In this document: one piece after another, positions 1 through 64,000 of the stretch | Layout of the letters: every line of letters starts with the position of its first letter | Numbering within the stretch: the stretch's first letter is position 1 | Source: Halobaculum sp. CBA1158 | GTDB lineage: Archaea; Halobacteriota; Halobacteria; Halobacteriales; Haloferacaceae | Assembly (NCBI RefSeq): GCF_021431925.1 | Contig: NZ_CP090371.1 | Coordinates: 310,001 to 374,000, forward strand | Length of the DNA: 64,000 bases | Reading direction: 5' to 3' | Position numbers and translations under genes: made by a program | Notes under the pieces: model-generated | Told to the model about the DNA's origin: nothing | What the model saw: the letters and a program-made list of their open reading frames with translations, nothing else | Database searches by the model: none

Positions 1-544
1 TGCCGCCGCCCGCACCGTCCGCGGCGTCGGGACCGTGCTCGCCGTCGTCGTCGGTGGCGTCGTCGCCGGCGGCGTCCGCGCTCGCGTCGCCGTCGAGCGC
101 GTCCGCCCCGTCCTCACGGGCCGCTTCGCTCCCCGTTCGACCCGAGGACTCGCTCAGCCCGTCCACCCCTTCCTCGGCCATCGTCCGGAGGTCGTCCTCG
201 ACGCCGGTCGGATCGATGTCGGTCCCGCCCGTCTCGTCGATCTCGCCGAGCATCGCGTCGAGCAGGTCGACCGCCTCGAACAGCCGGTCCATCAGGTCGC
301 CCGACACCGTCATGTCGCCGCCGCGGACCTCGTCGAGCAGGTCCTCCATCGCGTGCGCGAGCCCGGAGAAGTCGCCGAAGCCCATCGCCGCGGCGTTCCC
401 CTTCAGCGTGTGGGCGGTCCGGAAGATGGCGTCCATCGCCTCCGGGTCGTCCGGGTCCGACTCCAGCGCGAGCAGCGAGTTGTTCAGCTCCGTGATCCCC
501 TCCTCGGACTCGCGGACGAACGCGCGGATGTGGGCGTCGCTCAC
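1..544 (-). CDS. cheA: chemotaxis histidine kinase CheA (N-terminal part, cut by window edge)
   Basis: CheA is the cytoplasmic kinase that autophosphorylates a histidine in its Hpt domain and passes phosphate to CheY and CheB under control of receptors and CheW. Only the first 181 codons are inside the window. The Hpt domain is clear: an N-terminal helix (SDAHIRAFVRESEEG) followed by the phosphorylatable His in TAHTLKGNAAAMGF at about residues 44-57. After the Hpt domain comes an acidic, Ser/Ala-rich linker running off the edge. The start is a GTG at 544, chosen because GGAGGT (552-557 on this strand) sits 7 nt upstream and no in-frame ATG fits. The gene lies 49 nt after cheB on the same strand, so the two are probably co-transcribed. 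Dimerisation, kinase and CheW-like domains are outside the window. Confidence 0.93.
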   Translation of the reverse strand, partial: MSDAHIRAFVRESEEGITELNNSLLALESDPDDPEAMDAIFRTAHTLKGNAAAMGFGDFSGLAHAMEDLLDEVRGGDMTVSGDLMDRLFEAVDLLDAMLGEIDETGGTDIDPTGVEDDLRTMAEEGVDGLSESSGRTGSEAAREDGADALDGDASADAAGDDATDDDGEHGPDAADGAGGG

Positions 545-593
545 GCGGACCACCTCCGGCGGAACGCGGTCGCCCGACGCGACTCGCCGCGGA

Positions 594-1679
594 TCACGCG
601 TGCTCACCCGTGATTCCCGCGGCGATGTCCTCGAGCGGCGCGACGGTGTCGACGCAGCCGGTCTCGGCGGCCCGCTTGGGCATCCCGTACACGACGCAGG
701 AGTCCTCGTCCTGTGCGAGCACGCGAGCGCCGGCACGCGAGAGCGCCCGCACCCCGTCGGTGCCGTCCGACCCCATGCCGGTGAGGACGACGCCGACGAC
801 CGGGTCGTCGACCACCTCGGCGACGGACTCCATCGTCACGTTCGCCGAGGGGCGCACGCCCTGTCCGCGGTCCTCGTCGATCACGCTCAGGCGCAGACGA
901 CCGTCGCGTGCGTTCGCTACCTCCAGGTGGTGCCCGCCGCGGGCGACCGCGAGTTCGCCGCGCCCGATGCGCATGCCGTCCTCTGCCTCTCGGACCGACA
1001 GCTCGCAGGCGGCGTCGAGTCGGTCGGCGAACCGACCGGTGAACGCCTCCGGCATGTGTTGGACGACGATCCCGCGCAGGTCCGCGCCGCCCGGCAGCGC
1101 CGAGAGAACGCGCTCGACGGCGTCGGGACCGCCGGTCGACGAGCCGATGACCAGCGTCGTGTTGGGTTCGATCGCCGTCGCCGTCGGCTCGCTCTCGGTC
1201 GCTTCGGCCGCTCCGGCGCTGCCGGCGGCGGCGGTCGCTCGCGCCTCGCGGCGTTCCGAGCCCGCCGTCGAGAGGTCCGCCTTCGCGACCGAGCGAACCG
1301 TCTCGACGAGCTGTTCCTCCATCCGGGAGACGCCCATCGACACCTCGCCGCCGGGCTTGGCGAAGAAGTCGACCGCGCCGGCGTCCAGCGCCTCGAACGT
1401 CTCCTCGGCCCCCTCGGCGGTGTACGCCGACAGCATCAGCGTCGGCGTCGGTGTGTCCGCCATCAGCCGCTCGACGGCTTCGATGCCGTCCATCCCGGGC
1501 ATCTCCACGTCCATCGTGACCACGTCCGGGTCGCGGTCGGCGACGACCGACAGCGCCTCCCGCCCGTCGCTCGCCTGGCCGACGACCTCCACTCCCCCGG
1601 ACTCCAGGATGTCCGTGATGAGCCCCCGCATGAACCGCGAGTCGTCCACCACGACCGTCCGCGGCGCGCGAGCGCTCAC
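594..1679 (-). CDS. cheB: chemotaxis protein-glutamate methylesterase CheB
   Basis: CheB removes methyl groups from receptor glutamates (and deamidates glutamines) to adapt the chemotaxis response. The 361-residue product has the full two-domain plan. The receiver domain (1-120) shows the acidic pair D12-D13, phosphoacceptor D57 in MDVEMPG, and K108 in FAKPG. A linker of Ala, Glu and Thr follows (about 130-172). The esterase domain carries the catalytic triad positions: S181 in GSSTGGP, H208 in QHMP, D305 in GMGSDGTDG. The start is GTG at 1679, with a GGGGTG ribosome site just upstream. It precedes cheA on the same strand and is divergent from cheW. Length and motifs are normal for the family. 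Confidence 0.97.
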   Translation of the reverse strand: MSARAPRTVVVDDSRFMRGLITDILESGGVEVVGQASDGREALSVVADRDPDVVTMDVEMPGMDGIEAVERLMADTPTPTLMLSAYTAEGAEETFEALDAGAVDFFAKPGGEVSMGVSRMEEQLVETVRSVAKADLSTAGSERREARATAAAGSAGAAEATESEPTATAIEPNTTLVIGSSTGGPDAVERVLSALPGGADLRGIVVQHMPEAFTGRFADRLDAACELSVREAEDGMRIGRGELAVARGGHHLEVANARDGRLRLSVIDEDRGQGVRPSANVTMESVAEVVDDPVVGVVLTGMGSDGTDGVRALSRAGARVLAQDEDSCVVYGMPKRAAETGCVDTVAPLEDIAAGITGEHA

Positions 1680-1738
1680 GGCGCACCCCCAGCCGTCCGG
1701 TCGGCGTCTCGAGTCATGTTCCGGCGTACCGATACGCG

Positions 1739-1750
1739 GTTATTGAAGGC
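1739..1750 (-). promoter_or_regulatory. TATA-like promoter element for cheB-cheA
   Basis: Read on the minus strand, an A/T-rich block CTTCAATAACCG interrupts GC-rich sequence about 60 nt before the cheB GTG. It would give a short leader containing the GGGGTG ribosome site. The same 140-bp gap holds a CGTTAAGC block at about 1788-1796, some 25 nt before cheW, which fits a leaderless cheW promoter. Both assignments rest on sequence and spacing only. Confidence 0.45.
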
Positions 1751-1819
1751 TCCGTCCCGAATTTCAGGCGTGATACCTCGTGCGCTACCGTTAAGCGGAG
1801 CCCTCGAGGGAGTGGTGAT

Positions 1820-2269
1820 ATGGCAAGCAGCCAGCGCGCGACCGACGCCGACGCCGGCGGCGACGAGCCGACGCAGGTGCTCGAGTTCGGACTGGGCGAG
1901 GAGACGTACTGCCTCGACATCGCGTACATCGACGAGATCGTCGACGCGGGCGATCTCACGGCGATCCCCAACTCCCCGCGCCACGTCGAGGGCGTGATGG
2001 ACCTGCGCGGGAAGACGACGACGATCATCGACCCCAAGACGCTGCTGGGCGTCGCCGACACCGGCGCACGCGAACGGATCATCGTGTTCGACCCCGAGGA
2101 GACCGACGACGGCGGCACGGTCGGCTGGGTCGTCGACGAGGTGTTCCAGGTGCGCGACGTCTCCCCCGACCAGGTGGACGAGACGACGACCGCCGGCGAC
2201 GACGACGTGCGCGGGATCGTCAAGGGCGACGACCGGTTCGTCGTCTGGGTCGAACCCCGCACGGAGTAG
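1820..2269 (+). CDS. cheW: chemotaxis coupling protein CheW
   Basis: CheW links chemoreceptors to the CheA kinase at the membrane-associated signalling array. The 149-residue protein is a single CheW domain after a short acidic tail (residues 1-18): VLEFGLGEETYCLDI starts the fold, ITAIP-type and NSPRHVEGVMDLRG motifs follow at about 48-66, and the C-terminal strand is WVVDEVFQV. The RG of DLRGKTTTIID is the conserved receptor/kinase contact segment of the family. It is transcribed divergently from cheB-cheA. Length is typical for haloarchaeal CheW, which carries an N-terminal acidic extension compared with bacteria. Confidence 0.95.
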   Translation: MASSQRATDADAGGDEPTQVLEFGLGEETYCLDIAYIDEIVDAGDLTAIPNSPRHVEGVMDLRGKTTTIIDPKTLLGVADTGARERIIVFDPEETDDGGTVGWVVDEVFQVRDVSPDQVDETTTAGDDDVRGIVKGDDRFVVWVEPRTE

Positions 2270-2420
2270 ACCGAACCGGACACGGAGTCGATCGGAATTC
2301 GAACGGAGCGGGTCACCGCTGTCCTTCCGGGTCAGCGCAGTCCCGCGGTATCGCCGGGTCGCTATCACGCGTGAGTCTCGGGAGCCAACCCTTATGCGAC
2401 ACCTCGGGCGTTCCCCGAGT

Positions 2421-3116
2421 ATGCGCGTTTCGACCGGAGTGACGGGATTCGACGACGTCGTCGGCGGGGGGATCCCGGCCGAACGGCTGTACGTCGTCTG
2501 TGGGCCGCCCGGAAGCGGCAAGACCACGTTCTCGGCGCAGTTCGTCGCCGAGGGCGCGGCCACGGGCGATCGGTGTCTGTTCATCAGCATGCACGAGAGC
2601 CGCGACGACCTCCGAGCCGACATGGACTCCTACGAGTTCGGGTTCGGCGAGGCGCTCGACTCCGGTTCGGTGACGTTCCTGGACGCATTCTCCTCGGAGG
2701 GCAAGCGCTTCTTCGGCATGCCCGGGGACCGCCGGGACGTGAACAGCGTCACCAACCGGATCAGTTCGTTCATCGAGTCGCGCGACATCGACCGCGTCGT
2801 CATCGACTCGACGATGCTGATGCGGTATCTCCTCGACGACTCGGACGCGACGATCATGCGGTTCCTCTCGGCGCTCAAGCGAACCAGCGCGACGACGTTC
2901 CTCATCTCCGAGATGACCGACCCCTCGGCGTACGCCGACGAGCACTTCCTCGCACACGGGGTCGTGTTCTTCCACAACTACATGGAAGACGACGGGATGC
3001 GCCGCGGGGTTCAGGTCGTGAAGATGCGCGGCGTCGACGCCGACACGGACATCCAGGACGTCGAGTTCACCGACGCCGGACTCGTCGTCGGCGACGGCAA
3101 GCCGGTCACCCAGTGA
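2421..3116 (+). CDS. KaiC-like RecA-superfamily ATPase, chemotaxis-linked
   Basis: The 231-residue protein is a single RecA-fold ATPase of the KaiC/RAD55 kind (cytoplasmic). It begins with the family opening STGVTGFDDVVGGGIP. Walker A is GPPGSGKTT (28-36), an HES acidic position follows (E59), and Walker B is RVVIDS with D129. There is no DNA-binding or second ATPase domain. I start at the second ATG (2421) because a TATA-like CCCTTATG lies about 30 nt upstream, consistent with a leaderless mRNA; the ATG at 2394 falls within that element. Its stop overlaps the next start (TGATG), so translation is probably coupled. Position right after cheW suggests a sensory role, but substrate and partner are unknown. 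Confidence 0.85.
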   Translation: MRVSTGVTGFDDVVGGGIPAERLYVVCGPPGSGKTTFSAQFVAEGAATGDRCLFISMHESRDDLRADMDSYEFGFGEALDSGSVTFLDAFSSEGKRFFGMPGDRRDVNSVTNRISSFIESRDIDRVVIDSTMLMRYLLDDSDATIMRFLSALKRTSATTFLISEMTDPSAYADEHFLAHGVVFFHNYMEDDGMRRGVQVVKMRGVDADTDIQDVEFTDAGLVVGDGKPVTQ

Positions 3117-3574
3117 TGTACGAGGACACGCTGGGGACCGACTGGGACGACATCTCCGAGGAGGAGGCGATCCGGCGGGCGTACGCCCTCGGGGTCGCGG
3201 CGACGTTCGGCGAAGGGGACTCCGAGGAGATCGACAGGCTTCGGGACGCGCTCGACACCTCCTACGACCGCAGCATCATCGATCTCGCCTATCAAGAGGG
3301 GAAACAGGAGGCCGGAGTCGTCCGCGCGGACAGCGAGGCCGACTCCGCGGAGGCGGTGTGGGAACAGCTCGTCGAGGGCGTCCCCGGTCCGGCCGACCGC
3401 CGCGAGCTCGAGGAGGACGCGAACTCCCCGGTCGACCGACCGATCGGCGCTACGGCGTTCCCGACGGCGCTCGAACGAGCCGGCCTGCTCGACGGGGGCG
3501 AGAACCTGGACGCGCTCGGGTTCCCCGACCTGCTCGGCACGCGACCGGGTCGCGACGACGACGCGGGGGCGTGA
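3116..3574 (+). CDS. small acidic haloarchaeal protein of unknown function
   Basis: I do not recognise this 152-residue family. It opens MYEDTLGTDWDDISEEEAIRRAYALGVAATFGE and is rich in Asp and Glu, with helical, amphipathic spacing in residues 10-80 and a more extended Pro/Gly-rich tail. No cysteine motif, membrane segment or nucleotide site is seen. The ATG overlaps the stop of the KaiC-like gene by one base, which strongly suggests that the two proteins are made together and perhaps interact. A degenerate RecA-fold gene follows 74 nt later. Membership of a chemotaxis-associated signalling unit is inference from position only. Confidence 0.75.
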   Translation: MYEDTLGTDWDDISEEEAIRRAYALGVAATFGEGDSEEIDRLRDALDTSYDRSIIDLAYQEGKQEAGVVRADSEADSAEAVWEQLVEGVPGPADRRELEEDANSPVDRPIGATAFPTALERAGLLDGGENLDALGFPDLLGTRPGRDDDAGA

Positions 3575-3648
3575 CCGTGTCCCCGTTGGGTCGGCCCCTC
3601 CCGTCGGTTTGGACAAAGGTTTTAGCAGTCCGTCGCATCCTGACTGGT

Positions 3649-4275
3649 ATGCTGGAGGACGCCCCGCTGTCCCTCGATGACGGCGGAGGAGGCAAGAGCC
3701 TCCTCATCGCCGGTCCCCCGATGACCGGCAAGTACGATCTCATGCTCCGCCTGCTGGCGGACGCCGGAGAGCGTGGCGTCCTCATCACCACCGGCGATCC
3801 CGCAGAGCGGGTCCGCAGCGACTACGCCGACGTGGCGGGCGTCGACCCCGAGTCTGTCGGCATCGTTGACTGCGTCTCGAAACAGCGCGGCGGCGACCTC
3901 CTCGAGGACGACCTCGTTAGGTACGCCTCCTCGCCGAAGAACGTCACCGACATCGGCATGAAGTTCACCGACCTCTATGAGGTGTTCCGCGACTTCGACG
4001 TGCCGGTCGGCGTCGGGATCCACTCGCTGTCGGAACTGCTGATGTACCTCGACCCGCAGGACGTCTACCAGTTCGTCCGGGTGCTCACGCGACAGGTCCA
4101 AAGCGAGGGGTGGACCACCGTCGCAGTCATCGGTTCGACGATGCACGACGAGCAGACGCTCCACACGATGTACGAGCCGTTCGACACTGTGATCAACACC
4201 CGCGAGCAGGACGGCGCACGCGAGCTTCGCGTCCGCGAGCGCCAGCAGGCGAGCACCGCCTGGACGACGTTCTGA
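3649..4275 (+). CDS. DUF7504-type degenerate RecA-fold protein
   Basis: A 208-residue cytoplasmic protein resembling the DUF7504 (HTR-like) family known mainly from haloarchaea. The Walker A-like motif AGPPMTGKYDLMLRLL (about 21-36) retains GK but then has Tyr where ATPases usually have Ser/Thr, so nucleotide hydrolysis is doubtful. The central region keeps a RecA-like alternation of strands (GVLITTGDPAERV, VGIVDCVS, VGVGIHSLSELLMYL). The start at 3649 is supported by a TATA-like GGTTTTAG block about 25-30 nt upstream, fitting a leaderless transcript. It follows the KaiC-like gene and its small partner, making a set of RecA-fold proteins beside the chemotaxis genes. Function is unproven. Confidence 0.8.
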   Translation: MLEDAPLSLDDGGGGKSLLIAGPPMTGKYDLMLRLLADAGERGVLITTGDPAERVRSDYADVAGVDPESVGIVDCVSKQRGGDLLEDDLVRYASSPKNVTDIGMKFTDLYEVFRDFDVPVGVGIHSLSELLMYLDPQDVYQFVRVLTRQVQSEGWTTVAVIGSTMHDEQTLHTMYEPFDTVINTREQDGARELRVRERQQASTAWTTF

Positions 4276-4367
4276 GTCCCGGCCGGCACGCGTTCTCACT
4301 CATTCCGGCACCGATCGACGGCCGTGCCCTCGGACGCGGCACACTCGCGACCCCCGGAGCGTCGCGG

Positions 4368-4432
4368 ACGTCGTCGCCGTCGTCACCGCCGCCATCGTCA
4401 CCGTCGCCGTCGCCGTCGTCACTGTCGCCGCG
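4368..4432. repeat. low-complexity GTCGCC/GTCACC run in the gap before DUF5783
   Basis: The 303-bp gap between the DUF7504-type gene and the DUF5783 gene contains a run of imperfect triplet-based repeats (cgtcgc/cgtcac). Frames across it give only Asp/Gly or Ser/Pro runs and no credible gene. A TATA-like GCGTTTTACCC lies at about 4547-4557, 25-30 nt before the next ATG, and is the probable leaderless promoter for that gene. Confidence 0.5.
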
Positions 4433-4578
4433 CCGGCTACGGATCGCTTCCATCGTCGGCGTCCGACCGATGAGTCGTCTCTCGCGGCATCGCCGTCGCG
4501 ACCGCCATTCGATATCGCGGCATTCGATTTACGAAGTCGACCGTCGCGTTTTACCCTCCGGCCGCGGATCCCTCCACA

Positions 4579-4914
4579 ATGGCCGAGTTCGACGCCGAGC
4601 GCTTCGAGGACAAGTACGCGAACTACTTCACGGAGCTCCAGCGCGCGTACAAGAACGCCTTCGAGACCATGAACGAGCGGTACGACTCCGAGCTGATCCA
4701 CGCGATCGACCAGCAGATCCTCAACGAGTCGGAGCCGTTCTACGACGAGGAGACGGGGGCGTTCAGCGTCGAGCTTCCGCCCAACCCCACCGAACGCCTG
4801 ACGGCCATCGTGGTCGACGACGAGAAGCTGACCGAGACGCTCGAGCGCTACGTCGCGGAGATCGAATCACAGCTGTATCGCGTGTTCGACCTCGAGCCGC
4901 CGGGCGAGGAGTGA
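4579..4914 (+). CDS. DUF5783-type haloarchaeal protein
   Basis: A 111-residue acidic protein, MAEFDAERFEDKYANYFTELQ at the start, predicted mostly helical, with no cysteines, signal or membrane segment. I recall this as the haloarchaeal DUF5783 family, whose function is unknown. Residues 10-60 look amphipathic and could form a helical hairpin or coiled coil; the second half (NPTERLTAIVVDDEKLTETLERYVAEIESQLYR) is again strand-helix. The promoter spacing fits a leaderless mRNA. The next gene, a NifU-domain protein, follows 70 nt downstream in the same direction with its own A/T-rich element, so the two may be separate units. Confidence 0.8.
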   Translation: MAEFDAERFEDKYANYFTELQRAYKNAFETMNERYDSELIHAIDQQILNESEPFYDEETGAFSVELPPNPTERLTAIVVDDEKLTETLERYVAEIESQLYRVFDLEPPGEE

Positions 4915-4984
4915 GTTCCCGAACGCGTTCGGGCGATTCCCCCGAGCACAAGCTTGAAACCCTCGTGCCGCCAAGCGTACGCTA

Positions 4985-5374
4985 ATGAGCGCAGACTCAG
5001 CCGACGACGGCGGCGAGGACGAGCTTCGCGACCGCGTCACGAACTTCCTTCGGCGCAACTTCCCGCAGATCCAGATGCACGGCGGCAGCGCGGCGATCCA
5101 GCACCTCGACCGCGAGACGGGCGAGGTGCACATCTCGCTGGGCGGTGCCTGCTCCGGCTGTGGCATCTCCCCGATGACGATCCAGGCGATCAAGTCGCGG
5201 ATGACCAAGGAGATCGCCGAGATCAACGAGGTCGTCGCCGACACCGGTATGGATGCGGGCGCGGACGGCGACCTCGGCGGCATGGGGCACTCCGACGGCG
5301 GCATGTCCCCCTCGTTCCCCGGCGACTCCTCCGACGACGCGGAGGACGACGAGGGGCCGCAGGCCCCGTTCTGA
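4985..5374 (+). CDS. NifU-like iron-sulfur scaffold protein
   Basis: NifU C-terminal-type domains bind a labile Fe-S cluster and pass it to target proteins in the cytoplasm. The 129-residue product has the domain at 11-85, with the defining GGACSGCGISPMTIQ motif holding C56 and C59, preceded by the usual PQIQMHGG. The rest (about 90-129) is an acidic Gly/Asp/Ser tail that looks disordered, a common haloarchaeal addition. Normal stand-alone domains are 75-100 residues. An A/T-rich AAGCTTGAAACC block lies about 30 nt upstream. No sufBCD genes are nearby, so the context adds little beyond a housekeeping role. Confidence 0.92.
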   Translation: MSADSADDGGEDELRDRVTNFLRRNFPQIQMHGGSAAIQHLDRETGEVHISLGGACSGCGISPMTIQAIKSRMTKEIAEINEVVADTGMDAGADGDLGGMGHSDGGMSPSFPGDSSDDAEDDEGPQAPF

Positions 5375-5637
5375 CGCGTCGACGGTCTCGTTCTCGTCTC
5401 TCGCTTTTCGCATCACCTGCCGAGCGGTCGCGCACGCGGTCCCGCGGTCCGTAACCGACTGAATGCCCGTATATTAGCCGAACAAGCGTTCTCGACGGGA
5501 AATCCGGACTCGTTGCGATCCCCGGCGACCGACTCGATAAACTACTGAACGCGATATCGAATCTGTGATCCGTTCCTGGACTCGGCTCGCTCGGAGAGAC
5601 CAGAAGAGGGATTACCGGCGAGCGGGACTCGGGAGAT

Positions 5638-7227
5638 ATGAGCGACGACACGCCCGAGAACGTGCTGTTCGTCGTGCTCGACACGGTCCGAAAAGACCGC
5701 CTCGGGCCGTACGGCTACGACGGGGGGACGACGCCTGGGCTGGACGCGTTCTCCGAGGAGGCGACGGTGTTCGAGAACGCGGTCGCCCCCGCCCCGTGGA
5801 CGCTTCCGGTCCACGCGTCGCTGTTCACCGGCATGTACCCCCATCGCCACGGGGCCGACCAGGAGAACCCCTACCTCGAAGGGGCGACGACGCTGGCGGA
5901 GACGCTCTCGGCGGCCGGCTATCGGACGGCCTGCTACTCCTCGAACGCGTGGATCACGCCGTACACCCACCTCACCGACGGGTTCGACGACCAGGACAAC
6001 TTCTTCGAGGTGATGCCGGGCGACCTGCTTTCGGGGCCGCTCGCGAGGGCCTGGAAGGCGATGAACGACAACGACGCCCTCCGGGCGGTCGCGGACAAGC
6101 TCGTCTCGCTGGGCAACGTCGCCCACGAGTACCTCGCCGGCGGCGAGGGGGCCGACTCGAAGACGCCGGCGGTGATCGACCGCACGAAGTCGTTCATCGA
6201 CGACAGCGAGGCCGACGGCGACGACTGGTTCGCGTTCATCAACCTCATGGACGCGCACCTACCGTACCACCCGCCGGAGGAGTACGTCGACGAGTTCGCT
6301 CCCGGCGTCGATTCGACGGCGGTGTGCCAGAACTCCAAGGAATACAACTCCGGCGCGCGCGACATCGGGGACGAGGAGTGGGAGGCGATCCGGGGACTGT
6401 ACGACGCCGAGATCGCACACATCGACGACCAGCTCGCCCGGCTGTTCGACTGGCTGAAGGAGACGGGTCGGTGGGACGACACCGCGGTCGTCGTCTGTGC
6501 CGACCACGGTGAGCTCCACGGCGAGCACGACCTCTACGGCCACGAGTTCTGCCTGTACGACCAGCTGGTCAACGTTCCGCTGCTGGTCAAGCACTCCGAC
6601 CTCGAGGCCGACCGCCGCGACGACACGGTCGAACTGCTCGACGGCTACCACACGGTGCTCGACGCGCTCGGCGTCGAGGGCGGCGACCCGGCCGCCGACG
6701 GCGAGGAGGCCGTCGCGCTCGACCGCACGCGCTCGCTGCTGTCGGAGGAGTACCGCGAGTTCGGCGGCGTCGGCGACGCCGACCGCGACCCGGGCCAGCG
6801 CGCGTCGCCCGACGGCGAGTTCGGCTTCGTCGAGTACTCCCGCCCCGTGGTCGAACTGAAACAACTGGAGGAGAAGGCCTCGAGCGCGGGCATCGACCTG
6901 CCCGAGGACTCCCGGTTCTACTCCCGGATGCGCGCGGCCCGTAGCACGGACGCCAAGTACGTCCGGATCGACCGGGTCCCCGACGAGGCGTTCCGGCTCG
7001 ACGAGGACCCCGCGGAGGAGCACGACGTCGCCGACGCGGTCGGTGCCCCCGGGGACGCCGACCGCGACGACCGGATCGCCGAGGCCGAGTCGCGCCTCGC
7101 CGACTTCGAGGCGGCCGCCGGCGGGGCCTGGACGGACGCCGACGACGCCGAGGTGACCGACGACTCGCTCGAGGAGATGGACGAAGAGGCGACCGAACGA
7201 CTGCGCGATCTGGGATACGTCGAATAA
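5638..7227 (+). CDS. sulfatase-superfamily hydrolase (Thr-type, non-formylglycine)
   Basis: A 529-residue soluble protein of the sulfatase/alkaline-phosphatase superfamily. It has the metal-binding start VLFVVLDTVRKDRLGPYGY (D15), the nucleophile region WTLPVHASLFTGMYPHRHG (54-72), a DAHLPYHPP segment, and the metal site CADHGELHGEHDLYGHE at about 284. In true sulfatases the nucleophile region reads C/S-x-P-S-R; here it is T55-L-P-V-H, so no formylglycine can form and Arg is missing. A phosphoester or phosphonate hydrolase, or phosphoglycerol-type transferase, is therefore as likely as a sulfatase. No signal peptide or transmembrane helix is present, unlike lipoteichoic-acid synthases. The last 180 residues are acidic and variable. 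The start has a TATA-like AGGGATTACC about 25 nt upstream. Confidence 0.85.
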   Translation: MSDDTPENVLFVVLDTVRKDRLGPYGYDGGTTPGLDAFSEEATVFENAVAPAPWTLPVHASLFTGMYPHRHGADQENPYLEGATTLAETLSAAGYRTACYSSNAWITPYTHLTDGFDDQDNFFEVMPGDLLSGPLARAWKAMNDNDALRAVADKLVSLGNVAHEYLAGGEGADSKTPAVIDRTKSFIDDSEADGDDWFAFINLMDAHLPYHPPEEYVDEFAPGVDSTAVCQNSKEYNSGARDIGDEEWEAIRGLYDAEIAHIDDQLARLFDWLKETGRWDDTAVVVCADHGELHGEHDLYGHEFCLYDQLVNVPLLVKHSDLEADRRDDTVELLDGYHTVLDALGVEGGDPAADGEEAVALDRTRSLLSEEYREFGGVGDADRDPGQRASPDGEFGFVEYSRPVVELKQLEEKASSAGIDLPEDSRFYSRMRAARSTDAKYVRIDRVPDEAFRLDEDPAEEHDVADAVGAPGDADRDDRIAEAESRLADFEAAAGGAWTDADDAEVTDDSLEEMDEEATERLRDLGYVE

Positions 7228-7365
7228 CCTCCGATTCCCGACGGAGTACTTCGATCTCTGTTTCGGTTCCGTTTGGACTCGATCCGCACTACGTGATCCG
7301 ACTGCGGACCGATCACCTCACGATCGGATCCTCGGAGTCACGTCGTCGGGTTCACGTCATCGGAT

Positions 7366-8292
7366 TCACACCTCGATCCGGTCGCGCTCCCACGCCCGGA
7401 GCAGTCCGGTCAGCGTTCGGTTCGTCGGCGCGTCGATCCCGTGACCCTCGGCGCGCTCGACGACCGCGCCGTTGATACAGTCGACCTCGGTGCGCTCGCC
7501 GTCGGCGACGTCTTGGAGCATCGACGAGCGGTTCGCCGCCGTCTCCGAGACGACCGTTTCGACCGCCCCGACGGCGTCGCCGTCGGACAGGCCGATCCCC
7601 TCCGCGCGGGCGACGCGGGCGGTCTCTCGTGCGGCGCGCTCGGCGACGCCGCGGGCGGGACCGGTCGCCAGCGCGCCGTTTCGAACCCGCGCGAGCGCGG
7701 TCACGGCGTTAACGCCGGCGTTGACCGCGAGTTTCTCCCAGCGTCGCCGCGGCATGGCGGGATCGGCCTCGCAGTTCAGCCCCCCCTCGCGGAATGCGCT
7801 GGCGACGCGCTCGGCGCGGTCGCTCGCGGCACCCGCCTCGCCGCCGACGCGGTCGCCGGCGAACTCGCCCACGTGAACCCGGCCGATCCCGGTACAGCGG
7901 ACCGCTCCGGGGCCGACTAGTTCCGCGCCGTAGGTGGCCGATCCGGCGAGCACGCGGTCGCCGAGTTCCGCCGCCAGCGCCTCCTCTGTCAGCCCGTTCG
8001 ACAGCGAGCAGACCACCTCGGGGTCACCGGCGGTGAGGGCTTCGGCCGTCTCGGCCGCGTCGTACGCCTTCACGGTCACGAGCACGAGGTCCGCCGAGAG
8101 GTCCGCCGGCGTCGGGTCGGTCGTCGCGCGCGGTCGCACGCGGGCGTCGAGTTCGCCGACGATCCGGAGTCCCTCCCCGGCGACGTGGCGCGCGTGCGGG
8201 TCGCGGCCGACGAGCGTGACGTGGTGCTCGCGGGCGAGCAGTCCGCCCACGAGACTGCCGAGCGCGCCCGCGCCGAACACGACGATCTCCAT
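7366..8292 (-). CDS. panE: ketopantoate reductase-like protein (PanE/ApbA)
   Basis: PanE reduces 2-dehydropantoate to pantoate with NADPH in coenzyme A synthesis. The 308-residue protein has the N-terminal dinucleotide motif FGAGALGS (6-13), a central TVKAYD segment (73-78), and the catalytic helix with K187, N191 and N195 in RRRWEKLAVNAGVNAVTAL. The C-terminal helical domain is complete. I take the ATG at 8292, where the Rossmann strand begins at residue 2; upstream in-frame sequence lacks family character. It is convergent with the sulfatase-like gene and separated from it by 138 bp with no recognisable gene. Other 2-hydroxyacid oxidoreductases of this fold cannot be excluded. Confidence 0.88.
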   Translation of the reverse strand: MEIVVFGAGALGSLVGGLLAREHHVTLVGRDPHARHVAGEGLRIVGELDARVRPRATTDPTPADLSADLVLVTVKAYDAAETAEALTAGDPEVVCSLSNGLTEEALAAELGDRVLAGSATYGAELVGPGAVRCTGIGRVHVGEFAGDRVGGEAGAASDRAERVASAFREGGLNCEADPAMPRRRWEKLAVNAGVNAVTALARVRNGALATGPARGVAERAARETARVARAEGIGLSDGDAVGAVETVVSETAANRSSMLQDVADGERTEVDCINGAVVERAEGHGIDAPTNRTLTGLLRAWERDRIEV

Positions 8293-8448
8293 GCCCGAGC
8301 GTCCGGCGCGCCCGCAGAAAGCGCTACCGCTGGACACCGAGGTGATTCCACCGACCAGGAGTCGGCTATCGCGGAGGAACAGACTGCAGACCGCGGATCG
8401 CGGACCGCGACCCACGGGAGGCCTCGAAACGTCGCGCCGCGGCCGCCG

Positions 8449-8757
8449 TCAGTCCTCTGCCCAGTAGTAGAGGTCCTCGCGGGGCGCGCCGCAGTCGGGG
8501 CACTCCTCCGGGAGGTCGTCGTCTATCTGTCCCATCTCGCCGCACTCCCAGCACCGCCACATCACGTACGCTTTCCCGAAGACGTCGCGCGCCTCGTCGA
8601 GCGATACCGCTCCGGTCTCGTCGCTCGCCAGCACGTAGAAGCCGGCGTCGTCGACGCCCCGAACCGTCCCCAGTTCGTTGCCGTCGGCGTCGTACACCGG
8701 CTGGCCGGCCGAGATGTCCGCCAGCCGTACACCCTCCCCGCTCTGTTCTGCTGGCAT
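8449..8757 (-). CDS. rubredoxin-like zinc-ribbon protein (DUF7130-type)
   Basis: A 102-residue protein in two parts. Residues 8-65 look like a PRC-barrel-like beta domain (QPVYDADGNELGTVRGVDDAGFYV). Residues 67-92 form a zinc ribbon with C69, C72, C86 and C89 (CWEC...CPDC), like the metal site of rubredoxin or rubrerythrin. The tail APREDLYYWAED resembles the end of rubrerythrin-type zinc ribbons. The family is widespread in haloarchaea and uncharacterised; a redox or metal-binding adaptor role is likely but not shown. A TATA-like TAGTTTAACAC block at 8780-8791 and a palindrome touching the start codon suggest regulated, nearly leaderless expression. Confidence 0.82.
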   Translation of the reverse strand: MPAEQSGEGVRLADISAGQPVYDADGNELGTVRGVDDAGFYVLASDETGAVSLDEARDVFGKAYVMWRCWECGEMGQIDDDLPEECPDCGAPREDLYYWAED

Positions 8758-8773
8758 ACGCGTAAATACGCGT
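8758..8773. promoter_or_regulatory. palindromic operator candidate at start of zinc-ribbon gene
   Basis: The 16-bp sequence has perfect 7-bp arms, ACGCGTA and TACGCGT, around an AA spacer, and ends exactly where the ATG of the zinc-ribbon gene begins. A TATA-like block lies 7 bp further upstream, so the palindrome covers the expected transcription start. A repressor bound here would block initiation. No regulator gene is adjacent. Confidence 0.5.
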
Positions 8774-8917
8774 CCGACCGTGTTAAACTATACCACGAAT
8801 CTGAATGCCCGCGAATCTCGGACGAAAACGACGGGCAGTCATGCGGTTCGTGGAGGCTGGCGTGAATTCGTAAGAATCGCCGTACTCGACGAGGAATCGG
8901 AAGACGAATCGACTAGG

Positions 8918-11900
8918 TCACATGAAGTCCGCGATGCTTCCTTGTTTGTTCTTGTCATTTTCGAACACCGACTCCAGCGACCGGTCGAGGATCTCGAGTC
9001 GCTGGATCGTGTACTCGCGACAGCCGAACTCCTCGGCCACCCGCAGCGCGACCTCCATGTACTTGTTCACGGAGCCGCGGTGGACGGTGAGCGTCATGTC
9101 GCCGCCGCACTCGCGACAGTCGCCGGTGAGCGGCATCCGGCGGTACTTCTCCCCGCAGTCGAGGCATCTGGTCTCCTGTCTGGAGAACGCCCGCAGGTTC
9201 CCGATCAGGTCGGGGAGGAAGTGGTACTCGATGACGCGCTCTGCCACGTCGGTCTCGTCGACGGCGCGCAGCTTTCGCGCGAGTTCGAGCTGGGCGTCCA
9301 TCTTGTCCATCATCGACCCGAGCGTCTTGTACGCCGACAGATCCGGCCCGAGCGCGATGTCGGTCGTGTCGTGGGTGTGGTCGAAGCCGCGGTACTCGTC
9401 GTCGGTGCCGAGGGTGTCCTCGCCCAGCTGAATGAGGTCCTCCACGTCGTCCGGGTCGGCCATCTCCAGGGTCGCCTCGTAGAACTCTCGGGGGTACTGC
9501 CGGACGATGTCCATGTTGTGCGCCTCGTCGTCGATCTCCGAGGGGTCGATCCGCGAGGACATCACGAGGGGCGCGTCCATCTGGCCGCCGCGCTGGTCCG
9601 GGAGGAACGCCTTGCTGAAGTTGAGCAGGCCGTCCATGAGGAGCATGACGCAGTCCTCGTCGCCGTCGCAGTTCCGGCGCTTGGCCGCGTGGAAGTACGG
9701 ATGCGCGTACCCCACGGCCGCGCTCGTGAACCCCACGACCCGGCCGACCACCGCGGCGCTCGTGTGTGGGGCCATCCCGAACACGAGTTCGCCCACGAGG
9801 TCGTCGCGCTCGTTCACCTCGTAGAACGGCTCCAGCCCGTAGAAGTCCTCCAGGAGTTCGTCGACGAAGTCGGCCGTCTTCATCATGTGCTCGGCCGCGC
9901 CGTCCGAGAGGACGATGTCCTGCACCTTCAGCTCGACCAGCTGGTCGTCGTGGACGAGCGGGTCGCCGTCGATGTCGGTCTCGTAGCCCAGCTCCCGGAA
10001 GTGGTCGACGCTCACGTCCAACTCCTCGGGCCGAACCGACGTGACCGGGAGGTCGGTCATGTCGTAACGGACGGTGCCGTCCTTGAACGTGGAGACGCCG
10101 TGTTTCGCGCGGAAGATCCCCTTCTCGATGGGCTCGGGCGTCTTGTCCGAGGAGGACAGCCCCTGGACGCCCTTCAGGATCTCGAAGCTGGCCTCGCGCT
10201 CGTCGGTCGCCGAAAGCGCCGACCGGTACTCGTCGTTGAGGTCGATCGTGTGCCAGTCGGGGCTCTCGACCTCGCGCTCGCAGCGCGGACACTCCACGCG
10301 CCCGGACTCGTCGGGTTCGCAGACCGTGCCGCACTCGTCGCACTCGTAGTACGGTTCGGTGTGTGCGCCGCAGTCCGGACAGCGCGGCTTGAACGTGTGC
10401 TCGCCGCAGTCGGGACACTCGCGGTCGCCGACGAGCGCGTCGTACACGCCCTTCCCCTGATCGGTGCGGTCGCTGGCGGCCTCCCCGATCGAGCGCTGGC
10501 TCCCGCCGTGCTCTTTGATCGGGAAGAGGGTGTGGACCGCCGGCGAGAGCTCGCGGCTCTCGGACTTCTCCGGGCGACCCATTCGGTTCCCGATCCGGGT
10601 GGGGGCGCGCTCGCGAACCTCGAAATCGGTCACCTCGTTGACCGCGCGGACCGCGTTCTCACCGTCGTCCCACGCTTCGGCTTCCGCCGACAGGTCCGCA
10701 CGATCCCACTCCCGGCGGAGACCGTCGGTGACGCCCACCTGCCTGAGCAGGGGCCGGAAGTCGGGGATCCGGAGCGCGTCGGCGGTCTGGGTGTGCTCGA
10801 CGAGCAGTTTCTCCAGCGCGCGTCGAACCGTGTCGGTGTTCTCGACGACGAGCAGGTCGCCCGTCACCTCGCCCGCGGCGGCGGCGTCCGCGAGGGCGTC
10901 GTACTCGTCGACCGAGATATCGTGCCAGCAGTAAGTGTACGCGGGGTGCAGGGGGGCGTCGTACTCCGCGACCCACGCAAGCGCCTGATCGGCGTCGGGG
11001 TCGTCCAGGTCCGTCGTGAGGTCGTCCTCCAGCGCTTGGAGGTCTGCCCCCGCCTCGGCGAGATCCTGTTCCCACCACTCGCGGACGTAGGATGCGGGCA
11101 CGAGCGGGTGGTTGTTCTCGACGAACTCGCCGAAGTTGACGAGGTACTCACCCAGATCGAGCACCTCCTCGACGCCGTTGGCGACCTCCTCGGCCTCCGC
11201 GGGGTCGTCGATGCGGCGCACGTCGCCGTTCGCCAGCCTGACGGTCGGCCCCTCGATGGAGTCGACGGGAATGACCCCGCCGGCCTTCCCGGGACGCTCG
11301 GTCTTGATCTGGGTTCCGGCCGCGAGGAAGTCGTCGACGATGTGCATCGTCGCCGGATGGACGCCGGCGGTCGCGAAGCCGTGGTTGCGCGCGCGGCCGT
11401 ACCGCAGACGGAAGCCGCCCGCCTCCGAAGGGTGGCCGAACACCGGCCGGCCGGCGATGAGGTCACGGAGGAACTTCTGTGAGGGCTCGGGACGAACGGG
11501 TCCGTCGGGCACCTGGGAATCCGACTCGACCTCCCGACTCCCGTCGGTCCCGCCGCCTTCCGTCTCGTCGTCCCCGTCGTCGGCTCCCGGGTCCTCGGCG
11601 TCGGCCTCCCCGTCGCCGTCGTCGGTCTCGCCGTAGGTCCCGTCGATGAGATCCTGCAGCCACGGCCAGTCGACCTCCTCGAGTTGGCGGGTGTATCGCT
11701 GGATCTTGGGTGCCTTGAGTGCGATTCCCTCCGCGAGCACGAGGCACATACCGCCGCGGGCGTTGTTGGTGTCGACGCGCTCCAGGTCGCGAAAGCCGGA
11801 GACCTCCTCGTCGCCGGTGGCCTCCCCGTCGAGCATGATCGGCATGTGCTCGGCGATGAACTTCGCCTCCGTGTCCTTCGGCGTGTACTGGAGGCCGGTC

Positions 11901-12469
11901 TCCTTGTCGTAGAGGCCGACCTCCTCGGCGTACCGTTCGATCTCGTCGTCGCGGGCGCGGTACTCTTCGATCCCGAGCAGCGCGCGGGCGTAGTCGCCCA
12001 CCAGCACCGAGAGGGCCTGTGCGGTCCCGCCCGCCGAGCGGATCGGGCCGGCGTAGTAGACGTTGATGAACTCCGTGCCGTCGTCGTTCTCCAGGATCTC
12101 GACGCGGTCGATCCCTTCGATGGGCGCGGCGACGACGCCCTCGGTCAACAGCGCGACCGCAGTCCGCACCGCCCCCTCGATCTTGCCCGCCCGACTGTCG
12201 AAGTCGCCGACGTTCCCCTCGACGAAGTCGGTAACCAGCTCCAGGGCCGCCTCCTCGCGGGACATCTCCCCCTCCAGTTCGCGGACGCGCTCGGCGACGC
12301 CGGGGATGCCGAGGATGTTCTCGACGCGGTCGGCCATGTCGCGGGCGACGGGGATCTCGATCTCCGTTTCGGGGTCCTTCCCCTGCGCCTTCGCCGCTTC
12401 CGCGCGCTCGAACGCCTCGTCTAGCCTGTCCTCGATCCGTGTGAAGTAGCGCTCGTCGTCGGGTCTCAT
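8918..12469 (-). CDS. polC: DNA polymerase D large subunit (DP2/PolC)
   Basis: This is the catalytic subunit of the archaeal replicative D-family polymerase; it works with the small DP1 exonuclease subunit. The product has 1183 residues, about the usual size without an intein. The early YYAGPIRSAGGTAQALSVLVGDYAR segment is a family hallmark. The catalytic aspartates sit in NCDGDEDCVMLLMDG (D935 and D937). A cluster of CxxC pairs lies at about 685-740 and a second zinc site near the C-terminus (CLDCGEKY ... CREC). Residues about 283-325 form a haloarchaeal acidic insert. No splicing motifs interrupt the frame, so no intein is present. A TATA-like CGCTTATGACC block lies about 130 nt upstream (minus strand). 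Confidence 0.97.
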   Translation of the reverse strand: MRPDDERYFTRIEDRLDEAFERAEAAKAQGKDPETEIEIPVARDMADRVENILGIPGVAERVRELEGEMSREEAALELVTDFVEGNVGDFDSRAGKIEGAVRTAVALLTEGVVAAPIEGIDRVEILENDDGTEFINVYYAGPIRSAGGTAQALSVLVGDYARALLGIEEYRARDDEIERYAEEVGLYDKETGLQYTPKDTEAKFIAEHMPIMLDGEATGDEEVSGFRDLERVDTNNARGGMCLVLAEGIALKAPKIQRYTRQLEEVDWPWLQDLIDGTYGETDDGDGEADAEDPGADDGDDETEGGGTDGSREVESDSQVPDGPVRPEPSQKFLRDLIAGRPVFGHPSEAGGFRLRYGRARNHGFATAGVHPATMHIVDDFLAAGTQIKTERPGKAGGVIPVDSIEGPTVRLANGDVRRIDDPAEAEEVANGVEEVLDLGEYLVNFGEFVENNHPLVPASYVREWWEQDLAEAGADLQALEDDLTTDLDDPDADQALAWVAEYDAPLHPAYTYCWHDISVDEYDALADAAAAGEVTGDLLVVENTDTVRRALEKLLVEHTQTADALRIPDFRPLLRQVGVTDGLRREWDRADLSAEAEAWDDGENAVRAVNEVTDFEVRERAPTRIGNRMGRPEKSESRELSPAVHTLFPIKEHGGSQRSIGEAASDRTDQGKGVYDALVGDRECPDCGEHTFKPRCPDCGAHTEPYYECDECGTVCEPDESGRVECPRCEREVESPDWHTIDLNDEYRSALSATDEREASFEILKGVQGLSSSDKTPEPIEKGIFRAKHGVSTFKDGTVRYDMTDLPVTSVRPEELDVSVDHFRELGYETDIDGDPLVHDDQLVELKVQDIVLSDGAAEHMMKTADFVDELLEDFYGLEPFYEVNERDDLVGELVFGMAPHTSAAVVGRVVGFTSAAVGYAHPYFHAAKRRNCDGDEDCVMLLMDGLLNFSKAFLPDQRGGQMDAPLVMSSRIDPSEIDDEAHNMDIVRQYPREFYEATLEMADPDDVEDLIQLGEDTLGTDDEYRGFDHTHDTTDIALGPDLSAYKTLGSMMDKMDAQLELARKLRAVDETDVAERVIEYHFLPDLIGNLRAFSRQETRCLDCGEKYRRMPLTGDCRECGGDMTLTVHRGSVNKYMEVALRVAEEFGCREYTIQRLEILDRSLESVFENDKNKQGSIADFM

Positions 12470-12597
12470 CGCGTCGCCTCCGTCGGCGTCGACCTCGGTA
12501 CCGACCCCGGAGCCGCGTTCACGACGGCGACGAACGCGCCGCCTCGGCTCCCGTGTCGGGGTCGTCGGTGCACGTCACCTTCCTGGGCGGGGGAGGG

Positions 12598-12608
12598 TCA
12601 TAAGCGAT
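12598..12608 (-). promoter_or_regulatory. TATA-like element upstream of polC
   Basis: An isolated A/T block (CGCTTATGACC on the minus strand) in the 173-bp gap between the PPC-protein gene and polC. It would place the transcript start near 12575 and give polC a leader of about 100 nt, longer than most here. The gap contains no other clear promoter. Assignment is by spacing only. Confidence 0.35.
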
Positions 12609-12642
12609 TCGCGTCCCCCGCGACCGCGTCGATCGAACCCCC

Positions 12643-13062
12643 CTACAGCCAGAGATCGAGGTCGGTGACCTCGTCGTGTTCGCGCTCCAGCGGCTCCTCG
12701 AACGCACGCAGGTACACCTCCCCCGCGAACACGGTACCGCCGTCGAGGTGACCCGCCAGCGCCTGCCCGCTGCGGCGCGAGAGCACGGCGTGGGTGTGGG
12801 CGAAGCGCTCGCCCTCCAGCAGCGCGACGTTGCCGACGCAGGCGGCGACCTCCAGCGGCTCGTCGAACGTCACCGACCGGTACTCCTGGTCGTCCTGATC
12901 GTAGAACCACACCTCGGCGTCCTGTACGGCACCCATCGCGTTGAACCACGCCGCGTCCGCCCCGACCTCGTCTGCGAGCGCCTCGATCTCCTCGCGCCAG
13001 TCCGCGCCGTTGTCCAGGCTCGCCACGTACTCGCCGGTGACCTCGACTTCCCGGTAGTTCAT
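12643..13062 (-). CDS. PPC/DUF296 domain protein
   Basis: The 139-residue protein is a single PPC (DUF296) domain, a small trimeric fold found alone in archaea and bacteria and joined to AT-hooks in plants. Typical features are the strands around EVTGEYVASLDNGADWREEIEALADEVG and the histidine-bearing AHTHAVLSRRSGQALAGHLDGGTVFAGEVYLRAF in the second half, where conserved His residues may bind metal. The plant DNA-binding AT-hook is absent. I begin at ATG 13062, immediately before the conserved N-terminal strand; sequence upstream is Arg/Ser-rich and not part of the fold. It lies upstream of polC on the same strand, 173 bp away. The molecular role is unknown. Confidence 0.88.
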   Translation of the reverse strand: MNYREVEVTGEYVASLDNGADWREEIEALADEVGADAAWFNAMGAVQDAEVWFYDQDDQEYRSVTFDEPLEVAACVGNVALLEGERFAHTHAVLSRRSGQALAGHLDGGTVFAGEVYLRAFEEPLEREHDEVTDLDLWL

Positions 13063-13297
13063 ACTCCACGCGTCGGCCGACCGGGAGTAAAACGTTGCCG
13101 CCGCGGTAGGCGGGGCGACTCCCGACAGGCGAGAGTTCAAGTCGGATGCCGGAACCAGCACCGCCGATGCGACGCTGAGAACTGCCGCCGACGGCGAGGC
13201 GGGTGCGCGGTCCGACCGTCGGCGCGAACCGTGCCCCGATCGATCGCGGCGTCGATCGGGGCACACGGACCGCCTGTCAGCCCCTCTCGAGCCGTAG

Positions 13298-14596
13298 CTA
13301 CGGCGTCGCCGCGTCGATCGCTCGGTCGAGGTCGGCGACGATGTCCTCGGGGTTCTCGACGCCGACCGACAGCCGGACCATGTCGCCGGTGACGCCCGCA
13401 GCTAGTTGCTCCTCCTCGGTGAGCTGCTGGTGGGTCGTCGACGCGGGATGGATCACCAGCGTCTTGGCGTCGCCGACGTTCGCCAGCAGCGACGCCAGTT
13501 CCGTGTTCTCGACGGTGTCGCGAGCTGCGTCGTAGCCCTCCTCGAGGCCGAAGGCGATCATCCCGCCGTAGCCGCCGTCGAGGTACTCGGACGCCTCGGC
13601 GTGCGTCTCGTGGTCCGGGAGCCCCGGGTACGTCACCCAGTCGACGGCGGGGTGGTCCGCGAGGTGTTCGGCGACGTGCTGGGCGTTCGCGCAGTGGCGG
13701 TCCATCCGCATCGGGAGCGACTCCAGTTTCTGCATCGTCGCCCACGCGTCAAACGGGGACTGCGCGCTCCCCAGGTCTCGCAGTCCGCGAGCGATAGCGC
13801 CGTAGGTGAGCGCCGCGTCGCCGAAGCGCTCGGCGAAGTTGACGCCGTGGTATGCGGGGTTGTCCGCGCCCAGCTCCGGGAAACGGTCGGCGTGGTCCCC
13901 CCACGGGAACGAGCCGCCGTCGACGAGGACGCCGCCGATGGTGGAGCCAGAGCCGTGGATCCACTTGGTCGTCGACTCCCACACGAGGTCCGCGCCGTGC
14001 TCGATCGGCCGGCAGAGGTACGGCGTCGCGAACGTGTTGTCGACGAACAGCGGCACGTCGTGCTCGTGGGCGATGTCGGCGATCCGCTCGATGTCGGGCG
14101 TCACGAGGGCGGGGTTACCGATCGTCTCCAGGTGAACGTAGGCGGTGTCCTCGTCGATGGCCTCGGCGTACGCATCGTACTCGAGCGTGTCGACGAAGCG
14201 CGTCTCGATCCCCCGGCGCTCGACGGTGTGTGTCAGATACGTGTACGTGCCGCCGTACAGCGACGACGACGAGACGATGTTGTCACCCGCCGAGGCGAGC
14301 AGGAACGTCGCGAGGTCGAACGACGCCATCCCGGAGCTCGTGGCCACAGCGCCGACGCCGCCCTCCAGCGACGCGAGCCGTTCGCCCAGCCGCGCGACTG
14401 TCGGATTGAGCAGTCGGCTGTATATGTACCCCTCCTCCTCCAGCGCGAACAGTCGCGCCGCGTGGTCGGCGTCGTCGAACACGTAGGAGGTCGTCTGGTG
14501 GATCGGCGGGGCTCGCGCGCCAGTCGTCGGGTCGGGATCGGCCCCCTCGTGGACGCTCCTCGTCCAAAAGCCGTAGTCCCTGTCGTTTCCGGACAT
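13298..14596 (-). CDS. metY: O-acetylhomoserine sulfhydrylase (first copy)
   Basis: This PLP enzyme of the Cys/Met metabolism family joins sulfide to O-acetylhomoserine to give homocysteine. The 432-residue protein shows the PLP lysine K211 in ESTTKWIHG, the YGGT phosphate loop at about 114, the VHLETIGNP motif and the substrate loop NPAYHGV that separates MetY from shorter cystathionine synthases. The C-terminal HPASTTHQQL and RLSVGVENPEDI motifs are intact. Start at ATG 14596 matches the opening [24 protein letters not shown] of the family. It lies downstream of metX on the same strand with 98 bp between, so it may be read from the same promoter. A second homologous enzyme lies upstream of metX. 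Confidence 0.93.
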   Translation of the reverse strand: MSGNDRDYGFWTRSVHEGADPDPTTGARAPPIHQTTSYVFDDADHAARLFALEEEGYIYSRLLNPTVARLGERLASLEGGVGAVATSSGMASFDLATFLLASAGDNIVSSSSLYGGTYTYLTHTVERRGIETRFVDTLEYDAYAEAIDEDTAYVHLETIGNPALVTPDIERIADIAHEHDVPLFVDNTFATPYLCRPIEHGADLVWESTTKWIHGSGSTIGGVLVDGGSFPWGDHADRFPELGADNPAYHGVNFAERFGDAALTYGAIARGLRDLGSAQSPFDAWATMQKLESLPMRMDRHCANAQHVAEHLADHPAVDWVTYPGLPDHETHAEASEYLDGGYGGMIAFGLEEGYDAARDTVENTELASLLANVGDAKTLVIHPASTTHQQLTEEEQLAAGVTGDMVRLSVGVENPEDIVADLDRAIDAATP

Positions 14597-14694
14597 GTCG
14601 ATCGAACGGTACGGAGGCCAGCACGTAATCGCTACCGGCGACACGGAGTATCGCCGTCGTCACCGACGTACCCGAACGTGTTCCGAGTGGGCGG

Positions 14695-16008
14695 TCAGCC
14701 GGGGAACAGGCTCGCGTGGACCGGCGCACGCTCGGATCCGCTGGTGTCGCCTTCGCTCGAGTCCGGTTCGTCCTCGTCGCGGACGGCCCGCCCCTCGACG
14801 CCGTCGGCGAGGAAGTCCCGCAGCGGCGGCCCGACGGACTCGGGCTCGACGAGGAACGCGTCGTGGCCGTGATCCGAGTCGACGACGTGGTGTGCCGTCG
14901 GGACGTCCGCGTCGCGGGCGGCGTCAGCGAGCGCGCGCGACTGCTCGACGGTGAAGTGCCAGTCTCCGGTGAACGACATCGCGAGCAACTCGCCCTCGAA
15001 CGCCGCGAGCGCGTCGGCGTCGGAGCCGTGACCGGCGGCGAGGTCGTACTCGTCCATCGCCCGGGTGAGGTAGAGGTAGCTGTTGGCGTCGAACCGCGCG
15101 GTGAACGAGTCGGCGTTGTAGTCGAGATACGACTCGACCTCGCGGTACGGAAAGAACCGCTCCGTGGGGTCCGGTGGCGCGTCGTCGAACGCCCCGCGTC
15201 CGGCGGCGCGTCGCCCGAACTTCCGCCCCATCGACGCCTTCGAGAGGTACATCACGTGCCCGATTCGGCGCGCCTGCGCCAGCCCGTCGTCGGGGTCGGG
15301 CCGGCTCTCGCCGTAGTAGTCGCCGCCGTTCCAGTCCGGGTCGGTGGTGATGGCGCGCCGGGCGATGGCGTCCAACGAGAGACACTGCGTGTCGAGTCGC
15401 GCCGCCGCCGCGACGGCGGCCACGCGGCGAACGTCGTCCGGGTAGCGGGCCGCCCAGTCGAGCGCGTTCATACCGCCGACGCTGCCGCCGACGACGGCGT
15501 GCAGGCGGCCGACGCCGAGGCGATCGAGCAGCCGCCGCTGTGCGCGCGTCCAGTCGCCGACGGTCACCGGCGGGAACGCGGTCCCCCACGGTTCGCCGTC
15601 CGGCCCCTCGGTGGGCGGACCGGAGGAACCGTAGCAGGAGCCGGGGACGTTCACGCAGACGACGTAGTACTCCGTCGTGTCGATGGCCTTGCCGGGGCCG
15701 ACCACGTCGTCCCACCACGCGCGGGCCTGGCCGGCGGTCTGGACGCCGGTGCCGGCCTCGTCTCCGGTACCATCGCTGTCTCCGTCGTCGTCGCCCTCGG
15801 CGTCGGCTCCGGTTTCGTCAGCTGTCACCGGCTCGTGATCCTCGCTCCGTAGTGCGTTCGAGACGTGCTGGCTCCCGGTGAGGGCGTGGCAGACCAACAC
15901 CGCGTTGTCGCCGTCGAACTCGCCGTACGCCTCGTACGCGAGCCGGACGTCCTCGACGGATTCGCCGCACTCGAACCGGAACTCGCCGACCGACTCGACG
16001 GCCGTCAT
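14695..16008 (-). CDS. metX: homoserine O-acetyltransferase MetX
   Basis: MetX transfers acetyl from acetyl-CoA to homoserine, making the acceptor for sulfide. The 437-residue alpha/beta hydrolase has [14 protein letters not shown] (38-51), [12 protein letters not shown] (121-132), and the nucleophile S176 in [13 protein letters not shown]. The late [13 protein letters not shown] motif supplies the catalytic His. Residues 60-92 are a haloarchaeal acidic insert, and a short acidic tail follows the fold. Its ATG overlaps the stop of the upstream sulfhydrylase (ATGA at 16005-16008), so translation is probably coupled. Substrate choice between acetyl and succinyl donors follows the family name and was not tested here. 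Confidence 0.94.
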
Positions 16009-17342
16009 CGCGTCGCCTCCGCGATGGCCCGGTCCAGGTCCGCGACGATGTCGCCGGGGTCCTCGATGCCGACCGACAGACGCAGCAGGTCGGGACTGAC
16101 GCCCGCTGCCGCCTGTTCCTCCTCGGAGAGCTGTGCGTGGGTCGTGCTCGCCGGGTGGATGATCAGCGAGCGTGCGTCCCCGATGTTCGCGAGGAACGAC
16201 ACCAACTCCACCTCCTCGCAGACGCGCTTGCCGGCGGTGAAGCCGTCGTCCAGTCCGAACACGACCATACCGCCGAACCCGTCGAGGTAGCGGGCGGCCT
16301 CGTCGTGGGTCGGGTGCTCCTCGAAGCCCGGATACGTCACCCACGCCACCTCGGGGTGGTCGCGGAGGTGCTCGGCGACGATCCGGGCGTTCTCGCAGTG
16401 TTTCTCCATCCGGATCGGGAGCGTGGAGAGCCCCTGAAGGGTCTGCCAGGCGTCGAACGGTGACTGCGGGTTCCCGAGCGTCCGAACGCCGCGGTGGCGC
16501 GCGACCTGCGCGAACGCTCGCTCGCCGAAGCGCCGGGTGAAATCGATGTCGAATGCGGGATTCTCTCCCGACAGTTCGGGGTAGTCGGCGTCCGGGTGGT
16601 CCCACGGAAAGGTCCCGCCGTCGACGAGGACGCCGCCGACGGTGGTGCCCGCGCCGTGGATCCACTTGGTCGTCGAGTCCCAGACGATGTCGGCCCCGTG
16701 CTCGATCGGATTGCACAGCGCCGGCGTGCCGAAGGTGTTGTCGACGACGACCGGGACCGCGTGCTCGTGGGCGATGTCGGCGATCCGCTCGAACTCCGGC
16801 GTGACGAGCGACGGGTTCGCCAGCGTCTCGACGTGGACGAAGGCGGTGTCATCGCCCACGGCGTCGGCGTACGCCTCCGGATCGGTCGTCTCCACGGTCT
16901 GCAGGTCGACGCCCCGTCGCGAGGCCATGTGCGCGAGGTAGGCGCTCGTCCCGCCGTACATGTCGGCGCTGGCGACGACGGTCTCGCCGCTGCGCGCGAG
17001 CAGGCTCGTCGCTGTGTCGATGGCGGCCATCCCGGACGCCGTGGCGACGGCGTCGACGCCGCCCTCCAGGTCCGCGAGCCGCTTCTCCAGCACCCGCGTC
17101 GTGGGGTTGGAGATGCGACTGTACACGTCCCCCTCGCGGTCGAGGGCGTACAGGTCGGCGGCGGTGTCGGCGTCGGGGAACGAGTAGGAGGTCGTCTGGT
17201 AGATGGGGGGCGCTCGCGCGCCAGTCGCGGGGTCTCCGTCCCACCCCGCGTGTAACGCCCGAGTGCGCGTCCCGCGACCGCCCGACCGGCTCCCGTCGGC
17301 CGACCGCGGCGCGCCCGTCTCGGCGTCGGCGTCGTCGGTCAT
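16005..17342 (-). CDS. O-acetylhomoserine sulfhydrylase / PLP Cys-Met enzyme (second copy)
   Basis: A 445-residue paralogue of the downstream metY product, with the same order of motifs: MYGGTSAYL at about 128, [14 protein letters not shown], the PLP lysine K226 in [17 protein letters not shown], and [12 protein letters not shown]. It has an extra acidic N-terminal tail of some 25 residues. The substrate loop [15 protein letters not shown] differs from the NPAYHGVNFAERFGD of the other copy, which may reflect a different substrate or sulfur donor. It is the first gene of the unit, overlaps metX by 4 nt, and has a strong TATA-like box just upstream. Cystathionine gamma-synthase activity is a possible alternative. 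Confidence 0.9.
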
Positions 17343-17354
17343 GTACTACGAGCA

Positions 17355-17367
17355 TATTTCTATAAAC
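17355..17367 (-). promoter_or_regulatory. TATA box of the methionine (metX) operon
   Basis: On the minus strand an A/T-rich block GTTTATAGAAATA lies about 15-27 nt before the start codon of the first gene and is the strongest TATA-like match in the gap. The A/T stretch from 17342 to 17375 is unusual for the window and fits a leaderless transcript. The 114-bp gap is shared with the divergent ABC transporter gene. Confidence 0.6.
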
Positions 17368-17456
17368 AGTTATGCACGCCAGTTACGGCAACGTTCGCCG
17401 GATGGCGGGACGACTCCCAAAGTCTAAAGCGGAGACCGGCAGAAGCGGGCGATATC

Positions 17457-18413
17457 ATGGCCGCCATCGAGTTGGAGGGAGTCACGAAGCGGTACGGCGA
17501 CGTAACCGCGGTTCGCGACCTCGATCTCACGGTCGAGGAGGGCGAGGTGTTCGGCTTCCTCGGCCCCAACGGGGCGGGCAAGTCGACGACGATCAACATG
17601 CTGCTCGATTTCGTTCGGCCCACGAGCGGCACCGTCCGGGTGCTCTCGCGGGACGCGCAGGCCGAGTCGGTAGCGGTCCGCCGGAACACGGGCGTCCTCC
17701 CCGAGGGATACGACGTGTACGAGCGGCTCACCGGCCGCCAGCACATCGAATTCGCCATGCGCTCGAAGGAACTCGACGGCGACGTGGACGCGGTCCTCGA
17801 GCGCGTCGGCATCGCCGACGCGGGGGACCGTCGCGCCGGCGGCTACTCGAAGGGGATGCGCCAGCGGCTCGTGCTCGGGATGGCGCTCGTCGGGGATCCC
17901 GACATCCTGATCCTCGACGAGCCCTCTTCGGGGCTGGACCCCACGGGAGCAAAGGAGATGCGGGAGATCGTGCGTGCCGAGGCCGAGCGCGGCGCGACGG
18001 TGTTCTTCTCCAGCCACGTGCTCGGACAGGTCGAGGCCGTCTGCGACCGCGTCGGTATCATGCGCGAGGGCGAACTCGTCGCGGAGGACTCCATCGAGGG
18101 GCTGCGCGAGGCCGTCGGCGGCGAGGCGCAGCTCGTCGTCACCGTCGACGCCGCGAGCGAGGCGGACCTGGAGGGCGTCCGCGCGCTCTCGGGCGTCTCC
18201 TCGGCGGCGACCGACGGCGGCACCGTCACCGTCTCGTGTGAAAGCGACGCGAAGACGGAGGTGATCGGGGCCTTAGAGGACGCCGGCGTCACGGTGAAGG
18301 ACTTCTCGACGGAGGAGGCCAGCTTGGAGGACCTGTTCCTCACCTACGCCGGGGACGGCGAGGCGGTGGAGACCACCGACGCCGACGCCGCGAACACGGA
18401 GGTGGCCGAATGA
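17457..18413 (+). CDS. ABC transporter ATP-binding protein
   Basis: The 318-residue ATPase subunit of an ABC exporter of the NatA/DrrA kind powers transport across the cytoplasmic membrane. Walker A is GPNGAGKST (36-44), the signature is a degenerate YSKGMRQR in place of LSGGQ, and Walker B is ILILDEPSSGLDP. The switch histidine follows in FFSSHVLGQVE. Residues 220-318 form the usual C-terminal extension of this subfamily, ending in an acidic tail. A permease gene follows after 145 bp of repeat-like sequence and completes the transporter. The substrate cannot be told from sequence; members export drugs, lipids, sodium or peptides. Confidence 0.94.
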   Translation: MAAIELEGVTKRYGDVTAVRDLDLTVEEGEVFGFLGPNGAGKSTTINMLLDFVRPTSGTVRVLSRDAQAESVAVRRNTGVLPEGYDVYERLTGRQHIEFAMRSKELDGDVDAVLERVGIADAGDRRAGGYSKGMRQRLVLGMALVGDPDILILDEPSSGLDPTGAKEMREIVRAEAERGATVFFSSHVLGQVEAVCDRVGIMREGELVAEDSIEGLREAVGGEAQLVVTVDAASEADLEGVRALSGVSSAATDGGTVTVSCESDAKTEVIGALEDAGVTVKDFSTEEASLEDLFLTYAGDGEAVETTDADAANTEVAE

Positions 18414-18423
18414 GCTTCGGGAG

Positions 18424-18548
18424 ACGGTCCCGCTCGTTCGCGTCGCTCACGGCTCACTCCCCTCCCCATTCGCCGCCGAGGTCTCACGCCGTTCGACCTC
18501 GCACCGCTCGCTTCGCGGGCTGCGACTCCCGTGCTCACGCTCACCAGG
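18424..18548 (-). repeat. dispersed GAGCGA-type repeat between ABC genes (copy A)
   Basis: This spacer between the ATPase and permease genes has no start-to-stop frame of its own. Read on the minus strand it matches the 5' end of argC: CGAGGTCGAACGG/GAGACCT and a segment GGCGAATGGGGAGGGGAG followed by CCGTGAGCG. The argC copy carries about 35 bp more in the middle. A shorter match lies inside cheA. The element is G+C-rich, purine-biased on one strand and appears in both coding and non-coding positions. Confidence 0.55.
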
Positions 18549-18558
18549 GGTGGTTCGC

Positions 18559-19398
18559 GTGAGTCTGGAGGCGGTCGCGCGCAAGGACTTCCAGGACGCG
18601 GTGCGGTCGCGGTGGGTGATGGTGCTGGCGGCGCTGTTCTCGCTGCTGCTGTCGGTCGCTGTGTACCTGATCCCGCGGGACGCATCGACGACGGCGCTGT
18701 TCAACAACCTCGTGGTGCGGGACCTGTTCGTTACGCTGCTGGTGCCGCTCATCGGCGTCGTCATCGCGTACAACTCGGTCGTCGGCGAGCGCTCGACGGG
18801 CTCGATCAAGCTCCTGTTGGCGCTGCCGCACTCGCGGGCGGACGTGGTGTTCGGGAAGGTACTCGGCCGCGCGGGGGCGCTGGGCGTTCCGGTCGCGATC
18901 AGCTTCGCCCTCCCGGCGCTGATCGCGCTGGTGACGCCGCTGTCGCTGGAGTTGGGGACGTACCTCGGCTACCTGCTGTTCACGGTCCTGCTCGGCACGG
19001 CGTTCGTCGCGCTGGCGGTCGGCTTCTCGGCGGCCGTCGACTCCCAGCGCATCGCCGTCGCCGGGCCGGTCGTCGTCTTCCTCCTGTCGGGGCCGATCTG
19101 GAGCGTCGTCCAGTTCCCGGTCCAGTTGTACCTCGCGGGGCAGACGCTTCCGGGCTGGCTCCCGATCGACTCGGCCGGGGTCTACCGGCTCCTGCGGCTG
19201 GTCAACCCCATCGAGTCGTTCAAGATCCTCACCGTCGAGTTCGTCAACGGGTTCCTGTTCACGGCCGGGCAGGCCGGCGCGGACGCCGCCGGCAGCTACA
19301 CGGTCTCCACCGAGATCGCGGCGCTGGCGATGCTCGCGGCGTGGGCGCTCGTCCCGCCGCTGATCGGTCTGTGGCGGTTCGAGGACGCCGACCTGTGA
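18559..19398 (+). CDS. ABC transporter permease (ABC-2 type)
   Basis: A membrane protein of about 279 residues with six predicted transmembrane helices, the partner of the preceding ATPase. After a cytoplasmic amphipathic start (VSLEAVARKDFQDAVRSRW) come helices near residues 20-38, 50-70, 100-130, 138-160, 165-185 and a last one near the C-terminus. The loop GERSTGSIKLLLALPHSRADVVFGK is typical of ABC-2 permeases in the NosY group and probably contacts the ATPase. I choose the GTG at 18559 because AGGGGTGG lies some 8 nt before it, matching the cheA start; a GTG three codons earlier is possible. Confidence 0.92.
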   Translation: MSLEAVARKDFQDAVRSRWVMVLAALFSLLLSVAVYLIPRDASTTALFNNLVVRDLFVTLLVPLIGVVIAYNSVVGERSTGSIKLLLALPHSRADVVFGKVLGRAGALGVPVAISFALPALIALVTPLSLELGTYLGYLLFTVLLGTAFVALAVGFSAAVDSQRIAVAGPVVVFLLSGPIWSVVQFPVQLYLAGQTLPGWLPIDSAGVYRLLRLVNPIESFKILTVEFVNGFLFTAGQAGADAAGSYTVSTEIAALAMLAAWALVPPLIGLWRFEDADL

Positions 19399-19481
19399 GT
19401 CGCTGACCGGGCTCGGTTCCCGATCGCTCCGGTCGCCGAGGTGGTGGCGTGGTTGCGACCGCGCCGCACCTCCGCCGGTCC

Positions 19482-21719
<2,238 letters not shown>

Positions 21720-21797
21720 TTAGTGCCGCCGCTGTGAGCCGTCGGCTCGTCGGCGCATCGGCGACGCGAAAAGGAACGTGGCCGCGAGTCGTCCGTC

Positions 21798-22397
21798 TTA
21801 CAGCTCGACGGCGCTCTTCTGGTCCAGCGACTGCGGGACCGTGAAGCGGATCTCGGTGGTCGCGCCGGCCATCGTGTTGATCTTGATCGTCACTTCCTCA
21901 CCCTCGCCGAGGTTCGAAGGGGCGTTGGGCTCGGTCGTTCCGGCCAGCCTGAACTCGATGTTGAAGCGGTCGTCGGGGTCGTTGAGGACGGTATTCGAGT
22001 CGTCCGTGTTCTTCACTTGGTGGGTGTAGAACCGCCAGTCGCCGCTATCGGCCGCGGTCTCGTACACCAGCGTTTCGGTGCCGTCCGGTCCGATCCAGTT
22101 GATCGTGGCGTTCTGGAGGTCGATCTCGCCGGCACCCGGTGCCTGCGTGACCGTCACGTTCACTTTGCTGATCTCACCGTTACTGACGGTACCGACGGTG
22201 ACGACTTCCTGGAGGCGGTCGCTGACCTGTTTACTGCTCTGTTGTCCCGTTTCCTGTGACTTGGACTGGAGGAAGCCGGCGGTGTTGATCAGGACGCCGG
22301 CGGCGATCGCCGCCACCAGCACCATCGCGATGAATACGATGAGCGTCCCGATCCCCACTTGCCCGCGCTCCTCCTCCTCGGTGATGAACTCGAACAT
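21798..22397 (-). CDS. archaellin (archaellum filament protein)
   Basis: Archaellins form the rotating archaeal swimming filament. The 199-residue precursor has a class III signal peptide: [12 protein letters not shown] followed by the prepilin-peptidase site and the mature start [32 protein letters not shown], the hydrophobic core helix. The rest is the outer beta domain, with glycosylation sequons such as NVT and NAT. It is a single archaellin gene with no arlCDE-FGHIJ genes beside it, so the motor genes must be elsewhere. A leader with a GAGGAG ribosome site and an A/T-rich block (TATTGAAATAC, minus strand near 22448) precedes it. Length is near the usual 190-220. Confidence 0.93.
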
Positions 22398-22576
22398 TGG
22401 TCGATAGGTCTCCTCTCGGAGCTATCCACTCCTTCCGGGAGGTCGTATTTCAATACACCTCTCAAAAATTCGATATCGATAATCGCCGTGGGGGCATCGA
22501 GGAGTCGACGTGGACACGGTAGCCGCACACCGGTCGCGAGAGCGATCCGTTCCCGGGACCGGTCGGTCGCGTGCCG

Positions 22577-23245
22577 TTACGATCCGTCGTGGTCGCTCGC
22601 GTCGGCGACGAGGACGCCCTCGTTCTCGAACAGCCTCCCGAGATCGGCCATCGACTCGACGATCACGTCGCAGGCGGGCTCGACCGCCGGCTTCGGCTCG
22701 TAACCGACCGACAGTCCCGCGACCTCCAGCATCGGGAGGTCGTTCGCGCCGTCGCCGACGGCGACCGTCCGCGTCATCGGGACGCTCTGCTCGCCCGCGA
22801 CGCGTTCCAGTTGCTCGTCTTTCGTGCCCTCGACGAGCGGTCCGTCGACCGCGCCGGTGAGGCGACCGCCCTCGATCGGCAGTCGATTGGCGACGATCTC
22901 GTCGACCTCCGTCCCGGTCCTCTCCAACGCCGCGGCGACGCCGCGCTCGAAGCCGCCGGTGAAGATCGCGACGTAGTGTCCGCGCTCGCGCAGGCGATCG
23001 ATCACGCCGGCGGCACCCTCGCGCAGCGTCACCTCGCCGTAGGCCGCCTCGGCCTCCTCCTCCTCCAGGTGTTCGAGGAGTCGAGCGCGCTTCCGGAGGC
23101 TCTCGGCGTAGCTGAGCTCGTCGTTCATCGCCCGGGCGGTGATGTCGGCCATCTCGTCGGCGACGCCGCATCGCTCGCCCAGCAGCACCGTCATCTCAGA
23201 GTCCGAGAGCGTCCCGTCGAAGTCGAACGCCACGAGTCGCGTCAT
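22577..23245 (-). CDS. serB: phosphoserine phosphatase SerB
   Basis: SerB removes phosphate from phosphoserine, the last step of serine synthesis. The 222-residue HAD enzyme shows motif I DFDGTLSDSE (8-17; nucleophile and acid Asp), motif II FTGGF near 100, the conserved Lys in VEGTKDEQL, and motif III/IV VGDGANDLPML. It is divergent from serA, the first enzyme of the same pathway, with a 318-bp shared control region. The length equals that of other archaeal SerB proteins. A closely related HAD phosphatase with other substrates is possible, but the pairing with serA supports the call. Confidence 0.93.
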   Translation of the reverse strand: MTRLVAFDFDGTLSDSEMTVLLGERCGVADEMADITARAMNDELSYAESLRKRARLLEHLEEEEAEAAYGEVTLREGAAGVIDRLRERGHYVAIFTGGFERGVAAALERTGTEVDEIVANRLPIEGGRLTGAVDGPLVEGTKDEQLERVAGEQSVPMTRTVAVGDGANDLPMLEVAGLSVGYEPKPAVEPACDVIVESMADLGRLFENEGVLVADASDHDGS

Positions 23246-23445
23246 GGCTCACGGTTCGGCGGCGACGGCTTCAACTCCCCGACTCGGGCGAGTGCTCCGC
23301 ATTGATATCCCCCCGCGTCGACCGTCGTCGCCGGCTGGTCGTCGCCCGCCGGTCGGCGTCGCCGACGGCGACCGACCGGCGTGACCGCGAGGCGGACGCT
23401 CGCTGATGCCGGTCACGACGACTGAGAGTCCGTGAGATAGTCCAT

Positions 23446-23459
23446 GAACGTGATCGTTC
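23446..23459. promoter_or_regulatory. inverted repeat in the serB-serA control region
   Basis: The 318-bp gap between divergent serB and serA has no gene. It holds a perfect inverted repeat GAACG-TGAT-CGTTC, about 105 nt upstream of serA, and a further GGAACG half-site at about 23489. The serA TATA-like block AGCCTTTACC is at 23531-23541, about 25-30 nt before its ATG. The palindrome could be an operator serving one or both genes. Confidence 0.4.
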
Positions 23460-23563
23460 CAGTCGAAATAGTGGGGTTCGATATCCAGGAACGTGGGTGA
23501 TATCGGCGGGCGAGTTCCGCCGAGGTGGAAAGCCTTTACCACGCGCCGAAACTCCGGTCGCGC

Positions 23564-25162
23564 ATGAAGGTACTCGTCACGGACCCCGTCGCGGACGCGG
23601 GGATCGAGACCCTGCGAGACGCCGGGCACGAGGTCGTCACGGACTACGAGTCGGAGGGCGACGCGCTGCTGGAGGCGGTCGCGGACGCGAACGCGCTCGT
23701 CGTCCGCTCGGGCACCGAGGTGACCGCCGAGGTGTTCGAGGCCGCCCCCGATCTGGTCATCGTCGGCCGCGCGGGCATCGGCGTCGACAACATCGACATC
23801 GAGGCCGCGACCGACCACGGCGTCGTCGTCGCGAACGCCCCGGAGGGGAACGTCCGCGCGGCAGCCGAGCACACGGTCGCGATGACGTTCGCCGCCGCTC
23901 GCTCGATCCCGCAGGCGCACGGTCGCCTGAAGGACGGCGAGTGGGCGAAGGGCGACTACCTCGGTCGCGAGGTGAACAACAAGACGCTCGGCATCGTCGG
24001 CCTCGGGCGCGTCGGCCAGGAGGTCGCGAAGCGCCTCGACTCGCTGGGCATGGATCTGGTCGTCTACGACCCGTACATCAACGAGGAGCGCGCCGCCCAG
24101 TTCGGTGCCGAGCTCGTCGACGACCTGACCGACTGCCTCGCCCGCGCGGACTTCGTCACCATCCACACGCCGCTGCTTCCCGAGACCGAAGGCATGATCG
24201 GCGCGGAGGAGCTGGAGGCGATGGGCGACGCCTATCTCATCAACTGCGCGCGCGGCGGCATCGTCGACGAGGACGCGCTCGCTGCGGCCGTCGAGAACGG
24301 TCCGGTCGCCGGCGCGGCGCTGGACGTGTTCGCCGAGGAGCCGCTCGCGGCGGACTCGCCGCTGCTCGACGTGGACGACATCATCGTCACGCCCCACCTC
24401 GGCGCGAGCACGGAGGCCGCACAGGAGAACGTCGCCGTCGACACCGCAAAGCAGGTGCTTGCGGCGTTCGCCGACGAGCCGGTCGTCAACGCCCTCAACG
24501 CCCCCTCGGTCGACGAGTCGGCGTTCCCCCGCATCGAGCCGTATCTCGACGTGGCCGACACCGCAGGCAAGATCGCCGCCCAGTTGCTCGGCGAACGCAT
24601 CTCGGGCGTCGAGGTCCACTACGAGGGCGACATCGCGAACGAGGACGTGGACCTGGTCACCGCAAGCGCCCTGAAGGGCGTGTTCTCGCCCCTTGAGTAC
24701 GAAGTGAACGCCGTCAACGCCCCCCAACTCGCGGAGGACCGCGGGATCGAGGTGACCGAGAGCAAGACCCGCCAGGCCGAGGACTTCCAGAGCCTCGTGA
24801 CGGTGACCGTGAAGGACGGCGACGCGGAGATGTCCGTCTGCGGGACGCTCTTCGCGGGCGAGGACCCCCGGATCGTCCGCATCGACGGCTACCGCGTCGA
24901 CGCCCGTCCCTACGGTCACATGCTCGTCGCGCGCAACCGCGACGAACCGGGCGTCATCGGGCTCATCGGCACCGTCCTCGGCGACGCCGGGGTCAACATC
25001 GCCGGGATGTTCAACGCCCGCGAGACCATCGGCGGCGAGGCGCTCACCGTGTACAACCTCGACGACCGACTCCCAGACGACGCCGTCGGCCGACTCCTTG
25101 AGGACGACCGGATCATCTCGGTCGACCGGATCGTCCTCGACGACGGCGAGACCGAGCGCTGA
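23564..25162 (+). CDS. serA: D-3-phosphoglycerate dehydrogenase SerA
   Basis: SerA oxidises 3-phosphoglycerate with NAD in the first step of serine synthesis. The 532-residue long-form enzyme has the substrate domain (1-100, with VVRSGTEVTAEV), the NAD domain with GIVGLGRVGQEVAKRL near 143-158, catalytic INCARGGIVDE Arg/Glu region and the HLGAST histidine at about 279. An intervening ASB-type domain follows (residues 320-450) and a C-terminal ACT domain (DEPGVIGLIGTVLGDAGVNIAGM) likely senses serine. ATG 23564 is chosen because a TATA-like box lies 23-33 nt before it, consistent with a leaderless mRNA. Confidence 0.96.
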   Translation: MKVLVTDPVADAGIETLRDAGHEVVTDYESEGDALLEAVADANALVVRSGTEVTAEVFEAAPDLVIVGRAGIGVDNIDIEAATDHGVVVANAPEGNVRAAAEHTVAMTFAAARSIPQAHGRLKDGEWAKGDYLGREVNNKTLGIVGLGRVGQEVAKRLDSLGMDLVVYDPYINEERAAQFGAELVDDLTDCLARADFVTIHTPLLPETEGMIGAEELEAMGDAYLINCARGGIVDEDALAAAVENGPVAGAALDVFAEEPLAADSPLLDVDDIIVTPHLGASTEAAQENVAVDTAKQVLAAFADEPVVNALNAPSVDESAFPRIEPYLDVADTAGKIAAQLLGERISGVEVHYEGDIANEDVDLVTASALKGVFSPLEYEVNAVNAPQLAEDRGIEVTESKTRQAEDFQSLVTVTVKDGDAEMSVCGTLFAGEDPRIVRIDGYRVDARPYGHMLVARNRDEPGVIGLIGTVLGDAGVNIAGMFNARETIGGEALTVYNLDDRLPDDAVGRLLEDDRIISVDRIVLDDGETER

Positions 25163-25259
25163 CTCGCGCGCGGAGTGGTTGTTGAGGCGGCGGCGACGCG
25201 TCGATGCGCACGGATCGGAAGTTAACAGATATATTCGCAGTCGCGTATTCCCACTCAAC

Positions 25260-25577
25260 ATGCAGTTCTGCGACGAGTGCGGTTCGATGATGCACACGGA
25301 GGGCAATACGTGGGTGTGTCGCTCCTGTGGGAACGAGGAGCGACGGGACTCGCAAGCCGAAGCGGCGATGGCACTCCAGGACGGGCAGCAGGACGACGGG
25401 GCACCCGCCGTGGCCGACGCGACTCGGGACTCCACCGAGACGATGCGGGAGCCCTGTCCGGCGGACGACTGCGACAGCGACCGGGCCGACTACGAGATGA
25501 TACCGAAGCCGGGCGGCTCCTACGAGGTCCGGCTGTTCACCTGCGTCGAGTGCGGCCACAAGTGGCGCGAGTCCTGA
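25260..25577 (+). CDS. RPB9/TFS-like zinc-ribbon protein lacking the cleavage dipeptide
   Basis: A 105-residue protein with two zinc ribbons joined by an acidic linker: C4, C7, C20, C23 at the N-terminus (FCDECGSMM ... CRSCGN) and C66, C71, C95, C98 at the C-terminus. It resembles archaeal transcription factor S and the eukaryotic RPA12/RPB9/RPC11 subunits. Factor S stimulates transcript cleavage through an Asp-Glu pair in the C-terminal loop; here that loop reads PKPGGSYEVRLFTC, with no DE pair. It should therefore bind RNA polymerase without cleavage activity, like RPB9. A strong TATA-like ACAGATATATTC at 25226-25237 supports a leaderless start at 25260. Confidence 0.87.
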   Translation: MQFCDECGSMMHTEGNTWVCRSCGNEERRDSQAEAAMALQDGQQDDGAPAVADATRDSTETMREPCPADDCDSDRADYEMIPKPGGSYEVRLFTCVECGHKWRES

Positions 25578-25786
25578 CACCTCCGTAACCCAGATCGCTC
25601 GATCCGCGGGGTCACCGAGCGGGTGGTCCACCGGATACGCGTGAACCGACGGGGTCGTCGTGTCGAACCGATCCTCCCTGGCACGCGCCCGGAGCCGTTC
25701 GAACGAGTCGACGAGGATGAGCGTTCGACGACGGTCGAGGACCTCGACGGAATCGAGAAAACGATCCACCGTCGGGTGCTGGCCGC

Positions 25787-27049
25787 TTACTCCGCGCCGA
25801 TGTGTTTCAGCACCGCCTCGGTCGAGTTCGCCACCGGCTCAGGGTCGCCACCGGCCTCGTAGGCGGCGTCGGGGTCCTTCAGCAGGTGGCCGGTCGTGAG
25901 ACAGACCACGTCCTCGTCGGCGTCGACGCGGCCCTCCTCGCGAAGCTTTCGCAGGCCGGCGACCGAGGCGGCGGAGGCGGGCTCGACGCCGACGCCCTCG
26001 CGAGCCAGGTCGCGCTGGGCCTCGGTGATCGCCTCGTCGTCGACGGCGACGGCGGTGCCGCCCGTCCCGCGGATGCCGGGCAGCGCCTTCGGCGCGTTCA
26101 CCGGGTTCCCGATACGGATGGCGGTCGCGCGCGTCTCGACGGATTCCCACCGACGGATCTCGTCGTTCCCCTCCTCGACGGCCTCCACCATCGGGGCGGC
26201 ACCGGCGGCCTGGACGCCGGTCAGTCTCGGCACCTCGTCGGCGTCCATCGCGCCGGCGGCGACGAGTTCGCGGAACGCCTTGAACAGCGCCGCGGTGTTG
26301 CCCGCGTTGCCGACGGGGAGGACGATCCGGTCGGGGAACGTGCCGTAGTCGTCGCGGAACTCCTCGAGGATCTCGAAGCCGATCGTCTTCTGCCCCTCGA
26401 GGCGGAAGGGGTTCAGGGAGTTGAGGAGGTACACCTCGCCGCGGCTCGCGAGGTCCTGCACGATGTCGAGGCAGGCGTCGAAGTTGCCGTCGACCTCCAA
26501 GATTCGGGCGTCGTGGAGGCTCGCCTGCGCGACCTTGCCGGCGGCGACCTTGCCGGCCGGGAGCAGCACGAGCGTCTCCATGCCCGCGCGGGCACCGTAG
26601 GCCGCGAGAGCGGCGGAGGTGTTGCCGGTGGAGGCGCACGCGAGGCGGTCGACGCCCAGCTCCTCGGCGACGCGGACGCCCACGGTCATCCCGCGGTCCT
26701 TGAACGAGCCCGTCGGGTTCATCCCCTCGTGTTTCACCCGCAGGCGGTTCACGCCGACGTCCTCGCGCAGACGGGGGACCTCGTGGAGGGGGGTGTGGCC
26801 CTCGGGCAGGGAGACTCCCTCCTCGAAGGGGAGCCCGGCCGAATACCGCCAGACGCCCTCGCCCTCGAAGTCGTCCCACGTCGGCGGGTCGGCGTAGCGC
26901 ACCTCCAGCAGGCCGTCGCAGTCGTCGCAGGTGAAGCGGACGGCCTCGAAGGGGGCGAACTGGTCGCCGCAGGCGATACACTCCAGCCAGACGCCGTCGT
27001 CGGCGACCGACGGGGCAGTCTGCGCCGGCGCGTCGAGAGAGAGGCTCAT
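25787..27049 (-). CDS. thrC: threonine synthase ThrC
   Basis: ThrC converts O-phosphohomoserine to threonine with PLP. The 420-residue protein begins with a zinc-ribbon-like motif (C24, C27, C41, C44) found in archaeal enzymes, then PEGHTPLHE and the PLP lysine K117 in NPTGSFKDRGM. Later landmarks are STGNTSAALAAYGARAG, the phosphate-binding VGNAGNTAA, and LTTGHLLKDPD near the C-terminus. A TATA-like CTTTTAGCC (minus strand, about 27071-27079) lies 22-30 nt before the ATG, consistent with a leaderless mRNA. A TrmB-like regulator gene sits just upstream on the same strand. The whole catalytic domain is intact. Confidence 0.96.
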   Translation of the reverse strand: MSLSLDAPAQTAPSVADDGVWLECIACGDQFAPFEAVRFTCDDCDGLLEVRYADPPTWDDFEGEGVWRYSAGLPFEEGVSLPEGHTPLHEVPRLREDVGVNRLRVKHEGMNPTGSFKDRGMTVGVRVAEELGVDRLACASTGNTSAALAAYGARAGMETLVLLPAGKVAAGKVAQASLHDARILEVDGNFDACLDIVQDLASRGEVYLLNSLNPFRLEGQKTIGFEILEEFRDDYGTFPDRIVLPVGNAGNTAALFKAFRELVAAGAMDADEVPRLTGVQAAGAAPMVEAVEEGNDEIRRWESVETRATAIRIGNPVNAPKALPGIRGTGGTAVAVDDEAITEAQRDLAREGVGVEPASAASVAGLRKLREEGRVDADEDVVCLTTGHLLKDPDAAYEAGGDPEPVANSTEAVLKHIGAE

Positions 27050-27145
27050 GGGGGACGGTCGACCTCGCGGGCTAAAAGTCGGCCGTTCGGGGCGGGTAGT
27101 GCCGCGCCGCCGGCGGGACGGACGAGCGTTCTCGTCCGCGCGGCG

Positions 27146-27517
27146 TTACTGTCCGCCGAACTCGTCGATCACGTCGTGGACGTGCTCGGCCCACTCGTCG
27201 AGCGCGCCGTGGAGCAACTCCTTCGCCTCCGGCAGCGGCGTCGCGGTGTACTGGTACACGTAGCCGCCGGGGTCGAGCAGCCGCCGCTCGCGCTCGGCGA
27301 GCCCCTTCTCGAGCAGGGTGGTCAGCGACCGGTTCACGTTCGACCGGTCGCGGTCGAGTTCCCCCGCCAACTCCTCGACCGTGCTTCCGGGGTTGTCGAG
27401 CAGGTGGAGGTACGTCCGGCTCTCGTGTTCCTGAATGCCGAACACGCACGCCATCACGTGCCCGAATCCGGGGTCGTCCGTGCCGATGAGATCCTCCATG
27501 TCCGGCGCGTCGCTCAT
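27146..27517 (-). CDS. TrmB-like winged helix-turn-helix regulator
   Basis: A 123-residue DNA-binding protein with one winged helix domain at about 15-95: the helices around QEHESRTYLHLLDNPGSTVEELAGELDRDRSNVNRSLTTLLEKGLAERE and a wing containing GGYVYQYTATPLPEAKELL. There is no sugar-binding C-terminal domain as in full-length TrmB; the tail is a short amphipathic helix that may dimerise. The start at ATG 27517 has TTTATTCAC on the minus strand about 24-33 nt upstream. It is 96 bp before thrC in the same direction. Targets are unknown; acting on nearby genes is a guess. Confidence 0.87.
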   Translation of the reverse strand: MSDAPDMEDLIGTDDPGFGHVMACVFGIQEHESRTYLHLLDNPGSTVEELAGELDRDRSNVNRSLTTLLEKGLAERERRLLDPGGYVYQYTATPLPEAKELLHGALDEWAEHVHDVIDEFGGQ

Positions 27518-27606
27518 AGGTCGTGGCTCGGCCGCTCCGTGAATAAAGCCCGCGTTCTGGCGACCCTCGCCCGACCGGCGGGGACGGATCGCCCGCTCGG
27601 ACGGAG

Positions 27607-27882
27607 TCAGGTCTCGCCGTCGGTGTCGGCGACGGCTCCGCCGTCCCCGTCGTCGCGGGCGTACCCCATCTTCTCGATGCACGCGATCATGCCCTCGGTG
27701 TCGGCGTGCTTGTGCAGTCGCGTCGGCGTGTCGCAGTAGTACGTCTCCCCGTCGTGGCGGAGGGTGAGGGTCCGCTCGCTCCCGAACAGGTCGGCGGTGA
27801 CGACGACCCGGCGTCCCTCGCCGAGGGCGTCCATGATCTCCTCGGCGGTGAGTTCGCCGGCGTCGACCTCCAGCGGTGACAT
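27607..27882 (-). CDS. small haloarchaeal protein of unknown function
   Basis: A 91-residue acidic protein that I do not recognise by name. It has an N-terminal ELTAEEIMDALGEGRRVVVTADLFGSERTLTLRHDGETYYCDTPTRLHKHADTEGMIACIEKMGYA core, apparently a beta-rich domain with two cysteines, and a disordered acidic tail. The start at 27882 is supported by a TATA-like AAGAAAGATACC on the minus strand about 24-34 nt upstream. The divergent glyoxalase gene begins 58 bp away. The compact alternating pattern and high Asp/Glu content argue that this is a genuine gene rather than a shadow frame. Confidence 0.75.
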   Translation of the reverse strand: MSPLEVDAGELTAEEIMDALGEGRRVVVTADLFGSERTLTLRHDGETYYCDTPTRLHKHADTEGMIACIEKMGYARDDGDGGAVADTDGET

Positions 27883-27940
27883 GGCAACGGCTTCGACGGC
27901 CGCCGGTATCTTTCTTGCCTCCGAGCCCCGATCGGCGACC

Positions 27941-28345
27941 GTGCAGGTCCGAGCCATCGACCACGTGAACCTCCGGATCCCCGCCGACGGCCTCGACGAC
28001 GCCCGCGCGTTCTACGCCGACGGTCTCGGCCTCGAACTCGAGGGCGTCGAGCGGTTCGAGTCGGGCGACAAGCCGTTCTTCGACGTGCGACTCTCCCCCG
28101 CGCACGTGATCCACCTGTGGCCCACGGAGTCGTTCGAACCGCCGACGGCGACGAACTACGACCACGTCGCGCTCGTGGTCGACGAGTCCGTGGAGACGGT
28201 GATCGACCGACTGGACGACGCCGGTATCGGCGTGGAGAAGCGTCTCGACGCCCCGCTGGGGGCGACCGGCGAGGCGGCCGCGGTGTACGTCCGCGATCCG
28301 TTCGGCTATCGCGTCGAGTTGAAAGAGCCCGTCGAGCCGGCCTGA
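27941..28345 (+). CDS. glyoxalase/VOC-family protein
   Basis: A 134-residue vicinal-oxygen-chelate protein, a single two-module metal-binding fold. The N-terminal module is AIDHVNLRIPADGLDDARAFYADGLGLELEG with metal ligand His8; the second module is NYDHVALVVDESVETVIDRLDDAGI, ending in VYVRDPFGYRVELKEP with the usual C-terminal glutamate. Substrate cannot be inferred because the fold serves glyoxalase I, dioxygenases, epimerases and resistance proteins. Start is GTG 27941, immediately before the first strand. It is convergent with the DUF5828 gene; the 161 bp between them is filled by tandem repeats. Confidence 0.88.
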   Translation: MQVRAIDHVNLRIPADGLDDARAFYADGLGLELEGVERFESGDKPFFDVRLSPAHVIHLWPTESFEPPTATNYDHVALVVDESVETVIDRLDDAGIGVEKRLDAPLGATGEAAAVYVRDPFGYRVELKEPVEPA

Positions 28346-28370
28346 GCCCCGCCCGGGACGACCGACGGAG

Positions 28371-28520
28371 TCGGCGGACGGAGCCGCCTCAGTTCGTCGT
28401 CGACCTTCTCCAGCCCGAAGACAAACGACTCGGCGGACGGAGCCGCCTCAGTTCGTCGTCGGCCTTCTCCAGCCCGAAGACAAACGACTCGGCGGACGGA
28501 GCCGCCTCAGTTCGTCGTCG
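28371..28520 (-). repeat. 59-bp tandem repeat, two full copies plus the original gene end; triplicated hairpin
   Basis: Copies begin at 28371, 28430 and 28489. The first two are 59 bp and differ at one base; the third merges into the last codons and stop of the DUF5828 gene. On the minus strand each unit has the stop-codon region, a GGCGG-CTCCGT-CCGCC stem-loop and then GTCGTTTGTCTT, resembling an intrinsic terminator. The array fills the gap between convergent genes. It looks like duplication of the gene's own 3' end, giving up to three successive terminators. Confidence 0.85.
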
Positions 28521-29220
28521 GGCTGGACTCCCCTTCGGTCCCCTCTTCGACCGTCTCCGCGGGCGGCTCCGCGCCCTCGGCCGCCTCGGCCGCCTCGACC
28601 TCCTTGGGCGTGTCGACGTGCCATCGGTCCACGTCGTCCTCGTACTCGGCCAGTCGCCCGGACACCTCCTCTTTCAGGTCGTCGTCGTTGACGTTCACCT
28701 CGAAGACGAACTCCGGACCCCCCTCGCCGCGCGTGGACTTCTGGATGTTCGCGGAGACGAGCTCGTTGTCGAAGTAGTACGGCGCGATCTGGGTCATCAC
28801 GTTCCGATAGACCGTGTTCTCGAACTTTCGAAACGCCTTCCGCCCGGCGGAGTCGGCCGCGCGAGCGACGTGGTCGATGGAGTCCCTCCAGGAGTCGAGC
28901 GCGCCGTCGTTGTCGCCGTTCTCGACGCGCTCGTACGACTCGCTCAGCTTCTCGCCCGCCGTCTGGAGGTCGTCCTCGGGAGTCTTGCCCTCCCGTTCTC
29001 CCTCGCCCTCGGCGACGCTGGCCTGGTCGGCCGTCTTCTCGTTGACGTCGTCGCCGAGGCGCTCGTGGGCCTTCGGCCGCCACTCGTCCCACGCCTCGAA
29101 GGCGTCGCGGTCGACGTCCGGTGCCCCGGCCTCGTGGAGCGCGCGAGTGATGCGCTCGCCGTGTTCGACGATGTCGCCCCACTCGCCCCGGAGTTTGAAG
29201 CCGGAGATGCTCTCTTCCAT
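28507..29220 (-). CDS. DUF5828-type haloarchaeal protein
   Basis: A 237-residue acidic protein that I place in the haloarchaeal DUF5828 family from its opening MEESISGFKLRGEWGDIVEHGERITRAL. Residues 45-100 hold a charged, Gly/Glu-rich insert; residues 100-180 contain helices and the more conserved KFENTVYRNVMTQIAPYYFDNELVSANI segment followed by EFVFEVNVNDDDL. The C-terminal 40 residues are Glu/Ala-rich and probably disordered. There is no catalytic motif, zinc site or membrane segment. Function is unknown. The 3' end has been copied into the downstream tandem repeat, leaving the frame and stop intact. Confidence 0.82.
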   Translation of the reverse strand: MEESISGFKLRGEWGDIVEHGERITRALHEAGAPDVDRDAFEAWDEWRPKAHERLGDDVNEKTADQASVAEGEGEREGKTPEDDLQTAGEKLSESYERVENGDNDGALDSWRDSIDHVARAADSAGRKAFRKFENTVYRNVMTQIAPYYFDNELVSANIQKSTRGEGGPEFVFEVNVNDDDLKEEVSGRLAEYEDDVDRWHVDTPKEVEAAEAAEGAEPPAETVEEGTEGESSPTTN

Positions 29221-29386
29221 GCGGTTGGCGACCGCCTACGCCCCGGAGCGGTATAAACAGTTCTCCACCGTCACACGACCGTCCGACGCCGCCGGTTCGA
29301 TCGTTCTCTCACCGCCGACCGCGGTCGCGAGGCGGTCGCTGACCGTCGATCAGGGACCACGAGCGTCCCGACCGACGCGCGACCGA

Positions 29387-29602
29387 TCAGCGCCTGCCGT
29401 AGGTGAGTCGATCCGCGACCCCGTCGAGCCTGTCGACGACCCCGCCGAGCCACGCGCCCGGCGAGGCCCGCTTGAGTTGATCGTCGTCGACCTCGATCCG
29501 GTCGTCGCCGAAGCGGTCGCGGTCCGCCTCGCCGTCCTCGGTCGCGTCGACCACCGTCGTCATCGAGCACCGGCCGCACGTTTCACGATCGCCGAATCCC
29601 AT
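29387..29602 (-). CDS. small acidic haloarchaeal protein with CxxC
   Basis: A 71-residue protein, MGFGDRETCGRCSMTTVVDATEDGEADRDR at the start, otherwise Asp/Arg-rich, with one CGRC pair at residues 9-12 near the N-terminus. No second cysteine pair is present, so any zinc site would need a dimer or other ligands; the CxxC might be redox-active instead. I take ATG 29602 because GATTTATTCG (minus strand) lies about 26-35 nt upstream, the spacing of a leaderless promoter. The gene is divergent from the cupin gene. The call that it is a real gene rests on composition and promoter position. Confidence 0.6.
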   Translation of the reverse strand: MGFGDRETCGRCSMTTVVDATEDGEADRDRFGDDRIEVDDDQLKRASPGAWLGGVVDRLDGVADRLTYGRR

Positions 29603-29723
29603 GACACCGAACGACACGGACGGAGAGCGAATAAATCCACGGCTCGTCGGACGGGCGCGATCGCGTTCCCGACGACGCGTCCGCGGACGACGGGCTTTTC
29701 ACGGCCGTGGGCAACCCCGGGGT

Positions 29724-30098
29724 ATGGGATACCACGTCGTGGACCCCGAGGAACTGGAGACGGTCCCCGATCGGCCCTGCGAACTCCGTCGGGTGAGCGA
29801 GGTCGCGGGGTTCGAGGAGATGGCGGCCAATTGGTTCCGGGCGGAGCCGGGCGAGGAACTCCCGCTCGCGTACCACTACCACGACGACCAGGAGGAACTG
29901 TTCTACGTCGTCGCGGGGACGCTTCACGTGGAGACGCCCGAGGAGACGTTCGAGGTGCCCGAGGGGTCGCTGTTCGCCGTCGAGCCCGAGAGTCCACAGC
30001 TGGCGTACAACCCCGAGGACGCAGACGAGCCGGTCGTCGCGCTCGCGATCGGCGCGCCCGCCGTCGACGACGTTCACGCGTACGACCCGGAGGAATGA
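29724..30098 (+). CDS. cupin-domain protein
   Basis: A 124-residue single-domain cupin, a small beta-barrel usually binding a metal ion. Motif 1 is PLAYHYHDDQEELFYVVAGTLHVETPEE (about residues 49-76), with His and Glu ligands; motif 2 is less typical (VEPESPQLAYNPEDADEPVVAL), lacking the second His. The protein is probably a sugar or small-molecule isomerase or a binding protein; activity cannot be told. Start ATG 29724 has GGCTTTTCAC about 25-33 nt upstream. A second gene follows after one base (TGAGATG), so the two are likely co-translated. Confidence 0.87.
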   Translation: MGYHVVDPEELETVPDRPCELRRVSEVAGFEEMAANWFRAEPGEELPLAYHYHDDQEELFYVVAGTLHVETPEETFEVPEGSLFAVEPESPQLAYNPEDADEPVVALAIGAPAVDDVHAYDPEE

Positions 30099-30099
30099 G

Positions 30100-30819
30100 A
30101 TGCACGGACGCGAGCGCGGCGACCGATTACTGACCGACGGCGGCGGCGTGGACCCCGACTCGGCCGCGGCCGTCGACGCCGACGGGACGCCCTACCGGAC
30201 GGACGAGCACGGTCGGATCCTCGACGGCGACGCCTACGAGGACGTGCCGACGTGGGACGACGAGTACCTCGACCGCGTGAGCGACCGGCTCATGTTCAAC
30301 TACGACCTCGGGCGCGACGAGCGCGTCCGCGGCGAGCGCTTCGACCTCTCCGGGCTTATGCGGATCGAGTCACAGAAGCAGTTCTTTCACCCGACGCTGG
30401 GGTACGCGGACCACCACAGCGACGAGTACCTGTTCGCCCGCCGGCAGTCGTCGGTGACCGTCGAGGAGCTACGGCGACTGGTCGAGTTGGGTCACGCGCT
30501 GGCAGACGAGCGCGTCGACGCCCACGAGGAGCACTACGGCACCGACTTCTCGTTCGTTCTCGTCGCCCCGGAGATCCCCGAGGCCGTGCGCGAGTTCGTC
30601 GTCGACTTCCGCGAGCGACAGCTGCTGAAGTACGGCTACTACGGCCACTACGAGGTCAACCTCGGCGTCGTCGCCCCCGACCGCGAGGAGGCCGTCGCCA
30701 GCCGCGAGGCCGACGTGGTGTCGGCGTTCGCGCTGTGGGACGACGTGCCCGAGCGCCGGTCTCAGCGCGGCTACCTCACGCGGCTCTACCGAGCCGCCCG
30801 CGAGCGACTCGTCGGGTGA
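30100..30819 (+). CDS. haloarchaeal protein of unknown function, coupled to cupin gene
   Basis: A 239-residue acidic protein I cannot name. An N-terminal flexible region (1-50) precedes a core with VPTWDDEYLDRVSDRLMFNYDLGRDERVRGERFDLSGLMRIESQKQFFHP, then helical and strand segments including FSFVLVAPEIPEAVREFVVDFRERQLLKYGYYGHYEVNLGVVAP. The core is well ordered, with many aromatic residues (FNYDL, YGYYGHYEV), and has no membrane segment. Its ATG lies one base after the cupin stop, suggesting joint expression and perhaps a shared pathway. A nucleotide or sugar pathway would be a guess; I make no functional call. Confidence 0.78.
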   Translation: MHGRERGDRLLTDGGGVDPDSAAAVDADGTPYRTDEHGRILDGDAYEDVPTWDDEYLDRVSDRLMFNYDLGRDERVRGERFDLSGLMRIESQKQFFHPTLGYADHHSDEYLFARRQSSVTVEELRRLVELGHALADERVDAHEEHYGTDFSFVLVAPEIPEAVREFVVDFRERQLLKYGYYGHYEVNLGVVAPDREEAVASREADVVSAFALWDDVPERRSQRGYLTRLYRAARERLVG

Positions 30820-30871
30820 GGTCGCCGCCCGAGACGGTATCGTTGTCCGCCTCCGGCGACTTTTCGTCCGC

Positions 30872-32215
30872 CTACAGCGCCTCCTTGTACGCCTCCAGGG
30901 TCTCGTCGACGTCGGCGTCGGTGTGGGCGTAGGAGACGAACTGCGACTCGAACTGGTTGGCCGTGAGCCAGATCCCCCGTTCTTTCATCTCCTGCCAGAA
31001 CACGCGCTCCCAGCGCTCGGTCGCCGCCCGCGCCGTGTCCGCGCCGGTCTTCGGACACGTGTCGAACCGCGAGCACGACTCGCGCTGACGACAGCCGCCG
31101 CCGCAGTGGTTCTCGAAGCCGTCGGGTATCTCGCGGGTGAACACCGTCTTGAACATCGAATCGGTGCCGACGACGGTGTACTCGGGTGCCTGGTCCTCAC
31201 AGATGTCTTGGATCCCCGACCGCAGCCGATCGCCCAGGCGGTTCACGTGGTCGTACACGTCGTGCTCGGCGGCGTACTTCAGGTACTCGTGGCCCGCCGC
31301 CATCGTCACCGGGTGCCCCGAGAAGGTGCCCGACTGGAACACGTCGCCGCCGGGCGTGAACTGCTCGATTATCTCGGCGCGCCCGCCGATCGCGCCCACG
31401 GGGAAGCCGCCGCCGATGATCTTTCCGAAGGTGGTGATATCGGGCGTGACGCCGAACTTCCCTTGGGCACACTGGAGGCCGCCGACGCGGAAGCCGGTGA
31501 TCACCTCGTCGAAGACCAGCAGCGACCCGTGATCGTCACACAGCTCCCGAAGGGTCTCGTGGTAGCCGTCGACGGGCATGACGATGCCCATGTTCGCCAG
31601 GATCGGCTCGGTCAGCACCGCCGCGATGTCGTCGCCGTGCTCCTCGAACACCTCGTGGATCGCCGCCTCGTCGTTGAACGGGACCGCGACCGTGTGCTCG
31701 GCGAACTCCTCGGGGATGCCCGGAGAGGAGGGCTGGGTGTGTGAGGGGTCGTCGCCGGCCTCGACGAGCGTCGACTCCTGTGCGCCGTGGTAGCCGCCCT
31801 GCATGACCACGATCGTATCGCGCCCGGTGTACGCCCGCGCCAGCCGGACCGCGGAGACGGTCGCCTCCGTCCCGGAGTTGACGAACCGCAGCATCTCGAC
31901 GCTGGGGACGTGGCGGGCGACGAACTCGGCGTGTTCGACTTCGATCTCGGTGGGGCCGCCGTACATCGGTCCCTGGCTGGTGTGGCGCTGGACGGCGGAC
32001 TGGACCGGCTCCGGGGCGTCGTGGCCGTACAGCAGCGGACCGTAGCCCATCACGTAGTCGAGGTAGCGGTTGCCGTCGGCGTCGATCACGTGTGCGCCGT
32101 CGCCCCGCTCGACGACGAACGGGTACGGTCGGGTCGCGCGAACCGAGGAGTTCACCCCGCCCGCCAACACCGAGAGGGCGCGGTCGTACAGCTCCCGCGA
32201 ACGGTCGTGGTTCAT
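30872..32215 (-). CDS. hemL: glutamate-1-semialdehyde 2,1-aminomutase HemL
   Basis: HemL converts glutamate-1-semialdehyde to 5-aminolevulinate, the committed precursor of heme, siroheme and cobalamin. The 447-residue PLP enzyme has [18 protein letters not shown] (110-127), the aspartate in [10 protein letters not shown] and the PLP lysine K265 in [14 protein letters not shown]. An unusual segment at 369-395 carries four cysteines (C371, C375, C381, C387: CGGGC ... SCSRFDTC), which could bind a metal or Fe-S cluster; bacterial enzymes lack it. Start at 32215 has a TATA-like TAACTACTTTC 23-35 nt upstream. The gene lies near the hemC-cobA-hemD operon but is separated by amt-glnK. Confidence 0.95.
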
Positions 32216-32280
32216 GTCGTTCCCTTCGGCCGTGACGCCGAAAGTAGTTACTGGGTCACGGCGGGCGGCGGCGGGGCGGC

Positions 32281-32358
32281 GTCGCCGTCGGCGGTGAGTC
32301 GTCGATGTCGCTGTCGGCGGTGGGTCATCGATGTCGCCGTCGGCGGTGTGTCGCTGAG
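32281..32358. repeat. 26-bp imperfect tandem repeat upstream of hemL
   Basis: Three consecutive copies start at 32281, 32307 and 32333, each beginning GTCGC(C/T)GTCGGCGGTG and ending near TCATCGAT or TCGCTGA. They lie just upstream of the hemL TATA-like block, in a 457-bp gap without credible genes. The consensus contains ATCGAT at the joints. Repeats in this position could be binding sites for a regulator or simply slippage products of GC-rich sequence. Confidence 0.6.
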
Positions 32359-32586
32359 AAGCCGGCGGCAAGTGACGCACCACGACGGCCTGGCGGAGCC
32401 GTCGCGGGGTAGCCGGACGCGTCACTCGGCAGGCGGCTACGGCGGCCGCGGGGGCGGTGACACGGAACGTGACACGGTGGCTGTCTCGCGCGGAGAGCGT
32501 TCTCGCACCAGTACCAGTGGTTCTCTCCGTCGCGGGGCCCCCGACGGCCGCGTCCGCGCCGCGTGCGGAGCGGGCCGGTCGGTTCG

Positions 32587-32607
32587 ACCGACCGTCGGGC
32601 GGTCGGT
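32587..32607. terminator. hairpin beyond the amt-glnK stop
   Basis: A perfect 8-bp stem, ACCGACCG and CGGTCGGT, with a 5-nt loop, lies 66 nt past the stop of the fused amt-glnK gene. No T-run follows on either strand, so it may protect an mRNA 3' end rather than be a classical terminator. Confidence 0.3.
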
Positions 32608-32672
32608 GGACGATGCGTCGTGGTTCGCTCGTGAGTCGATCCGTCGCGATTCGATCAGCGGAGGGGACGCGC

Positions 32673-34400
32673 TCAGACCGCGCTCGGTCCCTCCTCGCCG
32701 GTACGGATCTGGTAGGCGTTCTCGACGGGGAGGACGAACACCTTCCCGTCGCCCTTCTCGCCGGTCTGTGCGGCCTCGCTGATCGCCTCGGCCACGTCGC
32801 CGGCGGGGATGTCCGCGACGACGCACTCGATCTTCACCTTCTGGTGGAGGTCGACCGTGTACTCCTCGCCGCGCCATTGACCCTTCTTGGCGGGCTGGCT
32901 GCCGCGACCGGAGACGTTCGTCACCGTCAGCGACGGCGCGCCGATCTCCGCGAGGCCGGTCTTGACGTCCGAGAGCTTGTCCGGACGGATGAAGGCGGTC
33001 ACCATCTTGATGCCGCCGTCGTTCGGTTCGCCGCCGTCGGCGCGGACGATGCCGTTCTCGTCCTCGACGAGGCCGCCGTCGGTGACGGTGTCGGGCTTGC
33101 CGAACTCGGGGTAGGTGTCGACGCCGTGCTCGGAGACGTCGAGGCCGTCACGCTCGTGTTCGGGCGAGACGCGGGCCTGATCCATGGACTTGAACAGGCT
33201 GAACACCGCGCCGGTCGCCAGGATGGTCCACGCCGCGATGACGACGATCCCAACCACCTGCGCGGCCAGTAGGCTCGCGCTGAACCCGTCGACGTGGAAG
33301 AACGGGAGCAGGAGCGCGCCGACGACGCCGGCCGAGCCGTGGACGGGGAAGACGGCACACACGTCGTCGATCTTCAGGCGCTTCTCGACGAACTCGAAGA
33401 CGAAGGGAAGCTGCGCCCCGGCGACGAGGCCGGAGATGATGCCGCCGTACCAGACGACGACGTTCGCGGAGGCGGTCACGCCGACCAGGCCCGCGAGCAG
33501 CCCGTTCGCGACGTACAGCGTGTCGACCTTGCCGGATTTGTACATCGCTGCCAGCCCGGCACCGACGGCCCCCGCGGCCATACCAAGCGTGGTGTTCAGC
33601 GCGACGCGGCCGACGTAGTCGAACGCACCGAGTACGAGCGAGCCGTCCTGAACCGCGAACACCGTCGCGGCCGTACCGACGTTGAAGCCGTACCAGCCGA
33701 ACGCGAGGATCAGCGTCCCCAGCGCCGCGAACGTCATCGAGTGGCCGGGGATGACGTTGGTCGAGCCGTCGGAGTTGTAGCGGTCCATCCGCGGGCCGAT
33801 GACGTACGCCGCGGTGAGGCCGGCGATACCGCCCATCCCGTGGACGATCATGCCGCCCGCGAAGTCCGCGAAGGCGACCCCGCCGAGCGCGTCGGCGATG
33901 AACCCGTTCGGCGCGCCGTCGTTGACCGCTAACAGCCCACCGCCCCAGGTGAAGCCGGTGACCACGGGGTAGATAACCGCGGCCAGCAGGATCGTGTAGC
34001 CGACGTACGCGCGGAGCTTCGCACGCCCGGCCACCGCACCGGAGACGATCGTCGCGGCGGTCATGGCGAACACCGCGCCGAACAGCCAGCCGACCCAGTC
34101 GTTGACCGCGTTGGTCGTCATCGTGGCGTAGAGGTCGGCGACCGTGATACTCCCGCTGCTCGTCAGCGTGCCGACGACCGTCGAGAAGCCCGCACCGACG
34201 ATGAAGAAGGCGAGGACCCCGACGCTCCACGTCAGGAGGTTCTTCGTCAGCTGGTTGGCGACGTTCTTCGAGCGCACCTGCCCGGCCTCCAGCATCGCGA
34301 AGCCGGCGTGCATGAAGAAGATGAGGAAGGTGACCACCAGCACCCACATCAGGTTGATCCCCTCCGCTAGGACCGCGGGGTCGACCTGGAGGAGACTCAT
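32673..34400 (-). CDS. ammonium transporter fused to a PII (GlnK) domain
   Basis: The 575-residue protein joins two normally separate partners. Residues 1-405 are a complete Amt channel with about eleven helices, [15 protein letters not shown] (32-46), and the paired pore histidines H187 (VHGMGG) and H354 (PVHGSAG). Residues 406-463 are an acidic linker. Residues 464-575 are a full PII domain: [17 protein letters not shown]-loop [18 protein letters not shown], and the [11 protein letters not shown] nucleotide motif. Trp509 occupies the position of the tyrosine that is uridylylated in enteric bacteria. In other organisms GlnK binds Amt and blocks it when nitrogen is plentiful; here the inhibitor is tethered. 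There is no frameshift or stop between the parts. A GAGGTGG ribosome site lies 4 nt before the ATG, inside a small upstream frame. Confidence 0.95.
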
Positions 34401-34465
34401 TCGTCCACCTCAGTCGAGTCGCGTTTGTTCACCGATTTCGCGTATTCCGTGTCGTTCTGGTACAT
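34397..34465 (-). CDS. putative 22-codon leader peptide overlapping amt-glnK start
   Basis: A short frame begins with ATG at 34465 and encodes [22 protein letters not shown]. Its TGA overlaps the amt ATG (ATGA), the arrangement used for coupled translation elsewhere in this window. A TATA-like GTTTATGTG (minus strand, about 34495-34503) lies 30-36 nt upstream, as for leaderless genes here. The amt ribosome site is inside the frame, so translating the peptide would open or restart at amt. The second half uses GC-rich codons typical of the genome. No homologue is known to me; it may instead be plain 5' leader. Confidence 0.4.
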
Positions 34466-34660
34466 ATCTACGAGAGAGGACCTGATTTGGAAGCACATAA
34501 ACCCTTGAGTTGACAATAGTGAATTATGAAGGGTATATTCCGATGCTCGTCCGATATAACGGTGCATATAGGCTATATAAGGTTGTAATGCGGTCGCATG
34601 CTCGGCAAGTGTTGCGTTCGGTGTTGACGGCCATAGTGTAAAAAAATTGACATGCAAACA
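34466..34660 (-). promoter_or_regulatory. A/T-rich control region of amt-glnK
   Basis: This is the most A/T-rich stretch of the window, in a 346-bp gap. On the minus strand it carries several TATA-like blocks: GTTTATGTG near 34498, CTTCATAATTC near 34527, GAATATACCC near 34540, GTTATATCGG near 34555 and CCTTATATAGCC near 34575. Such stacking suggests more than one start site or nitrogen-responsive control. The remaining part to 34811 is GC-rich and shows nothing recognisable apart from the T-run near 34640. Confidence 0.5.
34639..34646 (-). terminator. T-run after the hemC-cobA-hemD operon
   Basis: On the minus strand a run of seven T (CAATTTTTTTAC) lies about 165 nt after the hemD stop. Archaeal transcription commonly ends at T-runs without strong hairpins. 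It also separates this operon from the amt-glnK promoters. Confidence 0.4.
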
Positions 34661-34811
34661 CGAGATCGGCTCGAAACCGGGCGTACGGCTCGCGCGCGCC
34701 GGGGTGGTCGCTCTGCGACACGGGCGACGAGAGAGGCGTCGACGACCGAGAGCCGCCAGAAGCCGAAACGGACGAGCGATCCGAAACGAACGGGTGGTCC
34801 GTCCTCGGCGA

Positions 34812-35648
34812 TCAGGCGTCCAACTCGGCGACGACGGCCTCGGCCAGGGCGACGAACGTCGCCTCCGCGGGAACCACGTCGACCGCGAGCCCGTGGGACC
34901 CGGCGGTCTCGCGAGTCGGATGGCCGATGCACCCGACGACGGCGTCGTCCAGCCCCGCCAGCGCCGCCTCGCGGACGCCGCGCTCCTCGGCGGCCTCCAG
35001 GAAGTGTTCGACCGTGAGCGAGGAGGTGAAACACGCCCCGTCGAGGTCGCCGGCGGCGGCCGCCTCGGCGGAGTTCCCGCTCCCCTCGGGGCGGATCAAC
35101 TCGTACAGCACAGTCTCGTGGACGGTCGCGCCGGCCTCGCGCAGCCCCTCTAGCAGGACGGGGCTGCCGTGATCCGAGCGGGCGACCTCCACCCGTCGGC
35201 CGTCGACGCCGGCGTCCGCGAGCGCCGTGACCAGCCCGGTCGAGGAGAACTCCTCCGGGACGAGGTCGACGCGCCACCCCGCGCTTTCGGCGGCCTCGGC
35301 GGTCGAGGAACCGATACAGGCGATCGACGGTCGATCATCGTCGCGCCGCTCGTCCTCGCCGCCGTCGCCCGCGGTGTCGTCCGGGGCCCAGCCGGCGTCG
35401 TCGACGAGTTCGACGCCGGTCTTCGAGGTGAACACGACCCAGTCGGCCCCCTCGGGCGTCGCGCCCGTCGGGCGGATCGCGAGCATCGGGTCCGGCACGG
35501 CTTCGACGCCGAGGTCGGCGAGCGTTTCCACCGCCCCGGTCAGTCGCTCGTCGTCCGGGCGGAACACCGCGACGCGGGGGCGGCCGTCGGCGTCGCCCGC
35601 GGCGTCACTCTCGTCGTCGCGACCGCCGTCGTCCTCTCGGTCGCTCAC
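34812..35648 (-). CDS. hemD: uroporphyrinogen-III synthase HemD
   Basis: HemD closes and inverts ring D of hydroxymethylbilane to give uroporphyrinogen III. The 278-residue protein has the two-lobed fold: VAVFRPDDERLTGAVETLADLGVEAVPDPMLAI, WVVFTSKTGVELV, IACIGSSTAEAAESAG, VEVARSDHGSPVLLEGLREAGATVHETVLYEL and ACFTSSLTVEHFLEAA. The N-terminal 24 residues and a loop near 92-106 are haloarchaeal acidic additions. HemD sequences diverge strongly, but the operon context makes the call firm. Its GTG start overlaps the cobA stop by 4 nt (GTGA). It is the last gene of hemC-cobA-hemD. Confidence 0.93.
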   Translation of the reverse strand: MSDREDDGGRDDESDAAGDADGRPRVAVFRPDDERLTGAVETLADLGVEAVPDPMLAIRPTGATPEGADWVVFTSKTGVELVDDAGWAPDDTAGDGGEDERRDDDRPSIACIGSSTAEAAESAGWRVDLVPEEFSSTGLVTALADAGVDGRRVEVARSDHGSPVLLEGLREAGATVHETVLYELIRPEGSGNSAEAAAAGDLDGACFTSSLTVEHFLEAAEERGVREAALAGLDDAVVGCIGHPTRETAGSHGLAVDVVPAEATFVALAEAVVAELDA

Positions 35649-36496
35649 TCGCGGTCACCTCCCTCGTCGACCCGGTCGGCGTCGCCCGCGGTCGCGCCGG
35701 CGTCGCCGCGCCCCCGGAGAAACTCGACCACCCGGTCGCGCGCGCCGGCGACCTCGCCGATCACCGTGATGGCGGGCGGTTCGATCCCCGCCCCGTCGCG
35801 CACGTCGACGGCGTCCGCGAGCGTCCCGGTCGCGACGCGCATGTCCGGCCACGTGCCGCGCTCGACGAGCGCGACGGGCGTCGCGGGGTCCATCCCGGCG
35901 TCGAGCAGTTCCCCGGTGTACAGCGGCAGCTTTCCGACGCCCATCAGCACGACGATGGTGCCGCCGGTGGCCGCCAGCGCGTCCCAGTCCACGGCGGACT
36001 CCGCTTTCGTCGGGTCCTCGTGGCCCGTGACGAACGAGACCGAGGAGGCGTGGTCGCGGTGGGTCACCGGGATGCCCGCGACGCCCGGGGCGGCGATGGG
36101 CGAGGTGACGCCCGGCACGACCTCGAACGGGACGCCCCGGGCGGCGAGGTGCTCGGCCTCCTCGCCGCCGCGACCGAAGACGAACGGGTCGCCTCCCTTG
36201 AGACGGACGACGTGTTCGCCCGCCTCCGCCAGTTCGACAAGCCGGTCGTTGGTGTACTCCTGGCTGGTGCGGTCGCCGCCGGCGCGCTTGCCAACGTCCT
36301 CGCGCTTCTCAGCCGGGATCGAGTCGAGGATCTCCGGACCCGGGAGCTTGTCGTGGAGGACCACGTCCGCCTCCTCGAGCAGTCGTCGGGCCTTCACGGT
36401 GAGCAGCTCCGGGTCGCCGGGACCGGAGCCGACCAGCGAGACGAAGCCGCCCGCGCGGTCGATCTCGTCGCCGGCGGCGTCGCCGTCGTGCGTCAT
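35645..36496 (-). CDS. cobA: uroporphyrinogen-III C-methyltransferase
   Basis: This SAM-dependent enzyme methylates uroporphyrinogen III at C2 and C7 to make precorrin-2, feeding siroheme and cobalamin. The 283-residue protein has all SUMT landmarks: VSLVGSGPGDPELLTVKA (19-36), DVVLHDKLPGPEIL, the GxGGDP-type RLKGGDPFVFGRGGEEAEHL and VPGVTSPIAAPGVAGIPVTHRDHASSVSFVTGHE. A Met-rich VVLMGVGKLP follows. The C-terminal 25 residues are acidic. It lies directly after hemC with no gap and overlaps hemD by 4 nt. There is no fused HemD or CysG domain. Confidence 0.95.
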   Translation of the reverse strand: MTHDGDAAGDEIDRAGGFVSLVGSGPGDPELLTVKARRLLEEADVVLHDKLPGPEILDSIPAEKREDVGKRAGGDRTSQEYTNDRLVELAEAGEHVVRLKGGDPFVFGRGGEEAEHLAARGVPFEVVPGVTSPIAAPGVAGIPVTHRDHASSVSFVTGHEDPTKAESAVDWDALAATGGTIVVLMGVGKLPLYTGELLDAGMDPATPVALVERGTWPDMRVATGTLADAVDVRDGAGIEPPAITVIGEVAGARDRVVEFLRGRGDAGATAGDADRVDEGGDRE

Positions 36497-37633
36497 CTAC
36501 TCGTCGCCCTCCTCGACGCGCTTGGCGGTCTCGGTCTCGGCGGACCGCTTCGCGGCCGCGATGAGGTCGGCCGCGCCCTGCTCGCGGAGCGCGTCGGCGA
36601 ACTCGGCGGCGGCCTCGCGGTAGGTGCGAAGCGGGAGGTCGCGGATCGCCGCGACCTGGGTGTCGCCGTCGGCCGACAGCACTCGAACGCGCGTGCTGAC
36701 GTGCTCGCCTTGGACGAGCGCGTTGACGCCGATCGGCGCGATGCAGCCGCCGCCCAGCTCGGCGAGGACGGTGCGCTCGACGCTGGTGGCGACGCGGGTC
36801 GGCTCGTGGTCCATCGCCGACCGGATCGTCTCGATCACGTCGGGGTCGTTCGCGGTGACCGCGACCGCGCCCTGGCCGGGCGCTGGGACGTGGTCCGCGC
36901 GGTCGAGCCGTTCGACCGCGTACTCGTCGCGGTAGAACAGGTCCGACCGACGTAGGCCGGCCTCCGCCAGCACGATCGCGTCGTACTCGTGCTCGAGGTC
37001 GTGCTCGAGCGCGCGGCGCTGGAAGTCGGTGAGGTCGTCGAACCACTCCTCGACGGTTCGCTCGTACTCGTCGTCGGTCTCGCGGAACTCCGCCGCCTCC
37101 GCCGCGCTGTCGGCCTCGGCCTCGATGCGACGCTCGTGTTCGGCCTGCAACTCGGGCGCGATGAGCTTCTGGATCCGCGTGTCGACGTTGCCGCGGAGCG
37201 GACGGACCTCCAGGTCCGGACGCTCGGCGAGCACCTGCGCCTTCCGGCGCAGCGAGGAGGTGCCGACGACCGAGCCGCGCGGGAGGTCCGCGAGGTCCCC
37301 GCCGTCGCGGGTGACGAGCGCGTCGCCGGCGGGCGCGCGCTCGCCGACGGCGGCGACGACGAGCCCCTCGGGCATCTCGGTGGGCATGTCCTTCAGCGAG
37401 TGGACCGCGGCGTCGACCCCGCCCGACAGCACCTCCTCGTCGAGCGCGCGCACGAACGCCCCCGTGCGCCCCAGTTCGGTAATGAGCGCTTCGTCGAGCT
37501 CGTCGCCGCGCGTCTCGACCTCGACCAGCTCCACGTCGCGGCGGCGCGTCGAGAGCTCGTCTCGGACGCCAGCCGCCTGTCGGAGCGCGAGGTCGGAGCC
37601 GCGGGTGGCGAGCCGCAGCGTCCCGGATGTCAT
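36497..37633 (-). CDS. hemC: hydroxymethylbilane synthase HemC, with acidic insert
   Basis: HemC polymerises four porphobilinogens into hydroxymethylbilane on a covalently bound dipyrromethane. The 378-residue protein has LATRGSDLALRQA (8-20), VHSLKDMPTE (78-87), SSLRRKAQ (127-133) and the cofactor cysteine C297 in GGGCIAPIG. Typical enzymes have about 310 residues. The excess is an acidic helical insert at about 159-215, between the strands RIQKL and EYDAIVLAEAGL, where bacterial enzymes have only a few residues. Start at ATG 37633 matches the family. It is the first gene of the operon. Confidence 0.95.
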   Translation of the reverse strand: MTSGTLRLATRGSDLALRQAAGVRDELSTRRRDVELVEVETRGDELDEALITELGRTGAFVRALDEEVLSGGVDAAVHSLKDMPTEMPEGLVVAAVGERAPAGDALVTRDGGDLADLPRGSVVGTSSLRRKAQVLAERPDLEVRPLRGNVDTRIQKLIAPELQAEHERRIEAEADSAAEAAEFRETDDEYERTVEEWFDDLTDFQRRALEHDLEHEYDAIVLAEAGLRRSDLFYRDEYAVERLDRADHVPAPGQGAVAVTANDPDVIETIRSAMDHEPTRVATSVERTVLAELGGGCIAPIGVNALVQGEHVSTRVRVLSADGDTQVAAIRDLPLRTYREAAAEFADALREQGAADLIAAAKRSAETETAKRVEEGDE

Positions 37634-37962
37634 ACCCGAAACTCCGGTGCCACCGGGGAAAACGGGTTCGCTTCCGCAACGCGACGGCGTGTGACGCCGC
37701 GTCAGGGGGGTCGGTTTCTCAGCGGCGAGCAAGCTTCGCCGAACCGGCACCGTTTATCAGGGAGGGGAGTGTATCGCGATCCATGCAGACGGACGCCGTC
37801 GCTCACGTCCGCGCCTCCTTCGAGCGACGCCTCCGAGGACCCGCGGCACGGAGACGAGTCTCCGCGCCGCGACGACCGGGCCGCTAGGCCCCACCTCACT
37901 CCCTTCCCTCGTCTCGATCCGCTCGCCTTCCTCCGGGTAGCGTGCAGTCCGCGATTAATTTT

Positions 37963-37988
37963 CGAAGTTTACAAACGTCGAATTTATG
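37963..37988 (+). promoter_or_regulatory. palindrome and TATA element before argG
   Basis: An imperfect palindrome CGAAGTTTACAAACGTCG (37963-37980) directly precedes the TATA-like AATTTATG (37981-37988), which is about 25-32 nt before the argG ATG. Operators and activator sites in haloarchaea often touch the TATA box. The rest of the 379-bp gap to hemC holds a CGGCGT-GTG-ACGCCG hairpin near 37690 and a TATA-like CCGTTTATC near 37750, but no convincing gene. Confidence 0.5.
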
Positions 37989-38012
37989 GGCGTCGACGTG
38001 CGAGCGTGAGGT

Positions 38013-39275
38013 ATGACGAAACGCGTTGCGCTCGCATTCAGCGGTGGACTCGACACGACCGTCTGCGTCCCGCTCCTCGAGGAGGAGTACGGCTACGACG
38101 AGGTCGTCGGCGTCACCGTCGACGTGGGCCAGCCGGCGGAGGAGTTCGACGAGGCCGAGGAGACCGCCGAGGCGCTCGACCTGGAGCACTACGTCGTCGA
38201 CGCGAAAGCCGAGTTCGCGGAGCTGTGTTTCGACTCCGTGCGCGCGAACGCGACGTATCAGGGCTACCCGCTCGGAACCGCCCTCGCGCGTCCGGTGATC
38301 GCCGAGGCGATCCTGAAGGTCGCCGAGGAGCAGGACTGCGACGCCCTCGCGCACGGCTGTACCGGGAAGGGGAACGACCAACTGCGCTTCGAGACCGTCT
38401 GGCGCGCCTCCGACAAGGAGGTCATCGCGCCGGTGCGCGAGCTCGGCCTCACGCGCGAGTGGGAGATCGAGTACGCCGACGAGAAAGACCTGCCCGTCGA
38501 GGGCGGCAACGAGGGCGCGTGGTCGATCGACACGAACCTCTGGTCGCGCTCGGTCGAGGGCGACGACCTGGAGGACCCCACCTACGTCCCGCCGGAGGAC
38601 ATCTACGACTGGACGGCGACGCCCGGAGAAGTCGACGGCGAGGAGCTGGTGGAGATCGGCTTCGAGATGGGCTACCCCGTGATGCTGAACGGCGAGACGA
38701 TCGATTCGGTCTCGCTCATCGAGGAACTCAACGAGATCGCCGGCGCGTACGGCGTCGGCCGTACTGACATGATGGAAGACCGGATGCTCGGGCTGAAGGT
38801 GCGCGAGAACTACGAGCACCCCGCCGCGACCGTCCTGTTGACGGCGCACGAGGCGCTCGAACAGCTCGTGTTCACCAAGTCCGAGCGCGACTTCAAGCAA
38901 CAGATCGACGAGCAGTGGGCCCAGCAGGGGTACAAGGGCCTCGTGGACTCGCCGCTCGTGAACTCCCTCGAGGGCTACCTCGACGCCGGCCAGGAGAAGG
39001 TCACCGGCACGGTGACGGTGAAGCTTCAGGGCGGGCAGTGCCGCCCGGTCGCGCGCGACTCCGAGTACGGCGTCTACTCCGAGTCGGCCGCCTCGTTCAA
39101 CACGGAGACGGTCGACGGCATCGAGCAGGCCGACGCGACGGGCGTCGCGAAGTACCACGGCTTCCAGGAGCGCCTCGCCAACCGCGTGCTGGAGAACGTG
39201 AAGGCCGGCGAGGGCGACGAGACTCTCGCGGCCGACGGCGGCAGCAAGGACGAGCACGGCGAGGACGACGAGTAG
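38013..39275 (+). CDS. argG: argininosuccinate synthase
   Basis: ArgG joins citrulline and aspartate with ATP. The 420-residue protein begins with the PP-loop LAFSGGLDTTVC (7-18) and continues with the conserved YVVDAKAEFAE, the TYQGYPLGTALARPVIAE motif (about 82-99), HGCTGKGNDQLRFE (119-132), EGGNEGAWSIDTNLW and GRTDMMEDRMLGLKVRE. The C-terminal 18 residues are an acidic tail. The ATG lies just after a ribosome-like GTGAGG and 25-30 nt after the TATA element. argH starts at the next base, so the pair forms one unit for the last two steps of arginine synthesis. Confidence 0.97.
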   Translation: MTKRVALAFSGGLDTTVCVPLLEEEYGYDEVVGVTVDVGQPAEEFDEAEETAEALDLEHYVVDAKAEFAELCFDSVRANATYQGYPLGTALARPVIAEAILKVAEEQDCDALAHGCTGKGNDQLRFETVWRASDKEVIAPVRELGLTREWEIEYADEKDLPVEGGNEGAWSIDTNLWSRSVEGDDLEDPTYVPPEDIYDWTATPGEVDGEELVEIGFEMGYPVMLNGETIDSVSLIEELNEIAGAYGVGRTDMMEDRMLGLKVRENYEHPAATVLLTAHEALEQLVFTKSERDFKQQIDEQWAQQGYKGLVDSPLVNSLEGYLDAGQEKVTGTVTVKLQGGQCRPVARDSEYGVYSESAASFNTETVDGIEQADATGVAKYHGFQERLANRVLENVKAGEGDETLAADGGSKDEHGEDDE

Positions 39276-40784
39276 ATGACCGGCGACGAGGGAACCGCCG
39301 GCAGCGACGCGGACGACGCCGAGTCCGCCGAGACGGTCGTCCGCCGCGACCGCTTCGCTGGCGGCCCGGCCCGCGGGTTCATGTCGAGCCTCGCGGCCGA
39401 CGAGCGCATCTTCGCGGCCGACCTCGCGGTCGACCGCGCACACACGGTGATGCTCGCGGAGCAGGGCGTCGTCGGCGACGACGAGGCCGGCGAGATCCTC
39501 TCGGGGCTCGCCGCCGTCGAGGACGCCGGCCACGCCGCGCTCCCGGACGGCGAGGACGTCCACGAGGCCATCGAGTCGGCGGTCGTCGACCGCGTCGGCG
39601 ACGTGGGCGGGAAGATGCACACCGCGCGCTCGCGCAACGACGAGGTCGCGGCCTGCATCCGCTACCGCTACCGCACGGACCTGCTCGACACCGCCGAGGC
39701 GACGCTGGCGCTGCGCGAGGCGCTGCTGGATACCGCGGCCGCCCACGCCGACACGGTCATGCCGGGGTTCACCCACCGACAGTACGCCCAGCCGACGACC
39801 GTCGGGCACTTCCTGTCGTCGTACGCGGGCGCGGTCGAGCGCGACACGGCTCGGCTGCTCGCGGCGTTCGACCGGACGAACGAGTCGCCGCTTGGCGGGG
39901 CCGCCTTCGCGGGCACCACCTTCGACATCGACCGCGAGCGCACGGCCGAACTGCTCGGGTTCGACGGCGTCGTCGAGAACTCGACGGACGCCGTCTCCGC
40001 GCGCGACTTCCTCCTCGAGGGGACCGCCGCGCTCGCGAACCTGACGGCGACGCTGTCGGGCCTCGCCACGGACCTGATCGAGCACGCGAAGGACGGCTAC
40101 TTCGACCCCTCGGACGACTACGCGTCCACGTCGTCGATCATGCCCCAGAAGGTGAACCCGGACACGCTGGAACTGGCGCGCGCGGTCGCGGGCGACGCCG
40201 CCGGCGACCTCACCGGCCTGCTCACGACGCTGAAGGGGCTGCCGCGGGCGTACAACCGGGACCTCCAGCGCGCGACGCCCCACGCCTGGGACGCCGTCGA
40301 CGACGCGACGGAGGCGACCGAGGTCGTCGCCGGCGCGGTCGCGACCGGCGAGTGGAACGTCGAGGCGTGCGCGGCCGACGCGGGCGCGGGCTTCTCGACG
40401 GCCACGGGGGTCGCCGACGCGCTCGCGGCCGCCGGGATCCCGTTCCGCACGGCCCACGAGGTGGTCGCGGAGGCGGCCGCGGCGTCGCCGTCGGACGCCG
40501 ACGCGGAGACGCTCGCTGCAAATCTTGACGCGGCCGCTGCGGAGGTACTTGGGGAGTCCCTGTACGAACACGTGAGCCGCGAGGACCTCGACGCCGCGCT
40601 CGACCCCGCCGGGAGCGTCGCCTCCCGCGCGTCGCGCGGCGGCCCGGCACCCGACGCCGTGGCCGACTCCCTCGCGCGCATGACCGAGACGTACGACGGT
40701 CACGAGAACGGACTCGCCACGCGCCGCGGCGCGCTCGCGGCCGCCGAAACGAACTTGACGGATGCGGTCGAACCGTACATCTGA
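39276..40784 (+). CDS. argH: argininosuccinate lyase
   Basis: ArgH splits argininosuccinate into arginine and fumarate. The 502-residue protein belongs to the fumarase/aspartase superfamily: DRAHTVMLAEQGV, VGGKMHTARSRNDEVAACIRYRYR, GFTHRQYAQPTTVGHFL, and the signature SSIMPQKVNPDTLELAR, whose serine lies on the mobile catalytic loop. N-terminal residues 1-25 are an acidic extension, and an acidic stretch lies near 400-425 (SPSDADAETLAANLDAAAAE). Its ATG immediately follows the argG stop. The end is followed by a 377-bp gap before the argW gene. Confidence 0.97.
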   Translation: MTGDEGTAGSDADDAESAETVVRRDRFAGGPARGFMSSLAADERIFAADLAVDRAHTVMLAEQGVVGDDEAGEILSGLAAVEDAGHAALPDGEDVHEAIESAVVDRVGDVGGKMHTARSRNDEVAACIRYRYRTDLLDTAEATLALREALLDTAAAHADTVMPGFTHRQYAQPTTVGHFLSSYAGAVERDTARLLAAFDRTNESPLGGAAFAGTTFDIDRERTAELLGFDGVVENSTDAVSARDFLLEGTAALANLTATLSGLATDLIEHAKDGYFDPSDDYASTSSIMPQKVNPDTLELARAVAGDAAGDLTGLLTTLKGLPRAYNRDLQRATPHAWDAVDDATEATEVVAGAVATGEWNVEACAADAGAGFSTATGVADALAAAGIPFRTAHEVVAEAAAASPSDADAETLAANLDAAAAEVLGESLYEHVSREDLDAALDPAGSVASRASRGGPAPDAVADSLARMTETYDGHENGLATRRGALAAAETNLTDAVEPYI

Positions 40785-41161
40785 TCGCCGAGAGCCCACG
40801 AACCCACCAATGACCGGACGCCCGACGACCCGACGGGTGCGAGGCGCTTCGCGCCTCCGCCGACCGCTCGCCCGACCGCGAGCGGCGCGACCGTCGCTCG
40901 GGCGACTCCCACGACGACCGGGGGACGGTCGCCCGCGACCGGGGGTCCGACCCCGACCGGTCTCGGCCGCCGCCCCGCGACCGCCGGCGGCGGTGGCCCC
41001 GCCGGCCCCCCTCGGGGCCAACACCACTCAGATTTCGAACATCGGATTCGAGATCCGCGCCGACCCGCCCGCTCACGCCGCGTAGCCGCGCCCTCGTCAT
41101 TTTATTCAGCTGACAGAATCGACGGATTAAAGATGTCTTCCCCGATAGAGAGGAGTACACC
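40785..41161. other. gene-free gap between argH and argW
   Basis: No credible gene. The first part is Arg-codon-like GC-rich sequence with inverted repeats, including GGCCCCG ... CGGGGCC at about 40995-41020, which may end the argGH transcript. Near 41098-41108 the block TCATTTTATTC is TATA-like and would give argW a short leader with GAGAGGAG as ribosome site 7 nt before its ATG. A second A/T block, GGATTAAAGAT, lies at 41127-41137. Confidence 0.5.
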
Positions 41162-41332
41162 ATGACCGAGTCCGAATGCGTCGAGTGCGGGGGAACCGTG
41201 GCCCTGCACGACGACCTGGAGATCGGAGAGATCGTCGACTGTGAAACGTGCGGAGCCGAGCTGGAGGTCGTCGACGTCTCCCCGCCGGTCCTCGATCGAG
41301 CCCCGGAGCTCGAAGAGGACTGGGGGGAGTAA
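41162..41332 (+). CDS. lysW: amino-group carrier protein LysW/ArgW
   Basis: This 56-residue protein carries the growing intermediate: the amino group of glutamate is joined to its C-terminal glutamate side chain and later steps act on the bound form. It has a zinc ribbon (C6, C9, C27, C30) and the defining C-terminal EDWGE ending exactly at the stop. A GAGAGGAG ribosome site lies just upstream. The ligase gene follows after one base. Since haloarchaea usually make lysine by the diaminopimelate route and argF, argG and argH are here, arginine is the likely product, though some archaea use one carrier for both. Confidence 0.96.
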   Translation: MTESECVECGGTVALHDDLEIGEIVDCETCGAELEVVDVSPPVLDRAPELEEDWGE

Positions 41333-41333
41333 G

Positions 41334-42209
41334 ATGAAGCTCGGCCTGCTCTACTCCCGGATACGGAAAGACGAGAAGCTCCTCCTCTCGGAGCTTCGCG
41401 AGCGCGGCCACGAGATCGTCAAGATCGACGTGCGCAAACAGCGGTTCGGCCTCGACGCGACGACCGCCGAGGTCGCCGACTGCGACCTGGTGATCGACCG
41501 CTGTCTCGCCACCTCGCGGTCGCTGTACGCCACGCGGTTCCTCGCGGCGTACGGGGTGCCCGTGATCAACAGTCCCGAGACGGCCGCCGTCTGCGCGGAC
41601 AAGGTGAAAAACAGCCTCGCGCTGGAGGCGGCCGGGGTGCCGACGCCGGCGACCGAGGTGGCGTTCACCAAGGAGGCCGCGATGGAGGCCATCGAGGGGT
41701 TCGGCTACCCCTGCGTGATCAAGCCGGTCGTCGGCTCGTGGGGCAGGCTGATGGCGAAGATCGACACCGAGAACGCCGCCGAGGCGATCCTGGAGCACAA
41801 GGCCACCCTCGGGCACTACGAGCACAAGGTGTTCTACGTGCAGGAGTACGTCGACAAGCCCGGCCGCGACATCCGCGTGCTGGCGTGTGACGGCGAGCCC
41901 GTCGCCGCCATGACGCGCTCCTCGGATCACTGGCTCACCAACGCCGCGAAGGGCGGCGAGACGGCCACCTTCGACCTCGACGACGAGGCGAAGGAACTCG
42001 TGGCGACCGCCAGCGACGCGGTCGGCGGCGGCCTGCTCGGCGTCGACCTGATGGAGACGAAGGACGGCGAGTACACGGTTCACGAGGTGAACCACACCGT
42101 CGAGTTCAAGGCGCTGAACGAGGCGAGCGAGGTCGACGTGCCCGCGGCGGTCGTCGACTGGCTCGAACTGAAGGCCGATGTAGCCGACGAGGCGGTGGCG
42201 ACGGCATGA
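41334..42209 (+). CDS. argX: glutamate-LysW ligase (ArgX/LysX, ATP-grasp)
   Basis: The 291-residue ATP-grasp enzyme attaches glutamate (or alpha-aminoadipate in lysine pathways) to the carrier protein. It begins LGLLYSRIRKDEKLLLSELRERG, has the nucleotide loop CVIKPVVGSWGRLMAKI (about 121-137), a VQEYVDKPGRDIRVLACDG segment and the metal-binding LLGVDLMETKDGEYTVHEVNHTVEFKALNEAS. The EVNHTVEF motif lies in the substrate region. ATG 41334 follows argW by one base; argC overlaps its stop by 4 nt. Substrate is inferred from the arginine cluster. Confidence 0.94.
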   Translation: MKLGLLYSRIRKDEKLLLSELRERGHEIVKIDVRKQRFGLDATTAEVADCDLVIDRCLATSRSLYATRFLAAYGVPVINSPETAAVCADKVKNSLALEAAGVPTPATEVAFTKEAAMEAIEGFGYPCVIKPVVGSWGRLMAKIDTENAAEAILEHKATLGHYEHKVFYVQEYVDKPGRDIRVLACDGEPVAAMTRSSDHWLTNAAKGGETATFDLDDEAKELVATASDAVGGGLLGVDLMETKDGEYTVHEVNHTVEFKALNEASEVDVPAAVVDWLELKADVADEAVATA

Positions 42210-43390
42210 CGAGCGAGGTCGAGCGGAGCGAGACCTGGGAAACGAGCGGGGAGCGAGCGCGGTCGAGCACAGCGAGACCGCGACGGCGAACGGGGAGCGG
42301 AGCGACCCGTGAGCGCAGCGACCCGCGAGTCGCCGTCGCCGACGGCGGTACCGAACAACTGACCGCCTCCGTCGTCGGCGCGTCCGGCTTCGCGGGCGGC
42401 GAACTGTGTCGCCTGCTGACCGGACACCCGAACGTCGAACTCGTGCAGGCGACCAGCCGCGAGTACGAGAACAAGACGCTCGGCTACGTCCACCCGAACC
42501 TCCGGGGCGTCGACGTGCGCTTCTCGTCGCCGGAGGACCTCGACTCGGTGGACGTGCTGTTCGCGTCGACGCCCCACGGCGTCTCGATGGAGCACATCGA
42601 CGCCTTCCGCGACGCCGCGGGCACCGTGGTCGACCTCTCGGCGGACTTCCGCCTGAACGAGGCGGCGGACTACGACGAGTGGTACGACGGCCACGTCGCC
42701 CCCGAGCACCTCGCGGACGCGGCGTACGCGCTCCCCGAACTCGGACGCGAGAAACTGAAGGGTGCGGACCTCATCGCCTCCGGCGGCTGCAACGCCACGG
42801 CGACGATGCTGGCGCTGAAGCCGTTGGTCGATTCGGGCGTCATCACGCCCGACGACCAGGTGGTCGCGGACCTGAAGGTCGGCTCATCGGAGGGGGGAGC
42901 CGGCGGCGGTGCCGCCTCCAGCCACCCGGAGCGCTCGGGCGTCGTGCGCCCGTACGCGCCGACGGGGCACCGCCACGAGGCGGAGATCCAGCAGGAACTG
43001 GGCCTCTCGCTCTCGTTCACCGTCCACGCGGTCGACATGACCCGCGGGGCCGCGGCGACGTGTCACGCCTTCCCGAGCGAGCGCGTCACTACGGGCGACC
43101 TGTGGGGCGCGTACCGCGAGGCGTACGACGACGAGCCGTTCGTCCGCCTCGTCGCGGGCGGCGGTGGCGTGTACCGCTACCCCGAGCCGAAGGCCGTGGC
43201 CGGGACGAACCACGCCGAGGTCGGCTTCGAGCTTGACCCCGAGAACGGCCGCGTGGTCGCGTTCTCGGCCATCGACAACGTGATGAAGGGCGCGGCGGGG
43301 CAGGCGGTCCACGCCGCCAACGTCGCGCTCGGGCTGGAGGAGACGGCCGGTCTGGAGTTCCAGGGGCTCCACCCCGTGGGAGCGCCGTGA
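42206..43390 (+). CDS. argC: N-acetyl-gamma-glutamyl-phosphate (LysW-bound) reductase ArgC, with odd N-terminus
   Basis: ArgC reduces the carrier-bound gamma-glutamyl phosphate to the semialdehyde with NADPH. The catalytic part starts near residue 52: TASVVGASGFAGGELCRLL, then ASTPHGVSMEHI, the active-site cysteine in LIASGGCNATATML, and a His in APTGHRHEAEIQQ. The first 50 residues are different: Glu/Arg/Ser-rich, low-complexity, encoded by GAGCGA-type repeat DNA (42213-42330). No in-frame start lies after the repeat, and the ATG at 42206 overlaps the argX stop, so the extension is probably translated. The enzyme body is normal. Confidence 0.94.
   Translation: MTSEVERSETWETSGERARSSTARPRRRTGSGATRERSDPRVAVADGGTEQLTASVVGASGFAGGELCRLLTGHPNVELVQATSREYENKTLGYVHPNLRGVDVRFSSPEDLDSVDVLFASTPHGVSMEHIDAFRDAAGTVVDLSADFRLNEAADYDEWYDGHVAPEHLADAAYALPELGREKLKGADLIASGGCNATATMLALKPLVDSGVITPDDQVVADLKVGSSEGGAGGGAASSHPERSGVVRPYAPTGHRHEAEIQQELGLSLSFTVHAVDMTRGAAATCHAFPSERVTTGDLWGAYREAYDDEPFVRLVAGGGGVYRYPEPKAVAGTNHAEVGFELDPENGRVVAFSAIDNVMKGAAGQAVHAANVALGLEETAGLEFQGLHPVGAP
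42213..42330 (+). repeat. dispersed GAGCGA-type repeat inside argC (copy B)
   Basis: The first 120 bases of argC are built of GAGCGAG-type units (GGTCGAGCGGAGCGAGACC, CGAACGGGGAGCGGAGCG, CCCGTGAGCG). They match the spacer between the ABC genes (copy A) and a 27-bp piece of cheA (copy C, minus strand about 113-140). Here the element is in frame and open, encoding the odd N-terminal extension. Confidence 0.6.
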
Positions 43391-44337
43391 GCTGGCTCGG
43401 TGCGGCCGCCGTCGCGGACGGCGAGGTCCTGCCCGACGGCGGCGACGGCCCGCCCGTGGTCGTGAAGCTCGGCGGCGCGCGCGCGGTCGACCCCGCTGGG
43501 GCGGTCGGCGACGTGGCCCACCTCGTCGCCAACGGCCGCAGTGTGGTCGTCGTCCACGGCGGCTCGACCGCCGTCGACGACCTGCTGGAGCGCCTCGGCA
43601 TCGAGTCGGAGTACGTTGAGACGCCCTCGGGCGTCACCGGCCGTTTCACCGACGCAGAGACGATGGAGGCGTTCACGATGGCGATGGCGGGCCAGGTGAA
43701 CACCGACCTCGTCACCGCGATGAAGAACGCCGGCGTCGACGCCGTCGGCCTCTCGGGCGTCGACGGCGGCATCCTGACAGGCCCCCGGAAATCGGCCGTC
43801 CGCGTCGTCGAGGACGGAACGAAGAAGATCAAACGCGGCGACCACTCGGGCACGCCGAAGGAGGTGAACGACGGCCTCCTCTCTACCCTGCTCGCTGACG
43901 GGTACACGCCGGTCGTCTCCCCGCCGATGTTCGGTATGGAAAGCGAGAGCGAGGGGACCCCCGTCAACACCGACGCCGACCGCGCGGCCGCGGCCGTCGC
44001 GGGCGCGCTCGGCGCGGAACTGGTCGTCCTCACGGACGTGTCGGGCGTGTACGCCGATCCGGACGACCCCGACACGCTCATCGAGTCCGTCACCACGGAC
44101 GCCGAGTACGACGCGCTCACCGACGCCGCCGAGGGGTTCATGACCCGGAAGGTGATGGCCGCGACCGAGGCGCTCGAGTCCGGTGCCAGCGCGGTGACCG
44201 TCGCCGACGCGAACGTCCGCGACCCGATCGTCGCCGCGCTCGACGGCGCGGGGACGCGTATCGAGCGGTCCGCGGTCGTTGCCGGCGCGGACGGCGCGAC
44301 CGACGAGGTCTCCGCCGACGCGGAGGTGGACGGATGA
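43387..44337 (+). CDS. argB: acetylglutamate-type kinase (LysW-bound substrate)
   Basis: The 316-residue amino acid kinase phosphorylates the gamma-carboxyl of carrier-bound glutamate. It shows [13 protein letters not shown] (24-36), the substrate loop VVVVHGGSTAVDDLL, ETPSGVTGRFTDAETMEAFTMAMAGQVNTDLV, VGLSGVDGG, and the nucleotide site LVVLTDVSGVYADPDDP with EGFMTRKVMAATEALESG. The last 30 residues are acidic. The start is GTG 43387 overlapping the argC stop (GTGA). The substrate loop sequence is of the LysZ/ArgB type acting on LysW derivatives, as expected from the cluster. Confidence 0.95.
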   Translation: MSWLGAAAVADGEVLPDGGDGPPVVVKLGGARAVDPAGAVGDVAHLVANGRSVVVVHGGSTAVDDLLERLGIESEYVETPSGVTGRFTDAETMEAFTMAMAGQVNTDLVTAMKNAGVDAVGLSGVDGGILTGPRKSAVRVVEDGTKKIKRGDHSGTPKEVNDGLLSTLLADGYTPVVSPPMFGMESESEGTPVNTDADRAAAAVAGALGAELVVLTDVSGVYADPDDPDTLIESVTTDAEYDALTDAAEGFMTRKVMAATEALESGASAVTVADANVRDPIVAALDGAGTRIERSAVVAGADGATDEVSADAEVDG

Positions 44338-45497
44338 GCGCCTTCGAGGACCTGAGCGACGCCGGCGAGGGGTTCGTCTTCTCGGAGAAGCCGATCCCCA
44401 TCGAGTCGGGCGAGGGCGTCCACCTCACCGCCGAGGACGGAACCGAGTACCTCGATTTCGGCGCGAGCTACGCGTGCGCCCCCCTCGGCCACTGCCCGCC
44501 CGCGGTGGTCGACGCGGTGCAGGAGCAGGCTGCCGAGCTGCTGTACGTGCAGGCGTCGTACCCCAACAGCGCTCGCACGGAGCTGTACGAACGCCTCGGC
44601 GCGGTCGCCCCCGGCGACATCTCGAAGGTGTGGCTCTGTAACTCCGGCACGGAGGCGAACGAGGCGGCGATGAAGTTCGCGCGCTCGGCGACCGGGCGCG
44701 AGAAGATCGTCGCCACGAAACGCGGCTTCCACGGCCGGACGCTGGGCGCGCTGGCGATGACGTGGAAGAAGAAGTACCGCGCCCCCTTCGAGCCCGTCGC
44801 CGGCGGCGTCGAGTTCGTCGACTACGGCGACGCGGAGGCGCTGGCGGAGGCCGTCGACGACGAAACCGCAGCCGTGTTCCTCGAACCCGTTCAGGGCGAG
44901 GGCGGGATCAACCCCGCGGGTACCGAGTATCTGCAGTCGGCTCGCGACCTGACCGAGGACGCCGGCGCGGCGCTGGTGTTCGACGAGATCCAGACGGGTA
45001 TGGGCCGCACCGGCGACCTGTGGGCCTGCGAGGGCGCGGGCGTCGTACCCGACGTCCTCACGACGGCGAAGGGCGTCGCCTCCGGCCTCCCGCTGGGCGC
45101 GACGCTGTGTGCCGACTGGATCGCCGACGGCGCGGCCAGCCACGGCTCGACGTTCTCGGGCAACCCGGTCGTCGCCGCCGCGGCCAACGCGACCCTTGAG
45201 GAACTGGTCGCCGAGGACGTGCCCGGCCACGCGGCGACGGTCGGCGACTACCTCACGACCCAGTTGACCCAGGCCGTCGAGGAGCACGACCTGCCCGTGC
45301 GCGAGGTGCGCGGCGAGGGGCTGATGATCGGCATCGAGGTGAAGCGCGGGGCGAACCGGTACCTCCGCGATCTGGCGATGGAGCATCAGATCCTCGCGCT
45401 GCCGGCGGGCCGCTCCGTGGTCCGTCTGCTCCCGCCGCTGGTGATCAACGAGGGCCACGCCCGCGAGGTCGTGGACGCCCTGACCGAGGTGCTGTGA
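44334..45497 (+). CDS. argD: aminotransferase ArgD/LysJ
   Basis: This class III PLP aminotransferase converts the carrier-bound semialdehyde to carrier-bound ornithine. The 387-residue protein carries YLDFGASYACAPLGHCPPAVVDAVQEQ, the cofactor loop CNSGTEANEAAMKFAR (100-115), the aspartate in LVFDEIQTGMGRTG and the PLP lysine in LTTAKGVASGLPLGA (about residue 246). Start ATG 44334 overlaps the argB stop by 4 nt. argE follows 19 bp after the stop. Length and motifs are standard; the LysJ name reflects shared ancestry with the lysine branch. Confidence 0.96.
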   Translation: MSAFEDLSDAGEGFVFSEKPIPIESGEGVHLTAEDGTEYLDFGASYACAPLGHCPPAVVDAVQEQAAELLYVQASYPNSARTELYERLGAVAPGDISKVWLCNSGTEANEAAMKFARSATGREKIVATKRGFHGRTLGALAMTWKKKYRAPFEPVAGGVEFVDYGDAEALAEAVDDETAAVFLEPVQGEGGINPAGTEYLQSARDLTEDAGAALVFDEIQTGMGRTGDLWACEGAGVVPDVLTTAKGVASGLPLGATLCADWIADGAASHGSTFSGNPVVAAAANATLEELVAEDVPGHAATVGDYLTTQLTQAVEEHDLPVREVRGEGLMIGIEVKRGANRYLRDLAMEHQILALPAGRSVVRLLPPLVINEGHAREVVDALTEVL

Positions 45498-45516
45498 ACA
45501 TGGAGGGGATCGAGTG

Positions 45517-46602
45517 ATGGCCGTGCAGAACCCGGTCGACCCGACGGAGGCGCTCGACACCGACGGTCGCAGACTGCTGTACGATCTCGTGTCGACGCCG
45601 TCGGTCTCGGGCGACGAGGCCGAGGCGGCTACCGTCCTCGTGGAGTTCCTCGAGGACCACGGCCGCGAGGCGTACACCGACGAGGTGGGGAACGTCCGCG
45701 CCCCCGGCGACGACTCGCTGCTGCTCACCTCCCACGTCGACACGGTCCCGGGCGACATCCCGGTCGAGATCGCCGACGGCGACGAGGAACTGGACGCCGA
45801 CGGTCCCGTGCTGTGGGGTCGCGGCAGCGTCGACGCCACGGGATCGCTGGCGGCGATGGCCGTCGCGGCCGTCGAGACTGGCGTCTCGTTCGTCGGCGTC
45901 ACGGGCGAGGAGACCGACTCCCGCGGCGCGCGCCACCTCGTCGAGACGCGCGACGCGCCCGAGGCCGTCATCAACGGCGAGCCGTCCGGCTGGGACGCCG
46001 TGACGCTCGGATACCGCGGGCTCATCTCCGGGACGTACGTCGCGACCAGCGAGTCGGGGCACACCTCCCGGCCGGACGCCAACGCCGTCCAGCACGCGAT
46101 GCACTGGTGGCAACGCGTCGAGGACGCGTTCGACTACTACGACTACGGTGCCGTCTTCGAGCAGGTGACGACGAAGCCGGTCGCCGTCGAGGGCGGTCTC
46201 TCCGAGGACGGCCTCTCGATGGAGGCGACGATGGACGTGCAGTTCCGGGTGCCGCCGTCGCTTTCCCCCGAGGACGTTCGCGAGCGCGCCGACGCCGAAC
46301 TCGACGTGGGGACGGTCCATTGGAACGACCCGATCCCGCCCGTGATGGGGAGCCCCAGGGACGCCGTCGCAACCGCGCTCCGGGGCGGTATCCGCCGCGC
46401 GGGCGGCGACCCCCGGCTGCTCCGCAAGACCGGCACCGCGGACGTGAACATCTTCGCCGGCGCGTGGGACGTGCCGATGGCGACGTACGGCCCCGGCGAC
46501 TCCGACCTGGATCACGCGCCCGACGAGCGACTCCCCGTACGGGAGTTCGACCGCGCCGTCGAGGTGCTCACCGACGCCTCGCGACGACTGACCGACGACT
46601 GA
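45517..46602 (+). CDS. argE: carrier-ornithine hydrolase ArgE/LysK
   Basis: A zinc M20-family peptidase that releases ornithine (or lysine) from LysW. The 361-residue protein has the metal ligands in LLLTSHVDTVPGDI (71-84), LWGRGSVDATGSLAAM with Asp ligand, FVGVTGEETDSRGARHL with the catalytic glutamate, and a C-terminal His region. The dimerisation domain covers about 180-290. GGAGGG lies 9 nt before ATG 45517; a GTG at 45514 in the same frame adds one residue. The next gene, argF, uses the product. Confidence 0.93.
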   Translation: MAVQNPVDPTEALDTDGRRLLYDLVSTPSVSGDEAEAATVLVEFLEDHGREAYTDEVGNVRAPGDDSLLLTSHVDTVPGDIPVEIADGDEELDADGPVLWGRGSVDATGSLAAMAVAAVETGVSFVGVTGEETDSRGARHLVETRDAPEAVINGEPSGWDAVTLGYRGLISGTYVATSESGHTSRPDANAVQHAMHWWQRVEDAFDYYDYGAVFEQVTTKPVAVEGGLSEDGLSMEATMDVQFRVPPSLSPEDVRERADAELDVGTVHWNDPIPPVMGSPRDAVATALRGGIRRAGGDPRLLRKTGTADVNIFAGAWDVPMATYGPGDSDLDHAPDERLPVREFDRAVEVLTDASRRLTDD

Positions 46603-46716
46603 TTCACGGCGGACCCGGCGCGCCCACGTCGCCCGCCCCGTTCTGACGCACGTCACCTCACCACCGACTCACCGCACGACACCGACACGACCCGATATCC
46701 ACGACCCCCGATCACG

Positions 46717-47655
46717 ATGAGCACGAACACGACACCGACGACGACCGACGACGAGGCCGACGCGTTCCCGAGCGACTTCCTCGACATCGACGACCTGACC
46801 GCCGAGCAGTTGGCGACGGTGCTGGCGCGGGCCTCCGACCTGAAGGCGGGCAAGGACCTCACGCAGTTGCCCCGGACGACCCTGGCGATGCTGTTCGAGA
46901 AGCCCTCGACCAGGACCCGCGCGAGCTTCGAGACGGGGATGACCCAACTCGGGGGCCACGCGATGTTTCTCGGGCCCGACGCGATCCAGTTGGGTCACGG
47001 CGAACCGCTGAAAGACACCGCCCGCGCGCTCGGCGGCTACGCCGACGCCCTCATGGTTCGGACGTTCGCCCACGAGAACGCGGAGATCCTCGCTGAGTAC
47101 GCCGACGTGCCCGTGATCAACGGCCTCACCGACGACGCCCACCCCTGTCAGACGCTGGCGGACCTGCTCACGATCCACGAGGAGGTGGGCGACCTCTCGG
47201 AGGTGCAGGCGGCGTGGGTCGGCGACGGCAACAACGTCGGTCGCTCGTTCGCCGTCGGGGCCGCCCTCGCGGGCCTCGACCTCACGGTCGCCACGCCCGA
47301 CGGCTACGGCCTCGGCGACGACGTGTACGACCGCTGTGCGGAACTCGGCACCGAACCGACGGCCGTCGACACCCCCGAGGAGGCCGTCGCCGACGCGGAT
47401 GTGGTGTACACCGACGTGTGGGTGAGCATGGGCGAGGAGGAGGAGCGCGCGGAGAAGCTCCCGGCGTTCGAGGGGTATCAGGTGAACGAGGAACTCCTCG
47501 ACGCCACCGACGCCGCGTTCATGCACTGCCTCCCCGCCCACCGCGGCGAGGAAGTGACCGACGCCGTGCTGGAGTCGGAGCGCTCGATCGTGTGGGAGCA
47601 GGCGGAAAATCGGATGCACGCGCAGAAGGGGCTGCTGGTGGAGCTGCTGGAGTAA
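46717..47655 (+). CDS. argF: ornithine carbamoyltransferase
   Basis: ArgF makes citrulline from ornithine and carbamoyl phosphate. The 312-residue protein has FEKPSTRTRASFE (60-72) binding carbamoyl phosphate, the HPCQTLADL motif (142-150), and the late HCLPAHRGEEVTDAVLE with the ornithine-site cysteine. A 15-residue Thr/Asp extension precedes the fold. It starts 114 bp after argE and is the last gene of the arginine cluster; its product is used by ArgG 8 kb upstream. The gene is convergent with the Rad3-like helicase gene, with 22 bp between them. Confidence 0.96.
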   Translation: MSTNTTPTTTDDEADAFPSDFLDIDDLTAEQLATVLARASDLKAGKDLTQLPRTTLAMLFEKPSTRTRASFETGMTQLGGHAMFLGPDAIQLGHGEPLKDTARALGGYADALMVRTFAHENAEILAEYADVPVINGLTDDAHPCQTLADLLTIHEEVGDLSEVQAAWVGDGNNVGRSFAVGAALAGLDLTVATPDGYGLGDDVYDRCAELGTEPTAVDTPEEAVADADVVYTDVWVSMGEEEERAEKLPAFEGYQVNEELLDATDAAFMHCLPAHRGEEVTDAVLESERSIVWEQAENRMHAQKGLLVELLE

Positions 47656-47677
47656 CGGACGCGAGCGGTCGGAGCAG

Positions 47678-49888
47678 TCACGGCTCCGGCGGCTCCCCGT
47701 CGTAGGCCGCGTGGTCGCTGAAGAAGTTCAGCATCGCGAACTTCAGCTTCTCCGGGCCGATGTCGATCAGCTCCTCGCGCTCCTCGGGCGGGAACGCGTC
47801 GCGCACGGAGTACTTCCCCATGTCGGCGGTGGTGTACCGCTTGTCCAGCAGCGCGCGCACGCCGAAGTCGGTCGGCGAGCGTATCACCCGGCCGAGCGCC
47901 TGCCGGGTCTTTCGGACCGTCGGGATCTCGACGGCGTACTCCCAGCCGGCGTCTCGGGATCGCTCGGCGAACGCGCGGTCGTAGGCGTCCTGCACCGCCT
48001 CCATGCGCTCGGAGAGGTGGGGGTACGGCACGCCGACGACCGCCACGGTCCGGGCGGCGTCGCCGTCGAAGCTCACCCCCTCAGCGAGCGTTCCCCACAG
48101 GGAGGTGAACAGTGCGGCGTCATCGTTCTCCACGAGTCGCCGGCGCAACTGCTCGGTGTCGGGGTCGGAGCCGTCGAGCAGCAACTCTCCGAGGGTCGGA
48201 TCGCCCGAGAGGAGTTCGTGGTAGCGCTCGGCCTCGGCGTACGACGGGAAAAAGAGGAGGCTGTTGCCGGGCGTGAACCGGACCACGTCCGAGAGGGTCG
48301 CGGCGATCGTCTCCTGCGTGCCGGGGTCGTCGCGCTCGGAGGCAAACAGCGCGGGGGTCGCCACCGAGAACGTCCGGCGGTTCTCCTCGGGGTACGCCAG
48401 CCCGAACGCGAGCGTCACCGGGTCGTCCAGGCCGAGCACGTCCGCGGTCACGTCGAACGGCCGGAGCGTCGCGGACATGAGCACGCTCGCGTACACCTCC
48501 TCGAACAGGTCCTCGGTGACCTCGCGCGGGATGCAGGTGTACAGCTCCGCGCGGCCGTACACCTCGCCGGTGCCGGCGTCGCGGCGGACCGAGACCACGG
48601 GGTGTTGCCCGAGCTCGCCGCCGCCGTCCATCCACGCCGAGACGAACGCCGCCGCCTGGAGGGTCTGACACTCCCTGCGGCTCGTCGTCTCGCCGTCGCG
48701 GTACGCCTCCTCGTACTCCTCGTCGAGGCGCGTGCCCAGTTGGAGCGCGAGGTCGCACTCCGCGCGGATCCCGCCGCCCTCGTAGCGCTCGAGGAACGCG
48801 AGCGTGAGGTCGTCGCGGCGGTCCTCGTTCGCGATCGACAGGTCCCCCCAGCTCTCGTCCACCCGCTCGCGCGCGCCGAACTCCAGCTTCTCCTCGCAGG
48901 TCGCCCGCAGCGCCTCGGTGAACGCCCGGAGGACGTTCTCCGCGGGCTCGGCGCGGGAGTCGTCCGTTTCCTCCAGTTCGTCGAGGGCGGCGTCGAGGGT
49001 GTTCTCCGTGAGCGTCTTCGAGGCGTGGTCGCGGGCGGCGTCCTCGACGTTGTGCGCCTCGTCGAACACCGTGATCACGTCCTCCGGGTCGCGGTCGAGC
49101 CATCGGAAGAACTGCTCTCTGATCTGTGGGTCGAGCAGGTGGTGGTAGTTGCACACCACCAGTTCCACGTCCTCCATTCCCTCCTTCAGCAGCTCGTAGC
49201 CGCAGAAGCCGCGTTGCCCGGCGTACTCGTACACCTCCTCGGGAGTGCGAACGTCGGCGAACAGCCACGAGAAGAACTCGCCGGTGTCGGCGGTGAGGTT
49301 GCTGTAGTAGTAGTCGCAGGTGTTGCTCGCCTCCTCGTCGATCTCCTCGTCGAGGCGCTCCAACTCCTCCTGGACGGCCTGCCGAGCCTCGGCGGCGCGT
49401 TCGGCGTCGCCTCCGCCGGAGGCGGACCCGGAGCCCTCCCCGGTCCCCTCCTCGCGCATCTCGTCGGTGAGGTCGTCGAGCCGCCGCTCCAACTGTTGTC
49501 TGTCCTCCTCGTCCTCGACGACCGATCGGGTGGTGTCCCGGAGCGTCTGGCACTCCTGGTAGTCGACGTCGATGTGGCACATCGACGCCTTCCCCTTGAA
49601 CACGGTCGCACGGATGGGCTCGGTCTCGTTGATCGCGCGGGCGTCCTCGACGAACTGCCGCATCTGCTGGTGGACGTTCGTCGTGATGACGACGGTGCGG
49701 TCGTGCTCGCGGGCGTGCTGGAGCGCCGGCACGAGCGCCGAGAGCGTCTTGCCCGTACCGGGCGCGCCCTCGAACAGCACGTCCTGCCCGCGCTCGAGCG
49801 AGTTAGACACCCGGTCCATCGCCTCCTCCTGGTTCGGATACGGCTCGTCGTACGGGAAGAAGCGCAGGTGGCCGTCCGTCGTCGACAC
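47678..49888 (-). CDS. XPD/Rad3-family DNA helicase
   Basis: A 736-residue superfamily 2 5'-3' DNA helicase related to XPD, Rad3 and DinG. Walker A is GAPGTGKT (41-48), the DEAH box is FDEAHNVED (about 269-277), and motif VI is ALGRVIRSPTDFGVRAL. The Fe-S cluster cysteines appear to be C104, C113, C191 and C229 (SMCHID, QECQT, NTCDYY, GFCGYEL). Between C113 and C191 lies a long acidic Gly/Ser/Glu insert (130-185), more than usual. It may serve nucleotide excision repair or R-loop resolution. ArgF converges on it; the ATG at 49888 stands alone. Confidence 0.92.
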   Translation of the reverse strand: MSTTDGHLRFFPYDEPYPNQEEAMDRVSNSLERGQDVLFEGAPGTGKTLSALVPALQHAREHDRTVVITTNVHQQMRQFVEDARAINETEPIRATVFKGKASMCHIDVDYQECQTLRDTTRSVVEDEEDRQQLERRLDDLTDEMREEGTGEGSGSASGGGDAERAAEARQAVQEELERLDEEIDEEASNTCDYYYSNLTADTGEFFSWLFADVRTPEEVYEYAGQRGFCGYELLKEGMEDVELVVCNYHHLLDPQIREQFFRWLDRDPEDVITVFDEAHNVEDAARDHASKTLTENTLDAALDELEETDDSRAEPAENVLRAFTEALRATCEEKLEFGARERVDESWGDLSIANEDRRDDLTLAFLERYEGGGIRAECDLALQLGTRLDEEYEEAYRDGETTSRRECQTLQAAAFVSAWMDGGGELGQHPVVSVRRDAGTGEVYGRAELYTCIPREVTEDLFEEVYASVLMSATLRPFDVTADVLGLDDPVTLAFGLAYPEENRRTFSVATPALFASERDDPGTQETIAATLSDVVRFTPGNSLLFFPSYAEAERYHELLSGDPTLGELLLDGSDPDTEQLRRRLVENDDAALFTSLWGTLAEGVSFDGDAARTVAVVGVPYPHLSERMEAVQDAYDRAFAERSRDAGWEYAVEIPTVRKTRQALGRVIRSPTDFGVRALLDKRYTTADMGKYSVRDAFPPEEREELIDIGPEKLKFAMLNFFSDHAAYDGEPPEP

Positions 49889-50061
49889 ACCCCGTCTTTC
49901 GCCTCATCGGCTTTGAACCTACGGGTGACGCGGCACGTGGGCGCACGGCGATCGAACTTCGAGTCCCCGACACCGCCCACCGAACGTCGGCGGTCGGGTG
50001 CACGCCACGGATGTACCGTGCACGTACGACTATCTCTCGAGCGCGTGAACGTCCTCTCGGT

Positions 50062-50535
50062 ATGGCGACACAAGCACCCACGGCTACGACGGCGACTGAC
50101 GAGACCGACCCGGTGAACGGCGGATGGCGCGGCGGCGTCGCGGCGGGCGCGCTCGCTGGCATCGCGATGGGCGCGGTGTTCTCGCTGTTCGCGCCCGCGG
50201 CGCTCGAGGTCGCGATCCCCTCGCTGTACGGTCTCTCGGGGGGAATCGCCGGCTGGATCGTCCACGTGAGCCACGCCGCGGTCCTCGGCGTGGCGTTCGT
50301 CGCGATCGCGAACGCGCTCGAGATAACCGATCCGAACCGGTCGACGCTGCTCGGCGTCGGATACGGCATCGCGCTCTGGGTGGTCCTCGCGGCGGTGGTG
50401 ATGCCGGCGTGGCTCGCGGCGGTCGGGTCGCCCGCGACCCCGCCGCTCCCGAACGTCGACACGCTCAGCCTCGCGGCCCACGTCCTGTACGGGGCGGTGC
50501 TCGGCGCGGCACTCCCGTCGTTGCGCGCGCTGTGA
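50062..50535 (+). CDS. small haloarchaeal membrane protein (DUF6789-like)
   Basis: A 157-residue protein with about four transmembrane helices: near residues 22-45 (GGVAAGALAGIAMGAVFSLF), 56-80 (GGIAGWIVHVSHAAVLGVAF), 93-118 and 130-155. The N-terminal 20 residues are Thr/Ala-rich. The first helix resembles proteins of the DUF6789 kind, seen in haloarchaea and uncharacterised. A TATA-like ACGACTATCTC block lies 25-35 nt upstream. It is divergent from the Rad3-like helicase. I give no function beyond integral membrane protein. Confidence 0.78.
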   Translation: MATQAPTATTATDETDPVNGGWRGGVAAGALAGIAMGAVFSLFAPAALEVAIPSLYGLSGGIAGWIVHVSHAAVLGVAFVAIANALEITDPNRSTLLGVGYGIALWVVLAAVVMPAWLAAVGSPATPPLPNVDTLSLAAHVLYGAVLGAALPSLRAL

Positions 50536-50589
50536 CCCCGACGCGACGACGCCGCTGACTTTTTCGCCGTTCGTATCCACCCGTCGGAC

Positions 50590-51345
50590 ATGAGCGAACG
50601 CGCGTCCGACGACACCGACGACGACTCGGGCTTCGACAAGGAGGCCGAGCGCGAGAAGCTTCGCGAGAAGTTCGCCCGCGACGAACGGAAACGCGAGTCC
50701 ACCCGGCGGATGAGTGAACTCCTCCTCAAGGGGGCGACGATGACGAACGACCACTGCGACGCCTGCGGGTCGCCAATCTTCCGGCAGAACGGCCAGGAGT
50801 TCTGCCCCGAGTGCGACATGGGCGACGGCTCCGCGGACGCGACGACGACCGACGCCGGAGCCGAGCGGGCGAAGGGAGCCGAACGGCCTGCGGACGCCGC
50901 CGAACGGCCTGCGGACGCCGCCAGCGACGTGCAGTCGCCCGGCACCGCCGGATCGGGACCGGACGGGGCGACGAGCGCGAGGCAGGACACCGCCGCGGAG
51001 CCGGACACCGCCTCGGAACCGGACGCCGGACGCCCGAACGCGACGCCCGACTCCGACGGGCTCGGCGACGACACCCCGACCCGCCGCGCGGGTCGGAGCG
51101 ACGCCGGAGCGACGCCGGAGCGACGCGACGGCTCGTCACCGACGCGGTCCGGCCGCTCCGCTACTCCCTCCGCCACGTCCTCCGGGGACGCCGCCGGCGA
51201 CCTCGCGGCCGGTCGGGACGCGCTCGCGACGGCGCTGCGCCGGCACGCCGAGGCGGCGGCCGACGAGACGGACCCGCGGACCGCCGCCGACCACCTGGCG
51301 GCCGCCCGCGAGGCGGCCGAGGCGCTGGCGGCGCTGCGTCGCTGA
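50590..51345 (+). CDS. SSSCA1 (autoantigen p27)-type zinc-ribbon protein
   Basis: A 251-residue protein with a charged N-terminal helix (EREKLREKFARDERKRESTRRMSELLLKGATM) followed by a zinc ribbon with C56, C59, C72 and C75 (HCDACGSPIF ... FCPECDMGD). This pairing is the Sjogren's syndrome/scleroderma autoantigen 1 domain, common in archaea and of unknown role. Residues 80-205 are low-complexity Ala/Asp/Pro/Thr, probably disordered, with a 21-bp tandem duplication (50881-50922) giving two ERPADAA units. A C-terminal Ala-rich helix ends the protein. The stop codon lies inside a 34-bp tandem repeat. Confidence 0.87.
   Translation: MSERASDDTDDDSGFDKEAEREKLREKFARDERKRESTRRMSELLLKGATMTNDHCDACGSPIFRQNGQEFCPECDMGDGSADATTTDAGAERAKGAERPADAAERPADAASDVQSPGTAGSGPDGATSARQDTAAEPDTASEPDAGRPNATPDSDGLGDDTPTRRAGRSDAGATPERRDGSSPTRSGRSATPSATSSGDAAGDLAAGRDALATALRRHAEAAADETDPRTAADHLAAAREAAEALAALRR
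50881..50922 (+). repeat. 21-bp in-frame tandem duplication
   Basis: Two perfect 21-bp copies encode ERPADAA twice in the disordered linker of the SSSCA1-type protein. The frame is unchanged. It looks like replication slippage in a tolerant region. Confidence 0.8.
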
Positions 51346-51449
51346 CGGTGCCGGGCCGCTGACGGTGCTGCGTCGCTGACGGTGCCGGGCCGCTGACGGT
51401 GCTGCGTCGCTGACGGTGCCGGGCCGCTGACGGTGCTGCGTCGCTGACG
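51333..51449 (+). repeat. 34-bp tandem repeat covering the stop of the SSSCA1-type gene
   Basis: Three perfect 34-bp units begin at 51333, 51367 and 51401, and a 15-bp partial unit follows at 51435. The first unit contains the last codons and TGA of the upstream gene. Units contain CGTC-GCT-GACG, able to form a small hairpin around the stop codon position, but no T-run. The array lies in the gap before the convergent hef gene. Identity of the copies suggests recent expansion. Confidence 0.88.
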
Positions 51450-51495
51450 CGGTACGCCTCCGGAAGCCGGTCCGTCGCCGACCTCGATGGGTCAA

Positions 51496-54012
51496 CTACT
51501 CCGGGTAGTCGCTCCCGACGACCTCGCGGATCCGGTCGGCGGTCACCTGTCCGACGCCGGACACCTCCAGCAGGTCCTCCTCGCGGGCGGTCATCACGGC
51601 TTCGACGGTGCCGAAGTGCTCCAGCAGCGCCCGCGAGGTCACGGGGCCGATGTCGGCGATCGACGAGACGACGTACTCCTGCTGCTCCGCCAGCGTCTTC
51701 GCCCCCTTCTCGCCGTGGGCCGACACCTCGCGGTCGTTCGTCTCCTGCTCGCGCCGGGCGATCACCTCCAGCAGATCGGCGGTGTCGGCCTCGTCCTCGG
51801 TTCGGAGGACGCTCGCGTCGAAGTCGATCGCCAGCGACGACAGCGCGCCCCGAACCGCGTTCGGGTGAACGTTGCGCTCGCCGTAGAGGTCCTCGCCCTC
51901 GATGATCACGACGGGGCGGGCGTACGCTCGGGCCGTGTCGCGTATCTGCTCGAACATCGACCGGTCGCCGCCGACGAGCGTGTCGAGGAAGTCCGCGACC
52001 GACTTGCGCTCGACGGCGACGCGGTCCGAGAGCACGTAGTCGCCCACCTCCAGCGTCTCCAGTCGGGTCGTGATCCCCTCCCGGGTGGAGAGGTCGCGCG
52101 CGATGGTCGACTCCAACTCGCGCTGGTCGATGACGACCTCCGTGCCCTCGGCGTCGGTGCCGGCGGTCGCGACGACGCCATCGTCGGTCGACTCCCCGTC
52201 ACTAGCTGCGTCGCCGTCGGTCGAATCGCCGCCGTCGCCGGGGGCGTCGCCGTCGCGGTCGCCGTCGCCGTCGTCGTCCGGGTCGCCGCGGGGGTCGAAG
52301 TCGGTCAGTCCCGGTTGCGACTCCGTCGACCCGGTCGCGGTCGTCGATCCGCCGTCGTCGTCGCCCCCGCTGTCGGGGGCAGCGTCGCCGCCGGTCTCGG
52401 TTCCGTCGCCGTCGCCCTCGAACGCCTCCAGTCCGGCCTGCCCGCCGTCGTCGAGTTCGTCGCCGATCTCGTCGGCGACGCCCTTCAGCGTCCGAAGCTC
52501 CTCTTCCATCTCCTTCTCGCGCCGGCGCGAGATCCAGAAGAACGCCTCGTCGCGCGTGTCGTTGGCGAGCAGGACGACCACTTCTCCCTCGGCCTGGCGA
52601 CCGGTTCGGCCCTTCCGCTGGATCGAGCGGATCGCCGTGGGAACCGGCTCGAAGAAGAGCACGAGGTCGACCTCCGGCACGTCCAGCCCCTCCTCGGCGA
52701 CGCTGGTGGAGACGAGCACCTCGAACTCGCCGGCCCGGAAGGCGTCGAGCGTCTCCTGCTGTTGTTTCTGGGTCATGCCGTCGGAGCCCTCCTTGTCGCC
52801 TTGCCCGACGAACCGTCGGGTGTCGAACGACGCCGAGAGGAACTCCGTGAGCGCCTCCGCGGTGTCGCGCGACTCGGTGAACACGATGACGCGCTCGCCG
52901 CCGCCGATGCCGAGCGTCTGCGCGAGCAGCACTCTGGTCCGGCGGAACTTCGGGTGGAGGTCGTCGAAGTTCTCGGCCTTGTGCATCGCCTCTCTCACCT
53001 TCGGCTCGGCGACCATCCGCTGGCTCGCCTTCGACGCGCCCGACGACCGCGCGGCGTTGCGCTGGCGCTCGAAGTACCGCCGCAGCGCCTCGACGCTCTG
53101 GGTCTCGACGAGTTCGACCGCGCGCCGGAGCTTCATCACCTCCGCGTGGACGGACATCCCTGTGTACGCGTCGGAGTCGCCGCCGTCCATCATGCGCTGG
53201 AGTTCCCCGCGCATCCTGTTGAGGTCCTTCTGGGAGACGTCCGGCTGAGTCGTGTTCGTGACGCCCAACTCCTTCAGGCTCTCCAGCCTGTCCGTGATCA
53301 CCTCGTTGAGCGCGTCGCGGATCTCGATGATCGGCTCGGGGAGGTCGATCCGCTCCCACTGTACGTCGGTGTCGTGAGTGTACTCGCCCACGTCGGCGTC
53401 GTCCTCGGTCATCACCTCCACCCGGTCGATGCCGAGGTTCTCACAGACGGTCGTGATCTCCTCGCGGTCGCCGCCGGGGGAGGCGGACATCCCCGTCACG
53501 AGGGGATCGGCGGCGTCGGCGTGGTAGCGCTCGGCGATGTACACGTACGCGTAGTCGCCGGTCGCCCGGTGGCACTCGTCGAACGTCAGGTGCGTCACCT
53601 CGGCCAGCGAGATGCGATTGCCGACGAGGTCGTTCTCGACGACCTGCGGCGTCGCGATGACGATGCTGGCGCTGTCCCACAGCTCCGCGCGGTCGTCGGG
53701 TCGCACCTCGCCGGTGAACACGACGATCTCCTCGTCGGCGACGTCCAGCGCCTCGCGGTAGAAGTCGGCGTGCTGCTGCACCAGCGGCTTCGTCGGCGCG
53801 AGAAACAGCGCCGTCCCGCCGGTCTCGTACAGCCGGTGGGCCGTCACCAACAGCGAGACGGTCGTCTTCCCGAGGCCGGTCGGCAGACACACGAGCGTGT
53901 GGCCCCCGCGGGCGGTCGCCGCCAGATCGGTCTGGTAGCGACGGTCTTCGATGAACCCCTCGACGAGCAGGGGATGGTCGACGTACTCGGTCTCTGCGGC
54001 GGCCTCGGCCAT
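51496..54012 (-). CDS. hef: Hef-type helicase/nuclease for stalled replication forks
   Basis: Hef processes stalled or branched replication forks and is related to human FANCM (helicase) and XPF (nuclease). The 838-residue product has the helicase half with PTGLGKTT (44-51), the DECH box in TFDECHRATGDYAY, and QRKGRTGRQAEG (motif VI). A long acidic insert separates the halves (about 505-620). The nuclease half has TEVVIDQREL and VERKSVADFLDTL (667-679), the ERKxxxD active site. Tandem helix-hairpin-helix motifs finish it (IADIGPVTSRALLEHFG, VSGVGQVTADRI). All catalytic parts are intact. Confidence 0.96.
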   Translation of the reverse strand: MAEAAAETEYVDHPLLVEGFIEDRRYQTDLAATARGGHTLVCLPTGLGKTTVSLLVTAHRLYETGGTALFLAPTKPLVQQHADFYREALDVADEEIVVFTGEVRPDDRAELWDSASIVIATPQVVENDLVGNRISLAEVTHLTFDECHRATGDYAYVYIAERYHADAADPLVTGMSASPGGDREEITTVCENLGIDRVEVMTEDDADVGEYTHDTDVQWERIDLPEPIIEIRDALNEVITDRLESLKELGVTNTTQPDVSQKDLNRMRGELQRMMDGGDSDAYTGMSVHAEVMKLRRAVELVETQSVEALRRYFERQRNAARSSGASKASQRMVAEPKVREAMHKAENFDDLHPKFRRTRVLLAQTLGIGGGERVIVFTESRDTAEALTEFLSASFDTRRFVGQGDKEGSDGMTQKQQQETLDAFRAGEFEVLVSTSVAEEGLDVPEVDLVLFFEPVPTAIRSIQRKGRTGRQAEGEVVVLLANDTRDEAFFWISRRREKEMEEELRTLKGVADEIGDELDDGGQAGLEAFEGDGDGTETGGDAAPDSGGDDDGGSTTATGSTESQPGLTDFDPRGDPDDDGDGDRDGDAPGDGGDSTDGDAASDGESTDDGVVATAGTDAEGTEVVIDQRELESTIARDLSTREGITTRLETLEVGDYVLSDRVAVERKSVADFLDTLVGGDRSMFEQIRDTARAYARPVVIIEGEDLYGERNVHPNAVRGALSSLAIDFDASVLRTEDEADTADLLEVIARREQETNDREVSAHGEKGAKTLAEQQEYVVSSIADIGPVTSRALLEHFGTVEAVMTAREEDLLEVSGVGQVTADRIREVVGSDYPE

Positions 54013-54097
54013 CGCTCACACTTGCGCGTCCCGATGGGTAAACCTTCGCGAACCACGGCGGAAGTGAAGCCGCGGCGCGCGCCCTCGCGGCGGCCGG

Positions 54098-54214
54098 TCA
54101 GATCTCCTCGCGCGGGCGGAACTCGAACTGGCGCGTCTCGCAGGCCGCCTCCGGCACCGACTCCCCGAGGAGCGCGGCCCACTCCGGGATGTGACAGTCG
54201 GCGTCAGTCGTCAT
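54098..54214 (-). CDS. putative 38-residue haloarchaeal protein
   Basis: A short frame between hef and the lycopene cyclase gene encodes a 38-residue acidic peptide starting MTTDADCHIPEWAALLGES and ending PREEI, with two cysteines. A TATA-like CGGTTATCAC on the minus strand lies 26-35 nt before the ATG, the spacing used by leaderless genes here. Composition (Glu-rich, aromatic Trp, Phe) is unlike shadow frames, which are Arg/Ser-rich. It could be a small conserved protein without known function. Without homologues in hand the call remains tentative. Confidence 0.5.
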   Translation of the reverse strand: MTTDADCHIPEWAALLGESVPEAACETRQFEFRPREEI

Positions 54215-54342
54215 CGGCTGAGACCACACGACCGCCTGTGATAACCGTTACCCGCGTTCCCGCCGACTCGGCTCCGGGGGATCGATTCTTGTCGGTGCGG
54301 TTCGGACGTGTCGGAATCCGTGGTCGGTCGACCTCCCGTCGG

Positions 54343-55161
54343 TCAGTCGCCGAGAGTGAACCCTTCGTCGGCGTCGCCGGGACGTCTGCTCGCGCCGGCG
54401 TCCGCGTCCGCGTCGACGGTGACGACCCACCGCCGGGCCGCCCACTCGAAGAGGACGAGCCCCTGAACGACGAGCAGGCTGGCCGAGGCGAAAAAGAGCG
54501 CCTCCTCGACGGGGAGCCCCGCGACGGCGACGCCGGTGGCGGTCTCGGGCGCGATGGTCCAGACGCCGTCGCCGATGGCGACCCGGTCGACGGCCGCGAG
54601 ATACAGCGACGGGACGGCGACCGCGAGGAGCCATCGGGGTGTCGCCCGGGGTCGCGCGAGCACGGCCCCGCCGACGCCCCACTGGAGGGCCGCGACGGGG
54701 GCGACCCACGCCAGTAGCGCGCCGAGGTAGGTGTAGCGCTCCGGGGCCGCAAGCAGGAGCCAGCCGCCGGCGGCCGCGACCGCCAGCCACGCGACCGTGC
54801 CGGCGACGCGCGGGCGACGCGCGAGGTCGCCCTCGAACGGCGCGGCGTCGACGCCGACCCGGTCGAGCCACAGCCCCACGAGCAGCGTCTGGAGGACGAA
54901 GAAGAGGTACTCGCCCACGGGGGCGGCCCACACCCGCGCGAGCACGCGCCCCTCCCCGTAGAACCACACGCCGCGCTCGATGAGGAGGTTGTCCCACGGC
55001 GTCGTGTACGCGACCGCGACGGCGCACATGAGCGCGAGTCCCGCCCGCGCACGTCGCCGACGCGAGGACCCGAACGGCGGCCGCAGGCGAGCCAGCGCCC
55101 ACAGCGCCGCGATCGGCGGCACGACGAACAGCAGGTGGACGGCGAGGTAGCTGAGCGTCAC
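54343..55161 (-). CDS. crtY: lycopene beta-cyclase (CarRA/CrtYcd-type)
   Basis: This membrane enzyme forms the beta rings of beta-carotene, the source of retinal for rhodopsins. The 272-residue protein has about seven transmembrane helices and two related lycopene cyclase domains fused in tandem. Each domain ends with the family motif: PVGEYLFFVLQTLLVGLWLDR at about 73 and LPVEEALFFASASLLVVQGLVLF at about 213. YTTPWDNLLIERGVWFYGEGRV precedes the first. The tail is acidic. Start GTG 55161 precedes the first helix; upstream in-frame sequence is Arg-rich. No brp/blh or rhodopsin gene is adjacent. Confidence 0.9.
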   Translation of the reverse strand: MTLSYLAVHLLFVVPPIAALWALARLRPPFGSSRRRRARAGLALMCAVAVAYTTPWDNLLIERGVWFYGEGRVLARVWAAPVGEYLFFVLQTLLVGLWLDRVGVDAAPFEGDLARRPRVAGTVAWLAVAAAGGWLLLAAPERYTYLGALLAWVAPVAALQWGVGGAVLARPRATPRWLLAVAVPSLYLAAVDRVAIGDGVWTIAPETATGVAVAGLPVEEALFFASASLLVVQGLVLFEWAARRWVVTVDADADAGASRRPGDADEGFTLGD

Positions 55162-55310
55162 AGCCGACTCACCCGATCGGTCGACTCGCGGGGTCGCGCC
55201 CGCGCTCGCCCGGCGTTCGCTCCGCGACCGTGCGTCACGACCGACGGGGCGGACCACGGCGGGATAAGCCCGCCCCCGCGCGAATCACTCCTGAGACTTC
55301 GACCGGCGGC

Positions 55311-55553
55311 TCAGATCAGCTGCTCGCCGTCGTCGTCGTACAGCCGGATGGCGTCCACCGGGCAGGTCCGGGCGGCGAACTTCGCGTCCAGTTCGTCGCC
55401 CTCGGGCACCTCCAGGGCGAACACGTCCTCGTCGGTCTCCTCGCCGCCGACGAGGGTCGCCTTGCCGGCGTCCCTGTCCTTCTCGAAGGCGTCCCACTCG
55501 GCGACGCACTGGTACATTCCCACGCAGGTGTCGCGGTCGAACTCGACGTGCAT
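55311..55553 (-). CDS. 3Fe-4S-type ferredoxin
   Basis: An 80-residue electron carrier. Cysteines are C10 and C16 (CVGMYQC, Cx5C) and C64 (RTCPVDAIRLYD), the arrangement of single-cluster [3Fe-4S] ferredoxins, where the usual second cysteine of CxxCxxC is absent. Such proteins often serve cytochromes P450 or other oxygenases. Acidic residues dominate (GGEETDEDVFALEVPEGDELD). It lies alone between the lycopene cyclase and a secreted protein; there is no reductase or P450 nearby, so its partner is unknown. ATG 55553 begins the first strand. Confidence 0.9.
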   Translation of the reverse strand: MHVEFDRDTCVGMYQCVAEWDAFEKDRDAGKATLVGGEETDEDVFALEVPEGDELDAKFAARTCPVDAIRLYDDDGEQLI

Positions 55554-55668
55554 ACCGTCCCCTCGGTCGGGCGAGTAATACCGTCTTCGTCCCGGCCGCC
55601 GGCGCTGCCGGTTCGGGGCCGTCGGTTCGGTTCCGAAGACCTCTCGAGGGCACCGCGGTGGGACGGCC

Positions 55669-56373
55669 TCAGTACCCCGCGAGCAGCCTGGCGAGGACGC
55701 CGCGGACGCCCGGTGCCGCCGCGTCCTCGGGGACGAACGTCGGCACCGCGTCGCGGTCGATCCCGTCGTCCCCGCCCTCCGCGCCGCGCCAGACGACGGT
55801 CCGTCCCTCGACCGTCCCGTCGCCGACCCCGCCGGCGACGACGTGGCCCTCCGGCGCGTGGACGACGAGCGCGTCCGCGCCGGGATAGACGGTCCCCTCG
55901 CCGCCCATGACGAACGGCAGCACGGGGTCGCGGGCGTCGAAGGCGGTGAACAGGACCGCGCCGGCCTCGCGCTCGGCGGCGTCGCCGCGGCTGTGCTCGA
56001 CGACCAGCGTGTCGCCGTCCATCCGGCTCGTCCGGTCGTCGCCGTCCGAGGCCGCCGCGGCGTCGACGATCGCGGCCCGCAGCGAGTCGTTCCGGAGCGC
56101 CTCGACCCCGTCGGACAGGGCGAGGCGGGCGGTCCAGCGGGTCGACCCGTCGTCGGACACGTGCACGTCGAGGGTGGCGCGTTCGATCGCGACGGCGACG
56201 CCGTGGCGGTCGGCGGCGTCGGCGAGCGCGCCGTCGACGCAGACGCCGCAGGCGGGCTCCGGCGGCGCACGAGCGGTGCCGTCTGCCGGGACGGCCGCGA
56301 CGACGAGCGCCGACGCCACGAGGGCGACGCCGACGAGACGGAGGACACGGGGAGGGAGGGTTGCGAGGGACAC
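55669..56373 (-). CDS. secreted or membrane-anchored haloarchaeal protein
   Basis: A 234-residue protein with an N-terminal hydrophobic segment (VLRLVGVALVASALVVAAV, residues 10-28), preceded by one Arg, that could be a Sec signal or anchor; the ACGVC cysteines at about residue 40 are part of the exported portion. The remainder is a beta-rich domain with WTARLALSDGVEAL and DGDTLVVEHSRGDAAEREAG. The C-terminus ends hydrophobic (VRGVLARLLAGY). I do not recognise the family. GTG 56373 is chosen because a TATA-like GGTACTTACGC (minus strand) lies about 25-35 nt upstream. It is divergent from rpiA. Confidence 0.75.
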   Translation of the reverse strand: MSLATLPPRVLRLVGVALVASALVVAAVPADGTARAPPEPACGVCVDGALADAADRHGVAVAIERATLDVHVSDDGSTRWTARLALSDGVEALRNDSLRAAIVDAAAASDGDDRTSRMDGDTLVVEHSRGDAAEREAGAVLFTAFDARDPVLPFVMGGEGTVYPGADALVVHAPEGHVVAGGVGDGTVEGRTVVWRGAEGGDDGIDRDAVPTFVPEDAAAPGVRGVLARLLAGY

Positions 56374-56458
56374 GGCGAGGTCTGCGTCGCTCTGGCGTAA
56401 GTACCTTCGGCCGCCTCGACGGGCAAGCGTTTTGCGCCCGCCGACGGAGCCACCGCAC

Positions 56459-57157
56459 ATGAAGAACACCGAGGGGACGGAGGCGGCGAAGCGGGCGGCG
56501 GGCGAGGCGGCCGCCGCGGAGGTGGCCGACGGCGACCGCGTGGGGCTCGGCACCGGCTCGACGGCGGCGCACGCGATCCGCGACCTCGGCGAGCGCGTCG
56601 CCGAGGGGCTCGACATCGAGGGCGTCGCCACCTCCTACCAGTCGCGGGCGCTGGCGCGGGAGGCGGGGATCCCCCTCGCGTCGCTGTCGGACGTGGCTCG
56701 CGTCGACGTCGCCATCGACGGGGCCGATCAGGCGGCCCCGGAGTCGAACGCGCTAGTGAAAGGCGGCGGGGCGGCCCACGCCCGTGAGAAGGTCGTCGCC
56801 TCGGCGGCCGACGAGTTCCTCGTGGTCGCCGACGACTCGAAGCTCGCCGACCCCCTGGATCACCCCGTGCCGGTTGAGGTGCTCTCCGACGCCGTCGCGC
56901 GCGTCGAGCGGGCGCTCCGCGACGCCGGCGGCGACCCGACGCTGCGGGAGGCCGAGCGCAAGGACGGTCCCGTGATCACCGACAACGGGAACCTCGTGCT
57001 CGACTGCGAGTTCGGGGCGATCGACGCGCCGGCGTCGCTGGCGCGGACGCTGTCGGGGACCCCCGGCGTCGTCGAGCACGGGCTGTTCGTCGGACTGGCC
57101 GACGAACTGTACGTGGGCGAGGCTGACGGAGCAGTCGCTGTCCGGTCGCTGAAATAG
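56459..57157 (+). CDS. rpiA: ribose-5-phosphate isomerase A
   Basis: RpiA interconverts ribose 5-phosphate and ribulose 5-phosphate, supplying ribose for nucleotides. The 232-residue protein has VGLGTGSTAAHAIRDL (28-43, phosphate loop), ATSYQSRALAREAGI, the catalytic VDVAIDGADQ (about 79-88) and KGGGAAHAREKVVASAA. A C-terminal NLVLDCEFGAIDAP segment completes the fold. ATG 56459 has GCGTTTTGCG about 25-33 nt upstream, fitting a leaderless mRNA. The stop is followed closely by the convergent mini histone-fold gene. No other pentose pathway gene is nearby. Confidence 0.96.
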   Translation: MKNTEGTEAAKRAAGEAAAAEVADGDRVGLGTGSTAAHAIRDLGERVAEGLDIEGVATSYQSRALAREAGIPLASLSDVARVDVAIDGADQAAPESNALVKGGGAAHAREKVVASAADEFLVVADDSKLADPLDHPVPVEVLSDAVARVERALRDAGGDPTLREAERKDGPVITDNGNLVLDCEFGAIDAPASLARTLSGTPGVVEHGLFVGLADELYVGEADGAVAVRSLK

Positions 57158-57176
57158 TGGAGGAAGGGGGACCTGC

Positions 57177-57344
57177 TTACAGGTCGCGCGGCTGGACCGT
57201 CTTCCGGTCGTTCTCCTCGGCGCGGCGCGCTGCGTCCTCGAGCAGCTCCTCGACTTCCCCGTCGAGCGCGTCGTAGAAGTCGGACGCGACGTTCTTCTCC
57301 TCGAGGTACTCCTTGACGGCTGCCTTGACGATGAGGTCTGCCAT
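57177..57344 (-). CDS. mini histone-fold protein (DUF1931-type)
   Basis: A 55-residue protein: MADLIVKAAVKEYLEEKN, a central acidic helix (DALDGEVEELLEDAARRAEEN) and the ending DRKTVQPRDL. Histone folds end with a similar RKTV-pattern, and I place it with the DUF1931 histone-like family. It is shorter than canonical archaeal histones (about 65-70) and very acidic. It may bind DNA or form heterodimers, but this is not shown. A strong TATA-like CTTATAAGG (minus strand, about 57369-57378) 26-34 nt upstream indicates a leaderless and probably well expressed gene. Confidence 0.85.
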   Translation of the reverse strand: MADLIVKAAVKEYLEEKNVASDFYDALDGEVEELLEDAARRAEENDRKTVQPRDL

Positions 57345-57496
57345 GCAACCCGACGTTCCCGACGGCCCCTTATAAGATTTCCCAAGTCCTTCCGTCGACA
57401 GGGCCCCTCGCGGCCGTTCGCGGCCGTCTGCAGAAATTCACTTATATAGCGGTGTCGGTCGGAGGCTTCGAGTCGTCGCCCCCCGTCGGGTCGCTT

Positions 57497-58294
57497 ATGC
57501 GAGAGACACTCGACGCCCTCGCCGCGGGCGAACTCACTCCGGCGGAGGCGGAGGCGACGCTTCGGGGTTACGCCACAACGGAGGCCGGGCGGTTCGACGC
57601 CGCCCGCGAGCGACGACGCGGCATTCCCGAGGGGATCCTGTCGGAGGGGAAGACGCCGGCGGAGGTCGCGGCGATGGTCGACGCCGCCCTCGACACGACC
57701 GGTCGGGCGCTCGTGACCCGAGCGGACGACGACGCGGTCGCGGGGATCCGGACGGTGGTCGAGGAGGAGTACCCGGCGGCGACGATCGACCGCGACGAGC
57801 GCGCCCGGACCGTCGTCGTCCGCGCTCAGGGGTACGAGCCGCCGTCGGTGGACGCCGACGTCGTCGTCGTCTCCGGCGGCACGGCCGACGCCCACGCCGC
57901 CCGGGAGGCGGCCGTCGTCGCCGGCGCGGCCGGCCCCAGGGTCGAGACGGTCGAGGACGTGGGCGTCGCCAACGTCTCGCGCGTGCTCGACCGGGCGGAC
58001 ACGCTCCGGGCGGCGGACGTGGTCGTCGCCGTCGCCGGCCGGGAGGCGGCCCTGCCGACGGTCGTCGCGGGCCTCGTCGACGCCCCGGTGATCGGCGTCC
58101 CGACCGCGACGGGGTACGGGATGGGCGGCGACGGCGAGGCGGCGCTGCTGGGGCTGCTCCAGTCGTGTACCGTGCTGTCGGTGGTGAACGTCGACGCCGG
58201 CTTCGTCGCCGGCGCGCAGGCGGCGCTGATCGCCCGAGGGATCGGGGACACCGCGGACGCGACGGAACCGGACGATCGTGATTCCGGGCGCTGA
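57497..58294 (+). CDS. larB: LarB, nickel-pincer cofactor synthesis protein
   Basis: LarB carboxylates and hydrolyses nicotinic acid adenine dinucleotide to start the nickel-pincer nucleotide cofactor of lactate racemase and related enzymes. The 265-residue protein resembles PurE in its C-terminal half: VVSGGTADAHAAREAAVVAGA, VGVANVSRVLDRADTLRAADVVVAVAGREAALPTVVAGL and PVIGVPTATGYGMGGDGEAALLGLLQSC, with the active-site cysteine region AFxxG-like NVDAGFVAGAQAAL. I take ATG 57497 (MRETLDALAAGELTPAEAE opening), not the GTG at 57452 directly after the TATA-like ACTTATATAG. larC and larE are not in the window. Confidence 0.92.
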   Translation: MRETLDALAAGELTPAEAEATLRGYATTEAGRFDAARERRRGIPEGILSEGKTPAEVAAMVDAALDTTGRALVTRADDDAVAGIRTVVEEEYPAATIDRDERARTVVVRAQGYEPPSVDADVVVVSGGTADAHAAREAAVVAGAAGPRVETVEDVGVANVSRVLDRADTLRAADVVVAVAGREAALPTVVAGLVDAPVIGVPTATGYGMGGDGEAALLGLLQSCTVLSVVNVDAGFVAGAQAALIARGIGDTADATEPDDRDSGR

Positions 58295-58374
58295 CGGCCC
58301 AGCGCAACCGTGGAAGGGTATATGTGTTCGCATCCCGTATCACGGGTACCGGCAGCGGTGGACGCCGGTCGACC

Positions 58375-58527
58375 ATGCCACGCTGCGACCACTGCGGGTC
58401 GCACGTATCCGACCGCTTCGCCCGCGTCTTCAGCGACGAATACGGAACGCTGAACGCGTGCCCGTCGTGCTCTGCGAACGCGGGCATCGCCGAAGCGGCA
58501 CGAGAGCGGACCCGCGCCGACGACTGA
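58375..58527 (+). CDS. small zinc-binding protein (DUF7563-type)
   Basis: A 50-residue protein with one zinc site: C4 and C7 (PRCDHCGSHVS) and C29 and C32 (NACPSCSAN). The middle RFARVFSDEYGTL forms two short strands. I recall it as the haloarchaeal DUF7563 family, without known function. Start ATG 58375 is immediately before the conserved PRCDHCG; longer in-frame upstream sequence is non-conserved in character. A TATA-like GGGTATATGTG at 58316-58326 lies about 50 nt upstream, giving a short leader. Confidence 0.8.
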   Translation: MPRCDHCGSHVSDRFARVFSDEYGTLNACPSCSANAGIAEAARERTRADD

Positions 58528-58657
58528 ACCGCTCTGCGACCACCTCACCGCGCCGCGCAGGCCACCACCCCACCCGTGCCCGCCATCCGGGGCCGGGCAC
58601 GTGCGGCACAGCGCCGCACCGCCGTAGTTTATCCCCCCGCCCGCGTCACACAGCCCG

Positions 58658-59029
58658 ATGAGCGACCGCACGAGCGACTGTGACCGCCCCAGCGATGCCG
58701 TCGACCGCGACCGCACCGGCGACGCCGCCTCCGACCCGACCGCGGAGGCCGAGCGCGTCGATACCGTCGACGGCGTCGCCGTCCCCGCGGGCGACCACTT
58801 CGTGTACGTGCTCGAGTGCGCAGACGGCTCGCTGTACACGGGCTACACGACCGACGTGGCCCGCCGCGTCGCCGAACACGACGCCGGCGACGGGGCGAAG
58901 TACACCCGCGGGCGAACGCCCGTCGAGCTGGTCCACGTCGAGGCGTTCGACTCGAAATCGGGGGCGATGTCCCGGGAGTACGCGATCAAAGAGCGATCGC
59001 GACGGGAGAAGGAGGCCCTGATCGACTGA
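58658..59029 (+). CDS. GIY-YIG nuclease-domain protein
   Basis: A 123-residue protein. After an acidic, unordered N-terminus (1-44) comes a GIY-YIG catalytic domain: [50 protein letters not shown]. The motif tyrosines, Arg70 in ARRVAEH, and a glutamate in [17 protein letters not shown] correspond to the family active site. It belongs to the short UvrC-like/YhbQ group of unknown physiological role. It may cut branched or damaged DNA. It is followed by a convergent lipoprotein gene. Confidence 0.92.
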
Positions 59030-59058
59030 GTGCCGTTCGCCCGCCGATCACGGGCGGC

Positions 59059-59433
59059 TCACGTCTTGCTCGTCGCGATCGTCACCGTCGCCGCCTCGAT
59101 CCCGACGGTGACGCTCCGAAGCCCGCTCCCGTCGATCTCCTCGGACCACTCTTCGCCCGCCATCGCGACACGGACGGCGTACGTCGCGTTCGGGTCCGCG
59201 ACCTCGAACTCTCCGGTGCTTCGAGCGCCCGGTGACAGCGACCCGCCCATCGACAGCAGGTCGTCATCGACGCCGGCCGCCGTGATCGTCAGGTCGTACT
59301 CGCGGGACGCGTCGCTCTCGTTCGTGACCTCGACGGGGACCGAGTCGGGCTGCCCCCCGATACCGCGGCTACAGCCCGCGAGGAACGGGATCGCGGCCAC
59401 GATCGCCTTCGAGACGGCCCTCCGACGCCACAT
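59059..59433 (-). CDS. small secreted lipoprotein
   Basis: A 124-residue protein. It starts MWRRRAVSKAIVAAIPFLAGCSRG: twin-basic N-region, short hydrophobic core and lipobox FLAGC with C21 as the lipidation site. The mature part is a single Ig-like beta domain (VPVEVTNESDASREYDLTITAAG ... GARSTGEFEVADPNATYAVRVAMAGEEWSEEI), anchored outside the membrane. No enzymatic motif is seen. The double-Arg region suggests possible Tat export, frequent in haloarchaea. It is convergent with the GIY-YIG gene and 41 bp after the FMN reductase gene on the same strand. Confidence 0.85.
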   Translation of the reverse strand: MWRRRAVSKAIVAAIPFLAGCSRGIGGQPDSVPVEVTNESDASREYDLTITAAGVDDDLLSMGGSLSPGARSTGEFEVADPNATYAVRVAMAGEEWSEEIDGSGLRSVTVGIEAATVTIATSKT

Positions 59434-59474
59434 GGCTCGGATTCCTCACCCCGGTGGAAAAAGCGGTTCGTTCG

Positions 59475-60095
59475 TCACTCCGGTACGTTCAGGAACTCGT
59501 CCTTGTGGCCGGCGTAGTGGGCGATCCGGCGACCGAGTTTCTCGGTGCGTCGACGGAGGTTGTCGTCGACGAACTCGTAGCGTGCACTCGATCCGATCGC
59601 GCCGGCGGGCGGACGGTCGCCGTCGTCCCACTCCTCGAAGCGGTCGCGGGCGTTGCGGATCCCGACCTGGAGCGGGGCGACCCAGCCGTGGACGCCGCGG
59701 ATCGTCGCGCGCATGTGCTCGAGCGTGCCGCCGTAGGAGCCGCCGCCGGCGACGGCGAACAGCCCGACGACGGTGTCCTCGTACTCGTCGAAGCTACACC
59801 AGTCGTGGAAGCTCCGGAACGCCGAGGAGTAGGAGTCGTGATACACGGGGGAACACAAAAGCACCCCGTCGGCGCGGCGCATCCGCGCGAGGAGGTCGGG
59901 CACGTCGCCGGCGTCGGCGGCGTCCACGTCGGGGTGATACAGCGGGATATCGAGTCCGGGGTCGCCGAGGTCGATGGACTCCGGGTCGGCTCCGTACTCG
60001 GCTGCCGCGTCGAGGGCGTACTGCAGCGTCGCGCGACCGTAGCTCCCGTCGCGTCGAGAGCCGTTCACGGCGACGACGGTGGGCGTCTCCGACAT
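59475..60095 (-). CDS. NADPH-dependent FMN reductase-like flavoprotein
   Basis: A 206-residue flavodoxin-fold protein. It starts TVVAVNGSRRDGSYGRATLQYAL with the FMN phosphate loop GSRRDGS (11-17), and continues with ADGVLLCSPVYHDSYSSAFRSFHDWCSF, the second FMN contact, and VGLFAVAGGGSYGGTLEHMRATIRG. It fits the NADPH:FMN/azoreductase (ArsH/SsuE-like) group, reducing flavins or quinones. Substrate is unknown. Start ATG 60095 precedes the first strand closely. It lies upstream of the lipoprotein gene in the same direction and is divergent from the phosphohexomutase gene. Confidence 0.9.
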   Translation of the reverse strand: MSETPTVVAVNGSRRDGSYGRATLQYALDAAAEYGADPESIDLGDPGLDIPLYHPDVDAADAGDVPDLLARMRRADGVLLCSPVYHDSYSSAFRSFHDWCSFDEYEDTVVGLFAVAGGGSYGGTLEHMRATIRGVHGWVAPLQVGIRNARDRFEEWDDGDRPPAGAIGSSARYEFVDDNLRRRTEKLGRRIAHYAGHKDEFLNVPE

Positions 60096-60281
60096 ACCGA
60101 ACGGTTCCCGGGAGCGCGCAAAAGCCCGTCGGGTTACTCGATCGCTCGCCCGACGGATCCGTCCGCCGCTCGCCCGTCGGATCTGCCCGCTGCCCGCCCG
60201 CCGGCCGCCGCCGTCGTCCCCGAGCCCGCGGGGCGACACCGGACACCCGGGTTTTTCTCACCCGCCGCCGACGGCTCCCGC

Positions 60282-61685
60282 ATGAACGAGATCTCCTTCG
60301 GCACCGACGGGTGGCGCGCCACCCTCGACACGTTCACCGACCGACGCGTCCGGATCGTCGGGCAGGCCGTCGCCGACACGCTCGCCGAGTCCGAGCCCGA
60401 CGGCACCGATCGCCCCGTGATCGTCGGCTACGACGCCCGGCCGACCTCCGAGGGGTTCGCCGAGTCGCTCGCCGAGGTGCTCGCGGGCAACGGCTTCGAC
60501 GTGCTGCTCCCCGAGCGCGACTGCCCGACGCCGCTGGTGGCACACGCCATCGTCGAGCGCGACGCGGCGGGCGCGCTGATGGTCACGGCCTCCCACAACC
60601 CGCCCGAGTACAACGGCGTGAAGTTCATCCCCGACGACGGCGCGCCCGCCCTGCCGGACGTGACGACACGGATCACCGACCGCCTCCGTGAACCCGACCT
60701 CGTGGCCGCCGGCACCGACGACGAGGGCGAGATCCGTCGCGTCGACCTCGTGACGCCCCACGCCGAGCACGCCCGCGACCTCGTCGCCGGCGCGGACGGG
60801 ACGCTCGATCTCTCGGGACTGACGGTCGCCTACGACGCCATGCACGGCAGCGGCCGGGGCGTCACCGACGCCCTCCTCGAGTCGGCGGGCGCGGAGGTGG
60901 ACCGTCTGCGGTGCGAGCGCGACCCCGAATTCGGCGGCGGCTCCCCCGAGCCGTCGGCGGAGAACCTCGAGGAGCTAGCCGAGCGCGTCGTCGACGGGGA
61001 CGCGGACGTCGGGGTGGCCAACGACGGCGACGCCGACCGGCTGGCGATCGTGACGCCCGAGCGGGGCCACCTCGACGAGAACCTCTTCTTCGCGGCCACC
61101 TACGACCGCCTCCTCGAGGACCGGTCGGGGCCGGCGGTCCGCACGGTCTCGACGACGTTCCTGATCGACCGGGTCGCCGAGGCGCACGGCGAGGACGTGT
61201 ACGAGACGGCGGTCGGATTCAAGTGGGTCGCCGAGGCGATGGGCGAGCACGACGCGCTGATCGGCGGGGAGGAGTCCGGCGGCTTCTCCGTCCGGGGCCA
61301 CGTCCGCGAGAAGGACGGCGTCCTGCTGGCGCTGCTCGCGGCCGCCGCCGAGAGCGAGGAGTCGTACGACGACCGCGTCGACCGCCTGGAGGCCGAGCAC
61401 GGTCGGATCGTCGCCGACAAGGTCAGCGTCGACTGCCCCGACGACCGGAAGGAGCGCGTGCTCGCCGACCTCGCCGAGCACATCCCCGACGAGGTCGCCG
61501 GCGAGGCGGTCGCCGACGTGGTGACCGTCGACGGCTTCAAGCTCCTGCTCGCGGACGGCTCGTGGCTGCTCGTTCGCCCCTCCGGCACGGAGCCGAAGAT
61601 GCGCGTGTACGCCGAGTCCGGATCCGAGGCGGACACCGCCGCCGTCCTCGCCGAGGGGCGCGAACTGGTCGAGCCGCTCGTTTGA
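60282..61685 (+). CDS. phosphohexomutase (phosphomannomutase/phosphoglucosamine mutase family)
   Basis: This alpha-D-phosphohexomutase shifts phosphate between C1 and C6 of hexoses, providing precursors for sugar nucleotides and glycosylation. The 467-residue protein has ISFGTDGWRA (4-13), the phosphoserine S104 in TASHNPPEYNGVKF, the metal loop NDGDADRLAI (about 247), the sugar-binding GGEESGGFS and the phosphate-binding RPSGTEPKMRVYAESG. GGTTTTTCTC lies 24-33 nt before the ATG. Specificity among mannose, glucose and glucosamine cannot be set; the motif GGEESGG fits several subgroups. It starts a unit followed 126 bp later by a phosphatase. Confidence 0.93.
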   Translation: MNEISFGTDGWRATLDTFTDRRVRIVGQAVADTLAESEPDGTDRPVIVGYDARPTSEGFAESLAEVLAGNGFDVLLPERDCPTPLVAHAIVERDAAGALMVTASHNPPEYNGVKFIPDDGAPALPDVTTRITDRLREPDLVAAGTDDEGEIRRVDLVTPHAEHARDLVAGADGTLDLSGLTVAYDAMHGSGRGVTDALLESAGAEVDRLRCERDPEFGGGSPEPSAENLEELAERVVDGDADVGVANDGDADRLAIVTPERGHLDENLFFAATYDRLLEDRSGPAVRTVSTTFLIDRVAEAHGEDVYETAVGFKWVAEAMGEHDALIGGEESGGFSVRGHVREKDGVLLALLAAAAESEESYDDRVDRLEAEHGRIVADKVSVDCPDDRKERVLADLAEHIPDEVAGEAVADVVTVDGFKLLLADGSWLLVRPSGTEPKMRVYAESGSEADTAAVLAEGRELVEPLV

Positions 61686-61811
61686 GGCGGCGGACCGGTC
61701 GACGGGCGGGGAGAACCGGAGCGAGCGTCGATCTCCGGCCGATCGCCGGCCCCCGACCCTCCGGATCTCCGGATCCCCGGGTTTGAGGGCGAGGTCGTCG
61801 CTACGATCGGT

Positions 61812-63233
61812 ATGTTCGACGACGAGGTCGCCGCCCGCATCCGCGACGACCGCGAGCGCGACGGCTTCCTGTTCCCCCACTACGGCCGGTACTGCTTCGC
61901 CGGCGTCCCCGCGACCCTCGGCGGGGTGCTCGGCGTCGACCTCCCCGGCGACCCGCTCCCGGACGGTGCTGTCGCCGACGTGCCCGGGCTCGCCGGCACC
62001 GCCCCCGGTGACGACGCCGGCTACGACCGCGTCTGTCACGTGCTCGTCGACGGCTTCGGCTACGAGCAATGGCGTCGCGAGGTCGCCGCCGACCGCGCGC
62101 CGGAGTGGCTCGCCGACCTCGCGGAGACCGCCCGGGTGACGCCGCTCACGTCCGTCTACCCCTCGGAGACGGCGGCGGCGATCACGACCGTCCACACCGG
62201 CCGCACGCCCGCCGAGCACGGCGTGATCGGCTGGGACGTGTACCACCCCGACGCCGACCGCGTCGTCCAGACGCTCCCGTTCACGGCGAAGTCCGGCGAC
62301 CCGGCCGACGAGGCGTACGGCGTCGACGCCGGCGACCTCTTCGCGGGCGGATCGATATACGACACCCTGGCGGACGCCGGCGTCGACTCGGTGACGGTGC
62401 AGCCCACGAAGGCGGCGACCGGAGCCTACTCCGCGCACGCGCTCGCCGGCGCTGACTCCCGCGGCTACGAGGACCTCGACGGCTTCCGGTCGCTGTTGAC
62501 CGAGGCGATGGCGGAGTCGGCTCCGGGCACCTACTGCTACGCGTACCTCTCGGACGTGGACGGCGCGGCCCACGCGGCCGGCACCGACTCCGACCGCTAC
62601 CGCGAGACGCTCGCGGCCGTCTCCGAGGCCGTCGCGACGGCGCTGTCGGGCGTCCCCGACGAGGTCGCCGAGTCGACGCTGCTCGTGGTCACCGCCGACC
62701 ACGGCCACGTCGACACCGACCCCGAGACCAACGTCGACCTCTGGGAGCACGACTTCCTCACCGAGCGCATGCGCCGCTACGAGACCGGCGCTCCGGCCGG
62801 GTACCCGCTGGCGGGAGGTGACGGCGGAGACGGCGGCGACGCCGGCGACGACGGGCACGGCGGCGACGCCGGCAACGGCGAGCACGGCGGCGACGCCGCC
62901 GGCGATCCCCTCCCGCCGGTCGGCGGCGCGCGCAACGTCCACCTCCACCTCCGACCGGGAATGACCGAGGAGGTGGTCGACTACCTCGATCGGACCTTCG
63001 ACGGACGGGCGTTCACCCGGGAGGAAGCCTTCGACCGCGGGCTGTTCGGCAACCGTGCTGTCTCTGACCGCCTCCGTCGCCGCTGCGGCGACGTGGTGTT
63101 CGTCCACCGACAAAGGGCGGTCTGGCGGGGCGACGAGCCGGGGAAGCTCGGGTACGTCGGCTGGCACGGCGGGCTGACGTCGGCGGAGATGTTGACGCCC
63201 TTCGCGGCCGCGCCGCTGTCGGACGTGGTCTGA
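61812..63233 (+). CDS. alkaline-phosphatase superfamily / type I phosphodiesterase
   Basis: A 473-residue soluble metal-dependent phosphoesterase. Landmarks: HVLVDGFGYEQW with metal ligand D80, the nucleophile region SVYPSETAAAITTVHTGRTPAEHGVIGWDVY with T120, AYLSDVDGAAHAAG, VVTADHGHVDTD, and the late GYVGWHGGLT histidine. This set fits the nucleotide pyrophosphatase/phosphodiesterase group without a signal peptide. Residues about 336-366 are an odd Gly/Asp/His-rich run (GGDGGDGG ... GHGGDAG) in a loop between the metal motifs. Substrate unknown. Start ATG 61812 is the first in frame. Confidence 0.9.
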   Translation: MFDDEVAARIRDDRERDGFLFPHYGRYCFAGVPATLGGVLGVDLPGDPLPDGAVADVPGLAGTAPGDDAGYDRVCHVLVDGFGYEQWRREVAADRAPEWLADLAETARVTPLTSVYPSETAAAITTVHTGRTPAEHGVIGWDVYHPDADRVVQTLPFTAKSGDPADEAYGVDAGDLFAGGSIYDTLADAGVDSVTVQPTKAATGAYSAHALAGADSRGYEDLDGFRSLLTEAMAESAPGTYCYAYLSDVDGAAHAAGTDSDRYRETLAAVSEAVATALSGVPDEVAESTLLVVTADHGHVDTDPETNVDLWEHDFLTERMRRYETGAPAGYPLAGGDGGDGGDAGDDGHGGDAGNGEHGGDAAGDPLPPVGGARNVHLHLRPGMTEEVVDYLDRTFDGRAFTREEAFDRGLFGNRAVSDRLRRRCGDVVFVHRQRAVWRGDEPGKLGYVGWHGGLTSAEMLTPFAAAPLSDVV

Positions 63234-63243
63234 CTGCGGGTAG

Positions 63244-63702
63244 TCACCGCCTCACGTCCCTGTCGGCCGGAAGCGTCCCGAGCAGCCGCCCGTCGCGCTC
63301 GCCGCACGTCTCGATCTCGAACCTCAGCGACTCGTAGAACGGCCGTACCCCTGGCCTGAACGTCGCCGTCAACGACCCGTCGGTTCGCTCGGCGGCCGCC
63401 GCCACGATGGCGGTGCCGACGCCGTCGGCCCGCCGACGCTTGCGGACCGCGACCGCGTCGATGTGACCATCGTCGAGCACGATCGCGCCGATCACGGCAG
63501 GGCCTTCGGCCTCGCCCGTGGTGTCGTCGTCGACGGCGACCAGCGCGTCGCCGCCGGCGACGCGCTCGGCGAGATCGTCGGGGACCGAGAGCATCGCGGC
63601 GTCGAGGAGTCGCCTGACCGCGTCGTCGTCGTCGTCGCGGGCGGGTCGGATCGAGGCGGCGGTGTCGTCGCCGTCGCGGTCGCCGCCGCCCTCGCCGGTC
63701 AT
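63244..63702 (-). CDS. GNAT-family N-acetyltransferase, coupled to samp2
   Basis: A 152-residue acetyltransferase. After an acidic start, IRPARDDDDDAVRRLLDAAM opens the fold; the acetyl-CoA loop is VRKRRRADGVGTAIVAAA (about 92-109; R/Q-x-x-G-x-G/A). TATFRPGVRPFYESLRFE completes the C-terminal strand-helix. Substrate is unknown; protein N-termini, amines or lysines are options. Its ATG overlaps the stop of the SAMP2 gene (ATGA), so the two proteins are made from one mRNA. The coupling could be functional, given that SAMP2 targets lysines, but this is inference. Confidence 0.87.
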   Translation of the reverse strand: MTGEGGGDRDGDDTAASIRPARDDDDDAVRRLLDAAMLSVPDDLAERVAGGDALVAVDDDTTGEAEGPAVIGAIVLDDGHIDAVAVRKRRRADGVGTAIVAAAAERTDGSLTATFRPGVRPFYESLRFEIETCGERDGRLLGTLPADRDVRR

Positions 63703-63899
63703 CCGCCCGTGATGAGCCGGAGCAGCTTCAGTTCGCTCGCCTCGACCGAGGCGTCCTCCGGGACCGGGCTTCCGTCCACGAGCACAGTCACCTCGTGGGG
63801 CGAGTAGCCGGTCGCCCGACACACGTCGGCGTAGGTCGCGTCGTCGTCGAGCGAGAGCGTCTCGGTCCCCTCACCGACGACCTCGCAGGTCACGTCCAT
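63699..63899 (-). CDS. samp2: ubiquitin-like small archaeal modifier SAMP2
   Basis: SAMP2 is a ubiquitin-fold protein that is activated by an E1-like enzyme (UbaA), conjugated to lysines of target proteins and also needed for tRNA thiolation, as shown in Haloferax volcanii. The 66-residue protein has the beta-grasp pattern DVTCEVVGEGTETLSLDDDATY, HEVTVLVDGSPVPEDASVE and the ending LKLLRLITGG with the C-terminal diglycine exactly before the stop. Length and ending match SAMP2 rather than the longer SAMP1. The GNAT acetyltransferase gene overlaps its stop. No ubaA lies in the window. Confidence 0.95.
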   Translation of the reverse strand: MDVTCEVVGEGTETLSLDDDATYADVCRATGYSPHEVTVLVDGSPVPEDASVEASELKLLRLITGG

Positions 63900-63991
63900 A
63901 CCCGTCGGTGGGGCCCGCGTGGACTTCGCCGTTTGGACTCGGGGCTCGGTATCTCGGGGCGTTTATCCCCCCGGCCCGCCGACCACCGGTC

Positions 63992-64000
63992 ATGAGCGAG
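63992..64000 (+). CDS. start of a gene running off the window edge
   Basis: The last bases read ATGAGCGAG (Met-Ser-Glu), a common haloarchaeal opening, and a TATA-like GCGTTTATCC lies about 25-33 nt upstream, the leaderless promoter spacing seen throughout. Only three codons are visible, so product and frame length are unknown. Confidence 0.4.

Follow-up and report, generated by a model that had tools for sequence, protein, structure and literature searches.

Why does a haloarchaeal gene end in a tandem repeat that runs through its own stop codon? The window, the whole 64,000-nucleotide stretch of the Halobaculum sp. CBA1158 genome analysed here, carries on its minus strand a gene for a protein of 237 amino acids (28507–29220, stop codon 28507–28509) that belongs to the DUF5828 family (PF19146, Pfam E-value 1e-116). 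Facing it on the plus strand is a convergent glyoxalase-family gene (PF00903, E-value 3.3e-10), for which the mechanical open reading frame extends from 27764 to 28345, its real start probably lying further inside. In most loci seen, across several families, STTN or PTTN forms the C terminus of the DUF5828 protein, behind a tail that is variable. A literature search returned nothing on DUF5828, nor on an element of this kind straddling a stop codon.

The 59-bp array at the DUF5828 stop codon

The 59-bp tandem array is real and far above chance. Tandem Repeats Finder (TRF) places it at 28371–28521 on the minus strand, with a period of 59, 2.6 copies, 98% matches and a score of 295, as compared to top scores of 51–83 in 30 dinucleotide-shuffled windows. 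Two copies (28371–28429 and 28430–28488) differ at a single site, that is A at 28403 and G at 28462, and a third copy of 33 bases (28489–28521) crosses the stop codon into the last codons of the gene. Both TRF and the sequence thus confirm the initial annotation in that two 59-bp units with one mismatch are followed by a third merging into the DUF5828 stop. The GGCGG/CCGCC stem ascribed to each unit is likewise present on the gene strand (28491–28506, 28432–28447 and 28373–28388). However, the T-rich stretch said to follow every stem exists only behind the two gene-proximal ones, where it reads GAGTCGTTTGTCTTC with TTT as its longest T run; the distal stem continues with GACTCCGTCGG instead. 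When the own genome was searched at the DNA level, no second copy of the array turned up among the 40 of 155 candidates scored, the next best match being 30 bases long.

A two-tier hairpin that includes the last six codons

The stems noted initially are the inner part of a larger, two-tier hairpin, whose arms reach into the coding part of the gene, with which they covary. On the gene strand, each unit is ordered as arm A (the last codons), TGA, the hairpin GGCGG-CTCCGT-CCGCC, five bases and arm A', the reverse complement of A, with the inner hairpin enclosed between the two arms. In the gene-proximal copy, the 5' arm of the outer stem is formed by the last six codons (S S P T T N; 28510–28527), which are 89% complementary to the 3' arm at 28468–28485 (inverted repeat I2); 17 of 18 outer positions are paired, G-U included, and the inner hairpin (28491–28506) follows directly after the stop. 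The second inner hairpin (28432–28447) is likewise succeeded by an A' arm (28409–28426, inverted repeat I1), and the third, distal one (28373–28388) has no A' after it. A covariance model of the element matches these copies with 75.9 bits (28468–28527, a sequence that is itself part of the model), 53.2 bits (28412–28465) and 41.5 bits (28357–28401), respectively.

Folding of the 60-nt unit yields −38.6 kcal/mol (z −5.39), and 13 of 16 folded units likewise form a stable gene-end hairpin (z ≤ −3), the other three giving weak values of −2.45, −2.10 and −1.07. As a whole, the 221-nt region is no more stable than its shuffles, with z −0.33 on the gene strand and −0.09 on the other. Rfam gave no matches at E-values up to 1 within 27900–29300. 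Integron attC sites carry the core RYYYAAC ... GTTRRRY, and the left arm seen here, GACGAAC, does not fit its RYYY part.

Evidence for pairing comes from covariation. In a set of 14 species, which had been picked for having the structure and whose rows were cut to fit, 14 of 23 pairs changed on both sides (46 cells), and covariation amounted to 0.412 as compared to 0.130 after shuffling (reached in 0 of 500 shuffles) and at most 0.126 when the arms were slid. Within the inner stem, 85.7% of cells are paired and four of five pairs are altered on both sides. Since this set had been chosen for structure, covariation was recounted regardless of structure in all 11 Halobaculum genomes plus three genomes of genus g16 (with one row, G001, one base shorter). 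Here, 10 of 23 pairs changed on both sides (26 cells), which is reached by 5 of 500 shuffles, and covariation was 0.248 as compared to 0.097 (0 of 500) and at most 0.086 when slid. Third codon positions account for 24 of the 33 both-side changes in the outer stem, and the downstream arm follows.

Occurrence in relatives and apparent renewal of the copies

Matches to DUF5828 exist in 57 of 60 relatives and in 169 of 170 genomes of the family. After removal of one locus that was too short (L059), the 142 fetched loci left 141, representing 121 distinct gene ends. Seven of these 121 ends form 16 or more of the 18 possible Watson-Crick pairs linking the last six codons to a downstream arm, where permuted pairs predict ~0.08. 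With a threshold of at least 13 pairs the count is 13 against ~3 expected, so that some of the weaker cases are due to chance. Within Halobaculum, the stop-straddling layout is clear in seven of 11 genomes (the own genome, G001, G003, G004, G005, G006 and G010), partial in G007 and G009, and absent in G002 and G008. Four further genera of the Haloferacaceae carry a clear element, namely g16 (G025, G134), Halogranum (L046, L048), Halolamina (G012, G089) and g7 (G099). Its letters differ between species, and yet the 60-nt layout is almost gap-free in the 14 species: the A' arm starts 24 bases from the first stop base in 11 of them and 22–23 bases in the other three.

Searches with the covariance model tie the element to this one gene. 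In 119 family genomes, every listed match above 40 bits belongs to a DUF5828 end, with 16 genomes represented; those in G089 (64.6 bits) and G007 (40.5 bits) come from outside the model. The best match away from DUF5828 reached 39.4 bits (G102), closely under the 40-bit cut, with 46 candidates scored per genome. In the own genome, the DUF5828 locus alone scored highly among the 150 of 11640 candidates scored. A dozen weaker matches were inspected, of which 11 fall within mechanical open reading frames and one is a further DUF5828 end. Weak matches at the DUF5828 stops of other genera (e.g. L167, L100) were not counted as carriers, since the conserved coding letters contained in the model would yield a score there even if no structure existed. 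Haloprofundus, at one stage taken as a clear carrier, was withdrawn, as L027, L044 and L128 reach only 16.9–22.0 bits; L027 has 13 of 18 pairs, a value reached by 2.4% of permuted pairs, along with a 54-bp repeat, and the carrier status of this genus is doubtful.

Across a phylogeny of 78 DUF5828 proteins with hand-set labels (16 carriers, including two Haloprofundus rows; L015 and L017 set as lacking the element; L151 outside the tree), at least 12 changes of the carrier label are required, at least seven of them forced by starred branches, as compared to 14.7 for shuffled labels. The element is either old with many losses or of repeated origin. At the DUF5828 end of genus g9 (G188, L160:915–1000), a different direct repeat with a period of 33 spans the stop; given this case, the DUF5828 gene end may be prone to duplication.

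The repeat period is 58–59 in 12 and 54 in two of 14 loci examined. Copies 1 and 2 are identical over their first 42 bases in the own genome, G004, G003 and G099, and 94–100% identical over the whole unit, which itself differs between species. Decay of copy 2 to 40–60% is seen in G010, H. saliterrae, g16 and Halogranum, and intermediate likeness in G001, G006, G012 and L027. A third, partial copy is present in the own genome, in Halobaculum G004 and in g7 (G099). Near-identity in some species next to decay in others makes the array look old and at times renewed. The proposal of slippage or unequal exchange made in the initial annotation fits copies that are alike within four species and differ between them. 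In G004, the A' arms of copies 1 and 2 both agree with the coding arm at one position where the noncoding A2 differs, a single case which suggests that pairing with the gene arm may be the one maintained.

How unusual is duplication across a stop codon in this genome? The background sample comprised 464 kb, that is the window plus 20 stretches of the own genome, with gene calls from a simple codon-usage script. Stop-spanning direct repeats scoring at least 18 occur at six of 354 predicted gene ends and at none of 354 permuted ones. Among strong TRF arrays, four of 12 (the DUF5828 array included) span a stop with 1.05 expected, and none spans a start (0.88 expected); at a lower threshold, nine of all 115 arrays are stop-spanning as compared to 5.04 expected, and one is start-spanning as compared to 4.50. 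This excess indicates that duplication over stop codons is recurrent and tolerated in this genome. Stop-straddling palindromes were tried as a genome-wide feature as well and rejected, inverted scores of at least 9 occurring at 12 of the 354 gene ends as compared to 15 after permutation.

Several of these sites were inspected individually. A second stop-spanning array in the window (51316–51449, about four 34-bp copies) covers the last codons and stop of the open reading frame 50590–51345, which adjoins a predicted convergent gene. It was not found by score in seven relatives with a readable gene end; L179 and L181 had no usable match, and the pair L180/L182, pieces of two contigs from a single genome, was left aside. 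By eye, L177 shows a short repeat at the homologous gene end. At L149:7115–7209, a 39-bp unit in 2.4 copies with 100% matches crosses a stop codon. Two co-directional predicted genes meet in the window at 42210–42329 in 44-bp and 16-bp GAGCGA-rich repeats, and L148:12093–12294 holds a 79-bp tandem repeat (2.5 copies, TRF score 295), which is intergenic by the simple gene calls. The L149:6847–7134 array is absent in 10 of 10 relatives, and the palindrome of L142:2009–3334 is absent in the nine relatives compared, the tenth, G010, having a distant homologue only. Thus, these two other stop-spanning repeats and the other stop-spanning palindrome are not shared within the genus, apart from the short case in L177. 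At the neighbouring gene 29601–30098, nothing comparable exists in 11 of 11. Going by these comparisons, the unusual point at DUF5828 is the shared, covarying palindrome and not duplication itself.

What keeps the element, and what it may mean

The best explanation, to which we give an even chance, is an mRNA 3'-end hairpin that is kept by selection and copied by slippage, the array being the tandem-duplicated form of an older two-tier hairpin straddling the DUF5828 stop. The last six codons would pair with an arm ~24 bases past the first stop base and thereby enclose the hairpin directly after the stop. Selection would keep this folded 3' end of the mRNA, whose outer hairpin is predicted to form once the last ribosome has left the stop codon and would then set or protect the transcript end. 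Extra copies would arise through replication slippage or unequal exchange at the palindrome and be tolerated on account of their location after the stop. Selection for a folded 3' end would explain both the near-fixed arm spacing and retention at one gene. Against selection count the fold of the 221-nt region (z −0.33), the weak z of three of 16 units and the absence or erosion of the element in four of 11 Halobaculum genomes. Moreover, selection for RNA pairing should favour G-U over A-C mismatches. With the register fixed, and omitting the two pairs adjoining the stop, the 14 loci give 197 Watson-Crick, 8 G-U, 6 A-C and 13 other cells, and a looser set of 17 loci in the best register gives 234, 14, 6 and 18, respectively. 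G-U is therefore not clearly above A-C (8 vs 6; 14 vs 6). These counts were also considered as proof of a cause at the DNA level, for which they are not decisive; a calibration on six tRNAs was too small to use.

A close rival to the selected hairpin, though tentative, is a functionless palindrome that perpetuates itself, template switching re-copying one arm from the other and slippage re-making the tandem copies. It would persist because changes past the stop do no harm and those in the coding arm are mostly synonymous. Template switching has been reported to make and repair hairpins (PMC8794818) and to homogenise the arms of inverted repeats (PMC8604942), which would explain near-exact arms and local copying. 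The arms are indeed kept alike in the 14 loci, G-U is without clear preference over A-C (8 vs 6), near-identical copies in four species show local DNA copying, and stop-spanning arrays recur in the genome (4 of 12 strong ones vs 1.05 expected). Against this rival, arm spacing is almost constant across genera, a single multi-base switch event was not demonstrated, and the other stop-spanning repeats and palindrome are unshared with relatives, which makes retention here unusual; the authors of PMC8794818 themselves consider the maintenance of short stems to be backed by circumstantial evidence. The hairpins described there by Monttinen and Loytynoja (2022) resemble the present one in showing compensatory change at many stem positions and few one-sided changes. 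They differ in that here one arm is coding, the stop lies inside the hairpin and the unit is tandemly duplicated. Similarly, inverted repeats in yeast coding genes have arms in coding DNA that are kept alike, whereas here one arm lies outside the gene and retention extends across genera, the yeast cases having been seen between strains (PMC8604942).

A further reading, to which only a small probability is assigned, is a translation-sensing archaeal 3'-end switch. Ribosomes on the last six codons would permit the small hairpin alone; after their departure, base pairing of these codons with the 3' UTR would lock the end of the transcript. In a tandem array, A' could then choose between the gene arm and the following copy as its partner, so that alternative states would result.

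The initial annotation had read the array as stacked transcription terminators that prevent collision with the convergent glyoxalase gene, and we consider this reading unlikely. Termination as such has precedents: in Haloferax volcanii, hairpins lie upstream of 503 mapped termination sites, and one hairpin located within a coding region showed 59% termination when tested (PMC7237163). The present hairpin shares with that signal type a possible role at haloarchaeal 3' ends, but it straddles a stop codon and its role in termination is putative. The same source describes the intergenic termination signal of this species as a T stretch (PMC7237163). In the first 45 bases after the stop, none of 15 element loci has a run of at least T4, so that the stretch of about T4–T5 typical of haloarchaeal terminators is lacking there; the own gene-strand intergenic region has T runs of at most 3, and a scan for hairpins plus T tails found no site in the array. 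T5 occurs further downstream in two element loci (L151 at +82, L161 at +117). T4 is uncommon in this genome anyway, being found within 160 bases of 56 of 355 sampled gene ends and between nine of 112 convergent gene pairs, and the lack of it is not in itself sufficient to discount termination. As to collision, the convergent glyoxalase gene does follow the locus in 11 Halobaculum and three g16 loci. However, the downstream marker gene is co-directional in Halogranum amylolyticum (L048), in g7 (L161, with three copies) and in Haloprofundus (L027); in L032, L046 and L151, neither marker gene is in reach. Hence, collision avoidance is unsupported as a general reason.

REP/BIME elements are alternating palindromes arranged in tandem outside genes, and the palindromic tandem units seen here resemble that layout. 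Insertion of a dispersed REP/BIME- or MITE-like element at the gene end is nevertheless very improbable: the DNA and model searches of the own genome score highly only here among the candidates scored, 11 of 12 weaker matches lie in open reading frames, and the element differs from REP/BIME in occupying, as far as scored, a single locus per genome, at one gene and with species-specific letters. Least credible is an assembly artefact, since other assemblies (G004, G099) have the layout and the third partial copy with letters of their own.

At this locus, the protein's last codons and the noncoding DNA past the stop evolve as one unit, which is freshly re-duplicated in some species. If selected, this would be an archaeal 3'-end signal that lacks a T tract and could couple translation to the fate of the transcript. 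If not, the locus would serve as a natural, long-term archive of template switches between a coding sequence and the noncoding DNA next to it. In both cases, related species that carry the element can readily be compared with those that lack it.
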